From: Thermoplasmata archaeon
Lineage (GTDB): Archaea; Thermoplasmatota; Thermoplasmata; UBA10834
Length of the DNA: 37,513 bases
Reading direction: 5' to 3'
Assembly (NCBI GenBank): GCA_025457815.1
Contig: JALOTQ010000004.1
Location: forward strand, 1 to 37,513
The position numbers were made by a program, and so were the translations under genes. This document shows positions 1 through 37,513 of this stretch, piece after piece. The number at the start of each line of letters is the position of its first letter. The stretch's first letter is position 1. The notes under the pieces are model-generated. The model worked only from the letters and a program-made list of their open reading frames with translations, ran no database searches and had not been told where the DNA came from.

Positions 1-618
1 AAGACCGGGATATTCCTGTGCGGAACCCCTGAGGGCATTCTCATGGACTGCGGCGCGATCGAGATGGCGAGGCATTACGGCCTGCCGTCGTGTGCCGGCG
101 GCCCGTCGAACTCCGCTCGGTCGCTCTCGGTCGAGGCCGGGCTCCAGACCGCCATGACTGCGATGGCTTCGATGCTTGCCGGTTCCGACACGATGGTGGG
201 CCTGGGCGGCCTGAACAGGGCCGCGATGATGTCCCTCGAGAAACTGGTGATGGACTGTGAGCTCTGGAGATGGCTCGTAAGGCTGAGGGAGGGCATCGAA
301 ATCAACGATGCGACCATCGGGTTCGACGCGATAAAGCGGCAGGGGCCAGGAGGCACCTTCCTGTCAGACCCACACACTCTCAAGTTCATGAGGAAGGACC
401 TCCTCATCCCGCAGGTCACGGGCTACCACGCTGCGGGAGAGCCGAACTACCTCACGGACGAGCTCGTCGAGTACTCCAAGAAGAAGGTCAGGGACATCCT
501 CTGCAACCACAAGCCTCCGATGCTCGACTCCGAAACGGCGGCGAAGGTCTCGAAGGCCGCGAAGAAGCATGGAATTGACTTCTCGAAGCTCGGGGCCGGA
601 TACGCCAAGATGAAGTGA
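1..618 (+). CDS. Trimethylamine methyltransferase (MttB) family protein, 3' part
   Basis: The reading frame is open from the first base and ends at TGA, giving about 205 C-terminal residues of a protein whose family is usually near 490. The segment with MDCGAIEMARHYGLPS, then GLQTAMTAMASMLAGSD, then LEKLVMDCELW and a late GPGGTFLSDPHTLKFMRKD stretch is typical of the C-terminal half of the MttB barrel. Family members move a methyl group from a methylated amine such as trimethylamine or glycine betaine to a cobalamin-binding corrinoid protein. True MttB carries pyrrolysine (TAG) near residue 334, which should fall in the visible part. No in-frame TAG is present, so this is probably a non-pyrrolysine homologue of the MtgB type. 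Its substrate cannot be told. The partner corrinoid protein would lie outside the window. The gene ends 5 bases from the convergent mutL stop. Confidence 0.8.
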   Translation, partial: KTGIFLCGTPEGILMDCGAIEMARHYGLPSCAGGPSNSARSLSVEAGLQTAMTAMASMLAGSDTMVGLGGLNRAAMMSLEKLVMDCELWRWLVRLREGIEINDATIGFDAIKRQGPGGTFLSDPHTLKFMRKDLLIPQVTGYHAAGEPNYLTDELVEYSKKKVRDILCNHKPPMLDSETAAKVSKAAKKHGIDFSKLGAGYAKMK

Positions 619-623
619 GAGCC

Positions 624-2318
624 TCACACCCTGCGCTTGAAGAGCTTCTCCAGGTCCGCGGGGGAGAGAACGACCATCGTGGGCCTTCCGTGCTCGCAGG
701 TGTACGGACTCTTCGTCTTCATCAGGTCCGACACCAAGGCCCTCATCTGCGCGTGCGACAGCGAATCCCCCGCGCGGATGGCCGTGTGGCACGCGACCCT
801 CCAGATGACATCGAGCCCGAGCCTCTTTGACGGGGATGACGCTGCAAGGTCCGCCAGGATGTTCCTGAACGCCGACTCTCCCTGCGCGACCCCAAGCACC
901 GTGGGCAGTGACCTGAGGGCATATGCGTCCTTCCCGAACGGCTCAACCGCGAACCCGGACGTCTCTATCGCCTCGCGGTTCTCCTCGAACACCATTCTCT
1001 CGGTCGACGAGAGGTGAACGACGAGAGGGGTCAGGAGAGTCTGAGCGACCTCGCGGCCCGTCCTCACAGATTCGAGAATCAACTCGTACACGACCCGCTC
1101 TGAGGCTGCGTGCTGATCAAGGAGCAGCAGGTTCCCCTCCGCCTCCGCGAGTATGTACGTGTCCATGATCTGTGCGAGGGGGACTATGCTCGGTGGGGTC
1201 GTGCCTTCCCCGACCTTCTCCTCGACCTTGAGGGTGGATTGCACCGCGGCGACCGTGTCCCTCGCGCCGGCCTCGGAGGTCGGCCTGAAAGCCTCGGAGA
1301 ATCTGGTGAGATCGTATCTGTACTGGAGCGAAGGCTCCGACAGGGCCTTCTCGATGGCGCGCGTGACCAACAGGCTCACCCTTCCTTCGTCGTCGAACCT
1401 GACCTCTCTCTTGGACGGGTGCACGTTGACGTCCACCGCGGAAGGCTCCACGAACATGCGCACGACCCCGACCGGATACCTGTCCTTCATCAGCTTCGAT
1501 CCGTAGCCATTGAGAACCGCGGAGACGAACCTCTGGCTCCTGACGGGTCGGTCGTTCACGAACAACCTCAGGTCCGAGGACGAGCTGCGGCTGTGTTCGA
1601 GCCTTCCCACGTACCCCTCGACGCGGATGCCCTCGTCTTCCGAGTCTCCGAAGAGCATGTTGTCGGATACCTTGGGACCGAACGTCAGAGCCAAGCTACC
1701 TCGCATGCCCTCGGCTGGGACGTGCACGATCTCCTCGCCGGTGTCCGTTCGGAAGGAGAACGAAAGGCCCGGCCTGCAGAGGATGTAGCTCGCCATCACC
1801 TCTCGACAATGGGCGGTCTCGATGTTCCTGGACTTCAGGGACTTCTTCCTCGCGGGCACGTTGACGAAAAGGTTCTCGACGACGACCTCGGTCCCCACAG
1901 GGCAGCCGACAGGTTCGATCTTCGCGATCTTGCCCGCGATGACCGTAACCTGCGTTCCCTCGCTCGAACCGCGCTCGCGCGTCCTCAGTGTCACGTTCGA
2001 CACGGACGCTATCGAGGCAAGTGCCTCGCCACGGAAACCGTACGAGCTCAGGGACTGAAGGTCGTCTATGGTCGCGATCTTGCTGGTCGTGTGTCTCTCG
2101 AAGGCCGCCTTCGCGTCCTCGTTGGACATGCCGCAGCCATCATCCCTGACGCTGATGAGCTTCTTGCCGCCGTCCTCGATGGTCACGGTGATAGCGGTCG
2201 CCCCGGAGTCGAGCGAGTTCTCGACCAACTCTTTCACCACGGATGCTGGACGCTCTATGACCTCGCCCGCAGCGATCTTGTTGATTGTAGTTTCGTCAAG
2301 CTTTCTTATCTTTCCCAA
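624..2318 (-). CDS. mutL: DNA mismatch repair protein MutL
   Basis: This 564-residue protein has the GHKL ATPase signatures of MutL in order: ENSLDSGA near residue 33, DDGCGM near 59, RHTTSKI near 75 and GFRGEALASI near 94. The C-terminal dimerisation domain keeps the metal-dependent endonuclease motif DQHA-x2-E-x4-E (DQHAASERVVYE) and the later ACHTAIRAGDSL and CEHGRP motifs. It is therefore predicted to be a nicking MutL, as in bacteria that lack MutH, rather than the E. coli type. Its start overlaps the end of mutS by 23 bases, so the two are co-transcribed and probably translationally coupled. It stops with TGA, convergent with the methyltransferase. Bacterial-type MutS/MutL is patchy in archaea and generally regarded as acquired from bacteria. 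Confidence 0.96.
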   Translation of the reverse strand: MGKIRKLDETTINKIAAGEVIERPASVVKELVENSLDSGATAITVTIEDGGKKLISVRDDGCGMSNEDAKAAFERHTTSKIATIDDLQSLSSYGFRGEALASIASVSNVTLRTRERGSSEGTQVTVIAGKIAKIEPVGCPVGTEVVVENLFVNVPARKKSLKSRNIETAHCREVMASYILCRPGLSFSFRTDTGEEIVHVPAEGMRGSLALTFGPKVSDNMLFGDSEDEGIRVEGYVGRLEHSRSSSSDLRLFVNDRPVRSQRFVSAVLNGYGSKLMKDRYPVGVVRMFVEPSAVDVNVHPSKREVRFDDEGRVSLLVTRAIEKALSEPSLQYRYDLTRFSEAFRPTSEAGARDTVAAVQSTLKVEEKVGEGTTPPSIVPLAQIMDTYILAEAEGNLLLLDQHAASERVVYELILESVRTGREVAQTLLTPLVVHLSSTERMVFEENREAIETSGFAVEPFGKDAYALRSLPTVLGVAQGESAFRNILADLAASSPSKRLGLDVIWRVACHTAIRAGDSLSHAQMRALVSDLMKTKSPYTCEHGRPTMVVLSPADLEKLFKRRV

Positions 2319-4917
2319 GCGCCTTTCCTCCGACCTTCTTCTTGAGCTGGCTGAGAGTGAGATAAGCCTCCATGGGCGTCATCTTCGAGACGTCGAGAGC
2401 ACGCAGCTCGTCCTCCAGGGCGGACTCGTTCTGCGGCGTCAGCAGCAGCGACTGTCTCTGCACCTTCTTCCCTGCCTTGACCTCCAGGACGTTCTCCTCC
2501 TCGATCCTGCTGAGGACCTGCTCCGCCCTCCCGATCACATCGTCCGGGACGCCGGCCAGTCGCGCCACCTGTATGCCGTAGCTCTTGCTCGCCCTTCCCG
2601 GGACGACCTTCCTCAGGAAGATGACCTCGGAGCCCTGCTCCTTCACGGCCATCGCGTAGTTCTTCACGCCCTCGAGGGATTCAGCTAGCTCCGTCAACTG
2701 ATGGTAGTGCGTTGCGAAGAGAGACTTCGCCCCGACCTTCGAATGGTCATAGAGGTACTCGGAGACCGCCCACGCGATCGCGAGCCCGTCGAACGTGCTC
2801 GTGCCCCGGCCGACCTCGTCGAGGAGTATGAGGCTCCTCGCGGTCGCGCTGTTCAGGATGTTGGCGAGCTCCGTCATCTCGACCATGAATGTTGACTGGC
2901 CGCGGGACAGGTCGTCGAACGCGCCAACTCTGGTGAATATGCGGTCGACGAGCCCGATGCTCGCCTCGGAGGCCGGAACGTACGAGCCCGCCTGCGCCAT
3001 GATGACGATGTCCGCTATCTGCCTCAGATAGGTCGACTTCCCGGCCATGTTGGGCCCCGTGAGGATCACGAGCCTGTTCAGGTTGGTGTCCAGGAAGCTG
3101 TCGTTTGGCACGAAAGAACACTTCTGGGTCCTCTCGACCACAGGGTGTCTTCCGTCCTTGATGACTATCGTGTCGGTATCATTGATCTTAGGCCTGCAGT
3201 ACCGAGAGGACACTGCGACCGTGGCGAACGAGTTCAGGACATCGACGCTCGCCATCGCGCTCGCGATGGACCGAATATCCTCTCCTCGCTTAGCCACGGA
3301 CTCCCTCAGGCGCGCGAAGGCTTCGTGCTCAAGGGCGTTGGACCGCTCCTGGGCGTTCAGGATGGTCCTCTCACGCTCCTTCAGCTCTGGCGTGACGAAC
3401 CGCTCGCCGCCCGCTATTGTCTGTTTGCGTTCGTATTCGGGCGGGACGTTCTTCAGATTCGACTTGGACACCTCGATGTAGTATCCGAAGACGTTGTTGT
3501 AGCCGACCTTCAGGGTCCTGATGCCCGTCCTCTTCCTCTCGGCCTCTTCGAGGCCAGCAATCCATACCTGTCCCTCCCGTGAGGAACGCCTCAGCTCGTC
3601 GAGGTTGGCGTCGAAGCCGTCTCTGATCAGGCCGCCTTCCTTGATGTTGACCGGAGGATCATCGACGAGCGCCTTGCGGATCATGTCGGCGACGTCCCCG
3701 ACGTCGGCCATCCCATGTGCGAGATCCCTGAGCAGGTCCGACTTCGAGGATGAGACGGCCCTTCTGAGCTCAGGCACGACCTCGAGGCAGGTCCTGATTG
3801 CGAGCACATCTCTCGCGTTGGCGCTTCCGTAGATCGCCTTCGCGACGAGCCGTTCGAGGTCCCGGACCTCTTCGAGCGCGTCGGAGATGTCGCTCCTGAG
3901 AACCGTCTTGGAGACCAGCTCCTCGACCGCGTCCAGCCGCCTCTCGATGGCCTTGACCTCCCTGAGTGGCTCCCCGAGCCACTTCTTCAGGGTGCGCGCG
4001 CCCATGGGCGTGAGTGTCCGGTCAAGGACGGATACGAGGGTGTTGTCTCCGAGCCCGTCCCGCACGTTCCTGAAGACCTCGAGATTCCGAAGTGTCGTTT
4101 GGTCGAGGACGAGCTTGTCTGAGGTGGAGTAGAACCTGGGCCGCGACAGGAAGTCGAGGCTCCTCTTCTGAGTGGTCTCGAGATATCTGAGGATCGCTCC
4201 GGCGCTGGCTATCGCCAAGGGCCTCCCTTCAAGTCCGAGACCCTCGAGCGTCTGAACCTTGAAGTGCCTTCTGAGCAGAGGCTCAGCTGACTCCGTCAGA
4301 AACGCAATATCGTCAACCTTCGAGGTCGACGCGCCCGACCGCACGAACTCGGCAAGAAGAGCCTCGTCATCGAAGGACGGCTTGTGAAGGACCTCCTTGG
4401 GGGCGCGCTGCGCAAATTCGGAGAGGACCTTCGAGTCCGCGTCTTCGCCTTCGACCTCCGTCACGACGAACTCACCGGTCGATATGTCCGCGAAGGCCAC
4501 GCCGTACGATCCTCCCGATTTCGTGACGGACATCAGGTAGCTGTTCGAGGCGCCGTCGAGGACAGTGCTCTCGAGCACCGTGCCCGGGGTGACTATCCTG
4601 ACGACATCGCGGTCCACGAGCCCCTTCGCCCGTTTCGGGTCCTCGAGCTGCTCGCAGATGGCGACCTTGTAGCCCTTGCTCACGAGCTTCGGAAGGTAAG
4701 AATCAAGGGCGTGCCAAGGCACCCCGCAGAGCGGGATGCGCTCCTTCTTGCCCTTCTCCCTGGAGGTGAGCGTGATATCGAGCTCCCTGGACCCCGTGAC
4801 GGCATCCTCGCCGAACATCTCGTAGAAGTCGCCCATGCGATAGAGCAGGATGCAGTCCCTGTACTGCTCCTTGATCCTGAAGTACTGCTCCATCATCGGC
4901 GTGGTCGCTCTTGCCAC
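2296..4917 (-). CDS. mutS: DNA mismatch repair protein MutS
   Basis: MutS recognises mismatches and small loops. The N-terminal mismatch-binding domain has YRMGDFYEMF, containing the Phe-x-Glu wedge (FYE). The C-terminal ABC-type ATPase has the Walker A motif TGPNMAGKST, the DEVGRGTSTFDGLA Walker B/D-loop region and the ATHYHQL switch. The frame is open back to an ATG at 4998, but a TATA-like box (4951-4960) lies inside that extension. A GTG at 4917 has a GGGGAG Shine-Dalgarno 7 bases upstream, and the protein from there begins a few residues before the conserved TPMMEQY segment. I therefore choose GTG 4917, giving 873 residues, normal for MutS1. It is first in the mutS-mutL operon. The intact motifs indicate an active protein. 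Confidence 0.95.
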   Translation of the reverse strand: MARATTPMMEQYFRIKEQYRDCILLYRMGDFYEMFGEDAVTGSRELDITLTSREKGKKERIPLCGVPWHALDSYLPKLVSKGYKVAICEQLEDPKRAKGLVDRDVVRIVTPGTVLESTVLDGASNSYLMSVTKSGGSYGVAFADISTGEFVVTEVEGEDADSKVLSEFAQRAPKEVLHKPSFDDEALLAEFVRSGASTSKVDDIAFLTESAEPLLRRHFKVQTLEGLGLEGRPLAIASAGAILRYLETTQKRSLDFLSRPRFYSTSDKLVLDQTTLRNLEVFRNVRDGLGDNTLVSVLDRTLTPMGARTLKKWLGEPLREVKAIERRLDAVEELVSKTVLRSDISDALEEVRDLERLVAKAIYGSANARDVLAIRTCLEVVPELRRAVSSSKSDLLRDLAHGMADVGDVADMIRKALVDDPPVNIKEGGLIRDGFDANLDELRRSSREGQVWIAGLEEAERKRTGIRTLKVGYNNVFGYYIEVSKSNLKNVPPEYERKQTIAGGERFVTPELKERERTILNAQERSNALEHEAFARLRESVAKRGEDIRSIASAMASVDVLNSFATVAVSSRYCRPKINDTDTIVIKDGRHPVVERTQKCSFVPNDSFLDTNLNRLVILTGPNMAGKSTYLRQIADIVIMAQAGSYVPASEASIGLVDRIFTRVGAFDDLSRGQSTFMVEMTELANILNSATARSLILLDEVGRGTSTFDGLAIAWAVSEYLYDHSKVGAKSLFATHYHQLTELAESLEGVKNYAMAVKEQGSEVIFLRKVVPGRASKSYGIQVARLAGVPDDVIGRAEQVLSRIEEENVLEVKAGKKVQRQSLLLTPQNESALEDELRALDVSKMTPMEAYLTLSQLKKKVGGKALGKDKKA

Positions 4918-4950
4918 TGCCTTGCTCCCCCGAAGAAAAGATGGAAGCTT

Positions 4951-4960
4951 GATATTTCTA
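4951..4960 (-). promoter_or_regulatory. TATA-like box of mutS-mutL
   Basis: On the minus strand this reads tagaaatatc, AT-rich against a GC-rich background. Its centre is about 38 bases before the GTG at 4917, which predicts a transcript start near 4929 and a short leader carrying the GGGGAG ribosome binding site. Its position rules against the upstream ATG at 4998. This is an inference from spacing and composition. Confidence 0.5.
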
Positions 4961-5032
4961 GTTATGGTCAAGCGCCTGTATGTGCGCACTTGCATCAACC
5001 GTGGGAGTGCGCTCGAGGAGAACCGTGCGAGG

Positions 5033-5040
5033 GTATATCA
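5033..5040 (+). promoter_or_regulatory. TATA-like box of the broken membrane protein gene
   Basis: The sequence gtatatca stands out in GC-rich surroundings about 48 bases before the chosen ATG at 5085. It predicts a transcript start near 5062 and a leader of roughly 20 bases. Confidence 0.45.
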
Positions 5041-5084
5041 GGCCGAGCCGACGATTCGTCGAGGTACGAGGTGAATCCGGAGGA

Positions 5085-6116
5085 ATGGGTCCGCCACCAA
5101 CACTCACGATGCCTGTCGATGACAGGGGGCGCGAAAGGGTGCCAAGGAGATACAGGGACGACCTTGGATGGGTTGACCCCTTCGTAGATGAGGAGGACGA
5201 CGATTCGGAATGGCCGGACGTCGACCTCGGTGGATTTCCTCGGGGCCTGAGCCTCGTGAAGATGTGTCTGCGGATTGTCTGGAAGGACAAGGAGATACTG
5301 TTGTATCAGGTCTCATCCGCCGTCATCTCCGTAGGACTGCTTCTCATGTTCCTGGCTGCCATTCTCCCTGTCGGCGGCCTAGATTCGCTGGAACAGGAAC
5401 TCGACAATCCCATATTCTATCTGTAGCTCTTCCCGTACTATGTCGCTGCCTTCTTCGTCAATACTTTCTTCAAGGCTGCCACCATCGCGGTCGCCACCAT
5501 ACGCATGGAGGGTGGGGATCCGGTGTTCGCGGACGGTCTCGACGCCTCATCCCGGAGAATCCACAGGCTGTTCGGCTGGGCTGTGATCCAGGCTGTTGTG
5601 GGGGTTCTACTCGCTTTTGTCAGGAGCAGAAGCAGAGGAGGAAGGGCGGCCGCGACCATCGCCAACATGGCATGGGGAACGGCGACCTACTTCGTTGTCC
5701 CTGTGCTGCTCTTTGAAGACCACGGACCGTTCTCGGCAATCGGCAGGAGCGCTGGGATCGTCCGCAGGACTTGGAGGGAAGCGCTCGCGGGCAACTTTGG
5801 CATGGGCGCGGTGTTCCTAGGGCTCTTCCTTCCTGGGCTGTTCTTCTCCTTGTTTGCCTACGGCCTCGCGGGGTTCGTGGGGGTGTTCATCTTCATCGTG
5901 GCCTACGTCAGCGTGCTCTCGGTCTTCAGTTCGGCAGCGCACGGAGTGCTCTTGGCCGCTCTTTATAGGCTGGCGCGGACCGGGAAGGCTCCCGAGGAGA
6001 TCGAGAGCTACGAACCGCTGGTGCGCAATGTGTCGAGGTTCGCGCGTCCCTCTGTTGCCGAATACGATCAATCGACGGACAACGCACGAGGCTATCAGCT
6101 CCTGAGACGAATGTAG
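5085..6116 (+). pseudogene. DUF6159-like integral membrane protein with in-frame TAG
   Basis: One reading frame runs from ATG 5085 (GGAGG directly before it; ATG 5109 is an alternative) to TAG 6114-6116, interrupted only by a TAG at 5424-5426. The N-terminal part has an acidic stretch (EEDDDSEWPDVD) and one or two membrane segments (SSAVISVGLLLMFLAAIL). After the TAG the same frame continues without a break as LFPYYVAAFFVNTFFKAA and the GGDPVFADGLDASSRR segment, followed by several more membrane spans. This order resembles the uncharacterised membrane family DUF6159; the function is unknown. One base change from TTG, TGG or TAT/TAC would restore the frame. Because TAG ends many normal genes in this window, I read it as a nonsense mutation or sequence error rather than pyrrolysine. 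The second half has no good independent start: ATG 5505 lacks a ribosome binding site and lies past the first conserved span. Confidence 0.65.
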
Positions 6117-6187
6117 GACTCGATCCATGCTTGCGGCGCCAGCTTCATATCGCTGAGTGCATCTAGAGGGGCAAGTCGGATGGGACG

Positions 6188-6619
6188 ATGATAGACACGA
6201 ATCCGCTTACCCTGTGCACGGACGGAGGAGCCAGGGGAAACCCTGGTCCTGCTGCAATCGCATACGCGATATTCGATTCGACGGGCAATCTCCTGGAGGA
6301 GAACGGCCGTTACCTTGGAGAGCGGACGAACAACGAGGCCGAGTATGAGGCTCTCCTCTGGGGTTTGGACAAGGTGATGGAGCGAAGCTGCACCAACATA
6401 AGAGTCATCCTCGACAGCGAGCTCGTGGTGAAACAGACCAAGGGAGAGTACAAGACGAGGGACGCGAGGATGGAGAAGTACGCCCAACTCGTACAGAGGA
6501 GCCTCGGCATGTTCGAATCGTTCCAGATGCAGCACGCGCGGAGGACCGACCCCAAGATCGGCCGCGTGGACGCAATCGTTAACCGCGTCCTCGACGAGCG
6601 TGGGCACCCCAGGAAGTGA
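6188..6619 (+). CDS. rnhA: Ribonuclease HI
   Basis: This 143-residue protein has the RNase H type 1 fold signatures. CTDGGARGNPGPA near residue 10 holds the first catalytic Asp, NNEAEYEAL near 48 the Glu, LDSELVVKQ near 76 the second Asp, and VDAIVNRVLD near the C-terminus the last Asp. It cleaves the RNA strand of RNA-DNA hybrids, removing primers and R-loops. The length fits the short archaeal and bacterial RNase HI without an N-terminal hybrid-binding domain. It lies 71 bases behind the broken membrane protein gene. If the TAG at 6114 were read through, that upstream frame would end at a TGA overlapping this ATG (ATGA), which may be chance. No clear promoter of its own is visible. Confidence 0.92.
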   Translation: MIDTNPLTLCTDGGARGNPGPAAIAYAIFDSTGNLLEENGRYLGERTNNEAEYEALLWGLDKVMERSCTNIRVILDSELVVKQTKGEYKTRDARMEKYAQLVQRSLGMFESFQMQHARRTDPKIGRVDAIVNRVLDERGHPRK

Positions 6620-6626
6620 CAGGGAA

Positions 6627-7067
6627 CTAGAGCGTCGCCCCGCAGGACTGGCATTTGATGTCCGTTTCGAGGTTGAGCGAGCCGCAGTAGCGGCATCTGA
6701 CCCTCACTGTCTCCTTTATCGTCTCAACGTGGACCTCTTTGACCACCTGCTGGGGGGCCGGCGTTTCCGGAGGGGGAGAACTGCTCACGATCACGAACCT
6801 CAGCACTACGAACACGATCATCGCTAACAATACCAGAATGAACCAGCCCGGCGCGCCCGAGCCCGCGGCCATCGCAATCATGACGATTGCCACGAAGACG
6901 AACAGACCGACGCCGAGGAGGCCAAGCAACCCCCTCTCGGGGGCGCCTCCGGAATCGGTGTTTGGTGGCTTATGGGGAGGCCCGAATGTGTCGGAATCCG
7001 GCGGCCCGTGAGAAACGACGCCGATGTGGTACTGGTCCTGCGGGCCGTGCAAAGGCGTCTGCATCAT
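6627..7067 (-). CDS. Membrane protein with C-terminal zinc ribbon
   Basis: About 146 residues. A Pro/Gly-rich N-terminal part is followed by two close membrane segments (GLLGLLGVGLFVFVAIVMIA and WFILVLLAMIVFVVLRFVIV). A charged linker (VVKEVHVETIKETVRV) leads to a C-terminal CxxC...CxxC zinc ribbon (CRYCGSLN, CQSCGATL). Longer upstream frames would run through the tRNA-Gln gene, so the start is taken at the ATG pair at 7062-7067. An AT-rich box near 7099-7108 lies about 36 bases before it. The layout of a membrane anchor plus a terminal zinc ribbon is common among uncharacterised archaeal proteins, where the ribbon may bind protein or nucleic acid. No function is assigned. It ends in TAG, convergent with rnhA. 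Confidence 0.7.
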   Translation of the reverse strand: MMQTPLHGPQDQYHIGVVSHGPPDSDTFGPPHKPPNTDSGGAPERGLLGLLGVGLFVFVAIVMIAMAAGSGAPGWFILVLLAMIVFVVLRFVIVSSSPPPETPAPQQVVKEVHVETIKETVRVRCRYCGSLNLETDIKCQSCGATL

Positions 7068-7146
7068 CTCCCCCAGTGGGATGACCACCTCTGAGGGTCT
7101 TATTGCTTTTGTCGGGATGCCGGGACATCGCACCTGAGAAGTGAGG

Positions 7147-7239
7147 TAGCCCCGGGAGGATTCGAACCTCCGTCGCAAGATCTCTCCTTGCGAGAAGCAA
7201 TCCAGAGTCTCGCATGATTGACCGCTACACTACGGGGCT
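7147..7239 (-). tRNA. tRNA-Gln (anticodon CTG) with a 20-base intron
   Basis: The minus strand folds as a tRNA. The acceptor AGCCCCG pairs with CGGGGCT plus discriminator A. The T arm is GGAGG-TTCGAAT-CCTCC and the anticodon stem CGAGA pairs with TCTTG. The loop reads C-T-CTG-G before a 20-base insert (attgcttctcgcaaggagag), then A and the 3' strand of the stem. The insert lies between positions 37 and 38, the canonical archaeal intron site. CTG reads the glutamine codon CAG. Removing the intron leaves 73 bases. CCA is not encoded. Confidence 0.92.
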
Positions 7240-7268
7240 GGGACGGCAGATGTCGCTATTCCGGTACT

Positions 7269-7278
7269 CGTATTTAGC
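7269..7278 (-). promoter_or_regulatory. TATA-like box of tRNA-Gln
   Basis: On the minus strand it reads gctaaatacg, centred about 35 bases before the tRNA 5' end, the distance expected for an archaeal promoter with a short 5' leader removed by RNase P. Confidence 0.45.
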
Positions 7279-7626
7279 GGTTACAGTCGTCGCCGACAGC
7301 GCTGCCCTCGGAGACCGTGGACCATGAGCACCTGAGCGGTTTGTCACCGTAGACAATCAAAGCAGACGGGAATGCATGCGGTCGCTTAGAATCCTAGCAG
7401 CCTGCCCTTTCTCCGCGGTTACGTATCCTCCTCCGCGATCCGAGAGGGAGACGTACATATCAGGCCGTTATGCGCCTACTGACCAACCCAAAGAATATGA
7501 GGGATGGCGTGAATAGTTCCGTCTCGCATCGCCCGGACCCGCGAGCAGGTCAGCAAGCTGAGCACAAAGGGCAGATTTGGGAGAGGAAAAGAGAGGGGGA
7601 GGAAACGCATTAGGAGGAAGGCCACG
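7279..7626. other. Intergenic stretch without a supported gene
   Basis: Roughly 350 bases lie between the tRNA-Gln promoter and the next gene. The frame of the following protein is open back to 7513 but has no ATG, GTG or TTG before 7627. A 38-codon ATG frame around 7498-7613 has no family resemblance and no ribosome binding site. AT-rich spots near 7455-7475 (acatatcagg, ccgttatg) could be the promoter of the downstream gene, but none is convincing. Confidence 0.4.
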
Positions 7627-8313
7627 GTGGCGAGCTTGGCGGTCCTAGCCGCGTTCGTGTTTTTGCCTGCCCAAGGCCTAGCCACATCCGACAGCGACAG
7701 GGAACCCGGAACCGCTGGAGGCGGAGGCTGGTTCGAGTACGACGGAAAGCGCATCACCTTCGGCTTCAACGTCGACAAGGACGACCCGTCGGAGAACAGC
7801 CTCGTCTTCCAGGGTAGGAACAGGGACTTCAATGTCCACACCCTGGAGATCACCAAGGTCTGGTTCAAACCCTGCAAGAATGGGGGCTATCCCTCAGTCC
7901 ATATGAAGGGGACTGCACTCGTGAACAACACGGATGTGTACCGATTCCACTTCAAGGCCACGGACAAGGGAACCGGGATCTACGACGCAGCCTGGATGAA
8001 GCTCTGGCCCACGACCCACCACGACGGTGAGGAGGGCGGCGACGAACACGGGGACGACTGCAGCTGCTCCGAGCACAGCGACTCCGGCGACGGAGTCGAC
8101 AGCTGTGACGGAGGCAGCGGGTGCCAAGGCGGTGCCTGCTCCGGAGGAGGCGAGGACGGAGGATGCTCCCATGACGACGGGGGCGGCTGCTCCGGAGGCG
8201 GCGAAAGTGGCCATGGCCGGATGGTCAAGTGGGTGACGCACAGCTTGGGCGGCGGCAACATATGGGTTGTGATGCCCGAGGGAAGCCCCTGCGACTGCGG
8301 CGGTGACCACTGA
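7627..8313 (+). CDS. Exported Cys/Gly/Asp-rich protein of unknown function
   Basis: This 228-residue protein starts at GTG with GGAGGA 9 bases upstream. A hydrophobic N-terminus (ASLAVLAAFVFLPAQGLA) looks like a signal peptide, although it lacks the usual positive start. The middle (about residues 35-125) has the character of a compact beta-rich domain (FEYDGKRITFGFNV, YRFHFKATDKGTG). The C-terminal region, about residues 130-205, is low-complexity Gly, Asp, Glu, Ser, His and Cys; the whole protein has 10 Cys. Such composition suggests metal binding or disulfide cross-linking outside the cell, but no standard motif is present. I do not recognise a family. It is transcribed alone and ends at a strong hairpin shared with adk. 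Confidence 0.65.
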   Translation: MASLAVLAAFVFLPAQGLATSDSDREPGTAGGGGWFEYDGKRITFGFNVDKDDPSENSLVFQGRNRDFNVHTLEITKVWFKPCKNGGYPSVHMKGTALVNNTDVYRFHFKATDKGTGIYDAAWMKLWPTTHHDGEEGGDEHGDDCSCSEHSDSGDGVDSCDGGSGCQGGACSGGGEDGGCSHDDGGGCSGGGESGHGRMVKWVTHSLGGGNIWVVMPEGSPCDCGGDH

Positions 8314-8327
8314 AAAACCCTAGAACC

Positions 8328-8355
8328 GGGGGCGTTGCCCCCAGGCGTTCTTTTT
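8328..8355. terminator. Bidirectional hairpin terminator
   Basis: A perfect 6-bp stem GGGGGC-GTT-GCCCCC (8328-8342) is followed on the plus strand by the T-rich tract tctttttctt. On the other side, read from the minus strand, it is followed by gggttttt. It lies between the convergent exported-protein gene and adk, so it can end both transcripts. T-tracts alone can terminate archaeal RNA polymerase; the hairpin is an additional feature. Confidence 0.6.
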
Positions 8356-8370
8356 CTTCTGACCACTCAG

Positions 8371-9015
8371 TCAGGGACTTCGCGACAGGCCGTCCACGAC
8401 CTTGACCATCTGCTCGAAAACGGCGTCTATCCCCTTCGACCCGTCGATGTCGGCGATCTTCCCTTTCTTCCTGTAGTGCTCGACGAGCGGAGCGGTCTGT
8501 TCCCGGTAGACCTTGAGCCGGTTCCTGACGGTCTCCTCCTTGTCGTCGTCCCTCTGCACCAGCCTGGAGCCACACTTCTCGCACGTGTCCTTGTTCGCCG
8601 GCGGGTTGAACTTGATGTGATAGACAGCGCCACACTTCGGGCAGGACCGCCGGCCGACCGCCCGCTCCACCAGCACGTCGAAGTCGACCACGATGTTGAG
8701 GACGACATCGACCTCGGTCATCTTGTCGAGCTCCTTGGCCTGCCCGATGGTCCTCGGGAAGCCGTCCAGGAGGTAGCCCTTCTTGCAGTCCGGCTTCGAC
8801 ACCCGCTCCTGTATGAGCTTGACGATCAGGTCGTCGGGTCCGAGCCTGCCCTGGTCGAGATAGGACTTCACCTTCAGCCCGAGAGGGGTCTTCTCCGCGA
8901 CCGCCTTCCTCAGCAGGTCTCCCGTAGAGACCTGAGGTATCCCATACTTCTGCGAGAGCTTCTGCGCTTGCGTCCCCTTCCCGGCGCTTGGCGGGCCGAA
9001 GATGACCAATTTCAT
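8371..9015 (-). CDS. adk: Adenylate kinase
   Basis: This 214-residue enzyme converts ATP and AMP to two ADP. The P-loop GPPSAGKGT is at residues 7-15, the NMP-binding segment STGDLLRKAV near 30, the core DGFPRT near 84, and a LID domain with four cysteines (about 125, 128, 145, 148) binds zinc. The length and the zinc-LID form match the bacterial-type Adk found in part of the euryarchaea, not the AdkA of methanococci and Sulfolobus. It is a single gene. A perfect 9-bp inverted repeat lies between its TATA-like box and the start codon, suggesting specific regulation. Confidence 0.96.
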   Translation of the reverse strand: MKLVIFGPPSAGKGTQAQKLSQKYGIPQVSTGDLLRKAVAEKTPLGLKVKSYLDQGRLGPDDLIVKLIQERVSKPDCKKGYLLDGFPRTIGQAKELDKMTEVDVVLNIVVDFDVLVERAVGRRSCPKCGAVYHIKFNPPANKDTCEKCGSRLVQRDDDKEETVRNRLKVYREQTAPLVEHYRKKGKIADIDGSKGIDAVFEQMVKVVDGLSRSP

Positions 9016-9019
9016 GACG

Positions 9020-9053
9020 ACACCGTCCGAAGCATCTTGGACGGTGTACTTAT
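9020..9053 (-). promoter_or_regulatory. adk promoter with a 9-bp inverted repeat
   Basis: The arms ACACCGTCC (9020-9028) and GGACGGTGT (9039-9047) are perfect complements separated by 10 bases. On the minus strand a TATA-like ccataagtac (9044-9053) overlaps the outer arm, and the predicted transcript start (about 9024) falls in the inner arm. A protein bound to the repeat would block the promoter; alternatively the repeat could form a structure in DNA or early RNA. Confidence 0.5.
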
Positions 9054-9104
9054 GGCTTGTCGTTTGTCAAGGGAACGCGACGAGGCGGCCCCAAGCGGGA
9101 AAAC

Positions 9105-9114
9105 GATTTTATCA
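9105..9114 (+). promoter_or_regulatory. TATA-like box of the FAD-linked oxidase gene
   Basis: The sequence gattttatca is centred 35 bases before ATG 9144, predicting a transcript start near 9135 and a very short leader containing GGTGG. This supports ATG 9144 over upstream in-frame starts. Confidence 0.55.
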
Positions 9115-9143
9115 AGCCGCCGTCATGTCCTGGCGGTGGGCCG

Positions 9144-10637
9144 ATGAAGCGCAGGGTGATTGACGAGTTGGAGAAGATCGTGGGCAAGGACCGCATGTCG
9201 ACCAAGATGGCCGACCTCTACGTGTACGGCTTCGATGCATCGATCCACCACAAGAACCCCGACGTCATCGTCAAACCCGCCAACGCGAAAGAGGTTTCGG
9301 AGATCGTCAAGCTGGCCAACGCCACGCGCACGCCTGTCATACCCAGAGGCGCGGGCACGGCGATGTGCGGCCATACTGTGCCTCTGAAGGGCGGCATCAT
9401 CATCGATATGACCCTGATGAACAAGATCAAGGAGGTCCGAGTCGAGGACCTTTACTGCGTCGTCGAACCCGGAGTGATCTACGACAAGCTGAACGCGGTC
9501 CTTGGGAAGAAGGGCTTCTGGTTCCCGACGACCCCGGGCAGCGGTGAAGCCTGCACGATAGGCGGCATGGTCGTCACGAACGCCTCGGGCATGAGGGCGA
9601 TCAAGTACGGCGCTACTAGGGACTACGTCCTGGGACTGGAGGTCGTGATGCCGACGGGCGAGATCATCCACACGGGCACGAGGACCCTCAAGAACTCCTC
9701 AGGCTACCAGATAGACCGTCTGATGGTGGGGAGCGAAGGGACGCTGGGCATCGTCACCGAGATAAACCTCAAGCTGGCTTTCAAGCCCAAGGCGTCGGCG
9801 ATGACCTTGGCAGCTTTCAACTCACTCCAGGACGCGGGCAGGTGCGTCTCGAACATCATCGCGAGGCCTTTGATGCCCTCCGCAATCGAGCTCATGGACT
9901 CGGTCTGCATAAAGGCGGTCAACAAGTGCATGAACGTGGGCCTCCCGGACGCAGCTGCGATCTGCATGATAGAGGTCGACGGCCATCCCACCGCTGTCGA
10001 GGAGGAGCTCAAGATCGTCGAGGAGATCGCGAGGCAGAGCGGCGCGGTCCACACCGAGGCGTCCAGGGACAAGAAGAAGATCGATTACTGGACCTACGCG
10101 AGGAAGGCCATCATGCCGTCCCTGAGCAGGTACGGCGAGAAGTTCGTCTCGGTCGCTTTGGCCGATGACATGTCCGTTCCGATCTCGAAGATACCCGAGG
10201 CGGTCGTCGCTTTCCAGAAGATCGCCGAGCAGAACGGCGTCATCGTGGGAACCTACGGGCACTCGGCGGACGGCAACCTGCACACCAAGATGCTCGTCGA
10301 GCCAGGCTCGGACGACAGCTGGAGGAGGGGCGAGAAGGCCGTCGGAGAGATCTACGACAAGGTGCTCGAGCTCGGAGGTACTGTCACGGGCGAGCACGGC
10401 GTGTCCATCACCAAGGCACCGTACATGAAGAAGGAGAGGGCCGACTCGCTCGAGACGATGAAGAGGATCAAGAAAGCCCTGGACCCGAAGAACATAATGA
10501 ACCCGGGGAAGATCTTCGACTGGGACGGGAACATCATCGCGCACCTGAGATACCCCGCGTTCTGCGAGTCCGAGGGGTGCATGCCGTCAGTAAAGGCTTG
10601 TGAGGGCCAGAAAGAAGAGGGCGCCGGCGGCAAGTAG
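9144..10637 (+). CDS. FAD-linked oxidase, GlcD / D-lactate dehydrogenase family
   Basis: This 497-residue flavoprotein belongs to the family that oxidises D-2-hydroxy acids such as lactate or glycolate. The N-terminal PCMH-type FAD-binding domain shows PRGAGTAMCGHT near residue 70, then the GFWFPTTPGSGEACTIGG and ASGMRAIKYGATRDYVLG segments. The C-terminal FAD-oxidase domain has GTYGHSADGNLH and the GEHGVSITKAPYMKKE signature. The start at 9144 is chosen because a TATA-like box lies 35 bases upstream and the conserved MKRRVIDELEKIVG start matches the family. The substrate cannot be deduced. No separate iron-sulfur partner subunit adjoins it. Its last 51 bases overlap the 3' end of the convergent protease gene. 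It ends in TAG. Confidence 0.9.
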   Translation: MKRRVIDELEKIVGKDRMSTKMADLYVYGFDASIHHKNPDVIVKPANAKEVSEIVKLANATRTPVIPRGAGTAMCGHTVPLKGGIIIDMTLMNKIKEVRVEDLYCVVEPGVIYDKLNAVLGKKGFWFPTTPGSGEACTIGGMVVTNASGMRAIKYGATRDYVLGLEVVMPTGEIIHTGTRTLKNSSGYQIDRLMVGSEGTLGIVTEINLKLAFKPKASAMTLAAFNSLQDAGRCVSNIIARPLMPSAIELMDSVCIKAVNKCMNVGLPDAAAICMIEVDGHPTAVEEELKIVEEIARQSGAVHTEASRDKKKIDYWTYARKAIMPSLSRYGEKFVSVALADDMSVPISKIPEAVVAFQKIAEQNGVIVGTYGHSADGNLHTKMLVEPGSDDSWRRGEKAVGEIYDKVLELGGTVTGEHGVSITKAPYMKKERADSLETMKRIKKALDPKNIMNPGKIFDWDGNIIAHLRYPAFCESEGCMPSVKACEGQKEEGAGGK

Positions 10638-11276
10638 AGACGCGACGTAGACGCCTTTGTTCCAGGACCATATCTTCAGCCCGTCGAAGGGCGGGTACGG
10701 GATGAGGTTGAAGGCCGCCAGGAACGCGCTGAAGTAGAACACCGTCGCCGCCAGGTCATACGCCGCGCTCGACTCGCTGAGTATTCCCGCGAACAGGAGG
10801 GGCGCGAGCGCAGCAGCGATCAGCATGTTCGTCCCGGGGCCCGCGAGGCTGATCTTCCCGTTCTGCTCTCTGGTGATCCTCCCGGATATCCAGACGGCGC
10901 CCGGGGCCGCATACAGGAACCCTATGAAGAACGCGATCACGACCGCCAGCAGGAGCATCTTGTAGTCCGCCCTGAACTCCGCCCAACAGCCGTACCGCCT
11001 CGCGACGAACTTGTGCGACATCTCGTGGGCGAAGAACCCTGCGGACACAGCGACCGCGGAGACCACGAGATAGTAGACGGCTCCCCGCCCATCCGGCACG
11101 TAGAAGATGAAGAAGATCGCAACAGTGAGAAGTGCGAGGGCGACCGCGATGTCCCTTATCTCCGTCGGACTCGTGATGGGATGCTTAGGCTGCTCCCAAC
11201 CGGCACCTCCGACGGAGTACGTGTACGAGGCGGTCCCTCGAGACTGCCCGCCCCTCCGGTCATCGCTGCGAGGCAT
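10587..11276 (-). CDS. Site-2-type zinc metalloprotease (M50 family)
   Basis: This 229-residue integral membrane protein has about six hydrophobic segments. HEMSH (HExxH) near residue 85 gives two zinc-binding His and the catalytic Glu. AFNLIPYPPFDG near 195-206 is the NxxPxxxxDG motif supplying the third zinc ligand. This order is that of the archaeal short M50/SREBP site-2-like proteases, which cut substrates within the membrane. The substrate is unknown. The N-terminal 40 residues are polar and probably cytoplasmic. A box agccttaact (minus strand, 11301-11310) centred 29 bases upstream suggests a leaderless transcript. It is divergent from the PAPS-reductase-like gene and overlaps the oxidase gene by 51 bases at its 3' end. 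Confidence 0.88.
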   Translation of the reverse strand: MPRSDDRRGGQSRGTASYTYSVGGAGWEQPKHPITSPTEIRDIAVALALLTVAIFFIFYVPDGRGAVYYLVVSAVAVSAGFFAHEMSHKFVARRYGCWAEFRADYKMLLLAVVIAFFIGFLYAAPGAVWISGRITREQNGKISLAGPGTNMLIAAALAPLLFAGILSESSAAYDLAATVFYFSAFLAAFNLIPYPPFDGLKIWSWNKGVYVASLLAAGALFFLALTSLY

Positions 11277-11300
11277 CTCCTTGGCCTATCGCCAGCGAGT

Positions 11301-11310
11301 AGTTAAGGCT
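11301..11310 (-). promoter_or_regulatory. TATA-like box of the M50 protease gene
   Basis: On the minus strand it reads agccttaact, centred 29 bases before the ATG at 11276, so the transcript is probably leaderless or nearly so. Confidence 0.4.
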
Positions 11311-11366
11311 TATGAGCTGCCGAAGCCGACGGGCCAGGAGCGGCTGCCTTCCGATGAGGCGGATAA

Positions 11367-11376
11367 GTTATTTACA
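11367..11376 (+). promoter_or_regulatory. TATA-like box of the PAPS-reductase-like fusion gene
   Basis: The sequence gttatttaca is centred 29 bases before GTG 11400, predicting a leaderless transcript that starts at about the GTG itself. Confidence 0.55.
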
Positions 11377-11399
11377 GCCATTTGGCATAGCTTCGGCCC

Positions 11400-13328
11400 G
11401 TGAGAAGAGGACCTGAGAGGAGACATCACACGCTTCACTGGTGCGGCAGCTGCAACGTTCCACTGCTCGGCAGGTCCTGCGGAAGGTGCGGGCAGAACGG
11501 CTTCGAGATAGAGCTCACGCCGCCCGGGGACGTCAGGCTGGCGCTGGAGGGCACCAAGAAACGGCTCAGGTATCTCTTCCTGCGACAGTTCGGGGCGCAG
11601 CAGATCGTCCCTGACGTGGTCGTGCTGAACAAGAGCTCGGGGGACGACCGCGCCGAGGAGATCATCATTGACGGTCGGAGAGCCGCTCTTCTGACCTTCG
11701 ACCTCGAGAAGCAGGACCACACGCTCACTCTCAGGATAGATGGCGCACGGATGCTCGCCTACGGGAACCACAAGAAGCTAGTCAGGCTCAGGAAGGCTGA
11801 GGGGCACATGAAGGGCAACTACCTGCCGAGGGAGACCATCGAATCGTTCGATCCTGGCATCAGGGCGGGTGACGAGGTCGTCGTGCAGATGGGGAAGTTC
11901 ATCGGTTGCGGGTCTGCGAAGGTGAACGCGCCCGAGCTGAGGGCCTCAGACAAGGGCATCAAGGTGCGCGATTTCTCGCAGGCAGGCCCGATAGGGCCCG
12001 GAAGGAAGGCCTGGACGAAGGACATAGTGAAGGCCAACCTGCCGCATCTGAACGCGAAGAAGGCCAAGGCGGAGCACGAGCTCAAGGACGTCATGGCCTC
12101 CAGCAAGCTTCCTCTCACCGTGTCGTTCAGCGGTGGGAAGGACAGCCTCGTCGTGCTCGACATCGTCTCGTCCGTGACCAAGGACTTCACGGCAATATTC
12201 ATAGACACCGGTCTGGAGCATCCGCAGACGAAGGAGTACGTGCAAAGACTGGCGGGGGAGAGAGGTTTCAGGCTGCTCACTGCAGAGGCGGGGGACGCCT
12301 TCGACGAGAACTTCCCGACTTTCGGCCCGCCCGCCAAGGACTTCAGGTGGTGCTGCAAGGTCTGCAAGCTAGCTCCTGCGTCGAGGGTCATCGAGGAGAA
12401 ATTCCCCAAGGGCACGATGACCGTCGAAGGGAACAGGCGTCTCGAATCTTTCGCCCGTTCCCGACTCGAGCTTGTGGGGGAGAATCCGTTCGTACCAGGG
12501 CAGACGATCGTCAACCCTATCAGGGACTGGTCTGCCCTGGATGTCTGGCTCTACATCATCTGGCGGGAGCTGCCCTACAACCCCCTGTACGACGAGGACA
12601 TAGAGAGAGTCGGCTGCTGGATGTGCCCGTCGTCGCTGGCAAGCGAGTGCGCGGAGATATCGAAGCTCAGCCCCGACCTTGGGAAGGGGTGGAACCACAA
12701 GCTGGATTCTTGGGCTGCGGAGAACGCGCTGCCCAGGGAGTTCGTCCAGTATGGCTTCTGGCGCTGGAAGCAGATGCCTCCGAAGATGCGCGCGCTGGCG
12801 GAGCGGCTCAACATCCAGGCGAAGCCCCGAAGAGCGGATACGATAGCGGTCAATGTGATCAAGGGCGTGAGCCCGTGCGCAACGGGGGGGTACTCGGTCG
12901 AGGCCGTCCTGAGGATGCCGGAGGCGAGAGGCCTGAAGCAGGTCGCGGAGATGCTGAAGACCGTCGGGGAAGTGACCCTGGTCGAGGATTTCGGCGTCGC
13001 TATGGTTGACTCGAAGCGCGCGAGCGCCAAGGTCTTCGCGGGGGGACAGATCTCCTCAGTGGGAGACACCCCGGAGGATGCCTCGAGGTTCTTCGATGAA
13101 GTGGCCAGGGCGATACTCAGGGCGAACATGTGCACAAGGTGCGGCATATGCGTCAGGGCCTGCCCGACGGGGGCAATCGGCCTGGATGAGGCGATTTCCG
13201 TCGATGAGAAGAGATGCAACCAGTGCGGCAAGTGCGCTGACAGCTGCGTGGTTGCCCACTACTTCGACAAGCTGGCAGGGGACGTTTCGTCCAAGAACCA
13301 GGGAACGCGGAGAAGAGACCGAAGGTGA
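11400..13328 (+). CDS. Zinc ribbon - PUA - PAPS reductase - ferredoxin fusion protein
   Basis: This 642-residue protein has four recognisable parts. An N-terminal zinc ribbon has Cys 15, 18, 27 and 30. A PUA-like domain lies at roughly residues 100-185. A PAPS-reductase/ATP-pyrophosphatase domain has the nucleotide-binding loop SGGKDSL at 244, followed by a Cys-containing CCKVCK segment and GCWMCP. The C-terminus has two [4Fe-4S] clusters with Cys 578/581/584/588 and 606/609/612/616. The same architecture is known in methanogen proteins annotated as phosphoadenylyl-sulfate reductase (the MJ0066 type). Sulfate-activating genes are not nearby, and PUA domains normally bind RNA, so sulfur transfer to RNA is as plausible as PAPS reduction. 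The start is GTG with a TATA-like box 29 bases upstream. The gene stands alone; its stop directly abuts the stop of the next, convergent gene. Confidence 0.85.
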   Translation: MRRGPERRHHTLHWCGSCNVPLLGRSCGRCGQNGFEIELTPPGDVRLALEGTKKRLRYLFLRQFGAQQIVPDVVVLNKSSGDDRAEEIIIDGRRAALLTFDLEKQDHTLTLRIDGARMLAYGNHKKLVRLRKAEGHMKGNYLPRETIESFDPGIRAGDEVVVQMGKFIGCGSAKVNAPELRASDKGIKVRDFSQAGPIGPGRKAWTKDIVKANLPHLNAKKAKAEHELKDVMASSKLPLTVSFSGGKDSLVVLDIVSSVTKDFTAIFIDTGLEHPQTKEYVQRLAGERGFRLLTAEAGDAFDENFPTFGPPAKDFRWCCKVCKLAPASRVIEEKFPKGTMTVEGNRRLESFARSRLELVGENPFVPGQTIVNPIRDWSALDVWLYIIWRELPYNPLYDEDIERVGCWMCPSSLASECAEISKLSPDLGKGWNHKLDSWAAENALPREFVQYGFWRWKQMPPKMRALAERLNIQAKPRRADTIAVNVIKGVSPCATGGYSVEAVLRMPEARGLKQVAEMLKTVGEVTLVEDFGVAMVDSKRASAKVFAGGQISSVGDTPEDASRFFDEVARAILRANMCTRCGICVRACPTGAIGLDEAISVDEKRCNQCGKCADSCVVAHYFDKLAGDVSSKNQGTRRRDRR

Positions 13329-13607
13329 CTACTTCCCCTCGTCCTTGAGCGACTTCGCGACCTTGAGCGTCTCGCTCTTCGCCTTCGACAGGCCTTTCTT
13401 GCCCTCGCGCAACACTTCCTTCACAACGGGGGTCGCTTCCCTCACGATCTTGTCCGTGACCTCGATCCCTTTCACCAGGACGGTCCCCGTGGCTCTGGCG
13501 ACGCTGTCTACGCCGCTGTTCAGAACGCTCTTGCTGGGCCCCGAACCGCAGTGAGGGCAGGTCTTCGCGGATCCCATCGCCTTGCCGCATGTGGAACATT
13601 TGGCCAT
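13329..13607 (-). CDS. Small zinc-ribbon protein with helical tail
   Basis: This 92-residue protein begins with MAKCSTCGKAMGSAKTCPHC, a CxxC-x9-CxxC zinc ribbon. A lysine-rich, probably helical C-terminal part follows (about residues 45-92). The ATG has a strong ribosome binding site, GGGAGGAT, 5 bases upstream. Its stop (TAG) directly abuts the convergent fusion gene. I do not recognise a named family; the ribbon may bind protein or nucleic acid. Confidence 0.75.
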   Translation of the reverse strand: MAKCSTCGKAMGSAKTCPHCGSGPSKSVLNSGVDSVARATGTVLVKGIEVTDKIVREATPVVKEVLREGKKGLSKAKSETLKVAKSLKDEGK

Positions 13608-13640
13608 TGTAATCCTCCCGACATCTAGCAGCCGTCTATG

Positions 13641-13672
13641 CTATAAAACCTATGCCTAGACAGGTTTATGAA
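13641..13672. promoter_or_regulatory. Divergent promoter pair
   Basis: Two TATA-like boxes lie back to back. ggttttatag on the minus strand (13641-13650) serves the zinc-ribbon gene with a short leader carrying its ribosome binding site. ggtttatgaa on the plus strand (13663-13672) is centred 32 bases before ATG 13699 and predicts a leaderless transcript. Confidence 0.5.
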
Positions 13673-13698
13673 CACCGGCAGGTTACGATTGGTCCGCA

Positions 13699-14415
13699 AT
13701 GGTAGACCTGGTTCAGGTGGCCTGTGGGATAATCGGTTTCGCGCCTGCGATGGTGCTTTTCTACTACACTCTGGGCGCCTACACGTTCCCCAAGGCCCCC
13801 AAGCCGTTCTTCGACGACAGGAAGGTCTTCGCGTTCTTCGCGCTGGGAGTAGTCCTCGGCATGGTGATATTCGCGTTCGAGGTGTACGGCTCCACGATCG
13901 GCACGATCGAGACGGTGTTGCTCCTGATCGTAGGCTTCGCGCTCATGGAGGAGCTCATGAAGCTCGTGATCCTCAACTTCCCCCGGTTCCAGAAGAAGGT
14001 GGACACCGCCTTCTGCGGGCTGTCGATGGGGCTCGGCATGGGAGCCACGTTCACCTTCGCGACCGTGTACTCGTACGTCTACGACATACCCGACCTGGGA
14101 GCGGCGGACTTCGTCATCGTCGGGTTCTTGGGCATCCTGTTCGTCCTGCTGCACTCATCAACGTCCGCGATAGTCGGAGTCGGGGTCGCGAGAGGCGAGG
14201 TGAAGGACTACTTCCTCGAGGCGTTCCTGATACACCTGATGTTCGGGCTGCTGTACGAGTCGTTCTTCGTGATAGAGGTCCTCGAGCCGCCGCTCAACCT
14301 AGCGGGCCTCGTCGGCGCGACCGCGGTCGTTGTATACGCATACCGTAAGGTGCACAAGTTCTCATTGCCAGCGCTGATCAGGGACGCCAAGAAACTGGCC
14401 AAGCAGAAGTCCTGA
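13699..14415 (+). CDS. PrsW-like intramembrane protease
   Basis: This 238-residue protein has about seven hydrophobic segments. An EExxK motif (MEELMK) follows the third or fourth span near residue 77, and a conserved-looking His lies in a later span (LLHSSTSAIVG). That pattern resembles the PrsW family, membrane proteases that cut anti-sigma factors in bacteria; in archaea their substrates are unknown. The GLSMGLGMGATFTFAT stretch between the two motifs is also in keeping with PrsW. The C-terminus is basic and cytoplasmic (KLAKQKS). The start is supported by a promoter box 32 bases upstream. It is transcribed alone and convergent with the GTPase operon. A related fold such as a CPBP-type protease is the alternative. 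Confidence 0.6.
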   Translation: MVDLVQVACGIIGFAPAMVLFYYTLGAYTFPKAPKPFFDDRKVFAFFALGVVLGMVIFAFEVYGSTIGTIETVLLLIVGFALMEELMKLVILNFPRFQKKVDTAFCGLSMGLGMGATFTFATVYSYVYDIPDLGAADFVIVGFLGILFVLLHSSTSAIVGVGVARGEVKDYFLEAFLIHLMFGLLYESFFVIEVLEPPLNLAGLVGATAVVVYAYRKVHKFSLPALIRDAKKLAKQKS

Positions 14416-14430
14416 GCGGCGCCGACTTCG

Positions 14431-14892
14431 CTAGACGGCCCGATATGCCCCCTCGGAGACCTCATAGACGAGGTTGTGTTCCAGGAGTCTCGCCAGCATG
14501 TCCTCCGGGGAATCCTTCCCCAGGACGGCCGCGACCCTTCGAAGGTCCTCTATCGTGAACTCCCGCTTCAGCCTGGAGAGCTCTGCGGAGACCACCTTCA
14601 TCCGCTCAAGAGGGTCCTTGACGGGCCTCGCCCTCTCCGCGATCCCAGCATACGGATCCCTCTTCTTCGCCTTCTTGTCGGCAGGCAACTGGCCTCCTCC
14701 CCTCAGGGACGCGTTCGCGTTCGCGACCGAATCGGCGAGCTCCAGAGGCGAGTCCGTGAGGAACATCAGCTTCACGCGCTTCAGGTCGATGTCCCGGCCA
14801 CACTGGCACGTGGTGGTCTTCTTGCCAGCCTCGACCCCTTTCGCCATGCCGCATTTGGGGCAGACGATCACACCGTACCTGGCGCCCATCAT
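14431..14892 (-). CDS. Zinc-ribbon / winged-helix protein of unknown function
   Basis: This 153-residue protein has an N-terminal zinc ribbon (VCPKCGMAKGVE, TTTCQCG) and a flexible Lys/Pro-rich middle. A C-terminal winged-helix-like domain starts near residue 110 (FTIEDLRRVAAVLG, then ARLLEHNLVYEVSEGAYRAV). Similar proteins are widespread uncharacterised archaeal products; the layout suggests nucleic-acid binding. It is the third gene of the minus-strand operon behind the Ras-like GTPase and the V4R-DUF835 protein, 16 bases after the latter's stop, so it could be a transcriptional or RNA-level output of that pair. This last point is inference only. Confidence 0.7.
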   Translation of the reverse strand: MMGARYGVIVCPKCGMAKGVEAGKKTTTCQCGRDIDLKRVKLMFLTDSPLELADSVANANASLRGGGQLPADKKAKKRDPYAGIAERARPVKDPLERMKVVSAELSRLKREFTIEDLRRVAAVLGKDSPEDMLARLLEHNLVYEVSEGAYRAV

Positions 14893-14908
14893 CCCTCCAG
14901 GCGCTCCT

Positions 14909-15841
14909 CTAGAACGAGCGCATCTCCTTCTCGAGCATCTTCAGCTCGGACTCCGGGAGCGTCAGCGGGCTGATGGATGCGATGAGGACCGAGTCGGTCA
15001 CGGCGACCTTGTCGTTGACGTGCTGCAGAAGCTTCAGGACCTTCTGGAACCCGTTCTGGGAGACGAGGTACTCGAGCCCCGTGAGAAGCACGGTGCAGTT
15101 CTTGTTCTCCGAGATGAAGGTCTTCATGTCTGAATACAGCATCGCGATGTTCGATGGGTCCCTGGAGTAGTTCTTCTCCTGGTCCATGGAGAGCCACAGG
15201 AACGGAACGCCTTTCAGGTCGTACCTCTCCTTGACCTTCTCGGGATACTCCCTGGTGACGCACAGGCAGGGCACGCCGTGCTTGACCGCGTCCACGAATA
15301 TGTCGAACGCCTGGTCCGGGATCTCCTCCTTGATGAGGTACGAGTAGCCGTTCTGGAGCGTGTACTTCCTGACCGACTCCTCCTCCGCGTGCCTCACCGG
15401 CCTTAGGTTGTCGATCACCTCGTAGGCCTGCATGACGCATGCTGGATATCCTGTGCTGGTGCACTCGACCTCGTCGACCTCGTACCTCTTGCCCGTGAGC
15501 TGTGACACGATGCCCGAGAGATATCCCCTCGCGAAGTCGCACGTGTTGCCCTCTTTGGCCTCCACGGACTCCTCGAGGTTGACAATCATCTCGCTCTCCT
15601 GCATCGACTCGATCTTCATCCTGCTGAGCCCGGCCTCCATCCAGAGAGGCTCAATCATGCTCCTCGCCTCGGCGAGGCTCCCGCTCGACAGCCCGAAGCT
15701 CTCCACCAGGGCTCTCCCGCATCTCTGGCCGTACCGGTACACCATCAGCCTTGCGCGCATGTCGCCCTCGACGATCTCGAGCTCCTCCCTCAGATGCGCC
15801 AGGGCTATGCCAGGCATGACGAAGAACGGCAGGGAGCGCAT
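14909..15841 (-). CDS. V4R domain - DUF835 protein
   Basis: About 310 residues. The N-terminal half is a V4R-type small-molecule-binding domain with the spaced cysteines NTCDFARGYLSGI, VECTSTG and PACVM. The C-terminal half (about residues 160-310) resembles DUF835, an archaeal domain with a RecA/Rossmann-like look (SYLIKEE, DAVKHGVPCLCVTREYPEKV, CTVLLTGLEYLVSQNGF). The frame is open upstream to 15931, but an ATG at 15841 overlaps the GTPase stop as TGATG. This is the natural start and shows translational coupling. DUF835 proteins are thought to act in archaeal sensing or signalling; V4R domains are proposed to bind hydrophobic or aromatic ligands. It is probably the sensor or effector partner of the GTPase. 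It ends in TAG. Confidence 0.8.
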   Translation of the reverse strand: MRSLPFFVMPGIALAHLREELEIVEGDMRARLMVYRYGQRCGRALVESFGLSSGSLAEARSMIEPLWMEAGLSRMKIESMQESEMIVNLEESVEAKEGNTCDFARGYLSGIVSQLTGKRYEVDEVECTSTGYPACVMQAYEVIDNLRPVRHAEEESVRKYTLQNGYSYLIKEEIPDQAFDIFVDAVKHGVPCLCVTREYPEKVKERYDLKGVPFLWLSMDQEKNYSRDPSNIAMLYSDMKTFISENKNCTVLLTGLEYLVSQNGFQKVLKLLQHVNDKVAVTDSVLIASISPLTLPESELKMLEKEMRSF

Positions 15842-16350
15842 CAGTCCGCCCCCAGGACCAGCGTGCCTATCTCCTTGAAGGCGTTCTCCACGTTGAGACC
15901 GGTCTTCGCGCTGGTCTCGAGCATCCTGCACCCGACTCCGCTGGCGAACTGCTCCAGCTCGGTCGTCGAGAATGCCTTCTCCAGGTCGGACTTGTTGCCC
16001 AGGATGAGTACGGGCATGTCGCCCACCACGGACCTGAAGCTACCAAGCCATGACTTCAGGTTCCTCATGGTGTCGGGGCGCGTGAAGTCGCAGACGGCGA
16101 GGGCTCCCGCGGCTCCCCTGTAGTACGCCGCGTGTAGAGACTCGTGGGTTTTCTGGCCGAGTATGTCCCAGATCATGAAGTCGATCTCGGAGTCGCCTAT
16201 GTTGACCTTCTTCTTGGACACCTTCGTCCCGAAGGACATCAGGTACTTGTCATCGAACACGTCGAAGACATACCGCCTCACCAAGCTCGTCTTGCCGACC
16301 GCTCCGTCCCCCAGGAGGCAGAGCTTGATGATGTACTTCCCTGAGTGCAT
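15841..16350 (-). CDS. Ras/Rab-like small GTPase
   Basis: This 169-residue protein has every Ras-superfamily motif: G1 GDGAVGKTS (residues 14-22), a switch I Thr in FGTKV, G3 WDILGQ with the Gln retained, G4 NKSD and G5 ETSAKTG. WDILGQ is closer to Rab/Ran than to bacterial GTPases. There is no C-terminal cysteine for lipid attachment and no extra domain, so it is soluble unless held by a partner. It is the first gene of a three-gene operon; its TGA overlaps the ATG of the V4R-DUF835 gene. A strong TATA-like box lies about 33 bases upstream and the transcript is nearly leaderless. Small Ras-like GTPases occur in several archaeal groups, and their roles are largely unknown. The likely regulator class, roadblock/LC7, is encoded at 33772-34119. 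Confidence 0.92.
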   Translation of the reverse strand: MHSGKYIIKLCLLGDGAVGKTSLVRRYVFDVFDDKYLMSFGTKVSKKKVNIGDSEIDFMIWDILGQKTHESLHAAYYRGAAGALAVCDFTRPDTMRNLKSWLGSFRSVVGDMPVLILGNKSDLEKAFSTTELEQFASGVGCRMLETSAKTGLNVENAFKEIGTLVLGAD

Positions 16351-16377
16351 TCAGAATCGGAGGAAAATGACCGCATT

Positions 16378-16388
16378 GATATATAACG
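16378..16388 (-). promoter_or_regulatory. TATA box of the GTPase operon
   Basis: On the minus strand it reads cgttatatatc, the best TATA match in the window, centred 33 bases before the GTPase ATG. It predicts a transcript start about 7 bases before the start codon. Confidence 0.65.
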
Positions 16389-16521
16389 CTTGATAGAGAG
16401 GATTGCGCGCCTGATAACCCGCAGGTCAGTGCGCGCGAGCAGGCGCCCGCAGCGCACCGGCAAGGCTCAATATGCCCAAAGGCCCTCTCAGGCCGCAGGT
16501 CCAAGAGACGGGCGAAAGAAC

Positions 16522-17301
16522 ATGGCGGGAGCGAACAGGGAAGCCGAGGAAAGGAATGCAGAGGCGGCCGATAGAACCAGCGCCGTAGTTCTCACAAGCA
16601 AGCTCCGCAAAGAGTTCGAATCGCTCGTCGCCGTCGACGACGTGGACCTCAAGATAAGGCGCGGGCTGCTCTACGGGATGATAGGCCCGAACGGATCCGG
16701 CAAGACCACGCTCATCAAGATGCTCGTCGGCCTCCTCAGGCCGACCGGCGGGAAGGCGCTCATCCTCGGTGAGAGGATCCCGATTGCTGAGAACATCTCG
16801 AGGATAGGCTACATGCCCCAGGAGATGGCCATATACACTGACCTGACCGTGCACGAGAACCTCGAGCTGTTCGCCGAACTCTATTCCATGAGCAAGGAGT
16901 CGTTCGAGACGCGCGAGAAGGGTCTCCTGAAGATCATCGACCTCGCGGACCGCAGGGACTCCCTGGTCTCGCACCTGAGCGGCGGCATGAGACACAGGGC
17001 CTCGCTCGCGTGCGCCCTCATCCACGACCCCGAGGTCGTCTTCCTCGACGAGCCGACCGTCGGTGTGGACCCGGAGCTGCGCGTGGGTTTCTGGAAGTAC
17101 TTCGCGGACCTGAGGGCCAGAGGGAAGACCGTCATCATGACCACGCACTACATGGACGAGGCCCTCAGATGCGACGTGGTCGGCATGATGCGCCTGGGAA
17201 GGCTGATCGGCGAGGGGGCCCCCAAGGATCTTATGGAGAGGACAGCGACGACTGACCTTGAGTCCGCGTTCATGACCATGGCAAGGAAGGTGGATGCGTG
17301 A
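16522..17301 (+). CDS. ABC transporter ATP-binding protein (ABC-2 type)
   Basis: About 259 residues. Walker A is GPNGSGKTT, the Q-loop region GYMPQEMAIYTDLTV, the signature LSGGMRHRASLACAL, Walker B VVFLDEPTVGVDP and the H-loop TTHYMDEA. These match the drug-, heme- or antibiotic-export (DRA/CcmA-like) class that energises ABC-2 permeases. The frame is open upstream, but the extension is Arg-rich and unlike the family, so ATG 16522 is preferred. An AT-rich spot near 16468-16476 could be the promoter. Its TGA overlaps the GTG of the permease (GTGA), so the two are translationally coupled and form one exporter. The substrate is unknown. Confidence 0.9.
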   Translation: MAGANREAEERNAEAADRTSAVVLTSKLRKEFESLVAVDDVDLKIRRGLLYGMIGPNGSGKTTLIKMLVGLLRPTGGKALILGERIPIAENISRIGYMPQEMAIYTDLTVHENLELFAELYSMSKESFETREKGLLKIIDLADRRDSLVSHLSGGMRHRASLACALIHDPEVVFLDEPTVGVDPELRVGFWKYFADLRARGKTVIMTTHYMDEALRCDVVGMMRLGRLIGEGAPKDLMERTATTDLESAFMTMARKVDA

Positions 17302-18443
17302 ACTGGAGGAGGATCTTGGCGGTCGCGAAGAAGAACCTCCAGTCGCTGAGGCACGACAGGCGCACGGTGGGCTTCCTGGTGGCGATGCCGCTGTTCATGA
17401 TAGCGATATTCGGATACACATTCGGCGGAAGCGTCGAGAACATCAAGGTGTATGTCGTGAACCTCGACCAGACGCCTCAGGATGAGTCCGTCGCTGCGGC
17501 GATCATCGCTGACCTGCAGACCAGGAACACGCTGAAGATCGTCCGATCATTCGGACCGGAGGACGCTGCCACGGACCCGGTCGAACTGGGCCGCGAGAAG
17601 GTGGAGTCAGCCGAGATCTGGGCCACGATATTCTTCAACGAGACCTTCACACAGGACGCCATGCGAGTGGTCTCCGGGGAGACCGGGCTGCCCGCTTTCA
17701 TACGCGTGATCGAGGACGGCACGAACCCCAACATAGCGCAGGCAATCGGGAACGAGATGTTGTCCGCCGTCCGCTCCGTGCTCGGAGTCTCGTCCTTCGC
17801 GACCCCCATAGCAATCTCGCCAGAGCTCGTCTACGGGGAGGACGCGAGGTTCATCGACTTCTTCGCGCCTGGCGTCATGGGCCTGGCGGCGATGATGGTC
17901 ACGTTCATGCTGGCGATAATGTCGTTCGTCCACGAGAGGAGCGCAGGCACCCTGGAGAGATTGCTGAGCACCCCGGTGACGGAGGGGGAGATAGTCGCCG
18001 GCTCGGCCCTGGCCTTCGGGCTGGTCGGCCTCGGCCAATCGATTGTCATCATACTGACGGCGGTCCTGCTCTTCGACATACAGATAATAGGCAGCCCTGT
18101 CCTGGTCTTGCTCGTCATCTTCCTGTTCGGGGTCGGGAACCAAGGACTCGCGTTCCTGCTGTCCTCGCTCGCAAAGACGGAGTTCCAGGCGGTCCAGTTC
18201 CTTCCCATCATACTCTTCCCCTCCCTGCTGCTCGCAGGGGTGTTCTGGCCACTCGAGGCGGTCCCTGAGCTGCTCAGACCCGTCTCGAGCGTCGTGCCTC
18301 TCACCTACTGCGTCGACGCTCTGAGGTCCGTCATGATCCGCGGCTGGGGGGCCGGGGACATCCTGTTCGACCTGGGGATCCTGCTTCTGTTCGCTGCTGT
18401 TATGCTTGGGCTCAGCGCTTACAGCCTGAGAAAGAGGAGGTAG
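17298..18443 (+). CDS. ABC-2 type transporter permease
   Basis: This 381-residue protein has one N-terminal membrane segment (VGFLVAMPLFMIAIFGYTFG) and a large extracellular domain of about 140 residues. A block of five membrane segments follows from about residue 190, including the LSTPVTEGEIVAG element typical of ABC-2 permeases. The layout is that of the YhbR/YhhJ-like ABC2_membrane_3 family. It starts at a GTG overlapping the ATPase stop. Its stop codon TAG directly follows AGGAGG, which serves as ribosome binding site for the regulator gene 3 bases on, so exporter and regulator form one operon. The substrate is probably a lipid, peptide or toxic compound. Confidence 0.88.
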   Translation: MNWRRILAVAKKNLQSLRHDRRTVGFLVAMPLFMIAIFGYTFGGSVENIKVYVVNLDQTPQDESVAAAIIADLQTRNTLKIVRSFGPEDAATDPVELGREKVESAEIWATIFFNETFTQDAMRVVSGETGLPAFIRVIEDGTNPNIAQAIGNEMLSAVRSVLGVSSFATPIAISPELVYGEDARFIDFFAPGVMGLAAMMVTFMLAIMSFVHERSAGTLERLLSTPVTEGEIVAGSALAFGLVGLGQSIVIILTAVLLFDIQIIGSPVLVLLVIFLFGVGNQGLAFLLSSLAKTEFQAVQFLPIILFPSLLLAGVFWPLEAVPELLRPVSSVVPLTYCVDALRSVMIRGWGAGDILFDLGILLLFAAVMLGLSAYSLRKRR

Positions 18444-18446
18444 ACG

Positions 18447-19271
18447 ATGACGGACGCGAGGCCCAGAGTTGTGTTCGTCTCCGACGGCCAGGAGATAACC
18501 CACAGGCAGATGGAGGCTTTGGCCGCGCTCAACGCCAAGGGCAGCATGAAGGGCGCCGCGGTCGCGCTGGGCATCTCGACCCCGGTCCTCCACAAGTACG
18601 TACGCGAGGTCGAGGAGAAGGCCGGCGAGAGCCTCATAGCCTCGACGAGCAAGGGCAGCAGGCTCACGTCGGCAGGGCAGGCCCTGCTTAGACGGTTCAA
18701 CGCCTACGAGCTGAGGCTCAAGGACGATTCCACTCTCCGGGTCGCGGGGACAGTCGTGACGCAGAAGTGCCTTCTCGCAGCTGCGACGGAGCTCTCGGAC
18801 AAGGGCGTCGCATGCATCGTGACGATCTCGAACGACGACGCGAACCTGAGGCTGATGGAGGAGATGCGCGTCAACTGCGTCCTCTTCGACGATGCGGCCT
18901 TCGCGATGGAGAGGGCGCAGGACCTCCCGACCGCGGAGATAGGCACGGATGTCATGCTGCTCCGCGAGACGGGCACGAGGTACGCCCGCCTGGGATTCGG
19001 AGCGCAGAGACTGTCTTTCAGATACCTAGACGAGAAGGACATCCCGCACGAGGTCGTGCGGACCATACTCGAGCCTTCGATGGTCGACAGGACGGACCTC
19101 AGCTACTTCGTGAACAAGAGCCTCGTGCGGGACGGGGTCGTCAGGGCCGAAGGGGCAAAGGACCAGAGGTGGTCCATACACTCGATCATGGCGCTGCAGT
19201 GCGTGGACAACGACGACCTGGCCTCTTTACTAGAAGAGGCCAGAGAGGCTTGGCTTTACCATAAAGGATAA
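18447..19271 (+). CDS. LysR/ModE-type transcriptional regulator
   Basis: This 274-residue protein has an N-terminal winged helix of the LysR/ModE kind (residues 18-85): ITHRQMEALAALNAKGSMKG, then AAVALGISTPVLHKYVREVE, and SKGSRLTSAGQALL. The C-terminal 180 residues look like a compact alpha/beta ligand domain (VAGTVVTQKCLLAAATEL, NDDANLRLMEEMRVNCVLFD), possibly a divergent periplasmic-binding fold. The ATG has GGAGG 6 bases upstream, inside the end of the permease gene. It is last in the exporter operon and lies directly before hdrCB, whose promoter has a palindrome overlapping this gene's stop codon. It could control either neighbour. The ligand is unknown. Confidence 0.78.
   Translation: MTDARPRVVFVSDGQEITHRQMEALAALNAKGSMKGAAVALGISTPVLHKYVREVEEKAGESLIASTSKGSRLTSAGQALLRRFNAYELRLKDDSTLRVAGTVVTQKCLLAAATELSDKGVACIVTISNDDANLRLMEEMRVNCVLFDDAAFAMERAQDLPTAEIGTDVMLLRETGTRYARLGFGAQRLSFRYLDEKDIPHEVVRTILEPSMVDRTDLSYFVNKSLVRDGVVRAEGAKDQRWSIHSIMALQCVDNDDLASLLEEAREAWLYHKG
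19220..19241. repeat. 8-bp inverted repeat at the 3' end of the regulator gene
   Basis: GGCCTCTT (19220-19227) and AAGAGGCC (19234-19241) are perfect complements with a 6-base spacer. It lies within coding sequence about 100 bases before hdrC, so it may be either an upstream operator or a chance product of Leu-Leu-Glu-Glu codons. Confidence 0.4.
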
Positions 19272-19305
19272 TGCTTATCCCTTTTCAGCAAAACCCTCAA
19301 ATACG
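19266..19305 (+). promoter_or_regulatory. hdrCB promoter with upstream palindrome
   Basis: A 15-base palindrome GGATAA-TGC-TTATCC (19266-19280) includes the stop codon of the regulator gene. It is followed by ctttt and then a TATA-like tcaaatacg (19297-19305) centred 27 bases before GTG 19328. The palindrome lies about 17 bases before the TATA-like box, a good place for an activator or repressor. It could also act as a terminator hairpin for the upstream operon. Confidence 0.5.
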
Positions 19306-19327
19306 CCGCCGGCGCTGCGTTGTATCG

Positions 19328-19855
19328 GTGAGTGTCTTGGCGGAGGCTAAGGAACCTAATCCGGAGTTCACGAGAAAAGTGGTCGATGCAGGGGGCAAGA
19401 CTGTCAACCTCTGTTTTCAATGCGGCACATGCACGGGCAGCTGCCCGTCAGGCAGGCAGACGGCCTTCAGGGTGAGGAAGGTCGTGAGAAGGGCCCAGCT
19501 GGGCTTTGAGGAGGACGTTCTGCCCTCCGAGGACCTTTGGCTCTGCACCACCTGCTTCACATGTTACGAGCGATGCCCGAGAGGCGTCGAGATTGTGGAC
19601 ATCATCATGGCGCTCAGGAACATGGCCGTCCGCAAGGGATACATGGCCGAGCCACACAGGAAGGTCGCCGAACTGATATCCAAGACCGGCCACCTGGTCT
19701 CCCTGAGGGACGAGGACAAGGCTCTCAGAACCAAGCTCGGACTGCAGGGAACGCCCCCGACCGTCTTCTCCGACCCGAAGTCGCTCGAAGAGGTCAAGAA
19801 GATCGCAGCGCTCTGCGGCTTCGACAAGCTCGTCGCATCAGGGGGGAAGCAGTAA
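19328..19855 (+). CDS. hdrC: Heterodisulfide reductase subunit C (HdrC)
   Basis: This 175-residue iron-sulfur protein has two classic [4Fe-4S] motifs, CFQCGTCTGSCP (Cys 29/32/35/39) and CTTCFTCYERCP (Cys 73/76/79/83). The following EIVDIIMALRNMAVRKGYM helix is typical of HdrC. It passes electrons to the HdrB active site. The frame is open from 19271, but GTG 19328 is chosen because a TATA-like box is centred 27 bases before it, giving a leaderless transcript. Its TAA overlaps the ATG of hdrB (TAATG). No hdrA, mvh or hdrD gene is in the window, so the electron donor is unknown. In non-methanogens HdrBC-like pairs act on other disulfides or quinone-linked systems. Confidence 0.9.
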   Translation: MSVLAEAKEPNPEFTRKVVDAGGKTVNLCFQCGTCTGSCPSGRQTAFRVRKVVRRAQLGFEEDVLPSEDLWLCTTCFTCYERCPRGVEIVDIIMALRNMAVRKGYMAEPHRKVAELISKTGHLVSLRDEDKALRTKLGLQGTPPTVFSDPKSLEEVKKIAALCGFDKLVASGGKQ

Positions 19856-20709
19856 TGGCAAAGTACGCCTTCTTCCTGGGATGCATCATGCCCCTCAGGT
19901 ACCCGGGGATCGAGAGCGCCTCGAGAGAGGTGTTCAAGTCGCTCGGCGTCGAGCTGGTGGACATGCAGGGCGCGAGCTGCTGCCCCGCGCCAGGGGTCAT
20001 GAGGTCCTTCGACCAGACCTACTGGATGTCCGTGGCCGCGAGGAACCTCGCGATCGCCGAGAAGATGAACGTCGACGGCCTTCTCACGATCTGCAACGGA
20101 TGCTTCGATACGCTCTTCGAGGTCGCGCACAAGCTCAACCACGATCCTGAACTGAGGAAGAAGATCAACAAGATACTGAAGGACGCCACGGGGATGGAGT
20201 ACAACGGCACTGTCAACGTGAGGCACTTCGTCGAGCTGCTCTACCGCGATGTCGGCGTCGAGGCCATCAGGGCGAAGGTGAAGGGAGGCAAGAACCTGAA
20301 GGCCGCCGTGCACTACGGATGCCACTTCCTGAAGCCCAGCAACATCAAGAAGATCGACGACGCCGAGAGGCCCCACGTCTTCGACGACATAGTCGAGGCG
20401 GCGGGCATGACGAGCGTCGCTTACAAGGACAAGGGGACATGTTGCGGCGCGGGCGGAGGCGTAAGGGCCAGGACGCCCGACGTGGCGCTCAAGATGACCG
20501 CGGAGAACCTAAAGAACATGACCGCCGCGGGCGTGGACGTCATCGTGGACTGCTGCCCGTTCTGTCACCTACAGTACGATGTCAGCCAGGTCCAGCTCAA
20601 GGAGTACAAGATCCCTGTGCTGCACCTGTCACAGCTGCTCGGGCTGGCGTTCGGGCTCGAGAAGGAGAAGCTCGGGCTCGAAGTCCACCAGACCAAGGTA
20701 AACCTCTGA
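19855..20709 (+). CDS. hdrB: Heterodisulfide reductase subunit B (HdrB)
   Basis: This 284-residue protein has two CCG domains. The first shows Cys10, Cys42-Cys43 and Cys80-x2-Cys83, exactly the C-x31-CC-x36-CxxC spacing of HdrB. The second has YGCHFLKPSN, GTCCGAGGG and DCCPFC. In methanogens these bind the two noncubane [4Fe-4S] clusters that reduce the CoM-S-S-CoB disulfide. Both sites look complete. The ATG overlaps the hdrC stop by one base, so the two are coupled. Substrate identity depends on whether the organism makes CoM and CoB, which cannot be judged here. Confidence 0.92.
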   Translation: MAKYAFFLGCIMPLRYPGIESASREVFKSLGVELVDMQGASCCPAPGVMRSFDQTYWMSVAARNLAIAEKMNVDGLLTICNGCFDTLFEVAHKLNHDPELRKKINKILKDATGMEYNGTVNVRHFVELLYRDVGVEAIRAKVKGGKNLKAAVHYGCHFLKPSNIKKIDDAERPHVFDDIVEAAGMTSVAYKDKGTCCGAGGGVRARTPDVALKMTAENLKNMTAAGVDVIVDCCPFCHLQYDVSQVQLKEYKIPVLHLSQLLGLAFGLEKEKLGLEVHQTKVNL

Positions 20710-20731
20710 GAGGTTCAGGAGCGCTCCGGGG

Positions 20732-21004
20732 ATGCACGTTGCCAGGCTCGTCGGGATAACCGAGGTCAAGAACGTGCCCCCGGACGTCCGGCCGTTTGTG
20801 GAGTTCAAGGCCGCCGTCGAGGAGAGGAAGCTCGACCAGGACGAGCTGGTCGCGATACTGAACATAGACACCTCGGCGTGCTTCGTCCCGGTGTTCCTGA
20901 AGGACCCCATCTCGATGGCGCAGCTCGAGAGGGAGCTGGGTTCGCAGGACGCGAAGCTCGCGCCCGACTCGAAGGAAGTCCTCTCCCAGCGGCTCAAGAA
21001 ATGA
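20732..21004 (+). CDS. Small protein downstream of hdrB, unknown
   Basis: This 90-residue, soluble and mostly charged protein (VPPDVRPFVEFKAAVEERKL, LVAILNIDTSACFVPVFLKD) starts 22 bases after the hdrB stop and on the same strand. It is therefore probably the third gene of the hdrCB operon. It has one Cys and no recognised motif. I do not recognise a family. A role as an accessory or assembly factor of the Hdr pair is only suggested by position. Confidence 0.6.
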   Translation: MHVARLVGITEVKNVPPDVRPFVEFKAAVEERKLDQDELVAILNIDTSACFVPVFLKDPISMAQLERELGSQDAKLAPDSKEVLSQRLKK

Positions 21005-21020
21005 ACTCTCATCTGAGAAG

Positions 21021-21029
21021 GTTAATTAC
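21021..21029 (+). promoter_or_regulatory. TATA-like box of the small zinc-finger gene
   Basis: The sequence gttaattac stands 68 bases before ATG 21093. It predicts a leader of about 40 bases with AAGGGG shortly before the start. Confidence 0.35.
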
Positions 21030-21092
21030 TGCGCGCGCGATTTGGGTCAGTGCAGTAGCCGGGCATCGAACGATCGAAAGGGGCTGTACCGA

Positions 21093-21233
21093 ATGGACAA
21101 GAACCTGTACAAGTGCTTCGCGTGTGGCAAGCTCTACGACGACGAGGACACGGCGATCAAGTGCCACAACGCTCCCATACAGAAAGTGGTCAAGAAGGAC
21201 ACTGAGAAGAAGCCCAGGTTTCTGGGGGCCTAG
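21093..21233 (+). CDS. 46-residue zinc-finger-like protein
   Basis: The predicted product, starting MDKNLYKCFACGKLYDDEDT, has CxxC and, 16 residues on, Cys-His (KCHN). This is one plausible zinc site on a very small protein. The ATG at 21093 has AAGGGG about 10 bases upstream; a longer frame to 21042 exists but lacks such support. The high Lys content at the C-terminus suggests nucleic-acid or protein binding. No family is recognised. Confidence 0.55.
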   Translation: MDKNLYKCFACGKLYDDEDTAIKCHNAPIQKVVKKDTEKKPRFLGA

Positions 21234-21292
21234 TCGCGTCATCGTTTTCGTTCTAGGACATAGTCCGGCATGGGCATCGCGAGGGACAAGCA

Positions 21293-22702
21293 ATGGATAT
21301 CAGACAACTGCACGCAGAGATCGAGAAGGACTGGCCGCGGCACCTTGAGGCGACGAGGAAGCTCCTGAGGATACCGTCAGTATCGATGACGGGTGAAGGC
21401 ATCCAGGAGAGCGCCGACGCGGTGGAGGACATGGTCGCGGACCTGGGTGCGAAGCACGGGCAGTTCAGGGCAGGCAAGAAGAGCCACCCTCTCGTGCACG
21501 GATACCTGGACGTCGGTGCGAAGAAGACGGGCCTTATCTACGGGATGTACGACGTCCAGCCTGTCGGTGACCTCAAGGAGTGGGACTACCCGCCTTTCGG
21601 GGCGACTATAACCAAGAGGAAACCCCACGGCAAGGTGCTCATAAACAGGGGCGTCGCAAACTCGAAGGCCGCCCTCGCGGGTAACTTGCTGGCGGTCAAG
21701 ACGATGCTCGAGCACGATGCTCTCCCGATGAACCTCCGCTTCCTGCTCGAGGGCGAGGAGGAGATCGGAGGCTACAGCCTGCCCAAGTGGGTGCACAGGA
21801 ACAAGGCGACTCTCTCCAAAGCGGATGCGGCATTCACATTCGACTACGGAGAGGATTCTAACGGAACCGCCCAGATATCGCTCGGCGCTAAAGGCTGCGT
21901 CTACTTCGACCTGATCGCGGAGGCGGCGGCGAGAGGCGGCCCCACCGCGGAGCTGCACAGCAGCTGCGCGGTCGTGGTCGAAAGCCCCGTCTGGAGGCTC
22001 ACTCATGCGCTCTCGACAATGGTCGACGAGAACCAAGACCCGTCCGTCGACGGGATTTGGGACAAGGTCCAGAACCCGAGCAAGGAAGACCTCGCGCTCA
22101 TCAGACAACTCGCCAAGCGATTCGATCCTGATGCATTTCTGAAGGAGATGAACGCGAGCAAGTTCAAGTGCGAAGGCTCGAAGGAGGAGATGATACGGAA
22201 GTACATCTTCGAGCCGTCAATCAACATAGATGGCCTGATCGCGGGATACCAGGACGAAGGCACTAAGACCGTCCTGCCTCCCAGGGCCATGGCCAAGATA
22301 GACATACGCACGGTCCCCAACATGACGGTGGAGGACACGAAGAGGAAGGTCATGGACCATCTCCGGAGGCGGGGATTCACCGATATCAGGATGCGCGAGT
22401 ACGTCGACTATCCGTGGTCCAAGGTCCCATTCCACGAGCCGATCTCACAGGCGTGCATCGAAACGCTCAGGTTCCACGGCAAGGATCCTGAGATATGGCC
22501 GATGTCAGCTGGGTCTGCCCCGATGTACTTGTTCGACCAAGTGCTGGGCGTCCCCTGGGGCTCGGTCGGTCTCGGCCATGCAGGAAACGCGCATTCGCCG
22601 AACGAGTACGCGGTGGTCGACGGCATGAGGGAATTCGAGAAGAGCGTCGTGACCGTCCTATGGAAATTCGTTGAGATCTCGGAAGGGCAGGCCAGGGCCT
22701 AG
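21293..22702 (+). CDS. M20-family metallohydrolase-like protein with altered metal site
   Basis: This 469-residue protein is collinear with M20 peptidases (carnosinase/CPG2-like): YGMYDVQP near residue 84, the WDYPPFGATI loop, NRGVANSKAAL at 118, EGEEEIGGY at 153, an inserted dimerisation lid and a C-terminal GHAGNAHSPNEYAVV. The usual GHxD first metal ligand is Met85 here, and the usual DDK bridging Asp position reads Asn-Ser-Lys (123-125). The Glu pair (155-156), Asp87, the Asp near residue 187 and the late His remain. It is therefore a divergent subfamily that may hold one metal or use another chemistry. A dipeptidase or amidohydrolase role fits the neighbouring peptide transporter. It begins 59 bases after the zinc-finger gene and ends in TAG. 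Confidence 0.82.
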   Translation: MDIRQLHAEIEKDWPRHLEATRKLLRIPSVSMTGEGIQESADAVEDMVADLGAKHGQFRAGKKSHPLVHGYLDVGAKKTGLIYGMYDVQPVGDLKEWDYPPFGATITKRKPHGKVLINRGVANSKAALAGNLLAVKTMLEHDALPMNLRFLLEGEEEIGGYSLPKWVHRNKATLSKADAAFTFDYGEDSNGTAQISLGAKGCVYFDLIAEAAARGGPTAELHSSCAVVVESPVWRLTHALSTMVDENQDPSVDGIWDKVQNPSKEDLALIRQLAKRFDPDAFLKEMNASKFKCEGSKEEMIRKYIFEPSINIDGLIAGYQDEGTKTVLPPRAMAKIDIRTVPNMTVEDTKRKVMDHLRRRGFTDIRMREYVDYPWSKVPFHEPISQACIETLRFHGKDPEIWPMSAGSAPMYLFDQVLGVPWGSVGLGHAGNAHSPNEYAVVDGMREFEKSVVTVLWKFVEISEGQARA

Positions 22703-22787
22703 TCAGTTACGAAATCAGGACGGAAGCTACGGATTCGTCCCTCTCAACAGCCAGCGAGCCCCCCGAACGGCACTACAGCGAACAATG

Positions 22788-22843
22788 ATTTTATAGCATG
22801 TCCGTCATGTCGTGCCAGAAGGGGGAAGCCGGCGGGAGCCGGC
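22788..22843 (+). promoter_or_regulatory. Promoter and leader hairpin of the peptide-binding protein gene
   Basis: The TATA-like attttatagc (22788-22797) predicts a transcript start near 22820 and a leader of about 60 bases. Within the leader GCCGGC-GGGA-GCCGGC (22828-22843) can fold as a 6-bp stem with a GGGA loop. GAGGT follows 7 bases before ATG 22880. A leader this long is unusual in this window. Confidence 0.5.
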
Positions 22844-22879
22844 AGGGGATTTGAGAACGACTTGTTAGAGGTAGTTTGT

Positions 22880-25800
22880 ATGATGAACGGTATTAGTAGA
22901 ATGACACGTGTGCTAGCACTTGCAGTGGTTCTGGCTCTCGTCCTGTCAGCGGTGCCCATGTTCGTCCCGAAGGCGGACATCGCACAGAACGCCGCGGCCG
23001 CGGAGGCCTATGTGAAGGTCGGCGTGCTGCAGGACTTCGCTTTCTGGAACCCAATGAATTTGGAACTCGTATCGGACTATGTTGCATGTTACATGATGTT
23101 CAGCGTGCTCTTCCAGTACAATGAGGACTGGGAAGGCCCTGTAAACGACCTGGCGACTGGTTATACACAGTACGTGGACCCGGTCGAGGGGAACATGTCG
23201 ACATACATCACGATCACGGACAACGCCTACTTCAGGAACTACGCGGACCCCACTGACACGACCAATGGCCTTACGGCGAACGATGTGAAGTTCACGATCG
23301 ACCTGATAAAGGCCAACCCGGGTGGCGCCTGGGACGACTACCTGAAGAACATCACAGAGGTCAGGGTAATCGACGACTATCAGGTCTGCTTCGAGACGGA
23401 TTCTGCCTTGGCGACGCTGATAGACAACCTGGTCTGGATACCTATCCTTCCGCAGTTCCAGTGGGACGGTCTGCCCGGAGGTCAGATCCTTACGAACAAG
23501 GACCCAGACTGGCTGATCGGCAGCGGGCCGTTCATGTTCAACAACTCCGTCACCGGCTCGTGGTACAGGTTTGACAGGGCGCCGAACTACCACGGATCAA
23601 TCGACTATCCCGCGACCATTGGAGACGCCGAGAGGGTTGTGGACATCGACGGAGTTCAGTTCAGCATCTACACTGACGCCTCCGGCCTTGTGCTTGACAT
23701 GAACAGTGGAATTCTCGACGTCGTGGACGTCTCAGGGTCTGTTGGCCTGTTCCTTGACGTCCTAGGCACCGGGAACCCGGACATCCAGAAGTTCTCGACC
23801 AGCGAGATGGGCATCATTGATGTGGCCATCAACGCTATCCCGATGGACTTCAGGTCACCTACCTTCGGCGACGGCAACACGCTTCTGCTGGACCCGCTCG
23901 TCAGGAAGGCCATACTCATGACCATGGACAGGGACAGGATAGTCAACGACCTGTTCAGAGGCCTCCCGACACCGGGAGACTCGGTACTTTCCACGGGATT
24001 CTGGCACAACGACGTTGTCGAGTTGCCGTATGACCCTGCGGCCGCCAAGACGCTGCTCCTGGCCAACGGCTACGAGGAGGGCACCGGAGGCATACTCCAA
24101 GCGACCGCTACGGCCTACCCGGTGGTTATGGGATGGGCGGATGAGGGCGATCCCCTCAGCTTCAGGCTGAGGGCCCCTGACACCGACCCGACCTATGACA
24201 CCGTCGCGAGCGACTGGCCCGCGTTCGCCGAGTTGGCGGGCATAGACCTGATGTACGACGGAGTCACGCCTGAGAACACCATGATCAACCTTGACTGGTA
24301 CAAGGCCGACTACGACATTTGGGTCTGGGCATGGTATTGGAGCCCGGAACCTCTCAGCAACCTCGCCGTCTGGCTGACCGACCAGATCAAGCCCGGCGGA
24401 AACAACTGCCAGATGCCGATGGGACCTTGGTGGTACAGCGCCGCGAACTCGTCGACGGGGAAGCCTTACGGGGCTTTCGACGAGAACTGGACTCTCGCGA
24501 TGAAGACCCAAGACATCAACGACAGGAAGATCATCGTCGACAAGCTGCAGCAGTGGATCTACGACTCGTGGACGGAGACCCCGCCCATCTATCCGACGGG
24601 ACTGTACGCCGTCAGCACTGAGTTCTTCACTGGATGGGGCAACTGGACCGAGCACCTTGGCAGGAGCATAATATCTGACCTGCCGTGGGTATGGTTCGAC
24701 CTGGTCCCAACGGGGGCGAACAAGCCACCGGAGATCGTCAACGACCTGCAGAGCGAATACACCGTGGTCATCGGATCGAGCCAGAGCTTCAGCATCACCG
24801 TCCGTGACCCCGAGGGCGACCCGATCACCGTTGATTGGGACTTTGGGGACGGTCAGACCGCGACCGACACCGTGACCACCGGAACGGCCGTTGGAGCCGT
24901 CGTGACGAGGGCGCACCAGTACGACACCTTGGCGACCTCGGGCCTCGACATGGTCGTGAACATCTCGGACCCCAACCCAGGCAACTACGTGCTCACGGGC
25001 GCTACGGTATATGTGATAGCTGAGCCGGACAGCGTGCCGACCCTGACATATCCCATCATCAGCGACCCCTCCGACAAGACGTATATCGACGAGTGGGTGA
25101 CCTGGACCGTGGGAGCGAAGGACCTTGAGTCTGGTGGCGACACCGGACCGGGCCTGCAGTTCACATGGGTCTGGGACGACGGCACATACAACGTCACGCT
25201 CTACCAGCCGACCACGAACGACACAGAGGTCAGGGACACCGTCATGCACGCATGGAGCGTCGCGGCCACCTACTCCGTCGAGCTGTATGTCAACGACCTT
25301 TCTGGCCTTCCGGGCCACAACGTCTCGATGGCAGTCCCGCCCATAGAGTTCTTGGTAGTGGAGAACCAGGCGCCCGCAGTGCCGAGCATATCCCCGATAA
25401 CCGTGAACAGAGGGATAGAGGTGGAGTGCCTCGCCACTAGCAGCGATGCGGACGGGGACACACTGAGGTTCACGTGGGTGTTCGAGGACGGCACCACGAT
25501 CGTGACCGAGGGTCAGGCGCAGCCTGACGAGATAGTGGTCTCCATGGTGAACTACACCTGGACTGCATCTGGCAGCTTCACAGTCGATGTCTACGTCGAC
25601 GACCTGACCGGAGAGGCTGGCCACAATGTGACCTCGAGCATCACCGCTGTCGTTTCGAACCCAGGGACGGAAGTCGCCCCGAGCGCGATAGGACTGATAC
25701 CCGTGCCCGCGACGACCTTCCCGGGAGACGAGGTGGTCTTCAACGCGAGCGCGATCGACACGAACGCCGACCCGCTGACGTTCTACATAACCTACGATGA

Positions 25801-26740
25801 CGGCATGTCGGATGTCTCGACCACCGCAGGCGGAGTCACGACGAGACAGAGCGTGGAGTTCTTGCATGTCTACGACACCGCCGGAGTGTACGTGGCCGAG
25901 CTCTGGGTAGACGACGGCACCAACAACGTGAGCGTCCAGGCGACGGTCACGGTCACCGAGAACTCGGTGCCTCAGCTCATACTGCCTTCGGAGGCGACTG
26001 CCCTGTTCAACAGGACCTTCACCGCAACGCCGGCGAGGGTCGCTGACGCGGACGGGGACCTCGTGAAGGTCTGGTACGACTGGGGCGACGGCAACGAGAG
26101 CGCAGGGATGGGCCCACCGACGTACGCCGGAGAGCACGTGTACGAGACGAGTGGGAACGCCACCGTGACAGTCTATGCGGACGACGGCACAGGGCTTGAC
26201 GGCCACAACGTCAGCGCCTCAATGACCGTGACCATCAACGAGAACCTGAGACCGCAGTTCCTGCCGCCCGTACTGGTCACACCGGACAAGGACGTCTACG
26301 ACAGGGGCGAGAGCATAACGTTCACCATCTGCGTGAGGGACTACGAAGGCGACACCGTGAACATCACGATCGACTTCGACGATGGTTCAGCGCCGGTCCT
26401 GGTGGCGAACATCGCGACCGAGCCCAAGATCTGGCTCAACAAGACGGTGAACTACACCTATGAGGACGGCAGGGACGCACCGTACCTGGTGACCATAACC
26501 GTGGACGACGGCATGTCGAAGTACCGCGCCACAAAGACCCCGGAGTCCCAGACGGTCTCGATAAGTGTCGAGCCGAAGGAGACCTCCAACCTCATGCTGT
26601 ACGTGGGCATAGGCGTCATCGTCGTGGTTGTGGTCCTGCTCATCGTGTGGATGCTGATGCGCAAGAAGAAGTCCGAGGGAGCGCCGGCAGGCCCAGGCGG
26701 CATGGAGGGCATGGCCCCGCCTCCGCCTCCGAAGACCTGA
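22880..26740 (+). CDS. Membrane-anchored family 5 substrate-binding protein with PKD-like repeats
   Basis: About 1286 residues, more than twice the usual size. An N-terminal signal segment (VLALAVVLALVLSAVPMF) precedes a SBP_bac_5-type oligopeptide-binding domain to about residue 610 (NGLTANDVKFTIDLI, LVRKAILMTMDRDRIVNDLF). About six PKD/Ig-like repeats follow, up to residue 1235. They are recognised by recurring DPEGDPITVDWDFGDG-, DADGDLVKVWYDWGDG- and DYEGDTVNITIDFDDG-like segments, each ending in a YxVxVxVDDG-type strand. At the C-terminus is one membrane helix (LYVGIGVIVVVVVLLIVWML), RKKK and a Pro-rich tail. There is no lipobox Cys; the C-terminal anchor holds it to the membrane and the repeats act as a stalk. 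ATG 22880 with GAGGT is preferred over an upstream TTG. dppB- and dppC-like permeases follow. Confidence 0.88.
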   Translation: MMNGISRMTRVLALAVVLALVLSAVPMFVPKADIAQNAAAAEAYVKVGVLQDFAFWNPMNLELVSDYVACYMMFSVLFQYNEDWEGPVNDLATGYTQYVDPVEGNMSTYITITDNAYFRNYADPTDTTNGLTANDVKFTIDLIKANPGGAWDDYLKNITEVRVIDDYQVCFETDSALATLIDNLVWIPILPQFQWDGLPGGQILTNKDPDWLIGSGPFMFNNSVTGSWYRFDRAPNYHGSIDYPATIGDAERVVDIDGVQFSIYTDASGLVLDMNSGILDVVDVSGSVGLFLDVLGTGNPDIQKFSTSEMGIIDVAINAIPMDFRSPTFGDGNTLLLDPLVRKAILMTMDRDRIVNDLFRGLPTPGDSVLSTGFWHNDVVELPYDPAAAKTLLLANGYEEGTGGILQATATAYPVVMGWADEGDPLSFRLRAPDTDPTYDTVASDWPAFAELAGIDLMYDGVTPENTMINLDWYKADYDIWVWAWYWSPEPLSNLAVWLTDQIKPGGNNCQMPMGPWWYSAANSSTGKPYGAFDENWTLAMKTQDINDRKIIVDKLQQWIYDSWTETPPIYPTGLYAVSTEFFTGWGNWTEHLGRSIISDLPWVWFDLVPTGANKPPEIVNDLQSEYTVVIGSSQSFSITVRDPEGDPITVDWDFGDGQTATDTVTTGTAVGAVVTRAHQYDTLATSGLDMVVNISDPNPGNYVLTGATVYVIAEPDSVPTLTYPIISDPSDKTYIDEWVTWTVGAKDLESGGDTGPGLQFTWVWDDGTYNVTLYQPTTNDTEVRDTVMHAWSVAATYSVELYVNDLSGLPGHNVSMAVPPIEFLVVENQAPAVPSISPITVNRGIEVECLATSSDADGDTLRFTWVFEDGTTIVTEGQAQPDEIVVSMVNYTWTASGSFTVDVYVDDLTGEAGHNVTSSITAVVSNPGTEVAPSAIGLIPVPATTFPGDEVVFNASAIDTNADPLTFYITYDDGMSDVSTTAGGVTTRQSVEFLHVYDTAGVYVAELWVDDGTNNVSVQATVTVTENSVPQLILPSEATALFNRTFTATPARVADADGDLVKVWYDWGDGNESAGMGPPTYAGEHVYETSGNATVTVYADDGTGLDGHNVSASMTVTINENLRPQFLPPVLVTPDKDVYDRGESITFTICVRDYEGDTVNITIDFDDGSAPVLVANIATEPKIWLNKTVNYTYEDGRDAPYLVTITVDDGMSKYRATKTPESQTVSISVEPKETSNLMLYVGIGVIVVVVVLLIVWMLMRKKKSEGAPAGPGGMEGMAPPPPPKT

Positions 26741-26811
26741 AAAGAGTGCTACCCGGATCCAAACCTCTTCCCAAACTTCATTTATTACCTATCAATTGCG
26801 GCTGGGCGTTC

Positions 26812-26821
26812 ACATAATATA
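26812..26821 (+). promoter_or_regulatory. TATA-like box of the permease genes
   Basis: The sequence acataatata, centred about 42 bases before TTG 26859, allows the permeases to be transcribed separately from the binding protein. A second AT-rich site lies near 26780-26788. Confidence 0.5.
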
Positions 26822-26858
26822 GCGCAGACGATTAACGGGACACGGGGCTGATGCTAAG

Positions 26859-27845
26859 TTGGCCAAATCGTTCAGGGTGATCCTGACCAAGAGGGTCTTC
26901 AACGCGGTCGTTACGATCTTGCTCATCATGGCCCTGAACTTCGCGCTTTTCAGGCTGTTGCCAGGGGACCCAGCCGTCCTGATGATGAACCGGTCGATCC
27001 ACGAGTCCGACTATGCGTACTGGCGCAATGTGGAGATCATGGGCCTGAACGACACCTACGCCGAGCAGTTCGTCAAGTACTACATCATGACCTTCACGGG
27101 AGACTGGGGGATCTCGTACCAGCACGAGAGGAACGTGACCGACGTGCTAAGCGAAGCCATCCTCTGGACGGTACTGCTCATGAGCGTCTCCATGACCTTC
27201 ATGTTCCTGGTCGGAATCGCTTTAGGCAAGCTGGCTGCGCGTCGTAGGGGGAAAGCGACGGACCTGACCATCACGGGCTTCGGCATATTCTTCTACGGCA
27301 TGCCCGTGTTCTGGTTCGCCATCGTGCTGATGGTCGTCTTCGTGGGCTGGTTCCATCTGCTTCCCGCCAAGGGGTACATGACGGACGGGGTGCCTCTGCA
27401 ACCCATCACCGCGTCGAAGATCTGGGACATACTGGTCCACATGACACTGCCTGCGGTTGCGCTGGCGGTCGGCTCCGTCGCAGGGGTAGTACTGCTGATG
27501 AGGAACTCCCTGATAGACGTCCTGACAGAGGACTACATCATCACTGCGTATGCCAAGGGGCTCAACGAAAGACAGGTCATGCGGAAGCATGCTGGCCCGA
27601 ACGCCCGCCTTCCCATAGTGACGACCATCGCGATGGACACCGCGTTCATATTCGGAGGGGTCTTCCAGATCGAGGTCGTGTTCAGCTACAAAGGTATCGG
27701 ATGGTACACGATGGAGGCCATCTGGAACCAAGACTATCCGGTGCTGCAGTTCATATTCTTCATAGGCGGAGTTGCGGTCGTGATCGCGAACCTCATCGCC
27801 GACCTCGTTCTGGTCAAGCTCGACCCGAGGGTGCAGATCACTTAG
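26859..27845 (+). CDS. Peptide/nickel ABC transporter permease, DppB type
   Basis: This 328-residue protein has the N-terminal membrane helix and FRLLPGDPAVLMM signature of DppB/OppB permeases. A six-span BPD_transp_1 core follows, with the EAA-loop-like segment DYIITAYAKGLNERQVMRKHAGPNA that docks on the ATPase, and the C-terminal GIGWYTMEAIWNQDYPVLQF element. The start is a TTG; a nearby ATG at 26851 is out of frame. The dppC-type gene begins 13 bases after its TAG stop. The two ATPase subunits are missing from this locus and must be encoded elsewhere. Confidence 0.92.
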   Translation: MAKSFRVILTKRVFNAVVTILLIMALNFALFRLLPGDPAVLMMNRSIHESDYAYWRNVEIMGLNDTYAEQFVKYYIMTFTGDWGISYQHERNVTDVLSEAILWTVLLMSVSMTFMFLVGIALGKLAARRRGKATDLTITGFGIFFYGMPVFWFAIVLMVVFVGWFHLLPAKGYMTDGVPLQPITASKIWDILVHMTLPAVALAVGSVAGVVLLMRNSLIDVLTEDYIITAYAKGLNERQVMRKHAGPNARLPIVTTIAMDTAFIFGGVFQIEVVFSYKGIGWYTMEAIWNQDYPVLQFIFFIGGVAVVIANLIADLVLVKLDPRVQIT

Positions 27846-27858
27846 GAGGCGGCAGAGG

Positions 27859-28788
27859 ATGAGTTTCGAGGAAAGGTTCGAGAGATGGGGCCGCCGGGTC
27901 TTCGCCCGCAACAAGGTGCTGTCCGACAAGTTCGGCCTGACCGGGAAGGAGCTGGGCAGGACCACGGACCTCTTCATGGCGACCAACATGGGCAAGGTCG
28001 GCACTGCCATCATATTGGTTTTCGTGTTCATCGCGCTGGCCGCCCTCATTGTCTATCCGGACAAACCAGCGGTCACCGGGGCGCCATTCGAGGAACCTTC
28101 GTTCGAGCACCCGTTCGGGACGGACTACATCGGAAGAGACCTGTTCGTCAGGATAATGCAGGGCACGCAGCCCTCGCTCATCGTCGGGTTCGCCGCGATG
28201 GCCATCTCGATGGTCCTCGGGACGCTCGTCGGGCTGGCTTCCGGCTACTGGGGCGGTTGGAAGGACGAGGTCATCATGAGGATCAACGACGTCTTCCTCT
28301 CGATACCCTGGCTCGTGCTGATGCTCGTCCTGGCGTCCGTCCTTCAGGCCCAGACGCTCGGGACTGTCATCTTAGTCATAGGCGTGACTGGCTGGTCTAC
28401 GACCGCCAGGATTGTCAGGTCCCAGGTGCTGACCCTCAGAACCAGACAGTTCGTCGAGCGGGCGCGGGCGATAGGTTCGGGGGACTGGCACATAATCAGA
28501 AGGCACGTGTTCCCGAACGTGGTCCCGCTCATATTCGCCAACGCCATCCTGACGGTCGCGATCGCAATCCTGTCGGAATCCACGCTGAGCTACCTCAAGA
28601 TGGGCCCGAAGAACGTCGAGACCTGGGGCAAGATACTCGAGGAGGCGTCGAGGTACAACACGCAGCTCATCGGGCCCTACTCGTACATCCTGATCCCGGG
28701 CATATTCATAGTGATAATCGTGCTCGGGTTCACGTTCGTGGGGTACGCCATGGACGAGGTGCTCAACCCGAAGCTGCGCCGGAGATGA
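27859..28788 (+). CDS. Peptide/nickel ABC transporter permease, DppC type
   Basis: This 309-residue protein starts with a cytoplasmic stretch and one membrane helix (GTAIILVFVFIALAALIVYP). The DppC hallmark HPFGTDYIGRDLFVRIMQGT and the core domain follow, with the EAA loop TRQFVERARAIGSGDWHIIRRHVFPN. It pairs with the DppB-type permease to form the membrane channel for peptides bound by the large surface protein. The ATG has an AGAGG-like site shortly upstream. It is the last gene of the transporter; the ribosomal gene after it has its own promoter. Confidence 0.92.
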   Translation: MSFEERFERWGRRVFARNKVLSDKFGLTGKELGRTTDLFMATNMGKVGTAIILVFVFIALAALIVYPDKPAVTGAPFEEPSFEHPFGTDYIGRDLFVRIMQGTQPSLIVGFAAMAISMVLGTLVGLASGYWGGWKDEVIMRINDVFLSIPWLVLMLVLASVLQAQTLGTVILVIGVTGWSTTARIVRSQVLTLRTRQFVERARAIGSGDWHIIRRHVFPNVVPLIFANAILTVAIAILSESTLSYLKMGPKNVETWGKILEEASRYNTQLIGPYSYILIPGIFIVIIVLGFTFVGYAMDEVLNPKLRRR

Positions 28789-28846
28789 CAAAGCGTCTGG
28801 GAGGGGGCCAGGCAGGGCTCTGGTACCCTGCGACGTCCACGGCAAT

Positions 28847-28856
28847 CTTTTAATAT
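28847..28856 (+). promoter_or_regulatory. TATA-like box of rpS3Ae
   Basis: The sequence cttttaatat, centred about 50 bases before TTG 28902, predicts a leader of about 24 bases with GAGGT 6 bases before the start. Confidence 0.6.
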
Positions 28857-28901
28857 GGAAATCTGTTATCGAGCATCCCTAATCGACGAAGAGGTAATTG
28901 A

Positions 28902-29663
28902 TTGCCACCAAAGCAAAGGGCCGCAGCGAAAAAGGTCAAGGACAAGTGGAGGGCGAAGGAGTGGTACAAGCTCTATGCCCCCGACATGTTCAGCAAGATG
29001 CAGCTCGGCGAGTCGCCGTCCGATACCCCTGAGGGCCTGATGGGCAGGATAACCGAGGCCACCGTCCAGGACCTGACCGGCGACTTCTCTAAGATGCACA
29101 TCAAGATCAAGTTCAAGGTACACGAGGTGAAGGGCCTCGACGCCCACACCATATTCTACGGCCACGACCTGACGAGCGACTACGTCAGGAGGCTCACGAG
29201 GAGGAAGAGGACCAAGACGGACTCGGTGGTCGACGTGACCACCAAGGACGGCTGGGAGATACGCGTGAAGCCGATGGCAGTGTCCGAGCAGAGGATCCAG
29301 GCGTCCCAGGAGACCGCAATCAGGCGGATCATGGTGGATGACCTCAAGAGGATCGCCTCTGACCTCACCATAGGCGAGTTCGTCCGGATGCTCATAATGG
29401 GCGAGCTGGCGAAGAAGATCTCGGACGCGTCCAAGATAATCGTCCCGATCAAGAGGATAGAGATCAGAAGGAGCGAGGTTACGAGGGCGGGCAAGATGCC
29501 CGAGCCGGGCGAGGCCCCGATAATGGCCCCTGAAGAGCCGCCGGCTCCTGAGGAGCCGGAGGCGGAACCAGCAGCCCAGGCCCCGGAGGCGCCGCAGCCT
29601 ACGCCTGCCCCGGAGACGGCTGAGCAGCCTGCAGCTCCTGCCGAGGGCGAGAAGAGCGAATAG
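28902..29663 (+). CDS. rps3ae: 30S ribosomal protein S3Ae (eS1)
   Basis: This 253-residue protein matches archaeal S3Ae over its first ~200 residues: KVKDKWRAKEWYKLYAPDMF, then DFSKMHIKIKFKVHEVKG, the DLTSDYVRRLTRRKRTKTD stretch and DASKIIVPIKRIEIRRSEV. It is a small-subunit protein specific to archaea and eukaryotes. The start is TTG (MPPKQR) with GAGGT 6 bases upstream. An unusual acidic tail of about 50 residues, made of Pro, Ala and Glu, follows the conserved core; most archaeal S3Ae proteins lack one this long. A tRNA-Met gene begins 23 bases after its TAG stop and is probably co-transcribed. Confidence 0.95.
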   Translation: MPPKQRAAAKKVKDKWRAKEWYKLYAPDMFSKMQLGESPSDTPEGLMGRITEATVQDLTGDFSKMHIKIKFKVHEVKGLDAHTIFYGHDLTSDYVRRLTRRKRTKTDSVVDVTTKDGWEIRVKPMAVSEQRIQASQETAIRRIMVDDLKRIASDLTIGEFVRMLIMGELAKKISDASKIIVPIKRIEIRRSEVTRAGKMPEPGEAPIMAPEEPPAPEEPEAEPAAQAPEAPQPTPAPETAEQPAAPAEGEKSE

Positions 29664-29686
29664 CTCTGACGCCTTTCTGACACAAA

Positions 29687-29794
29687 GTCGGGGTGGCTCA
29701 GCCTGGTGGAGCGTCGGACTCATAGGGAGAGGTCTTGACCAGATGCTCCTAAGACATCCGGAGGTCACGGGTTCGAACCCCGTCCCCGACACCA
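29687..29794 (+). tRNA. tRNA-Met (anticodon CAT), elongator-like, with a 31-base intron
   Basis: The acceptor GTCGGGG pairs with CCCCGAC, followed by discriminator A and an encoded CCA. The D arm is GCTC...GAGC and the T arm ACGGG-TTCGAAC-CCCGT. The anticodon stem TCGGA pairs with TCCGG across the loop C-T-CAT-A, with a 31-base insert before the final loop A, the canonical 37/38 intron site. The acceptor lacks the AGC start of archaeal initiator tRNA. A CAT anticodon also fits tRNA-Ile2 before lysidine/agmatidine-type modification, so elongator Met is the likelier call but not the only one. Confidence 0.9.
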
Positions 29795-29852
29795 GTTGTG
29801 GCGACATGATTATTGGCCAGGAGCGGTTTCACCCGCCAACGAGGCACCACCG

Positions 29853-31082
29853 ATGAGGGTAATCATCTACACAGGCAAGGGAGGCGTCGGGAAAACATCG
29901 GTTGCCGCCGCCACCGCGCTGAGGTCTGCCGCCCTCGGCAACAGGACCGCGATAATCAGCACCGATGCTGCCCACAGCCTCGGCGATTCGCTCGAGATGC
30001 AGCTGTCGGGCAAGATGACGAACGTGGCCAAGAACCTCGATGCCATCGAGGTCGACATGCAGTACGAGCTCGAGACCCGCTGGAAGGAGATCCAGACATA
30101 CCTAGCGGACTTCCTCGCCTCGCAGGGTATGGACGATGTCACCGCGAAGGAGATGGCGGTCTTCCCGGGCATGGAGCTCATGTCGGCGCTGTTCTACATC
30201 GAGGAGTGGCACAAGGAGAAGAAGTATGAGGTCGTCGTGATGGACACCGCGCCCACCGCGGACACTCTACGCCTGCTGGCGTTCCCCGACACAGCCAACT
30301 GGTACTTCGACAGGCTCTTCCACATGCTCAGGAACGTCATCAGGGTGGCGCGGGCGACCGTCGGGAAGCTCATGACCACGCCGCTGCCGACCGAGAAATT
30401 CCTCGAGGACCTGGAGAGCCTCAAGACGAGGCTGGCCCGCGTGCACGACATACTCACGGACCCGGAGATAACCTCGATCAGGCTGGTCGTCAACCCTGAG
30501 AAGATGGTCATAACGGAGACGCAGCGGGCCTACACCTATCTCTGCCTCTACGGATACACGGTCGAGAGCATAGTCATCAACAGGGTGATTCCAGAGGAGC
30601 TCTCGAAGGGTTACTTCAACGACAAGCTCATCGAGCAGAAGAAGTACCTCAAGATGATAGACGAGGTCTTCTCGCCGCTCAAGACCTTCCGCGCGAAGAT
30701 GATGCCGAGGGAGGTCCTCGGGACGAAGGCCCTCGCCCTGCTGGCGGATGAGCTGTTCGCGGGAGAGGACCCGACGAAGGTCTTCTCGAAGGAGTCGCCT
30801 ATGAAGATGTACTCCGAGGAGAATGCGGAAGTTCTGGCGCTGAAGCTCCCATTCCCCATGGACCAGAAACTAGAACTATATACGCGCAAAGACGATTTGA
30901 CGGTGCAGCTAGGGCCGTTCAAGAAGTCCATAGCCCTGCCCTATTCGATGACGAACAAGAAGATTCTCGGGGCAGAGATGGATGACGGATGGCTCGTGAT
31001 CAGATTCGAAGGTGAACCGCATGCCAAGGAAAAAGGTAGAAAAAGGACTCGAGGCCGCAAAGAAGCTCGAAAGGCACGCTGA
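29853..31082 (+). CDS. ArsA/Get3-family ATPase with C-terminal HSP20-like domain
   Basis: About 409 residues. The deviant P-loop GKGGVGKTS lies near residue 8, followed by STDAAHSLGDSL and DTAPTADTLRLLAFP (switch II region), all typical of ArsA/Get3. The segment from about 330 onward (LKLPFPMDQKLELYTRKDDL, then GDELVV-like GWLVIRFEG) matches the small HSP20-like domain found at the end of many archaeal ArsA proteins, followed by a basic tail. Members act either in arsenite export or in targeting tail-anchored membrane proteins. No ArsB, ArsR or arsenite-type Cys motif is visible, so the targeting role is favoured. ATG 29853 is chosen because the P-loop follows directly. The next gene overlaps its 3' end by 62 bases. 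Confidence 0.88.
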   Translation: MRVIIYTGKGGVGKTSVAAATALRSAALGNRTAIISTDAAHSLGDSLEMQLSGKMTNVAKNLDAIEVDMQYELETRWKEIQTYLADFLASQGMDDVTAKEMAVFPGMELMSALFYIEEWHKEKKYEVVVMDTAPTADTLRLLAFPDTANWYFDRLFHMLRNVIRVARATVGKLMTTPLPTEKFLEDLESLKTRLARVHDILTDPEITSIRLVVNPEKMVITETQRAYTYLCLYGYTVESIVINRVIPEELSKGYFNDKLIEQKKYLKMIDEVFSPLKTFRAKMMPREVLGTKALALLADELFAGEDPTKVFSKESPMKMYSEENAEVLALKLPFPMDQKLELYTRKDDLTVQLGPFKKSIALPYSMTNKKILGAEMDDGWLVIRFEGEPHAKEKGRKRTRGRKEARKAR

Positions 31083-31356
31083 GGAGATCGTGACCAAGAT
31101 AGCCACGAAGGACACGATGACCCATTTCGTCAACGCGGGCATGGAGCTGATTCAGGCAGCCAACGTCGCGATGAAGCAGATGAACCTGCCAGAGGAGACC
31201 AAGACGAGGATACACAAGGCCGAGAAGGAGGCCCTCCTCGCGGTGAAGAGCTCCATCGACGTCATCCTCACGGAGGTCGACAAGGAGATACCTCCGAGGA
31301 AGAGCTCGGAGCTCAAGAGAATAGAGATCAAGCCCGGGAAGAAGAAGTCGAGATGA
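31021..31356 (+). CDS. Small helical protein overlapping the ArsA gene
   Basis: This 111-residue, highly charged protein is predicted to be mostly helical (EKGLEAAKKLERHAEEIVTK, MELIQAANVAMKQMNLPEE, HKAEKEALLAVKSSIDVILT) with a basic tail. ATG 31021 has AAGGTGA 5 bases upstream inside the ArsA gene; an in-frame GTG at 31012 is an alternative. The 62-base overlap with ArsA shows tight coupling, so it may be an ArsA partner, for example a helical client-loading protein. That function is inference; I do not recognise the family. Confidence 0.72.
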   Translation: MPRKKVEKGLEAAKKLERHAEEIVTKIATKDTMTHFVNAGMELIQAANVAMKQMNLPEETKTRIHKAEKEALLAVKSSIDVILTEVDKEIPPRKSSELKRIEIKPGKKKSR

Positions 31357-31389
31357 ACCGCCGAGCATAACGGGCCGGCGACGCACACC

Positions 31390-31397
31390 TTTTTTAT
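31390..31397 (+). promoter_or_regulatory. TATA-like box of the ferredoxin-AOR operon
   Basis: The sequence ttttttat precedes ATG 31448 by about 54 bases. It predicts a transcript start near 31420 and a leader with GAGGGGG (31431-31437). The same T-run could also end the upstream transcript. Confidence 0.5.
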
Positions 31398-31447
31398 GCG
31401 TATCCCATTACCAGTTCAACCTTAGTTTCTGAGGGGGAATATTCGGC

Positions 31448-31894
31448 ATGGTGAAAATGCTGGTACCATACCCAGAGAACTGCACTGGCTGCAGGTTCTG
31501 CGAGATGGCTTGCTCCGTCTACCACGACGGGAAGGTCAACCACGCGGATGCCAGGCTGCAAGTTCACAGAAGGAATGTGAAAGTCGACTTCCCGTCCGTG
31601 TGCACGCACTGCGTATCGTGCGGCGAGGACTGCTGCGTTCTGCACTGTCCCGTCGAGGCGATCAAGAAGGAGAACGGCATCGTGCACGTGAACCAGGACG
31701 AGTGCACCGCGTGCGGCACATGCGTGGAGGTGTGCCCGTTCGGGGTCATGCGGATGGAGGAGAAGGCGTTCAACTGCGACCTATGCGGTGGGGACCCGAC
31801 CTGCGTCAAGTTCTGCCCGATGAAGGCCATAGTCTATGAGGAGCCCAAGCCGGAGCAGTATGAGAAGGTCAAGAAGCTCCTGAAGGAGGTCTGA
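31448..31894 (+). CDS. Four-cluster [4Fe-4S] ferredoxin-like electron transfer protein
   Basis: This 148-residue protein belongs to the HycB/DmsB-like polyferredoxin family. Cysteine groups appear in order as CTGCRFCEMAC, CTHCVSCGEDCCVLHCP, CTACGTCVEVCP and CDLCGGDPTCVKFCP, enough for four [4Fe-4S] clusters. It lies directly before an aldehyde ferredoxin oxidoreductase gene, with a 2-base gap, and its 3' end carries the GGAGGT ribosome binding site of that gene. It is thus the probable electron acceptor or relay of that enzyme. Confidence 0.92.
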   Translation: MVKMLVPYPENCTGCRFCEMACSVYHDGKVNHADARLQVHRRNVKVDFPSVCTHCVSCGEDCCVLHCPVEAIKKENGIVHVNQDECTACGTCVEVCPFGVMRMEEKAFNCDLCGGDPTCVKFCPMKAIVYEEPKPEQYEKVKKLLKEV

Positions 31895-31896
31895 AT

Positions 31897-33726
31897 ATGA
31901 AGGGTTACACTGGCAAGATACTCAAGGTGGACCTCACGGAGGAGAAGTCCCATGAGAGGACCTTCGACGAGAGCTACGCCAGGAAGTACCTGGGAGGCCA
32001 GGGTTTCGCTGTCGAGCTGGTCTATCACGGGGTCCCTAAGGGCTCGGATCCGCTCGGGCCGAAGAACGTGCTCGCGATGGCCGGAGGCACTTTCGACGGG
32101 TTCCCGGTCGGCACCGGAGGCAAGGTCGCTTTCGCCGCGAAGTCGCCTGCGACAGGGACCCTCGCGGAGAGCATCATGGGAGGCTCGATCGGGCCTGAAC
32201 TCAGGCACGCAGGCTACGATGCGCTAGAGATAGTCGGCAAGGCCGAGAGCCCATCCTACATCTGGATCGACAACGGGACTGTAGAGGTCAAGGACGCCTC
32301 TGACCTATGGGGCAAGGACACGCGCGAGGTCCCGGAGATACTGAAGAAGCGCCACGGCTGGGACGTCAAGGTGGCGTGCATAGGAGTCGCCGGGGAGAAG
32401 CTGTCCCGGCTGGCATCGATAGACTGCGACGACAGGCAGGCCGGAAGGGCGGGGCTCGGCGCGGTCATGGGTTCGAAGAACCTGAAGGCGATCGTGATCA
32501 GGGGAACGAAGGACCTGGTGCCCGCGGACCCGAAGAAGCTCCTCGACCTGGCGCTCCACTACCAGAAGATCTACGAGGCCGCGCCGTCGTTCGTGGAGGA
32601 CACGAAGTACGGCACGGGCGAGTTCCTCGGCTGGGTCAACAAGGACAGGGGCGTGTTCCCGACCAGGAACTGGCAGGAAGGAGTCTTCAACGAGCGTGAG
32701 AAGATCGACCCCTACTATTGGGCCACGAGGTATGTCACCAAGAACAAGGCCTGCTTCGCGTGCACGAAGCCCTGCGGGAAGCTGTTCGAGGTCAAGTCAG
32801 GGAAGTTCGCGGGAGTCGCCATTGATGGGATCGAGTACGAGACCCTCTACTCCCTTGGCGGCGCGTGCGGCAACTCCGACGTGGAGTCTGTCGCGAAGGC
32901 GAACGAGCTGTGCGACCTCCTCGGCCTGGACACGATCTCCGCCGGCGTGACCGTCGGGTTCGCCATGGAGCTGTTCCAGAGGGGCATAATAACTGAGAGC
33001 GAGACGGGAGTGAACCTCGCCTGGAGCAACGCCTCTGACGCCGTCCCGAAGATGATCGAGATGATGGGGAACAGGAAGGGGTTCGGCGACGTGCTCGCGG
33101 ACGGCGTGAAGGTGGCCGCTGGGAAGATCGGCAAAGGTTCAGAGAGGTATGCGATCCACACCAAGGGCATGGAACCACCAGCGTACGATGTCAGGGGAAT
33201 GAAGGGCCATGGGCTGGCGTACATGACCTCCACGAGAGGAGCGTGCCACCTGAGGGCCGGGTTCTACGCCCCCGAGCTGGTCGGCAAGTTCTGGAAGTGG
33301 GAGGGCATAGACAGGTTCTCGGCCGTGGGCAAGGGCTTCATGGTCTCCCAGACGGAGAACTTCATGTGTGTCTACGACTCGGTCGGCCTGTGCAAGTTTT
33401 CGCGAGGGTTCTATCTCATCGCGAAGCTCCCTGAGGTCATCGAGGCGATAACCGGATTGAAGTTCAGCGAGGATGAGCTCCTCAAGATAGGCGAGAGGAT
33501 ACACAACATGAAAGGGAACTTCAACGCCAGGGAGGGCGTCCTGAGGAAGGACTGGCTGCTTCCCGCGCGCATACTCGAGGACCCAATACCCGAGGGCGTC
33601 TCCAAGGGCTCCAAGATATCCGTCGATGAGATGAACCTCATGCTCGACGACTACATGAAGGCCCGCGGGTGGACGAGCGACGGTGTGCCCACGCCTGAGA
33701 AGCTCAAGGAACTCGGAATAGAGTGA
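31897..33726 (+). CDS. Tungsten-containing aldehyde ferredoxin oxidoreductase family
   Basis: This 609-residue protein begins with the AOR hallmarks MKGYTGKILKVDLTEEK and YLGGQGF. The [4Fe-4S] ligands are Cys286, 289, 293 and distant Cys499 (in DSVGLCKF). The pterin-binding segments GRAGLGAVMGSKNLKAI and AYDVRGMKGHGLAYMTS are intact. The enzyme oxidises aldehydes, or the reverse, with a tungsten-bispterin centre. In peptide fermenters it often clears aldehydes derived from 2-oxo acids. It forms a two-gene operon with the preceding ferredoxin. The exact substrate subclass (AOR, FOR, GOR, WOR-like) cannot be fixed from sequence reading alone. Confidence 0.94.
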   Translation: MKGYTGKILKVDLTEEKSHERTFDESYARKYLGGQGFAVELVYHGVPKGSDPLGPKNVLAMAGGTFDGFPVGTGGKVAFAAKSPATGTLAESIMGGSIGPELRHAGYDALEIVGKAESPSYIWIDNGTVEVKDASDLWGKDTREVPEILKKRHGWDVKVACIGVAGEKLSRLASIDCDDRQAGRAGLGAVMGSKNLKAIVIRGTKDLVPADPKKLLDLALHYQKIYEAAPSFVEDTKYGTGEFLGWVNKDRGVFPTRNWQEGVFNEREKIDPYYWATRYVTKNKACFACTKPCGKLFEVKSGKFAGVAIDGIEYETLYSLGGACGNSDVESVAKANELCDLLGLDTISAGVTVGFAMELFQRGIITESETGVNLAWSNASDAVPKMIEMMGNRKGFGDVLADGVKVAAGKIGKGSERYAIHTKGMEPPAYDVRGMKGHGLAYMTSTRGACHLRAGFYAPELVGKFWKWEGIDRFSAVGKGFMVSQTENFMCVYDSVGLCKFSRGFYLIAKLPEVIEAITGLKFSEDELLKIGERIHNMKGNFNAREGVLRKDWLLPARILEDPIPEGVSKGSKISVDEMNLMLDDYMKARGWTSDGVPTPEKLKELGIE

Positions 33727-33771
33727 CCGCTTCGAAAGAAACCCGAGAAACCCTTTCCGACATTTCTCTGT

Positions 33772-34119
33772 TCATATCATCTTGATGGTCTCAGCGAGCT
33801 CGCTGACCTTCTTGAGCGCCATGCCGGTGTCGGCCTTCTTGGGGATGACCGTGACTATGAGGGCCTTTCTTCCCGCGCCCACGACTATCATCCTCGCGTC
33901 CTCGCTCTCGACGGTGACGTGCAGCGGGGAGCCCACGCGAAGCTCCGAGTTGGCGGTCGACGCCGCGCCCAGCAGCGTGGCGCACATGATCGAGAAGGTC
34001 TCCATCGACACGCCCTCTGGGACGTCTCCGGCTATGACCAGGCCGTCCCTGCTGATGACCGCCGACGCGACGGCGCCACAGCTTTGTCTGAGTGCTCGCA
34101 GTGCGGGCTTCAGCTCCAT
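33772..34119 (-). CDS. Roadblock/LC7 domain protein
   Basis: This 115-residue single-domain protein has the roadblock/LC7 pattern: an N-terminal helix (LKPALRALRQSCG), strands AVISRDGLVIAGDVPEG and a helix TFSIMCATLLGAAS. Then come strands HVTVESEDARMIVVGAGRKA, ALIVTVIPKK and a final helix (ALKKVSELAETIKMI). Such proteins dimerise and regulate small Ras-like GTPases, as MglB does for MglA in bacteria. It is the second gene of a pair: its ATG lies 4 bases after the stop of a V4R-domain gene, with GGAGGA in that gene's end. The only Ras-like GTPase seen is at 15841-16350, also next to a V4R protein. Confidence 0.85.
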   Translation of the reverse strand: MELKPALRALRQSCGAVASAVISRDGLVIAGDVPEGVSMETFSIMCATLLGAASTANSELRVGSPLHVTVESEDARMIVVGAGRKALIVTVIPKKADTGMALKKVSELAETIKMI

Positions 34120-34123
34120 CCTG

Positions 34124-34537
34124 TTACTCTCCTCCGCTGATTGGTTCTACCTTGAATACGCAGTGCTTGTCTCCCTTGCTGACGCACTCGATCTCCTCGC
34201 AGTGCAGGCGTCTGTGTGCCTGCGCCTCGTAAATCTTCCTGACGATGCCCCTCAGCCTGTGGCAGGTCGCACCGTCGGCCTGACCGGACTCGATTGACCC
34301 CTCCGCAACCGCCGTGGACTCCTCGAAGACTATGTTATCCACCCACCCGCGCGCGCGAAGCAGGTTGGCGCAGATCTCGAAGTACTTCTCGGGCTCCTGA
34401 GACGCTATCTTCGCCATCTCCTCTCCGAGTATCATGCCCTCCCGGAAGAAGAGGCCGTAGCAGGCCTGAGACATGACGCCCTCGTAGAGCTTCCTTATCT
34501 CCTCGAACTCCGCCTGGGAGAGCTTGACGAATTTCAT
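34124..34537 (-). CDS. V4R-domain (hydrocarbon-binding-like) protein
   Basis: This 137-residue protein has a helical N-terminal part (AEFEEIRKLYEGVMSQACYG) and a V4R-like C-terminal half with the cysteines GATCHRLRGIV, EEIECVSKGDKHC and VFKVEP. The same three-Cys layout occurs in the V4R domain of the V4R-DUF835 protein at 14909-15841. V4R domains are proposed to bind small hydrophobic molecules and possibly metal. It is first in an operon with the roadblock protein and has a TATA-like box about 33 bases before its ATG. A sensor role feeding the roadblock partner is an inference. Confidence 0.78.
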   Translation of the reverse strand: MKFVKLSQAEFEEIRKLYEGVMSQACYGLFFREGMILGEEMAKIASQEPEKYFEICANLLRARGWVDNIVFEESTAVAEGSIESGQADGATCHRLRGIVRKIYEAQAHRRLHCEEIECVSKGDKHCVFKVEPISGGE

Positions 34538-34565
34538 GGCTTCCGCTGTGGGATTTGAGTCAGGC

Positions 34566-34575
34566 GTATTTAATG
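34566..34575 (-). promoter_or_regulatory. TATA-like box of the V4R-roadblock pair
   Basis: On the minus strand it reads cattaaatac, centred 33 bases before the ATG at 34537, predicting a nearly leaderless transcript. Confidence 0.55.
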
Positions 34576-34714
34576 TTTGGTTCGCGTTTCTCAGGCCAGA
34601 TACTCACCCAGAGCGCCGGCCAGGGCGTCCTGTGATGGCGGTCTCGTGGCCGCTCCCCACTGCCTCCGAGGAGATACTTCTGGAATCTTTCCAGTTGGCC
34701 AGCTCACTACCCTA

Positions 34715-34724
34715 AGCTTTTATG
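34715..34724 (+). promoter_or_regulatory. TATA-like box of the AMMECR1-pyrC operon
   Basis: The sequence agcttttatg is centred 33 bases before ATG 34752. It overlaps an earlier in-frame ATG at 34722, which therefore cannot be the start. Confidence 0.55.
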
Positions 34725-34751
34725 GACGGGATTCGTTCTGCACCCGATAGG

Positions 34752-35378
34752 ATGTACTCTGACGAGGAGGGCAAGCTTGCCGTGCGAATCGCGAGAGGGA
34801 TCGTCGAGAGTCACGTAAGGAAGACCAAGTTCGCTCTGCCTGACCTCCCCAAGATATTCAAGGAGAAGTCGGGAGTCTTCGTCACGCTAACCACATACCC
34901 CGGGGACGACCTCAGGGGCTGCATCGGATACCCCGAACCCATGATGGCCCTCATCGACGCGCTGAAGGACGCTGCGGCAAGTGCCGCGTCGAGGGACCCG
35001 AGGTTCCCGGCGGTCCGGCCCGAGGAGCTCGACAAGGTCAAGGTCGAGGTCAGCCTGCTGACGCCGCCTGAGGAGATCAAGGTCAACAAGCCCAAGGAGT
35101 ATGTCGGACATGTCAGGATAGGCGAGGATGGCCTGATCATGCAGAGAGGCTTTTCGAGGGGGCTGCTGCTCCCTCAGGTACCCGTTGAGTGGAGCTGGGA
35201 CGCAGAGGAGTTCCTGTGCCAGTGCTGCATGAAGGCCGGCCTGACGCCTGACGCATGGCTTCAGCAGGGCACCAAGGTCTTCAAGTTCCAGGCGGAGGTC
35301 TTCTCCGAGGACAAGCCAAACGGGGAGGTCAGGCGCAGGTCGCTGAGTGAAGAACATGGAGCTTGTGGTGGACGGTAA
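34752..35378 (+). CDS. AMMECR1-domain protein
   Basis: About 208 residues covering the whole AMMECR1 domain. VTLTTYPGDDLRGCIGYPEP carries the invariant LRGCIG motif. Then follow ALKDAAASAASRDPRFPAV, the VEVSLLTPPEEI segment and GLIMQRGFSRGLLLPQVPVE. The family is conserved in archaea and eukaryotes; its biochemical role is unsettled, though it often sits with MEMO and radical SAM genes. ATG 34752 is preferred because a TATA-like box overlaps the earlier ATG at 34722. Its 3' end overlaps the start of the dihydroorotase gene, so they form an operon. Confidence 0.92.
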   Translation: MYSDEEGKLAVRIARGIVESHVRKTKFALPDLPKIFKEKSGVFVTLTTYPGDDLRGCIGYPEPMMALIDALKDAAASAASRDPRFPAVRPEELDKVKVEVSLLTPPEEIKVNKPKEYVGHVRIGEDGLIMQRGFSRGLLLPQVPVEWSWDAEEFLCQCCMKAGLTPDAWLQQGTKVFKFQAEVFSEDKPNGEVRRRSLSEEHGACGGR

Positions 35379-36618
35379 CTGCTTCGTAGCCGGCAGGATG
35401 CAGAAGTGCTGCGTGGGCATCGAAGGCGGCAAGATCGTCAAGATAGCCAAGGTGCTTGAGGGTGAGAAGGTCCTCAACTTCGGCAACAAGCTCGTGCTGC
35501 CAGCGGCCATCGACGGGCACGTCCATTTCAGGGAGCCAGGCATGACGGACAAGGAGGATTTCGCGTCGGGCTCAGAGGCGGCACTGTGCGGCGGCGTCAC
35601 CTGCGTGCTCGAAATGCCCAACACGAGACCGTCGACGACGACGGTCGCCTCCATCAGGGAGAAGAAGAAGGCTGCTTCGGCAAAGAGCCTGGTCGACTTC
35701 GGGCTGTTCGCGGGCGTGAAGCCAGGCATGGATGTGGAGGCCCTGGCGAAGGAGGCTGCCGCGTTCAAACTATACATGGGCAGCACCACGGGAGACCTTC
35801 TAGTCCCTGATATCCTGGAGGTCAAGAAGGAACTGGCCCGGATAGCTAGGACTGGGAAGGTGCTCGCGGTCCACGCGGAGGACGAGAACCTGCGCAGGAA
35901 GGACCCTGAGAACGACCTCGAAGGACACCTCAGGAATAGGCCGAACGAATGCGAGACGACTGCGATCAAGACCATCAGGAACGCCTACCGAGGGGATCGG
36001 CTGCACATCTGCCACGTCTCCGCAAGACAGTCACTCTTCGAGGTGAAAGGGCGGACTGGATTGACCTGCGAGGTCACGCCCCATCATCTGCTGTTCGACA
36101 CGACCAGTCGCCTTGGGGCGCTAATCAAAGTCAACCCGCCAATCAGGAGGAGGGAGGACCGACAAGCCCTGTTCCAGGCCCTCAAGGGCGGCTCCATCGA
36201 CATGGTCGCGTCGGACCACGCGCCTCACCTGCTTGAGGAGAAGGAAGATGACTTCGAGTACGCGCTCACGGGCACGCCGGGCGTCGAAACGCTGGTCCCG
36301 CTGATGCTGCAACTGGTGAGGGAGAACCACCTGGCGATTGACTTGGTGATTAGGATGCTTTGCGAGCGACCCGGGGAGATCTATGGATTGCCAAAGGGCA
36401 GGATAGCGGCGGGATACGATGCCGACCTGATTGTCGTCGACATGCTCGCGGGAGAGTACATCAAGGCCGACAAGCTGCACTCCAAGTGCGGATGGACGGC
36501 CTACGAGGACATGCCTGCAATCTTCCCCAAAGCGGTCTTCTTGAGGGGAGAGCTGATGGTCGAGAACCGCAGCCGTGTCGGCGAACGGAAAGGAAGGGAC
36601 ATCGTTGGCTCGACCTGA
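35356..36618 (+). CDS. pyrC: Dihydroorotase
   Basis: About 420 residues. The binuclear metal-site residues of a type I dihydroorotase are visible: DGHVHFREPG (His-x-His), a Lys in AFKLYMGSTTGD that would be carboxylated, the His in AVHAEDE, the His in ICHVSARQ and the Asp in SDHAPH. EMPNTRPSTT and VTPHHLLFD are further family segments. It cyclises carbamoyl aspartate in pyrimidine synthesis. GTG 35347 is an alternative start, but MELVVDG at ATG 35356 fits the family start and has GAGTGA 5 bases upstream. The start overlaps AMMECR1 by 23 bases. The next gene begins inside its 3' end. Confidence 0.94.
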   Translation: MELVVDGNCFVAGRMQKCCVGIEGGKIVKIAKVLEGEKVLNFGNKLVLPAAIDGHVHFREPGMTDKEDFASGSEAALCGGVTCVLEMPNTRPSTTTVASIREKKKAASAKSLVDFGLFAGVKPGMDVEALAKEAAAFKLYMGSTTGDLLVPDILEVKKELARIARTGKVLAVHAEDENLRRKDPENDLEGHLRNRPNECETTAIKTIRNAYRGDRLHICHVSARQSLFEVKGRTGLTCEVTPHHLLFDTTSRLGALIKVNPPIRRREDRQALFQALKGGSIDMVASDHAPHLLEEKEDDFEYALTGTPGVETLVPLMLQLVRENHLAIDLVIRMLCERPGEIYGLPKGRIAAGYDADLIVVDMLAGEYIKADKLHSKCGWTAYEDMPAIFPKAVFLRGELMVENRSRVGERKGRDIVGST

Positions 36619-37513
36619 TGACTCGATTGAGATTGACTACTCGGAGGTGAAGGACCGTACCTACCGATGCTTGGATGGATGCGGCCTGTGCTGTCTGTGC
36701 CAGCCAGAGCTGCTTCCAGAGGAGGAGAAGAAGTTCAGAGGCAGGCCTGAACTCTCCGAAGGTATCACAGAGAAGCACATATCGCCGGAGGTTCGAGGCG
36801 CGGCAATCAAGCTCAGGGGGGCTCATGGATCCTGTTACTTCCTCTCCAATAAGAGGTGCAGGATCTACGGCGACAGACCACATTACTGCAGGGCCTTTCC
36901 CATCAACGTTTTCGTAGGATGGAGGATCCAGCTCAATGCCAACCTGTCGTGCAGAGGTATGGCTCTGGAAGGGGAGGACCTCGAGCAGGTGTCCAGGTCA
37001 ATAATCGACGGATTCGGGAATGAGAGGTTGGCACGGGAGCTCAAGACAGCCAAGACTGTCTTCACGCAATTCGTCCAGAACACGCGAGCTGCTTGGGTGG
37101 CCCAGTCGTTCACTTCACTCAGGGGCTCCGCCGCGCTGCTGATGGACGAGATGGTGGACCGCACGGGCATCGCCAGATTGCTCACATATGCGGAGCACGG
37201 AAGGACGAAGCAGAACGCTCCCGGGGCAGACATCGCGAAGCTCGTTCGGAAGACCGACGCTGAGGCTGATGTCGACGAAAGAGCGGTGATCGATGGCACT
37301 GAGCTGTTCGACCTGCCCGACCTCAGCCTGCTGCCGATATACATCGACGAGCAGAGCAATTGGAGGATCTTCAGGTTGGTCGGGAAGGAAATCATCGGCT
37401 ATGTCCTGGACGAGGATGGCTCAACCTCGGAGTTCTCGAGAACCGCACCGACCGAGGTCGACCTGCTGCCCATGGACTCAGCTGCACAGGCTGCGATGAA
37501 GGACTACCTCGCC
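36605..37513 (+). CDS. YkgJ-family cysteine cluster protein, 5' part
   Basis: The frame is open from TTG 36605 to the window end, 303 codons without a stop. Near the N-terminus it has YRCLDGCGLCCLCQPELLPE, and later GSCYFLSNKRCRIYGDRPHY followed by CRAFP. This is the CxxCC / CxIY..RP..CR pattern of the YkgJ (UPF0153) family, thought to bind an iron-sulfur cluster or zinc. About 200 residues follow with no recognised domain, so it is longer than the minimal family. The TTG overlaps the dihydroorotase stop by 14 bases and has a GGAAGGGA ribosome binding site. It belongs to the same operon. Confidence 0.75.
   Translation, partial: MARPDDSIEIDYSEVKDRTYRCLDGCGLCCLCQPELLPEEEKKFRGRPELSEGITEKHISPEVRGAAIKLRGAHGSCYFLSNKRCRIYGDRPHYCRAFPINVFVGWRIQLNANLSCRGMALEGEDLEQVSRSIIDGFGNERLARELKTAKTVFTQFVQNTRAAWVAQSFTSLRGSAALLMDEMVDRTGIARLLTYAEHGRTKQNAPGADIAKLVRKTDAEADVDERAVIDGTELFDLPDLSLLPIYIDEQSNWRIFRLVGKEIIGYVLDEDGSTSEFSRTAPTEVDLLPMDSAAQAAMKDYLA

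Follow-up and report, generated by a model that had tools for sequence, protein, structure and literature searches.

What does a roadblock gene do when it is paired with a V4R gene, and is such a pair one half of a GTPase circuit? The question is raised by two adjacent genes at positions 33772-34537 of the window, by which we mean the whole stretch of 37,513 nucleotides of Thermoplasmata archaeon DNA analyzed here. In other systems, such as MglB and Ragulator, roadblock proteins have small GTPases as their targets (PMC9481161, PMC10933270), and an earlier note on this DNA had proposed that the pair may be the missing regulator of a Ras-like GTPase encoded at 15841-16350. The host genome (1.64 Mb in 154 contigs, 88% complete) contains two roadblock genes and three V4R proteins that pass the cut-off, as well as five close Ras-like GTPases.

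Both genes of the pair are encoded on the minus strand. The first (34124-34537) encodes a V4R protein of 137 amino acids, V4R-A, which matches the Pfam V4R profile (4.2e-10, 40 bits, cut-off 31), and the second (33772-34119) encodes a roadblock/LC7 protein of 115 amino acids, Robl-A, which matches Robl_LC7 (6.6e-10, 39 bits, cut-off 23). A gap of four bases (34120-34123) separates them, and the open reading frames, coordinates and domain matches bear out the two-gene layout described in the earlier note. A GGAGG motif at 34131-34135 on the same strand, within the 3' end of the V4R gene, is the likely Shine-Dalgarno sequence of the roadblock gene, a reading based on the sequence and on the short gaps in relatives. 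The minus-strand stretch ATTAAATA at 34567-34574, some 30 bases before the V4R gene begins, may be a TATA-like box. The arrangement is best read as a two-gene operon.

We then examined how widely this arrangement is conserved, mostly in metagenome-assembled, incomplete genomes. Within the order (21 genomes), this V4R gene was found in 18, and the roadblock gene lay directly downstream in all 18, against a chance adjacency of about 0.1% per genome at roughly two roadblock genes per 1.8 Mb. The three remaining genomes, which are 55-85% complete, lacked both genes. Across 400 genomes of the class, 189 matched the V4R profile and 220 the roadblock profile. Among the 149 V4R places in the matches listed, with the window's own genome left out, 132 had a listed roadblock within 650 bases, and some further places showed a roadblock when the loci were inspected. 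The pair was present in 38 of 41 loci from 20 families, with the V4R gene first every time. The intergenic gap in these relatives, measured from mechanically chosen start codons, ranged from -8 to 39 bases around a median of 4 and was at most 30 bases in 35 of 37 cases. No fusion of the two genes was seen among the loci examined.

The pair also extends beyond the class, since G403, G412 and G420, which belong to other classes of the same phylum, have it too. It was kept in Candidatus Saliniplasma halalkaliphilum (V4R identity 42%) and in Thermoplasmata archaeon B1Sed10_20 (33%). An exception was found in family f16, where two large single-contig genomes (G034 and G044) keep the V4R gene with no adjoining roadblock (L270 4580-4984, and L271). 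The conserved adjacency, order and short gap across the class and beyond are strong evidence that the V4R and roadblock genes form a real, tightly conserved functional unit. We found no description of this pair in the open-access literature that our search covered, and within it the module appears to be undescribed.

A conserved GTPase gene close to the pair was looked for among its neighbors and was not found; the conserved neighbors are other genes, as far as can be told around GC-rich loci, where genes were called mechanically. In 14 loci from eight families, and also in f14, the gene immediately upstream has the same orientation and encodes a protein with two CBS domains that ends in a Cys-containing segment. 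AMMECR1 and dihydroorotase genes were divergent upstream neighbors in ten families, including in the window (34722-36618), and genes for an aldehyde ferredoxin oxidoreductase and a ferredoxin-like protein lay convergently downstream in eight loci from four families (31448-33726 in the window). In family f10, most sampled loci carried a conserved upstream gene for a coiled-coil protein, which matched Pfam DUF7121 in the one case tested. No GTPase gene adjoins the pair in the window, and a GTPase gene occurred within about 10 kb of the pair in 2 of the 41 loci. The second roadblock gene of the host genome (contig C19; L017 4251-4658) was rejected as a V4R partner: it is solitary and lies between pelota-like and PHP-type genes. 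A second roadblock is present in most genomes of the order as well.

To characterize the V4R protein, we compared its AF2 model (pLDDT 88.1) with known structures. The fold search returned the phenol-sensing domains of MopR, PoxR and DmpR at a TM-score of about 0.7, MJ1460 of Methanocaldococcus at about 0.57 and TRAPPC3/Bet3 at about 0.5. The rmsd values of these comparisons were high, and a different placement of the long first helix may be the cause. V4R-A carries the pattern C-x25-C-x7-C, and a Glu precedes its second Cys by three residues (C92, E115, C118 and C126). These four residues were invariant in all 41 V4R sequences and aligned with those of MopR. In DmpR, zinc is bound by Cys151, a Glu, Cys177 and Cys185 (PMC7264223), with the same cysteine spacings of 26 and 8. 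The Pfam match, the predicted fold and the putative zinc site all agree with assignment of V4R-A to the V4R domain. The predicted fold is common to MopR/PoxR/DmpR and MJ1460, and the Cys-Glu-Cys-Cys site to MopR and DmpR. V4R-A differs in being free-standing, with no ATPase or DNA-binding domain, and in having a roadblock protein as its partner; a His found 28 residues before a conserved Trp in DmpR is absent from it, as read from the sequence.

V4R proteins of these archaea also occur with other partners. In the same genome, contig C66 (L022, G000:C66:11000-20000, 3273-5001) carries a second conserved V4R operon, consisting of V4R, a KaiC-like ATPase and DUF835. Its V4R protein is a paralog with about 41% identity to V4R-A that falls on a separate branch and has a P-loop NTPase, a RecA-like ATPase, where V4R-A has a roadblock. 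V4R-KaiC arrangements were also found in G031, G104, G416 and G425, mostly on a separate V4R branch. In the V4R tree, roadblock-linked and KaiC-linked proteins were mostly apart, with 3 changes of the KaiC label compared with 10.4 in shuffles. G416, from another class, has a cluster (L255 2795-5763) of V4R, KaiC, a fusion of a KaiC-like domain with an Arf/Ras-type GTPase, and a roadblock; its V4R had no Pfam match and sat on a long branch. In the window, a V4R-DUF835 gene (14909-15841, minus strand; Pfam DUF835 1.2e-30, V4R 5.2e-12) adjoins the GTPase gene. With the V4R-KaiC operons and the G416 cluster also in view, V4R proteins in these archaea appear to be sensors attached to NTPase modules of several kinds.

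The AF2 model of the roadblock protein (pLDDT 93.9) consists of a helix, two strands, a helix, three strands and a final helix. The closest structures to this model were MK-D1 Roadblock3, MglB and a Thorarchaeal roadblock (RB), with TM-scores to the query of 0.82-0.92, and the best PDB matches by sequence were the same Asgard roadblock proteins. The Pfam match and the model therefore point to a full roadblock fold of the MglB/Asgard type, including the C-terminal helix. MglB regulates the GTPase MglA in Thermus and Myxococcus; unlike MglB, Robl-A is partnered with a V4R gene, not a GTPase gene, and is kept even in genomes that yielded no small GTPase when searched.

We next considered whether the pair belongs to the GTPase at 15841-16350 on the minus strand (GTPase-A; Pfam Ras 5.6e-37). 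The earlier note had correctly described this GTPase as paired with a V4R protein, the V4R-DUF835 protein noted above, and had taken the three-cysteine layout common to both V4R domains as a sign that the two loci may be linked. The layout is truly shared, but it is the ordinary V4R zinc site, also present in MopR and DmpR. Because this site marks the V4R family as a whole, it says nothing about a shared circuit, and we rejected it as evidence of a link. The nearness of the two loci was also rejected as evidence. About 17 genes lie between GTPase-A and the pair, and nearly all of them are kept in order and orientation in seven relatives within the order, so the distance of 12-19 kb is explained by block synteny without recourse to function. 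No linkage of the two loci beyond ordinary synteny was found.

The note had counted it against its own idea if other Ras-like GTPases stood beside their own roadblock genes. Four other solo Ras-like GTPases do exist in the genome, but none adjoins a roadblock. It had also suggested looking for genomes in which the two loci are joined. In G037, a CBS-V4R-roadblock operon lies about 1 kb from two Ras GTPase genes with a DUF835 gene between them (L179 611-5533), and G416 also has a GTPase near V4R and roadblock genes.

A further expectation was that the phyletic patterns of the two loci would correlate. This holds in only part of the class, and to that extent the patterns count against the idea on the note's own terms. 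Among the 400 genomes, 111 had both the V4R group (matches below 1e-30) and the GTPase (GTPase-A-type matches, E<=1e-15), 63 had the V4R group only and 48 the GTPase only; three genomes of the order that show only the KaiC-linked V4R are counted here among those with the V4R group. Outside f10, 105 genomes had both and 2 had the V4R group only, as raw genome counts uncorrected for relatedness, whereas 61 V4R-only genomes belong to f10. As an example of the converse, G083, which is 99% complete, has a strong GTPase-A homolog (3.9e-59), with no V4R or roadblock among the matches listed.

Family f10 was examined more closely. Of its 67 genomes with the V4R gene of the pair, 61 had no GTPase-A match at E<=1e-15; the other six did have a GTPase-A-type match, indicating that the search works in this family. 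Twelve of the f10 genomes (90-100% complete) were searched further with the PF00071 and PF01926 profiles, and no small GTPase was found; the remaining 49 V4R-only genomes were searched with the GTPase-A sequence only. In the twelve, PF00071 gave no match over the cut-off, and PF01926 matches over the cut-off fell in frames of at least 300 amino acids. Their size is as expected of large GTPases, for example Drg, YchF, FeoB or translation factors, and it is from this size that the names are assigned. One frame of 262 amino acids matched PF01926 below the cut-off, over only 26 profile positions. The roadblock protein is nevertheless well preserved in this family: the 13 positions conserved at 90% or more outside f10 were all identical in a sample of eight f10 loci, of which six belong to genomes with no GTPase match. 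Since the pair is kept under constraint in f10 without the GTPase, and GTPase-A-like genes occur without the pair, its retained function is, judging from these sequence comparisons, independent of the GTPase-A type. With no small GTPase found in the f10 genomes searched, any client there would have to be something else. The strong constraint on a roadblock protein in such genomes challenges the usual assumption that a roadblock is a regulator of GTPases.

These observations bear on several explanations. One is that a single circuit is split between the two loci, with the pair as the dedicated sensor and regulator (GEF or GAP) of GTPase-A. This would agree with the MglB-like fold of the roadblock, with the location of both loci on one contig and strand in genomes of the order, with the co-occurrence outside f10 and with the GTPases near V4R and roadblock genes in G037 and G416. 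However, the 61 f10 genomes that keep the pair without a GTPase-A match (12 of them checked further), the 48 genomes that have the GTPase type without this V4R, the block synteny behind the proximity and the four other GTPases that are equally available leave the proposal of the earlier note unsupported, and we regard it as very improbable. A broader version, in which the pair is a general regulatory complex for the solo Ras-like GTPase or GTPases of each genome and its role changed or decayed in f10, is unlikely too but carries more weight. It fits the known action of roadblocks on small GTPases and the 105 genomes with both against 2 with V4R only outside f10, but those counts are uncorrected for relatedness, and the identity of all 13 roadblock positions in the f10 sample gives no sign of relaxed constraint.

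The two genes might instead be housekeeping neighbors that are merely co-expressed and act separately. Both are small and ordinary, f16 has the V4R gene without an adjoining roadblock, and AMMECR1 and dihydroorotase also stay close without an obvious functional relation. Against this, the adjacency, order and tiny gap of the pair persist over 20 families while other neighbors change, and the KaiC-linked V4R proteins mostly form a distinct branch, making independent action quite improbable in our view. The explanation we favor, giving it about an even chance of being correct, is that the V4R protein is the sensor and the roadblock protein the scaffold of a complex that adjusts an NTPase partner on binding of a ligand, with small GTPases as optional clients. 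It builds on the gene pair, its conservation, the predicted folds, the zinc-site residues and the dissociation from the GTPase-A type, which the analysis shows, and from these we infer the complex, the ligand, the client and the direction of the effect. Two points weigh against a complex: conserved adjacency can mean co-expression without binding, and in f16 the V4R gene has no adjoining roadblock.

In such a sensor-scaffold complex, the V4R protein would sense a small molecule, probably a hydrophobic ligand, and hold a structural zinc; in build it follows the phenol-sensing domains of MopR, PoxR and DmpR and, more distantly, Bet3/TRAPPC3. The roadblock protein would provide an MglB-like dimer platform. 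The two proteins would be translated together and most likely bind each other, and the ligand state may alter what the platform does to a nucleotide-hydrolyzing partner. Where the upstream CBS protein is present, the adenylate state might also feed in. In lineages with Ras-like GTPases, these may be the clients, GTPase-A being a possible client at most; in f10 the client would be a different one.

Finally, we compared the pair with the eukaryotic TRAPP core. Bet3 and V4R are homologs (PMC2253512), and the structures of longin and roadblock are related (PMC9481161). Asgard archaea have the folds of TRAPP and Ragulator separately, and the genes for small GTPases in the Asgard genome studied as a rule do not share an operon with those for such regulators (PMC10933270). 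Partners are therefore hard to assign there, which makes the stable V4R-roadblock pair described here useful. Its presence across about 20 non-Asgard families offers a direct and inexpensive way of testing whether heteromers of this kind are older than eukaryotes. One might suppose that the pair is a prokaryotic TRAPP-core-like complex, ancient in the phylum, which arose outside Asgard archaea and, in one large family or more, works on partners that are not small GTPases, although we consider this doubtful. In its set of predicted folds, the pair does resemble the TRAPP core of Bet3/TRAPPC3 and longin subunits and the Thorarchaeal TRAPPC3, but this likeness is compositional. V4R-A is nearer to bacterial sensors (TM-score of about 0.7) than to TRAPPC3 (about 0.5), and the fold encoded by its conserved partner gene is that of a roadblock and not of a longin. 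For these two reasons we do not claim membership in TRAPP for the pair, which combines a V4R protein closer to bacterial phenol sensors with a roadblock of the MglB/Asgard type.
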